Shown here: one piece after another, positions 1 to 10,470 of the stretch
Position numbering within the stretch: the stretch's first letter is position 1
Layout of the letters: each line of letters opens with the position of its first letter
Assembly: GCA_947175585.1 (NCBI GenBank)
Contig: CAMWNL010000019.1
Coordinates: forward strand, 1 to 10,470
Source of the DNA: an uncultured Bacteroidales bacterium
GTDB taxonomy: Bacteria > Bacteroidota > Bacteroidia > Bacteroidales > Muribaculaceae
Length of the DNA stretch: 10,470 nt
Direction: 5' to 3'
Translations under genes and position numbers: made by a program
Notes under the pieces: model-generated
Told to the model about the DNA's origin: nothing
Databases searched by the model: none
Seen by the model: only the letters and a program-made list of their open reading frames with translations

Positions 1-119
1 CGCTTTTACCAATACAAGCTGTTTTTCTGGTAAAATTGACATATTTAGTAGCCTTGTTCGAAAAAGTATCGCTACCTTTGTCTACAACATCGATTTTTTC
101 AAACTTATAATCTTTTGCA
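1..119. other. unassigned left edge, 119 bp
   Basis: This AT-rich stretch precedes the first confident gene. Several frames are open but short. A minus-strand frame opens with an ATG at 130 (MPDIAKDYKFEKIDVVDK...) and runs off the left edge; its charged, Lys/Asp-rich composition looks protein-like. It would, however, overlap the start of the plus-strand lipoprotein by 11 bp head to head, leaving no room for promoters. Plus-strand frames ending at 110 and 133 are also open, with the Phe/Ser/Leu-rich composition expected of an antisense shadow. I cannot decide whether any of them is a real gene end. No TAnnTTTG box is evident before the gene at 120. Confidence 0.3.
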
Positions 120-1151
120 ATGTCAGGCATTAAAAACAATATAGTTCGTCTTTTGACTTATCTGATATGTACATGTGTATTATGGAGTTGTGGCGACAGT
201 GATACTTTTACTATAGAAGGCACTGTCGATGGTAATGCCACCATAAATCTGAGATTTATTTATTATACAAATGGCACTCTCGTCAAAGGTCTGACCGCCG
301 CCCGTGACGGTAAGTTTGAATATAAAGGTGTCAGCACTACTCCAACAGTTGTTGAAATTCTCGACAATGACTACCGTCTGATGGGAAGAGTCTATGTAGC
401 AAATGGTGACCGCATAGAGTGTCACCTTACCCGAAACGCTCCAAACGCAATCAACGTGACCGGAAACGAAATCAGTGAAAGATGGGCTGAGTTTTTAAAT
501 AAGAATGCAAATCTATTGGAATCATCCGACGCCAACCTGATTATTGAAAAATATATCACAGAGCATGCAGATGACATCGTATCTACGCTATTAATGATTA
601 CTTCTTATGACGCTTCCAATGATGCATACAGAGCCGATTCAATAATGTCTATTATTAATCCGGAAGTACGGCCGTCAGTCATGGTCGAGGGATTCAACGC
701 TCTACTCCAGAGATTGGTAACTTCCACTGCTACAGAGCCGATGAGCCCAATATCCGGTATAAATATACGAGATTCATTAATTGAATTTAATCCTGCTGCT
801 AAAAAAATATCCATTATAGTGCTTTCTGATGCAGAATCAGGACGTCGTGACTCCATTGTTCCTGCTCTCAAACGACTCCATCGTAAATCTCTGCGCTCAA
901 AGTTGCAAATTGGTGACGTTTGCCTTGATCGCGATACCGCTACATGGCATCAGTCTGTACGACCTGACTCGGCCGGATGGTCTCAGATATGGGTCGCAGG
1001 AGCTTTAGCATCCCCCGGTATCGACCGCCTTGGGATCAGTCGCCTACCCTACTTTATTGTTACTGACTCCACCGGAAATCAAGTTTTGCGTACACCATCA
1101 ATAAAAAGAGTTGAGTCCTTTGTAGACGGTCTCATCTCTGATAATAAATAA
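120..1151 (+). CDS. DUF4369-type lipoprotein with redox-less thioredoxin-like C-terminus
   Basis: This is probably a cell-envelope lipoprotein: residues 9-23 are hydrophobic and end in a lipobox LWSC with the lipidated Cys at 24. The start at 120 is the first ATG after an in-frame TAA at 108-110. Residues about 29-103 (FTIEGTVDGNATINLRF..., then GKFEYKG and VYVANGDRIE) fit the DUF4369 N-terminal domain found in Bacteroidota thiol-disulfide-interchange-like lipoproteins. Residues 104-225 form a helical linker. Residues about 228-338 read like a degenerate thioredoxin/TlpA fold: a strand (KKISIIVLSD), a later SRLPYFIVTDSTGNQV segment resembling the cis-Pro strand (P310), and a closing helix. 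Where CXXC should follow the first strand the sequence is DAESGRRD, so no redox pair is present. The gene lies 7 bp before comM and is probably co-transcribed with it. The domain assignment is fairly safe; the biological role is unknown. Confidence 0.8.
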   Translation: MSGIKNNIVRLLTYLICTCVLWSCGDSDTFTIEGTVDGNATINLRFIYYTNGTLVKGLTAARDGKFEYKGVSTTPTVVEILDNDYRLMGRVYVANGDRIECHLTRNAPNAINVTGNEISERWAEFLNKNANLLESSDANLIIEKYITEHADDIVSTLLMITSYDASNDAYRADSIMSIINPEVRPSVMVEGFNALLQRLVTSTATEPMSPISGINIRDSLIEFNPAAKKISIIVLSDAESGRRDSIVPALKRLHRKSLRSKLQIGDVCLDRDTATWHQSVRPDSAGWSQIWVAGALASPGIDRLGISRLPYFIVTDSTGNQVLRTPSIKRVESFVDGLISDNK

Positions 1152-1158
1152 AAAAGCT

Positions 1159-2721
1159 ATGCTGATAAAGACATACGGAGCCGCCGTACAAGGTATTGAC
1201 GCAATTGTAATCACAATTGAAGTAGCCGTAAGTCGTGGTTTCGTCTACACGATAGTCGGGCTACCTGACACTGCTATCAAAGAGAGTAATGAACGTGTCC
1301 GCTCGGCCATGCGTGAATCAGGCTTCGAATTTCCTCGCCGCTCTGTTGTCGTGAACCTCGCTCCGGCTGACGTCAGAAAAGAGGGATCAGCCTATGACCT
1401 CCCGATAGCTATTGGCATACTTACCGCTTCTGAAGAAATTACCGCTCCGGGCATTGACCGCTATATGATGATGGGAGAACTGTCACTCGATGGTACGCTT
1501 TTACCTATCCGCGGCGTGCTGCCTATGGCAATTGAGGCCCGACGGGCAGGTTTTAAGGCCATGATAGTACCTAAGGCCAACGCAACCGAAGCCGCCGTGG
1601 TCAATGATGTTGATGTCTATGGAGCTGAAAATCTACGTGAAGTTATTGATTTTATCAGCGGTCGCACATTGATAGAACCTACCGTTGTCAATACCCGGGA
1701 AGAGTTTGCGACGGCTCGCCAGATCTTTGATTTCGATTTTTCAGAAGTCAAAGGTCAGGAGAATGTTAAACGCGCCTTTGAAGTCGCATGTGCCGGCGGT
1801 CATAATATACTTTTAGTCGGACCTCCCGGTTCGGGTAAATCAATGATGGCAAAACGACTGCCTTCAATTATGCCTCCGTTGACACTTCGCGAAGCACTCG
1901 AAACAACAAAAATCCATTCCGTTGCCGGCAAGCTGAACCGTGGTTCGAAGTTGATGTCTCACCGGCCTTTCCGCTCCCCTCACCACACTATCTCACCTGT
2001 AGCACTCGTAGGAGGCGGATCATCACCAAAACCCGGAGAAATTTCTCTTGCCCATAATGGTATTTTGTTTCTTGATGAGTTCCCTGAATTCACTCGTCCG
2101 GTACTTGAAGTGATGAGACAACCCCTCGAAGACCGTCATATATCAGTGTCGCGTGCACGCTATACTATAGATTATCCGGCCTCGTTTATGCTCGTGGCAT
2201 CGATGAATCCTTGCCCGTGCGGTTACTATAACCACCCCACAAAACCGTGTACCTGTATGCCCGGACAGGTAAGTAAATACCTCAACAGAATTTCAGGTCC
2301 CCTACTCGACCGCATAGACATACAGGTCGAAATTCTCCCGGTACCGTTTCAGAGACTTTCATCTGACGAAGCAGCAGAGACAAGCGATACAATTCGTGAA
2401 CGTGTTATCAAAGCACGAGCCATACAGGAAGAACGTTTTGCCTCCGAACATGAAGTCAACTGCAATGCACAGATGAATTCCCGACTGATAAAACAGTGGT
2501 GTAAACTCGATGACGAAACGATGAAGATTCTCGAAACGGCCATGACCAAGTTCGACATGAGTGCGCGTGCCTACGACCGAATACTTAAAGTAGCCCGGAC
2601 TATTGCCGATCTTGACGGATCTACCGACATCCGTCCGACTCACATGCGCGAAGCGGTGTCCTACCGAAACCTTGACCGTGGTAACTGGGGTGCAACCAAA
2701 GACCTGCCATTTCACGGATAA
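1159..2721 (+). CDS. comM: ComM/YifB family Mg-chelatase-like AAA+ ATPase
   Basis: This is a 520-residue full-length member of the YifB/ComM family. In naturally transformable bacteria ComM acts as a hexameric helicase promoting branch migration during recombination of incoming DNA; in Bacteroidota its role is inferred only. The layout is the N-terminal ChlI/Lon-S5-like domain (about 1-175, with VGLPDTAIKESNERVRSA and the GELSLDG motif), then the AAA+ core with Walker A GPPGSGKS at 221-228 and Walker B GILFLDEF at 301-308. The SHRPFRSPHHT motif lies at 267-277. A Cys cluster follows (C352, C354, C364, C366), and the C-terminal Mg-chelatase helical domain runs from about 410 to 505. The 3' end matters: its final codons (DRGNWGATKDLPFHG) are repeated with variation at 5304-5348, so the current tail may be a replacement brought in by the adjacent cassette. 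Confidence 0.95.
   Translation: MLIKTYGAAVQGIDAIVITIEVAVSRGFVYTIVGLPDTAIKESNERVRSAMRESGFEFPRRSVVVNLAPADVRKEGSAYDLPIAIGILTASEEITAPGIDRYMMMGELSLDGTLLPIRGVLPMAIEARRAGFKAMIVPKANATEAAVVNDVDVYGAENLREVIDFISGRTLIEPTVVNTREEFATARQIFDFDFSEVKGQENVKRAFEVACAGGHNILLVGPPGSGKSMMAKRLPSIMPPLTLREALETTKIHSVAGKLNRGSKLMSHRPFRSPHHTISPVALVGGGSSPKPGEISLAHNGILFLDEFPEFTRPVLEVMRQPLEDRHISVSRARYTIDYPASFMLVASMNPCPCGYYNHPTKPCTCMPGQVSKYLNRISGPLLDRIDIQVEILPVPFQRLSSDEAAETSDTIRERVIKARAIQEERFASEHEVNCNAQMNSRLIKQWCKLDDETMKILETAMTKFDMSARAYDRILKVARTIADLDGSTDIRPTHMREAVSYRNLDRGNWGATKDLPFHG
2672..2696 (+). repeat. direct repeat copy 1, inside the 3' end of comM
   Basis: These are the 25 bases identical to 5305-5329; they begin TTGACCGTGGTAACTGG and encode most of DRGNWGAT. 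With six mismatches the similarity extends to the 42 bases 2671-2712. Here the reading continues KDLPFHG to the stop at 2719-2721, two residues longer than the other copy. It is the candidate left junction of the cassette. Confidence 0.9.
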
Positions 2722-2737
2722 CGACATACGACTATTC

Positions 2738-2749
2738 TAAAAATTTTTA
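2738..2749. other. 12-bp A/T palindrome after comM
   Basis: A5T5 flanked by T and A forms a perfect palindrome in the 39-bp gap between the comM stop and the transglutaminase-like gene. It has no G/C stem, so it is not a convincing rho-independent terminator. TAAGTGTG at 2748-2755 differs from TAnnTTTG at one position but has no clear -33 partner. I therefore cannot say whether the cassette has its own promoter or relies on read-through from comM. Confidence 0.3.
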
Positions 2750-2760
2750 AGTGTGATTAT

Positions 2761-3813
2761 ATGCAAAAGATTACAAACTTAATCATATTCCTGTTGTTGG
2801 CTACTTGTAAAATAACAGCAAGTCCTAGAGATACAATTTATTACGAGAATAATAAGAAATTATTATATGACACGATACCATACATGATTAGAGATCAAGC
2901 CTTCCTTTGTGCGTTTAATGAACTTCAGATGATGTTTACTGGTATTAAGACATACTCTCTGAAAAGAGCTGAGTTTATTGTTGAATGGGCATATTCCGGA
3001 GGAAAAATGGAGTACTCAAAATTTTGCCATGATATAGATAGTGTAACTAATATTCTAAAGAATTTTATCAAAGTAAATAATATTCAGCAATTTATCACTG
3101 CTCCAAACTTCGCTCTATTTGAATACTTTACTAAACCAAGTCCTATGAATGAGAACAAAGCTTTCGTTTATGACTTTGACGATTTTACTGGTGAAAAAGA
3201 TTTTAGAAAGCAGTTCGTCACCAAAGTAATGGAAACTCATACAGGTCAATGCACATCATTACCATTATATTATAAAATATTATGCGATGAACTTGGTGGT
3301 CAATCATTTCTTGCTTTTGCTCCACGACACATGTATATTAAACATATCGGAGAAGATGGTAAATGGGTGAATATAGAACTCACCAACGGTCACTTCGTCC
3401 GTGACGAATGGATGATACAAACAAGTCAAATCAGCACAGAAGCAATACGCAACGGAGTATTTTTGACAGCCCTTTCTGAAAAAGAAAATATTGCATTTAT
3501 GATAACACAATTGGGGAAAGCCTACCATCAGAAATATAATTCATGGGATTACTTTCCACTGCAATGCGCAGAAGAGGTACTAAAATTATTACCAAACTTT
3601 TGTGATGCTCTTATATTAAAACTTTGTGTTCATCAGCAACTAGGTCGTAATTATCTATACAAATATGGACAGATACGTTCAAATTACGCAGACTATAATT
3701 ATGGAGAGTTTAAGCGAATGATAAACACGCTTGATAGTCTTGGATATTCTCAGCAGACAGACGACGAATACAAAAATAGCGTTGAAAAAGCATTAAATGA
3801 TATTAAAAAATAA
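2761..3813 (+). CDS. secreted transglutaminase-like (SirB1-like) protein with helical C-terminus
   Basis: This 350-residue protein has an N-terminal hydrophobic segment (NLIIFLLLATCKITA). It ends either in a lipobox (LATC, Cys 16) or in a signal-peptidase I site near A20, so export is likely but the anchoring is unclear. The middle carries a papain/transglutaminase-like triad pattern: GQCTSLPLYYKILCDELGG with candidate nucleophile C164, PRHMYI with candidate H190, and WVNIELTNG at 202-210 with N204 or E206 as third residue. The arrangement, including W-N-I-E-x-T-x-G, recalls the SirB1-like transglutaminase group. Residues about 235-345 are helical and TPR-like. It is the first gene of the AT-rich cassette, 9 bp before the RHS-tip gene. 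Its partner or substrate is unknown; acting on the neighbouring RHS-tip protein is a speculative possibility. Confidence 0.7.
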   Translation: MQKITNLIIFLLLATCKITASPRDTIYYENNKKLLYDTIPYMIRDQAFLCAFNELQMMFTGIKTYSLKRAEFIVEWAYSGGKMEYSKFCHDIDSVTNILKNFIKVNNIQQFITAPNFALFEYFTKPSPMNENKAFVYDFDDFTGEKDFRKQFVTKVMETHTGQCTSLPLYYKILCDELGGQSFLAFAPRHMYIKHIGEDGKWVNIELTNGHFVRDEWMIQTSQISTEAIRNGVFLTALSEKENIAFMITQLGKAYHQKYNSWDYFPLQCAEEVLKLLPNFCDALILKLCVHQQLGRNYLYKYGQIRSNYADYNYGEFKRMINTLDSLGYSQQTDDEYKNSVEKALNDIKK

Positions 3814-3822
3814 AATTAAAAA

Positions 3823-4854
3823 ATGGATTTAATAGTTTCAATAAGAGATATTAGGATTATTTTACAGATAATCTTTTTAATAAGCATAGGAATAAACACA
3901 TCAGCCCAAAGTCCTTATGCTGTTTTCGGAGATAATTCAGAAATGCTTGAGGCAAAGAGTCTACCTACTTCACTCATTTATAGTATAGAAGTTAGAAAAA
4001 CTAATGGAAACTCACTTTATGCATACTTTGATCTAAATAAAGGTATTGTAACATTATTCGATACTGAAGATAACATCTTTATGCATGATAGCATAAGCAT
4101 TAGTGAAAAGGCAATGTTTACCACAGTCGATCCTCACGCAGGAAACTACTATAACTTAAATACGTATACCTATTGTGGTGGAAATCCTATTAATGCGATA
4201 GATATAGATGGCAAAGATTGGTATCAAAATAACCAAACATCATATTATACTTGGTTTGATGGAGATGAAGAAAGAGAAGGATTTACTTATATTGGTGGCA
4301 AAGGTTGTGTACTTGGCGAAGAATTTGAAAATATTCTGAATAATGTACTCTGCGGCAAGGATGGCTTAGGGCTAGAAAGTTTATATAGTAATGGTTTTAC
4401 ATTTGATATTGCTCCAATTGATAAAGGCGGATTAATAGGTTCGAAAGAACGCGGATGGGATTTCTTTGACGAATTTGTTGATGGATCTGGTCCAGAGTTT
4501 ACGGTTCTATTAGAGAATCACCCATATACACAAGCGATAATGAATGATGACTTCGCGGTAAATAGCCAAAATATCGTTAGATCTAGAGGTAAAAATGGTC
4601 AGTATACAAATGTTGGAAGATCTGCATTTTTCCCTTGGCAGGCAAGTCTATTAAGTCCTATGCAATTCATTGGAACATATAGATATGATGGATATAGTAG
4701 TAATGACGGCAAATCTATATATAACATAGCAACAGACTCGAAAAGTGTCACTTCACTTGGTTATCATATACCATTCCTCAGTAATCATAGGAGAAGTAAG
4801 CAAAACTCATTTGGAAATACCTATCAATTTTATTTATGGAAATCAACAAGATGA
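3823..4854 (+). CDS. orphan RHS-core tip protein with unassigned C-terminal domain
   Basis: A 343-residue protein whose N-terminal hydrophobic segment (about 11-28) ends TSA, with predicted cleavage before QSPYAVFGDN. Residues about 97-132 carry the end of an RHS repeat-associated core: FTTVDPHAGNYYNLNTY, then TYCGGNPINAIDIDGKDW, matching the usual DP..A..YY..SPY.Y..NNP.N.IDPDG pattern. In full RHS/YD-repeat toxins this motif is the hinge before the variable toxic tip, and proteins are usually over 1000 residues; here the repeats are absent and a short secreted N-terminus replaces them. The tip (132-343) contains WDFFDEFVDGSGPEFTVLLE, TYRYDGYSSNDG and a basic HRRSKQNSFGNTYQFYLWK end. I do not recognise a nuclease, deaminase, ADP-ribosyltransferase or other catalytic motif. 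It overlaps the next gene by ATGA, as toxin-immunity pairs often do. Toxic activity is not shown. Confidence 0.75.
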   Translation: MDLIVSIRDIRIILQIIFLISIGINTSAQSPYAVFGDNSEMLEAKSLPTSLIYSIEVRKTNGNSLYAYFDLNKGIVTLFDTEDNIFMHDSISISEKAMFTTVDPHAGNYYNLNTYTYCGGNPINAIDIDGKDWYQNNQTSYYTWFDGDEEREGFTYIGGKGCVLGEEFENILNNVLCGKDGLGLESLYSNGFTFDIAPIDKGGLIGSKERGWDFFDEFVDGSGPEFTVLLENHPYTQAIMNDDFAVNSQNIVRSRGKNGQYTNVGRSAFFPWQASLLSPMQFIGTYRYDGYSSNDGKSIYNIATDSKSVTSLGYHIPFLSNHRRSKQNSFGNTYQFYLWKSTR

Positions 4855-5303
4855 AATACATATATATAATCTTGGTGTGTATCGCCTCACTGTTAATTCT
4901 GAATGACTATTTCTGCTATAGCAGGAGAATTGGTAATACTCGTTTCTATCTTGTAGAAACAATGGCCAATTCAAAAGATGGTAAACCATTAGCAGGACTA
5001 TTTTATAAGCCTACTGCTGTTTCAAGCTATAACGGTGAGAATACACCGGGATTTCCAAAAACGATCTTATGGAATGAGCATTATATTATATCTAAGAACT
5101 TTGATGGAAACAATGATGAGATTGTCGAGTATATAATTATTAATATGGATAGTATTAAACCTGAATTTGGTGAGATGAAAAAAGTAAACAGATTTCATGA
5201 TGAGAATACATATTACAATTATTTGAGACAAATTAATTTATCCGAAGCTGACATGAGTCATACAGACAATCATATAGTATGGTGGCAATCGTTATATTGG
5301 TAA
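4851..5303 (+). CDS. small membrane-anchored protein, candidate immunity partner
   Basis: This 150-residue protein follows the RHS-tip gene. I chose the ATG at 4851 because it overlaps the upstream TGA as ATGA, a common translational-coupling arrangement, and gives MKYIYIILVCIASLLIL, a proper N-terminal hydrophobic anchor. The in-frame ATG at 4836 would add five residues and lie inside the RHS-tip gene. The rest (RFYLVET, GFPKTILWNEHYIISKN, EIVEYIIINMDS, then aromatic WWQSLYW) is a compact mixed strand/helix domain with no catalytic motif. It faintly recalls small Bacteroidota lipoproteins of the DUF3997 kind, but that is from memory. Position after an RHS tip makes an immunity role the natural guess, and an envelope anchor would suit a toxin met outside the cytoplasm. 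Its stop codon directly abuts the second comM-end copy, in the same frame. Confidence 0.7.
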   Translation: MKYIYIILVCIASLLILNDYFCYSRRIGNTRFYLVETMANSKDGKPLAGLFYKPTAVSSYNGENTPGFPKTILWNEHYIISKNFDGNNDEIVEYIIINMDSIKPEFGEMKKVNRFHDENTYYNYLRQINLSEADMSHTDNHIVWWQSLYW

Positions 5304-5348
5304 TTTGACCGTGGTAACTGGGGTGCAACTAAAGATATTCCATTCTAA
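5304..5348 (+). pseudogene. remnant of comM 3' end (14 codons plus stop)
   Basis: Reading from 5304 gives FDRGNWGATKDIPF and then TAA at 5346-5348, matching the comM tail LDRGNWGATKDLPFHG. Over 42 bases it differs from 2671-2712 at six positions. Three of the five altered codons are synonymous and the other two are conservative (Leu/Phe, Leu/Ile). That pattern points to two separately evolved comM tails, not a fresh duplication. The DUF389 start follows 17 bp later, a spacing that fits a former comM-DUF389 operon. Confidence 0.85.
5305..5329 (+). repeat. direct repeat copy 2, candidate right junction
   Basis: Twenty-five bases identical to 2672-2696. It begins one base after the stop-adjacent codon boundary that follows the small cassette gene. 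If integration was site-specific, the crossover lay within this identical block; if homologous, it lay here or further into comM. Confidence 0.9.
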
Positions 5349-5365
5349 ACACAAAGTATTGATGC

Positions 5366-6730
5366 ATGAAATCCATTGATATCAGAGATCTGAAAAATAG
5401 CCTGAAGGGGTATTTTGACATAACCGATTATCTTATTCCTCAGGCTGAAGCCGAGCAAGCTATCCGCGAAGGTGTGTCTTTCAGAGGAATCAACATACTT
5501 ATTCTTATCGTCGCTATTTTTATTGCTTCGTTAGGACTCAATACCAACTCTACGGCAGTGATTATCGGCGCGATGTTGATTTCTCCGCTTATGGGACCTA
5601 TTATCGGCATAGGTTTAGCAGTAGGCATTCATGACTTTGACCTGATGAAGCGTGCGTTTCGCAATCTTATGATGGCAACATTATTCAGCGTAGCGACTTC
5701 GTGTATCTACTTTTTAATATCGCCTGTAAACGAGGCACACAGCGAGCTTCTCGCTCGTACATCACCGACTATTTACGACGTTTTTATCGGCTTTTTTGGT
5801 GGTGCAGCCGGAATACTTGCTATCGGTAGTCGTGTTAAAGGAAATGTAATCCCCGGCGTAGCAATCGCTACCGCTCTTATGCCACCGCTATGCACAGTCG
5901 GCTACGGTCTGGCCACTTTTCAGATGCACTATTTCTTCGGTGCTCTATTTCTATTTTTCATTAACTCAGTCTTTATCGCATGTGCAACCACAGTAGGAGT
6001 AAAACTGATGAACTATCATATAAAGGACTTTTCTAACCCTCAGAGAGCCCGTAAGGTTCGCAATATTGTGTATTCAATAGCTATCCTTACTATGATACCC
6101 TCTTGCTATCTTACTTACCGCATGTATCAGCAATCAACCTTCATCAGTAACTGCAATAACTTTGTCGACCAACAATTCAACTTCGAAGGTACACAAGTGC
6201 TTCATTCGAGTGCGGTGATGGAAGGCAAACATAAGACCCTGACAGTAAGCCTAGTCGGCAAAATATTGCCCACAGATTCACTTACGCTCGCCCTGACCGA
6301 CCGTTTACCTGAATACAATCTCGGAGGCACTACCTTACGCATAATTCAAGGTGATAATGCAGATGGAAATTTTGATGCCACTCAAGCGACCTCGACTATG
6401 CTTCGCGATATGTATCAGGTTACTCAGAATACCATTAATTCACAACGGGAAACTATAGACTCTCTACGCGCTGTCAACGCCGTGGCTGTGGCTAATGACA
6501 CTATCGCAGCCCGGATTTCTCCGGAAATTAAAGTTCTGTTTCCTGAAATCAAAGATATTGCTATCACGCGTGCTATATCAAGCAGTATTGATTCGATGCG
6601 TCTCGACACTATCAATGTCGTATTGGTTAGTTATAATAGACCAATGGGAGTCGCCCAATCCCAAAAATTTAAAGAGTATCTTGAAGCCCGTCTCGACAAA
6701 AAAGATATTATAATAGTATCGACAAAATAA
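5366..6730 (+). CDS. DUF389 family (TIGR00341-like) inner-membrane protein
   Basis: A 454-residue membrane protein of the DUF389 family, function unknown. Residues 41-57, 65-89, 100-120, 136-154, about 160-183, 190-210 and 233-251 are hydrophobic, giving roughly seven membrane segments. Family hallmarks are visible: NSTAVIIGAMLISPLMGPI at 61-79 and IATALMPPLCTVGYG at 167-181. The last 200 residues (about 255-454) are soluble, strand/helix in character, with a Ser/Thr-rich helical stretch (QNTINSQRETIDSLRAVNAV) and a strand-rich end (DTINVVLVSYN...DIIIVSTK). This tail is long compared with minimal members. The gene was probably next to comM before the cassette arrived. It converges on xerD with only 8 bp between stops and no visible terminator hairpin. 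Confidence 0.85.
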   Translation: MKSIDIRDLKNSLKGYFDITDYLIPQAEAEQAIREGVSFRGINILILIVAIFIASLGLNTNSTAVIIGAMLISPLMGPIIGIGLAVGIHDFDLMKRAFRNLMMATLFSVATSCIYFLISPVNEAHSELLARTSPTIYDVFIGFFGGAAGILAIGSRVKGNVIPGVAIATALMPPLCTVGYGLATFQMHYFFGALFLFFINSVFIACATTVGVKLMNYHIKDFSNPQRARKVRNIVYSIAILTMIPSCYLTYRMYQQSTFISNCNNFVDQQFNFEGTQVLHSSAVMEGKHKTLTVSLVGKILPTDSLTLALTDRLPEYNLGGTTLRIIQGDNADGNFDATQATSTMLRDMYQVTQNTINSQRETIDSLRAVNAVAVANDTIAARISPEIKVLFPEIKDIAITRAISSSIDSMRLDTINVVLVSYNRPMGVAQSQKFKEYLEARLDKKDIIIVSTK

Positions 6731-6738
6731 CAACGTCA

Positions 6739-7653
6739 TCAGCGAGCATTGCGCGGATGATATGTCAGAATCTCCTCTCGAAGATGTGATTTGTCGAGAT
6801 GCAGATACAACTCGGTAGTGGCGATTGATTCGTGGCCAAGCATCTGCTGTATGGCTCGAAGATTTGCTCCGCCCTCCAGCAAATGTGTAGCAAATGAATG
6901 ACGCAGCGTATGTGGTGAGATAGTTTTTCTGACGCCGGCTGCCTCCGCTAAATCACGGACAATATAGAAAACCATAACACGTGTAAGGCGTTTGCCACGA
7001 CGTCCGAGAAATAATATACCCTCCTCTCCCCTCTTTACCGGGATTTCCGCACGGTTTCTGAGCCACAAACGTATCTCATCCATTGAACTCTCAGACATCG
7101 GGACAAGGCGCTGCTTGTCACCTTTACCTATGACTATCATGAAACCTTCATCGAAATTAATATTGTCAATGCGTAAATTACATAATTCACTCACACGCAA
7201 TCCACAGCCATAAAGAGTCTCGATAATCGCACGGTTACGCTGACCCTCATGCTTGGTCATGTCAACGCATCCTACCATATCATTGATTTCTTCGACAGTC
7301 AGCACTTCCGGTAATTTACGTCCGAGACGAGGGCTTTCCAATAGAAGCGTAGGATTATTTTCAATCAATCCCTCAGTCATCATATATTTATATAGAGACT
7401 TTATTCCCGACAATATGCGTGCCTGCGATCGAGGAGCTATGCCAAGCTGATGCAGGTCTATGATGAAACCTTGCAGACAGTCGAGTGTAGCGGTGTAAAG
7501 TGACTGGCCGATATTATCCAGCCAATCCACAAGGCGGTCAGCATCGGCGAGGTAATTGATACGGGTATTCTCCGATAATCCGCGCTCAAGCGTCAAAAAT
7601 GCTTGATAATGCGCTCTGAGTGTCCGGTATTCAGGTAGATAGACGGTTGTCAT
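6739..7653 (-). CDS. xerD: XerD-like site-specific tyrosine recombinase
   Basis: XerC/XerD recombinases resolve chromosome dimers at dif near the terminus. This 304-residue protein has the standard length and layout: an N-terminal SAM-like core-binding domain (about 8-95, LERGLSENTRINYLADADRL) and a C-terminal catalytic domain. All catalytic residues are present: R153 in GCGLRVSEL, K177 in GKGDKQRLVP, H248 and R251 in SPHTLRHSFATHLLEGG, H274 in MLGHESI and the nucleophile Y283 in TTELYLHL. The start ATG (7651-7653) gives the usual short N-terminus. It follows the DUF4294 gene by 12 bp and is probably in one transcript with it. It reads as the housekeeping enzyme; XerC/XerD paralogy in Bacteroidota makes the exact letter less certain. 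Its nearness to the cassette 1.4 kb away may be chance. Confidence 0.88.
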   Translation of the reverse strand: MTTVYLPEYRTLRAHYQAFLTLERGLSENTRINYLADADRLVDWLDNIGQSLYTATLDCLQGFIIDLHQLGIAPRSQARILSGIKSLYKYMMTEGLIENNPTLLLESPRLGRKLPEVLTVEEINDMVGCVDMTKHEGQRNRAIIETLYGCGLRVSELCNLRIDNINFDEGFMIVIGKGDKQRLVPMSESSMDEIRLWLRNRAEIPVKRGEEGILFLGRRGKRLTRVMVFYIVRDLAEAAGVRKTISPHTLRHSFATHLLEGGANLRAIQQMLGHESIATTELYLHLDKSHLREEILTYHPRNAR

Positions 7654-7665
7654 GAAAAGAATTAA

Positions 7666-8298
7666 TTAGATAGTACCTTCCTCGACAGCACAGGCCACTC
7701 TCTCCAATATGGCGTCCTCTCTATCCTTGCCGGGTTGAAATTCCGATTTTAGGCTGACACCGAACAATTTACCGAAACCCTGCCAGAAAGTCGCTCTAAA
7801 CGATCCGAGAAAGGCCTTGACTATGTCGTAGCTCGTCTGATGAGTCTCGCGCTGCACGAGCTTGATCAACACTCTTGCCTGACGTTTGGAAAATCTTTTC
7901 AGCACCGGTTTATATTGCTCGAATAATGATTTCTCCATTTCTTTCAGATATTGTTCCCGCTCTTTCTGGGTGGGAAAAGTCTCGATATATTCATAGGTCT
8001 CAATGAGTGTCTCCGCAATCAATTTTGCATAAGGAAGGGTCAGCTTAACATCGCGGACTGTGCGCCAATAGAAATCCTCCTCTTTCTTATTTTTAAAATT
8101 CCACTTCTTAAATACAGTTATACCACGCAAGTTGATGACCGGAACTGTATCGCCTTCCTCATCAACTTTCCAAGAGTAAGACCTGATATAGTTTCGGCCG
8201 AGAGGTGCGGGCTCAGCCACGTCGTCAGGCATAGCCGACAACGAAAAAGCAGCTCCCCAAAAAAGCATGGATATTATGCCTGTAGTGAAATTCTTCAT
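7666..8298 (-). CDS. DUF4294 domain-containing exported protein
   Basis: A 210-residue protein with an N-terminal signal peptide (NFTTGIISMLFWGAAFSLSA, cleavage likely near LSA-MP). The body carries the DUF4294 pattern seen across Bacteroidota: a conserved VINLRGITVF strand, then FYWRTVRDVKLTLPYAKL, an ETFPTQKEREQYLKEMEK helix, and RFSKRQARVLIKLVQRETHQTSYDIVK, and an acidic KDREDAILERV near the end. The function is unknown; the location is probably periplasmic or envelope. It is upstream of xerD and divergent from the TPR regulator across 81 bp. The reverse strand has TAAGTTGG about 25-35 bp before the start, one base off TAnnTTTG, without a clear -33 partner, so the promoter is uncertain. 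Confidence 0.85.
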   Translation of the reverse strand: MKNFTTGIISMLFWGAAFSLSAMPDDVAEPAPLGRNYIRSYSWKVDEEGDTVPVINLRGITVFKKWNFKNKKEEDFYWRTVRDVKLTLPYAKLIAETLIETYEYIETFPTQKEREQYLKEMEKSLFEQYKPVLKRFSKRQARVLIKLVQRETHQTSYDIVKAFLGSFRATFWQGFGKLFGVSLKSEFQPGKDREDAILERVACAVEEGTI

Positions 8299-8367
8299 AA
8301 ATAATATAACGCTCTAAACCAACTTATATTTCGCTCTCACAGGCTTTTTTTCTTATCATTCTTTTAT

Positions 8368-8375
8368 TATATTTG
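8368..8375 (+). promoter_or_regulatory. Bacteroidota -7 box TATATTTG for the TPR regulator
   Basis: TATATTTG matches TAnnTTTG exactly. The -33 zone (about 8343-8350) is a T-run, not a clean TTTG. The box ends only 4 bp before the GTG start at 8380, so transcription from it would begin at or about the start codon. Confidence 0.5.
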
Positions 8376-8379
8376 CAGT

Positions 8380-10038
8380 GTGAACCGAAGATTTCATACC
8401 GCCGTCATCTCCCTCATCCTGCTCATGACCGCTTGTGTCGGTGACAATCGGGTGAATGAAACACTGCAAACGGCTGACCGGCTGATATTTGTAGCGCCGG
8501 ACTCCGCTGTCATCATGCTTGACAGCCTTGACCTCGACCACGCCTCGCGAGCACAACGCGCCCGTCACGCCCTCTTGCTCACCAAGGCGCGAGAGAAAGC
8601 CAACATCACCGTCACCGACGACTCGCTCATAGCCATCGCCGCCGACTATTACCGCGGCCACGGCGACAGCCTCGAAGTACAGAGCCTTTTCTATCACGGA
8701 GTTATCCTCGGCTATCGCGATGACTACCCCCGCGCGCTGCTGTCACTAATTCAGGCTGCCGACCTCGCCGACGCCATCGGCGATGACTTCTACCGCGCCA
8801 TGGCCTGCCGCGAGCAGGTCGGCGTCTACACCAAGCTCTACGAGTTTGACCGCGCCGCTCGCCTCGGCGAGGAAGCAGTCAGAGCCTTTAATCGCGCCGG
8901 CCGCCCCCTCCATGCCGCTTGGGAGCGAGTCTTTATCCCTCAGTCGTTGCTCTATTCGGGCAATATTAATGCCGCCTGCGACTCCATCGCCGTCCTTGCC
9001 ACCGATAGCCTTATCCAGTCTGACCCACATCTGCGCCAGGAGTTCCTCCATATCGCTACCAACGTTTACTTTGAGAAGCACGATTTCGAGCAGTCAGAGT
9101 CCTACTTTGACGCCTATATAGATGAAGGTGATGCCCCGTCGTCAAAAATGCTATCTCAGATGGCCGAACTCGTTCTTGCAAAAGGCGATATCACTAAAGC
9201 TAAACATTATTACGATCTCGCCATAGCCGCTCATCTGTCCGCTTCTGACAGCCTTGCCGCCCTCGCCGTCCTCTCTCAGATTTATGAGGCAGAGGGCGAT
9301 TTTAAGAATGCTCACCTCTTAAATGTAGCAGCCCAAAACGCTGCTACTAACTCAACCAATGCCCTTATCACCCATCCCTACACCGCCCTGCTCAACGACT
9401 ATTTTCACTCGGAGGTCAGCCGCCAGTCGCTATTGCTCGACGAGGCTTCGCTTCGGACAATAATCTGGTTTTTAATCGCAGTTATCCTGACGGCTGCTAT
9501 CATTGCATTAATCCTCACTCATCGCCGTGCACTCCGTCGCCGCGACGTAGAGCGTAACTCCTTAATCAATGACCTCGGACGTCTCGAGTCGCAAATCAGC
9601 CTGCTTAATCAGCAACTTATCAATCAGTCGGCTGGCAAAAAATCTGCTGCCATCACCCTGCTTAATGCCATCTGCGAGGCGCGTAACTCTATGCTTTCAG
9701 GTGACGAAGGGCAACGAAGATTTGTCAATAGCATATCCTCCACCATCGCCTCACTCTCATCTGACGAGATTTTAGCCGATATTGAGGATTTTGTAAATGC
9801 CAATAGCCGCAATCTTATGGCGAAATTCCGTGAGCAGCTCCCCGGTCTGACTGACAAGCAGTATAGGATTGCCCTGCTGACATTCTTCGGACTCTCGCCA
9901 TCGTCGATTTCAGCCATAATGCAATACTCATCGTCAAGCGCAGTACGCAACATACGCGCTCGCATCCGAAAAGCCATCCAAGAGCATCCCTCACCCGACA
10001 GCGGCCTGTTTTTGTCTTATTTTTCAACCCAAATTTGA
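8380..10038 (+). CDS. TPR lipoprotein-type membrane regulator with cytoplasmic LuxR-like HTH
   Basis: A 552-residue one-protein envelope-to-DNA regulator of a type common in Bacteroidales. The start is GTG at 8380; there is no upstream in-frame ATG, and this start gives a hydrophobic N-terminus ending LLMTAC with lipobox Cys 19. Residues about 25-345 are helical TPR-like repeats, presumably periplasmic sensing or protein contact. A single membrane helix lies at 360-380 (IIWFLIAVILTAAIIALILT), followed by basic HRRALRRRD and a coiled coil (about 384-417). The end (about 488-533) has LTDKQYRIALLTFFGLSPSS followed by ISAIMQYSSSSAVRNIRARIRKAI, matching the LuxR/GerE-like HTH of this family. Lipidation of the N-terminus together with a downstream membrane helix would tether both ends. 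G+C content is clearly higher than in the cassette. The likely target is the small secreted-protein gene 158 bp downstream, by analogy with similar neighbourhoods; that is inference. Confidence 0.8.
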   Translation: MNRRFHTAVISLILLMTACVGDNRVNETLQTADRLIFVAPDSAVIMLDSLDLDHASRAQRARHALLLTKAREKANITVTDDSLIAIAADYYRGHGDSLEVQSLFYHGVILGYRDDYPRALLSLIQAADLADAIGDDFYRAMACREQVGVYTKLYEFDRAARLGEEAVRAFNRAGRPLHAAWERVFIPQSLLYSGNINAACDSIAVLATDSLIQSDPHLRQEFLHIATNVYFEKHDFEQSESYFDAYIDEGDAPSSKMLSQMAELVLAKGDITKAKHYYDLAIAAHLSASDSLAALAVLSQIYEAEGDFKNAHLLNVAAQNAATNSTNALITHPYTALLNDYFHSEVSRQSLLLDEASLRTIIWFLIAVILTAAIIALILTHRRALRRRDVERNSLINDLGRLESQISLLNQQLINQSAGKKSAAITLLNAICEARNSMLSGDEGQRRFVNSISSTIASLSSDEILADIEDFVNANSRNLMAKFREQLPGLTDKQYRIALLTFFGLSPSSISAIMQYSSSSAVRNIRARIRKAIQEHPSPDSGLFLSYFSTQI

Positions 10039-10048
10039 TCGCGTGACG
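10039..10048 (+). repeat. 10-bp direct repeat copy 1, possible operator
   Basis: TCGCGTGACG lies immediately after the regulator's TGA and recurs at 10113-10122. This copy sits between CAAATT (10030-10035) and AATTTG (10050-10055), a perfect inverted pair, so the region has mixed symmetry typical of a protein-binding site. Confidence 0.45.
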
Positions 10049-10112
10049 TAATTTGTTTTATGCACTTTTATAAAGCGTTGATTTCTTGGTGGCTACAAAG
10101 CGCTTAAAACAC

Positions 10113-10122
10113 TCGCGTGACG
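10113..10122 (+). repeat. 10-bp direct repeat copy 2, possible activator site
   Basis: The second TCGCGTGACG starts 74 bp after the first and ends 8 bp before the -33 TTTG of the downstream promoter, a position from which an activator could contact RNA polymerase. A CAAATT follows at 10125-10130. Confidence 0.45.
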
Positions 10123-10130
10123 CACAAATT

Positions 10131-10163
10131 TTTGGCAACAACTGCCCTCACATCGTAACTTTG
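10131..10163 (+). promoter_or_regulatory. Bacteroidota sigma-ABfr-type promoter for the DUF3244-like gene
   Basis: TTTG at 10131-10134 and TAACTTTG at 10156-10163 match the -33 and -7 elements (TTTG and TAnnTTTG) with a 21-bp spacer, within the usual range. Transcription would start near 10168-10171, leaving a leader of roughly 26-30 nt before the ATG at 10197. Confidence 0.7.
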
Positions 10164-10196
10164 CGATCATAATACCAACTTAAAATCGATTATTTT

Positions 10197-10470
10197 ATGA
10201 CCGCAATTTTAACCAAACGCATTTTCTTCGCTCTACTGCTTGCGATATTCAGCGTAGGATTTTCATTTGCCTCCGATCACGAGCCAAAGGAAAAACCTAT
10301 AATATTGGAGCCGGTCGTTGGTACAACTGCGCCAACAAAACCTAAAGCGCCCTCATTACTTAAGATTTCGGCATACACTGATGGCAATGCAGTTGTCATT
10401 ACATCTATTGTCGACAATATGGCTCACGTTCTGATTTGCGATGCTTCAGGTCAGACCTATAATAATAGCG
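10197..10470 (+). CDS. small secreted DUF3244-like protein, 3' truncated by window end
   Basis: An ATG at 10197 opens a frame that stays open to the window end (91 codons visible). Residues 9-26 form a signal peptide (IFFALLLAIFSVGFSFAS). A Pro/Lys-rich linker follows (EPKEKPIILEPVVGTTAPTK), then strand-rich sequence (LLKISAYTDGNAVVITSIVD, MAHVLICDASGQTYNNS). This order fits the DUF3244 family of small Bacteroidales secreted proteins with an immunoglobulin-like beta-sandwich and a C-terminal V.I....G..VY motif region. It has a well-formed promoter of its own and follows a TPR-TM-HTH regulator, which may control it. The function is unknown. Confidence 0.7.
   Translation, partial: MTAILTKRIFFALLLAIFSVGFSFASDHEPKEKPIILEPVVGTTAPTKPKAPSLLKISAYTDGNAVVITSIVDNMAHVLICDASGQTYNNS

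Follow-up and report, generated by a model that had tools for sequence, protein, structure and literature searches.

The window, by which we mean the whole 10,470-nucleotide stretch of Muribaculaceae DNA that was analysed, carries an intact comM gene and a DUF389 gene, separated by an interval that is filled by three open reading frames (350, 343 and 155 aa) and closed by a second copy of the comM tail. The GC content of this interval is 32.8%, versus 49.3% for comM and 42.8% for the DUF389 gene. The features are as follows:

1159..2721, + strand: comM, a YifB-type Mg-chelatase-like AAA ATPase of 520 aa, intact (TIGR00368, 660 bits; Pfam Mg_chelatase, ChlI and Mg_chelatase_C)
2671..2721, + strand: comM tail copy 1, LDRGNWGATKDLPFHG and stop; direct repeat, the tail now in use
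2672..2696, + strand: 25-bp core, copy 1 (perfect repeat)
2722..5303, no strand: inserted cassette, absent from the relative G043
2761..3813, + strand: gene 1, 350 aa, transglutaminase-like core and helical domain (menin-like model), from alignment and a structure model
3823..4854, + strand: gene 2, 343 aa, Rhs-associated core (TIGR03696) and a rare C-terminus, the predicted toxin domain
4836..5303, + strand: gene 3, 155 aa, predicted immunity protein, from its position, its overlap with gene 2 and homologues behind a toxin remnant
5304..5348, + strand: comM tail copy 2, FDRGNWGATKDIPF and stop; direct repeat, last residues as in G043
5305..5329, + strand: 25-bp core, copy 2 (perfect repeat)
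5366..6730, + strand: DUF389 gene (Pfam DUF389), right-hand host flank
6739-7653, strand not assigned: XerD-like gene, the nearest tyrosine recombinase, outside the cassette

Two comM tails and an empty site

The tails form the strongest direct repeat of the window (2672-2711 and 5305-5344, 40 nt, 36/40, spacing 2633), the runner-up being merely 23 nt at 74%. A recount returned the figures of the earlier note, in which the comM end recurs 2633 bp away with 36 of 42 bases identical (2671-2712 and 5304-5345) and a 25-bp perfect core. The stop codons lie at 2719-2721 and 5346-5348, the changes between the copies are synonymous or conservative (L/F, L/I), as had been claimed, and the DUF389 gene does start 17 bp past the second stop. 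None of 500 triplet shuffles scored above 14.0 and none of 339 other 60-mers of the window above 14.5, whereas the local score of the tail was 30.0, which argues against a chance match. A misassembly might be suspected in a draft of 409 contigs that is 77% complete, yet the same plan occurs in the records of two named strains, Prevotellamassilia timonensis An873 and Spirosoma spitsbergense DSM 19989, and in many other assemblies; we reject both explanations as very improbable.

The closest relative, G043, whose comM shares 95% amino acid identity with that of the window, has one comM tail (SSWGATKDIPF and stop), lacks the cassette and continues into the DUF389 gene ~200 bp on. When the window's comM was joined in silico to copy 2 at the core, it ended in GNWGATKDIPF and stop, i.e., the G043 ending except for GN in place of SS. 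The comM genes of near relatives end in DIPF or TLPF, and the DUF389 gene lies 0.2-1.1 kb behind comM in G043, G017 and G032. Judged by its sequence, G043 is the expected empty site for the window cassette: the single tail, the DIPF ending and the missing cassette had all been predicted, whereas the predicted 17-bp distance to the DUF389 gene was not found. G043 is the one known empty site for the window's lineage, and its ~200-bp spacing is unlike that of the window.

We read copy 1 as the end brought in by the cassette, and copy 2 as the old comM end, displaced. In line with the earlier view of the tails as diverged homologues, and not a recent duplication, their last codons differ and G043 has the copy 2 version. 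Replacement of the comM end as a visible step in identity was ruled out, the sliding identity of the window comM to four relatives (G043, G017, G036 and G001) showing no such step.

The cassette and its predicted cargo

In gene 1, residues C164, H190, N204 and E206 are invariant in 32 aligned sequences, and the structure model (pLDDT 88) has menin as its top Foldseek matches (prob 1.00, E 2.4e-3, TMq 0.43). Homologues occur in 23 of 397 family genomes, the window included. None of the 15 other genomes with a listed comM position has its homologue beside comM, and the gene 1 module is therefore not tied to comM; a comM-specific gene was ruled out.

Gene 2 matches TIGR03696 at E 7e-6 and 26.4 bits, under the 32.5 cut-off. 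Its whole protein has matches in 34 of 149 genomes, its C-terminus in only 3 of 397. All three occurrences of this predicted toxin domain lie directly 3' of comM, those in G193 and G354 probably representing one event. The outcome that the earlier note had set against its own reading, the same genes in every relative, did not occur. The structure model of gene 2 (pLDDT 64.5) gave no structural match at E <= 0.001 and was too weak for a fold assignment, which was dropped.

The stop codon of gene 3 abuts the second comM tail. This protein has no Pfam match, and a homologue (34-35% identity) lies behind a toxin remnant in G193 and G354. In these two genomes the last 13-14 nt of comM recur behind the immunity gene at a background score, which is suggestive only, and a second tail there was not upheld. 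The cargo is predicted to comprise an Rhs-type interbacterial toxin, its immunity protein and a transglutaminase-like partner.

Profile searches with recombinase models matched none of the three cassette ORFs, which speaks against a recombinase inside the cassette and agrees with the earlier note. Carriage on a phage or plasmid found no support: the comM tail pattern and the gene 2 protein each gave zero matches in IMG/VR, as did the gene 2 toxin domain in plasmids and gene 1 in phages. Viral contigs held 14 comM loci, 8 with a usable C-terminus, and none of these 8 was among the loci with an above-background second tail.

Displaced comM ends and shared cassettes in relatives

Besides the window, marked second tails were found among the best 30 of 104 comM loci at L118, L103, L122, L063 and, weakly, L067, with reverse-strand tail scores of at most 14 in these 30. 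Among 102 comM loci not chosen for repeats, 4 have a second tail; among 823 ends of other genes, 7 do (p = 0.025, one-sided Fisher test), a difference resting on four loci.

At least two comM hits occur in 57 of the 373 comM-bearing family genomes, and 50 of these 57 multi-hit Muribaculaceae genomes were searched again for comM fragments. In 32 of the 50, from five genera, 5'-truncated comM ends lay on the comM contig, in every case (32/32) downstream of comM and on its strand, with no upstream or inverted copy. The fragments are separated by differing cargo, part of it predicted to be phage-defence- or toxin-antitoxin-like. Fragment lengths extend from about 30 bp, where the match is weak, up to 700 bp, with the window repeat at the short end; short tails start at codon 505 in the window and near codons 364, 400, 416, 458, 476 and 480 elsewhere. 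Many are broken or internally deleted, and comM itself is broken in the array genomes G393, G389 (near codons 307-314) and G371/L179. As the earlier note had anticipated, other cassettes lie behind like repeats, at the five further loci and in the 32 array genomes; these arrays support the comM 3' end as a recurring entry point and, together with G043, the proposal that the gene end is replaced on entry and the old end left downstream.

Cassettes are also shared between genomes. The one at L166 and L179 is 98.6% identical over 2.7 kb, reaching 100% along most of its cargo, and sits at different array positions in two genomes whose comM genes diverge by 12-19% over the first 800 nt; a second, common to L169 and L177, is 99.6% identical, the comM divergence figure applying to the first pair only. 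The right breakpoint of L166/L179 falls within the comM tail, 12 nt ahead of the stop, and the window tails likewise match through the core before diverging in the last codons. In the cassette common to L168 and L206, identity breaks off precisely at the 5' border of the displaced fragment.

Toward the comM end of the array genomes, third-position identity and GC both rise, and after correction for composition the identity shows no rise; the raw trend is therefore not independent support, and homogenisation of the comM 3' end was rejected.

An in-place duplication of comM, with cargo between the copies and decay of the second, would suit the many broken or internally deleted fragments. Yet the window tails differ in their last codons and a relative has the second version, one cassette of 98.6% identity accompanies comM genes that diverge by 12-19%, and none of the 32 same-contig cases is upstream or inverted, so that we consider a duplication highly improbable.

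Probable entry at the comM tail and its meaning

Taken together, the empty site, the arrays, the exchange and the toxin domain behind comM suggest that cassettes enter at the comM tail, pushing the old end downstream. The window cassette probably entered by recombination within the comM 3' end, the tail acting as docking point and an enzyme of the cassette's own being unlikely. The incoming DNA would consist of the last comM codons, a stop, the cargo and a piece of comM 3' end; it would pair with the resident comM end, and a crossover inside the tail would join the cassette. comM would be kept, with new last codons, the old ones being left downstream at 5304-5348, and later arrivals would push earlier cargo and displaced ends further downstream. 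The driver would be homologous recombination of the ordinary, RecA-type kind, perhaps in the course of DNA uptake, with no cassette enzyme.

Alternatively, cassettes may be inserted into comM by a trans-acting, site-specific recombinase (of the tyrosine or the TnsF/Tsy-like kind, encoded elsewhere or since lost), a mechanism that we consider unlikely, if far from negligible; conserved edges would then be element ends, and long displaced fragments attR half-sites. Such edges exist in two array families, where a conserved sequence coincides with the 5' border of the displaced comM fragment and adjoins unrelated cargo. Family A has 14 such rows, and the leader of family B can be recognised in 15 of its 17 rows. 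The family A edge, CCCACCACATAATCGTATACTTGTGCC, precedes comM codon 281. Its pattern occurs at 8 places, spread over 5 of 198 genomes, and nowhere in the reversed control; seven of these places are at comM fragments, and the eighth is in G222. The family B leader, ~100 bp, precedes codon 305, and its fragments begin at LDE[FL]PEF, which we take to be the Walker B codons of comM. This is where, according to PMC10293859, TnsF of Tn6022 and Tsy binds. The window repeat, with its 25 identical bp between sides that diverge, also resembles attL/attR, and since the edges are conserved and L168/L206 identity stops at the edge, a site-specific end fits better there than free homologous recombination.

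Against a recombinase in trans, none is found in the window cassette, and PF00589 was absent from 20 of 21 array stretches, the exception being one truncated copy (G147). A crude tyrosine-recombinase motif scan behind comM at 148 loci, which missed this copy, matched solely on the G043 and G017 contigs (L032, L033, L052), at positions that fit the window's XerD-like flank. Moreover, the shorter tails do not share a starting codon, the L166/L179 breakpoint falls within the tail, and Tsy interrupts comM, which is whole in the window. Homologous recombination is our preferred driver, a trans-acting recombinase retaining some probability because junctions are conserved in two array types.

Quite unlikely, in our view, is homology-facilitated illegitimate recombination, in which linear DNA would have its left-hand anchor in comM and be attached on the right through microhomology, in independent events. 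It would account for displaced ends of many lengths and is the model put forward for T6SS effector-immunity arrays (PMC5361080), yet the shared edges of families A and B, which repeat one right-hand junction with several cargos (long fragments), and the window's 25-bp right-hand match exceed microhomology. Short displaced fragments could still have arisen in this way.

Beyond homologous recombination as the driver, we tentatively raise the possibility that the comM 3' end is the landing pad of an integrase-free Bacteroidota cassette system, in which cassettes carry a piece of comM as homology arm and build an ordered defence-gene library. Integrative elements (e14/icd, tRNA-gene islands) attach at the 3' end of a gene, restore the gene and carry an integrase. 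As with e14/icd-type elements, the gene end is replaced, the old end lies at the far side and a short core is identical; in the window, both borders carry the directly repeated gene end and the gene is restored, as known from ICEs, IMEs and prophages. Unlike them, no integrase was found, and displaced ends in relatives vary in length. Integron arrays hold ordered cassettes behind one entry point, are exchanged between strains and carry toxin-antitoxin or defence cargo. The comM arrays share the order, the single entry point, the exchange and similar cargo; they differ in that part of a protein gene is what recurs, and in that no integrase was seen.

In Vibrio cholerae T6SS effector-immunity arrays, as described in PMC5361080, a new module enters at the anchor gene's 3' end and moves the earlier 3' ends and genes downstream; homologous recombination exchanges modules between arrays, and no integrase was found. 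Old comM 3' ends are likewise retained in order behind insertions, in the window and in the 32 array genomes; in contrast to a toxin-gene anchor behind which immunity genes accumulate, the anchor here is housekeeping comM, usually whole, and the cargo is varied. The Tsy and Tn6022 transposons target comM via TnsF and also leave a displaced comM 3' portion behind their cargo (PMC10293859). These transposons interrupt the gene and bring YRec/TnsF or Tn7 genes of their own; in the window, by contrast, comM is an open 520-aa frame uninterrupted at Walker B, the join lies at its extreme 3' end, and the recombinase models recognised no such genes in the cassette. A search of titles and abstract beginnings in open-licence PMC, partly weak as comM also matched comm- words, returned no description of comM 3'-end arrays in Bacteroidota. 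The comM-tail arrays are a variant of the displacement arrays already known.

Genes for defence, toxin-antitoxin and toxin-immunity systems pass from one bacterium to another, and how small recombinase-free cassettes return to one place is rarely visible; the scars in comM can be read. Every comM fragment would record one arrival, and the order of arrival, exchange and loss would therefore be readable from genomes. According to work cited in PMC10293859, ComM is reported to aid the recombination of DNA acquired by transformation, and the place of entry may thus be connected with the route. Scanning 3' of comM may also be a cheap route to new defence genes in gut Bacteroidota. If the landing-pad reading is true, one gene serves both in the recombination of DNA taken up and as an ordered library of defence genes.

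The two comM tails of the window and the cassette between them

The earlier note had claimed that the last codons of comM recur downstream, and a direct-repeat search of the window established this recurrence as real: positions 2671-2712 and 5304-5345 are identical at 36 of 42 bases, with a perfect core of 25 bp and a spacing of 2633 bp, and form the strongest direct repeat within the window (local score 30.0; 500 shuffles reached no more than 14.0, and 339 other window 60-mers no more than 14.5). The features concerned are as follows.

2671-2721: copy 1, the true end of comM, LDRGNWGATKDLPFHG followed by a stop
2761-5303: cassette genes 1 to 3
5304-5348: copy 2, a headless comM tail, FDRGNWGATKDIPF followed by a stop, which begins directly after the gene 3 stop and ends 17 bp 5' of the DUF389 gene
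6739-7653, minus strand: XerD-like tyrosine recombinase, right of the DUF389 gene (TIGR02225, 316 bits, just below the cut-off)
7666-10038: farther right, DUF4294 protein (210 aa) and TPR-like protein (552 aa), ordinary-looking

The cassette is of foreign composition, its GC content being 32.8%, versus 49.3% for comM and 42.8% for the DUF389 gene. Gene 1 (350 aa) presents invariant Cys, His and Asn/Glu residues across 32 aligned sequences, and its structure model is confident (pLDDT 88). Menin was the top structural match (probability 1.00, E 2.4e-3, TMq 0.43), with none at E <= 0.001, and we read the modelled protein as combining a transglutaminase-like core and a helical portion. Gene 1 adjoins an Rhs-type gene in three further genomes (G063, G243 and G041). 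In gene 2, an Rhs-associated core (TIGR03696, E 7e-6, below the cut-off) precedes a variable C-terminal domain, the predicted toxin; gene 3 overlaps gene 2 and is placed as immunity genes are. In line with the earlier note, model searches matched none of the cassette genes to a recombinase. The XerD-like gene was read as host flank, since a tyrosine recombinase motif occupies the equivalent place in the relatives G043 and G017.

The toxin domain was present in 3 of 397 family genomes, directly 3' of comM in all three. In the two besides the window, G193 and G354, the toxin's last 60-80 residues remain, with an immunity homologue 34-35% identical; both belong to one other genus and probably reflect a single event.

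The comM end in near relatives

When 48 other genomes of the genus were searched for comM, 43 matched, the nearest being G043 (95% amino acid identity). Its comM ends in ...SSWGATKDIPF and a stop, sharing the DIPF ending with copy 2, and the gap before the DUF389 gene holds neither a cassette nor a second comM tail. The predicted empty site was thus found as regards its single tail, yet the DUF389 gene lies ~200 bp beyond, not 17. Nor do all relatives keep the same genes: behind comM, G017 holds a 312-aa ORF that is weakly IS200-type-transposase-like (below the cut-off), and G036 an AAA_14/DUF4143 ATPase. ORFs directly 3' of comM with weak, below-cut-off similarity to PF01797 (IS200-type transposase) lie at L033:5606-6544 (minus) and L067:6092-7066 (plus). 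DUF4143/AAA_14 ATPase genes 3' of comM come with palindromic AAATAAGC/GCTTATTT-type repeats, which were located as follows.

L032 (G043): comM-DUF389 gap
L035
L168: ~700-960
L206: ~9937-10197

The G043 gap holds these repeats without the ATPase gene, perhaps as the scar of an earlier cassette.

Second comM ends and cassette arrays

Comparing the comM end with downstream DNA in 104 loci, four stood out besides the window and one more weakly; the remaining loci among the best 30 scored at background.

L118: Prevotellamassilia timonensis, second comM tail
L103: Spirosoma spitsbergense, second comM tail, HTH and HipA-type cargo
L122: Saprospiraceae, second comM tail
L063: Muribaculaceae, second comM tail
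L067: second comM tail, weak

Among loci not selected for repeats, a downstream copy followed 4 of 102 testable comM ends, whereas of 823 ends of other genes 7 had one (one-sided Fisher test, p = 0.025); five of these seven were paralogue-type matches at 71-74%, and two stood at 87-92%. Within the family (397 genomes searched), 57 of 373 comM-bearing genomes gave two or more comM matches, 43 of them from a single genus, g17. Of 50 searched again, 32, from five genera, carried same-contig comM 3' fragments, invariably downstream and co-stranded, a lower bound because short tails like the window's escape that search. The other 18 comprised split genes, paralogues, fragments on different contigs, or fragments without a full gene (G330). 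These fragments and second tails bear out the prediction of other cassettes behind repeated comM ends.

In these arrays, displaced fragments separate successive cargo units; their starts recur at ~codon 281 in family A and at ~codon 305 in family B, and shorter tails begin near codons 364, 400, 416, 458, 476 and 480. The right flank is a gene that we take to be of AMP-binding type, at varying distance, in 13 of 22 loci checked. Three array genomes carry a broken comM (G393, G389 and G371/L179). Third-position GC in four-fold-type codons of comM (loci L166-L184 and L206-L215) climbs to 0.95-0.97 over the last 25 codons in array genomes, compared with 0.64-0.75 in two control sets. The family B leader (L166, L167, L178-L182) has a TATCTTTG box; in some copies the leader also contains an open frame that includes a hydrophobic stretch and runs on into the comM fragment, and other copies contain stops.

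Cargo ORFs of at least 90 aa numbered 118 in 23 loci, or 107 after dereplication; 88 were scanned, the other 19 including large transport-type genes of a 15-kb unit in L169. Among the 25 commonest of 81 and of 159 matched families (two scans) were AAA_14/DUF4143 (5-6 members), ThsB-like TIR (2), AriA-like (2), AbiEii, McrBC, RhuM and HNH genes. Defence-model matches came to a raw count of at least ~10 in all. Further cargo comprised a SocA/Panacea and (weak) MqsR-like set, an HNH homing-type gene, an alpha-amylase and LRR genes. The first cargo of L167 (2308-2970) is an HNH endonuclease with homing-associated repeats and has DNA homologues in L172 and L184; an HNH endonuclease cutting comM could drive such insertions.

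Cassette exchange and the mode of insertion

Arrays also share cassettes. One, second in the L166 array and first in that of L179, is 98.6% identical over 2704 bp and 100% across most of the cargo, the first 800 nt of the two comM genes being 81-88% identical; L167 carries it at 92%, and L169 and L177 have another in common at 99.6%. On the right, the L166/L179 identity breaks off within the comM tail that follows the cassette, 12 nt short of that tail's stop. The tail's final codons are therefore part of the next cargo, an arrangement that parallels the two tails of the window.

The V. cholerae T6SS displacement arrays (PMC5361080) come closest in working; unlike them, the comM arrays have a housekeeping-gene anchor and varied cargo. 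No description of such comM arrays was found in the open-licence literature searched.

Cassettes insert at the comM end and displace it, recurrently and in uniform orientation, and are shared between arrays. Matches to PF00589 were absent from 20 of 21 array stretches, and we infer that homologous recombination between comM ends is the driver. Counting against this, and favouring insertion by a recombinase acting in trans, a conserved edge lies immediately 5' of the fragment with unrelated cargo beyond (14 rows in family A, 15 of 17 in family B). The L168/L206 identity, unlike that of L166/L179, stops at the family A edge, which likewise favours a recombinase in trans. So does the apparent start of family B fragments at the Walker B part of comM, given in PMC10293859 as the target of TnsF-guided Tsy and Tn6022 elements. 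Both processes may have acted, the long fragments being of site-specific origin and homologous exchange having operated since.
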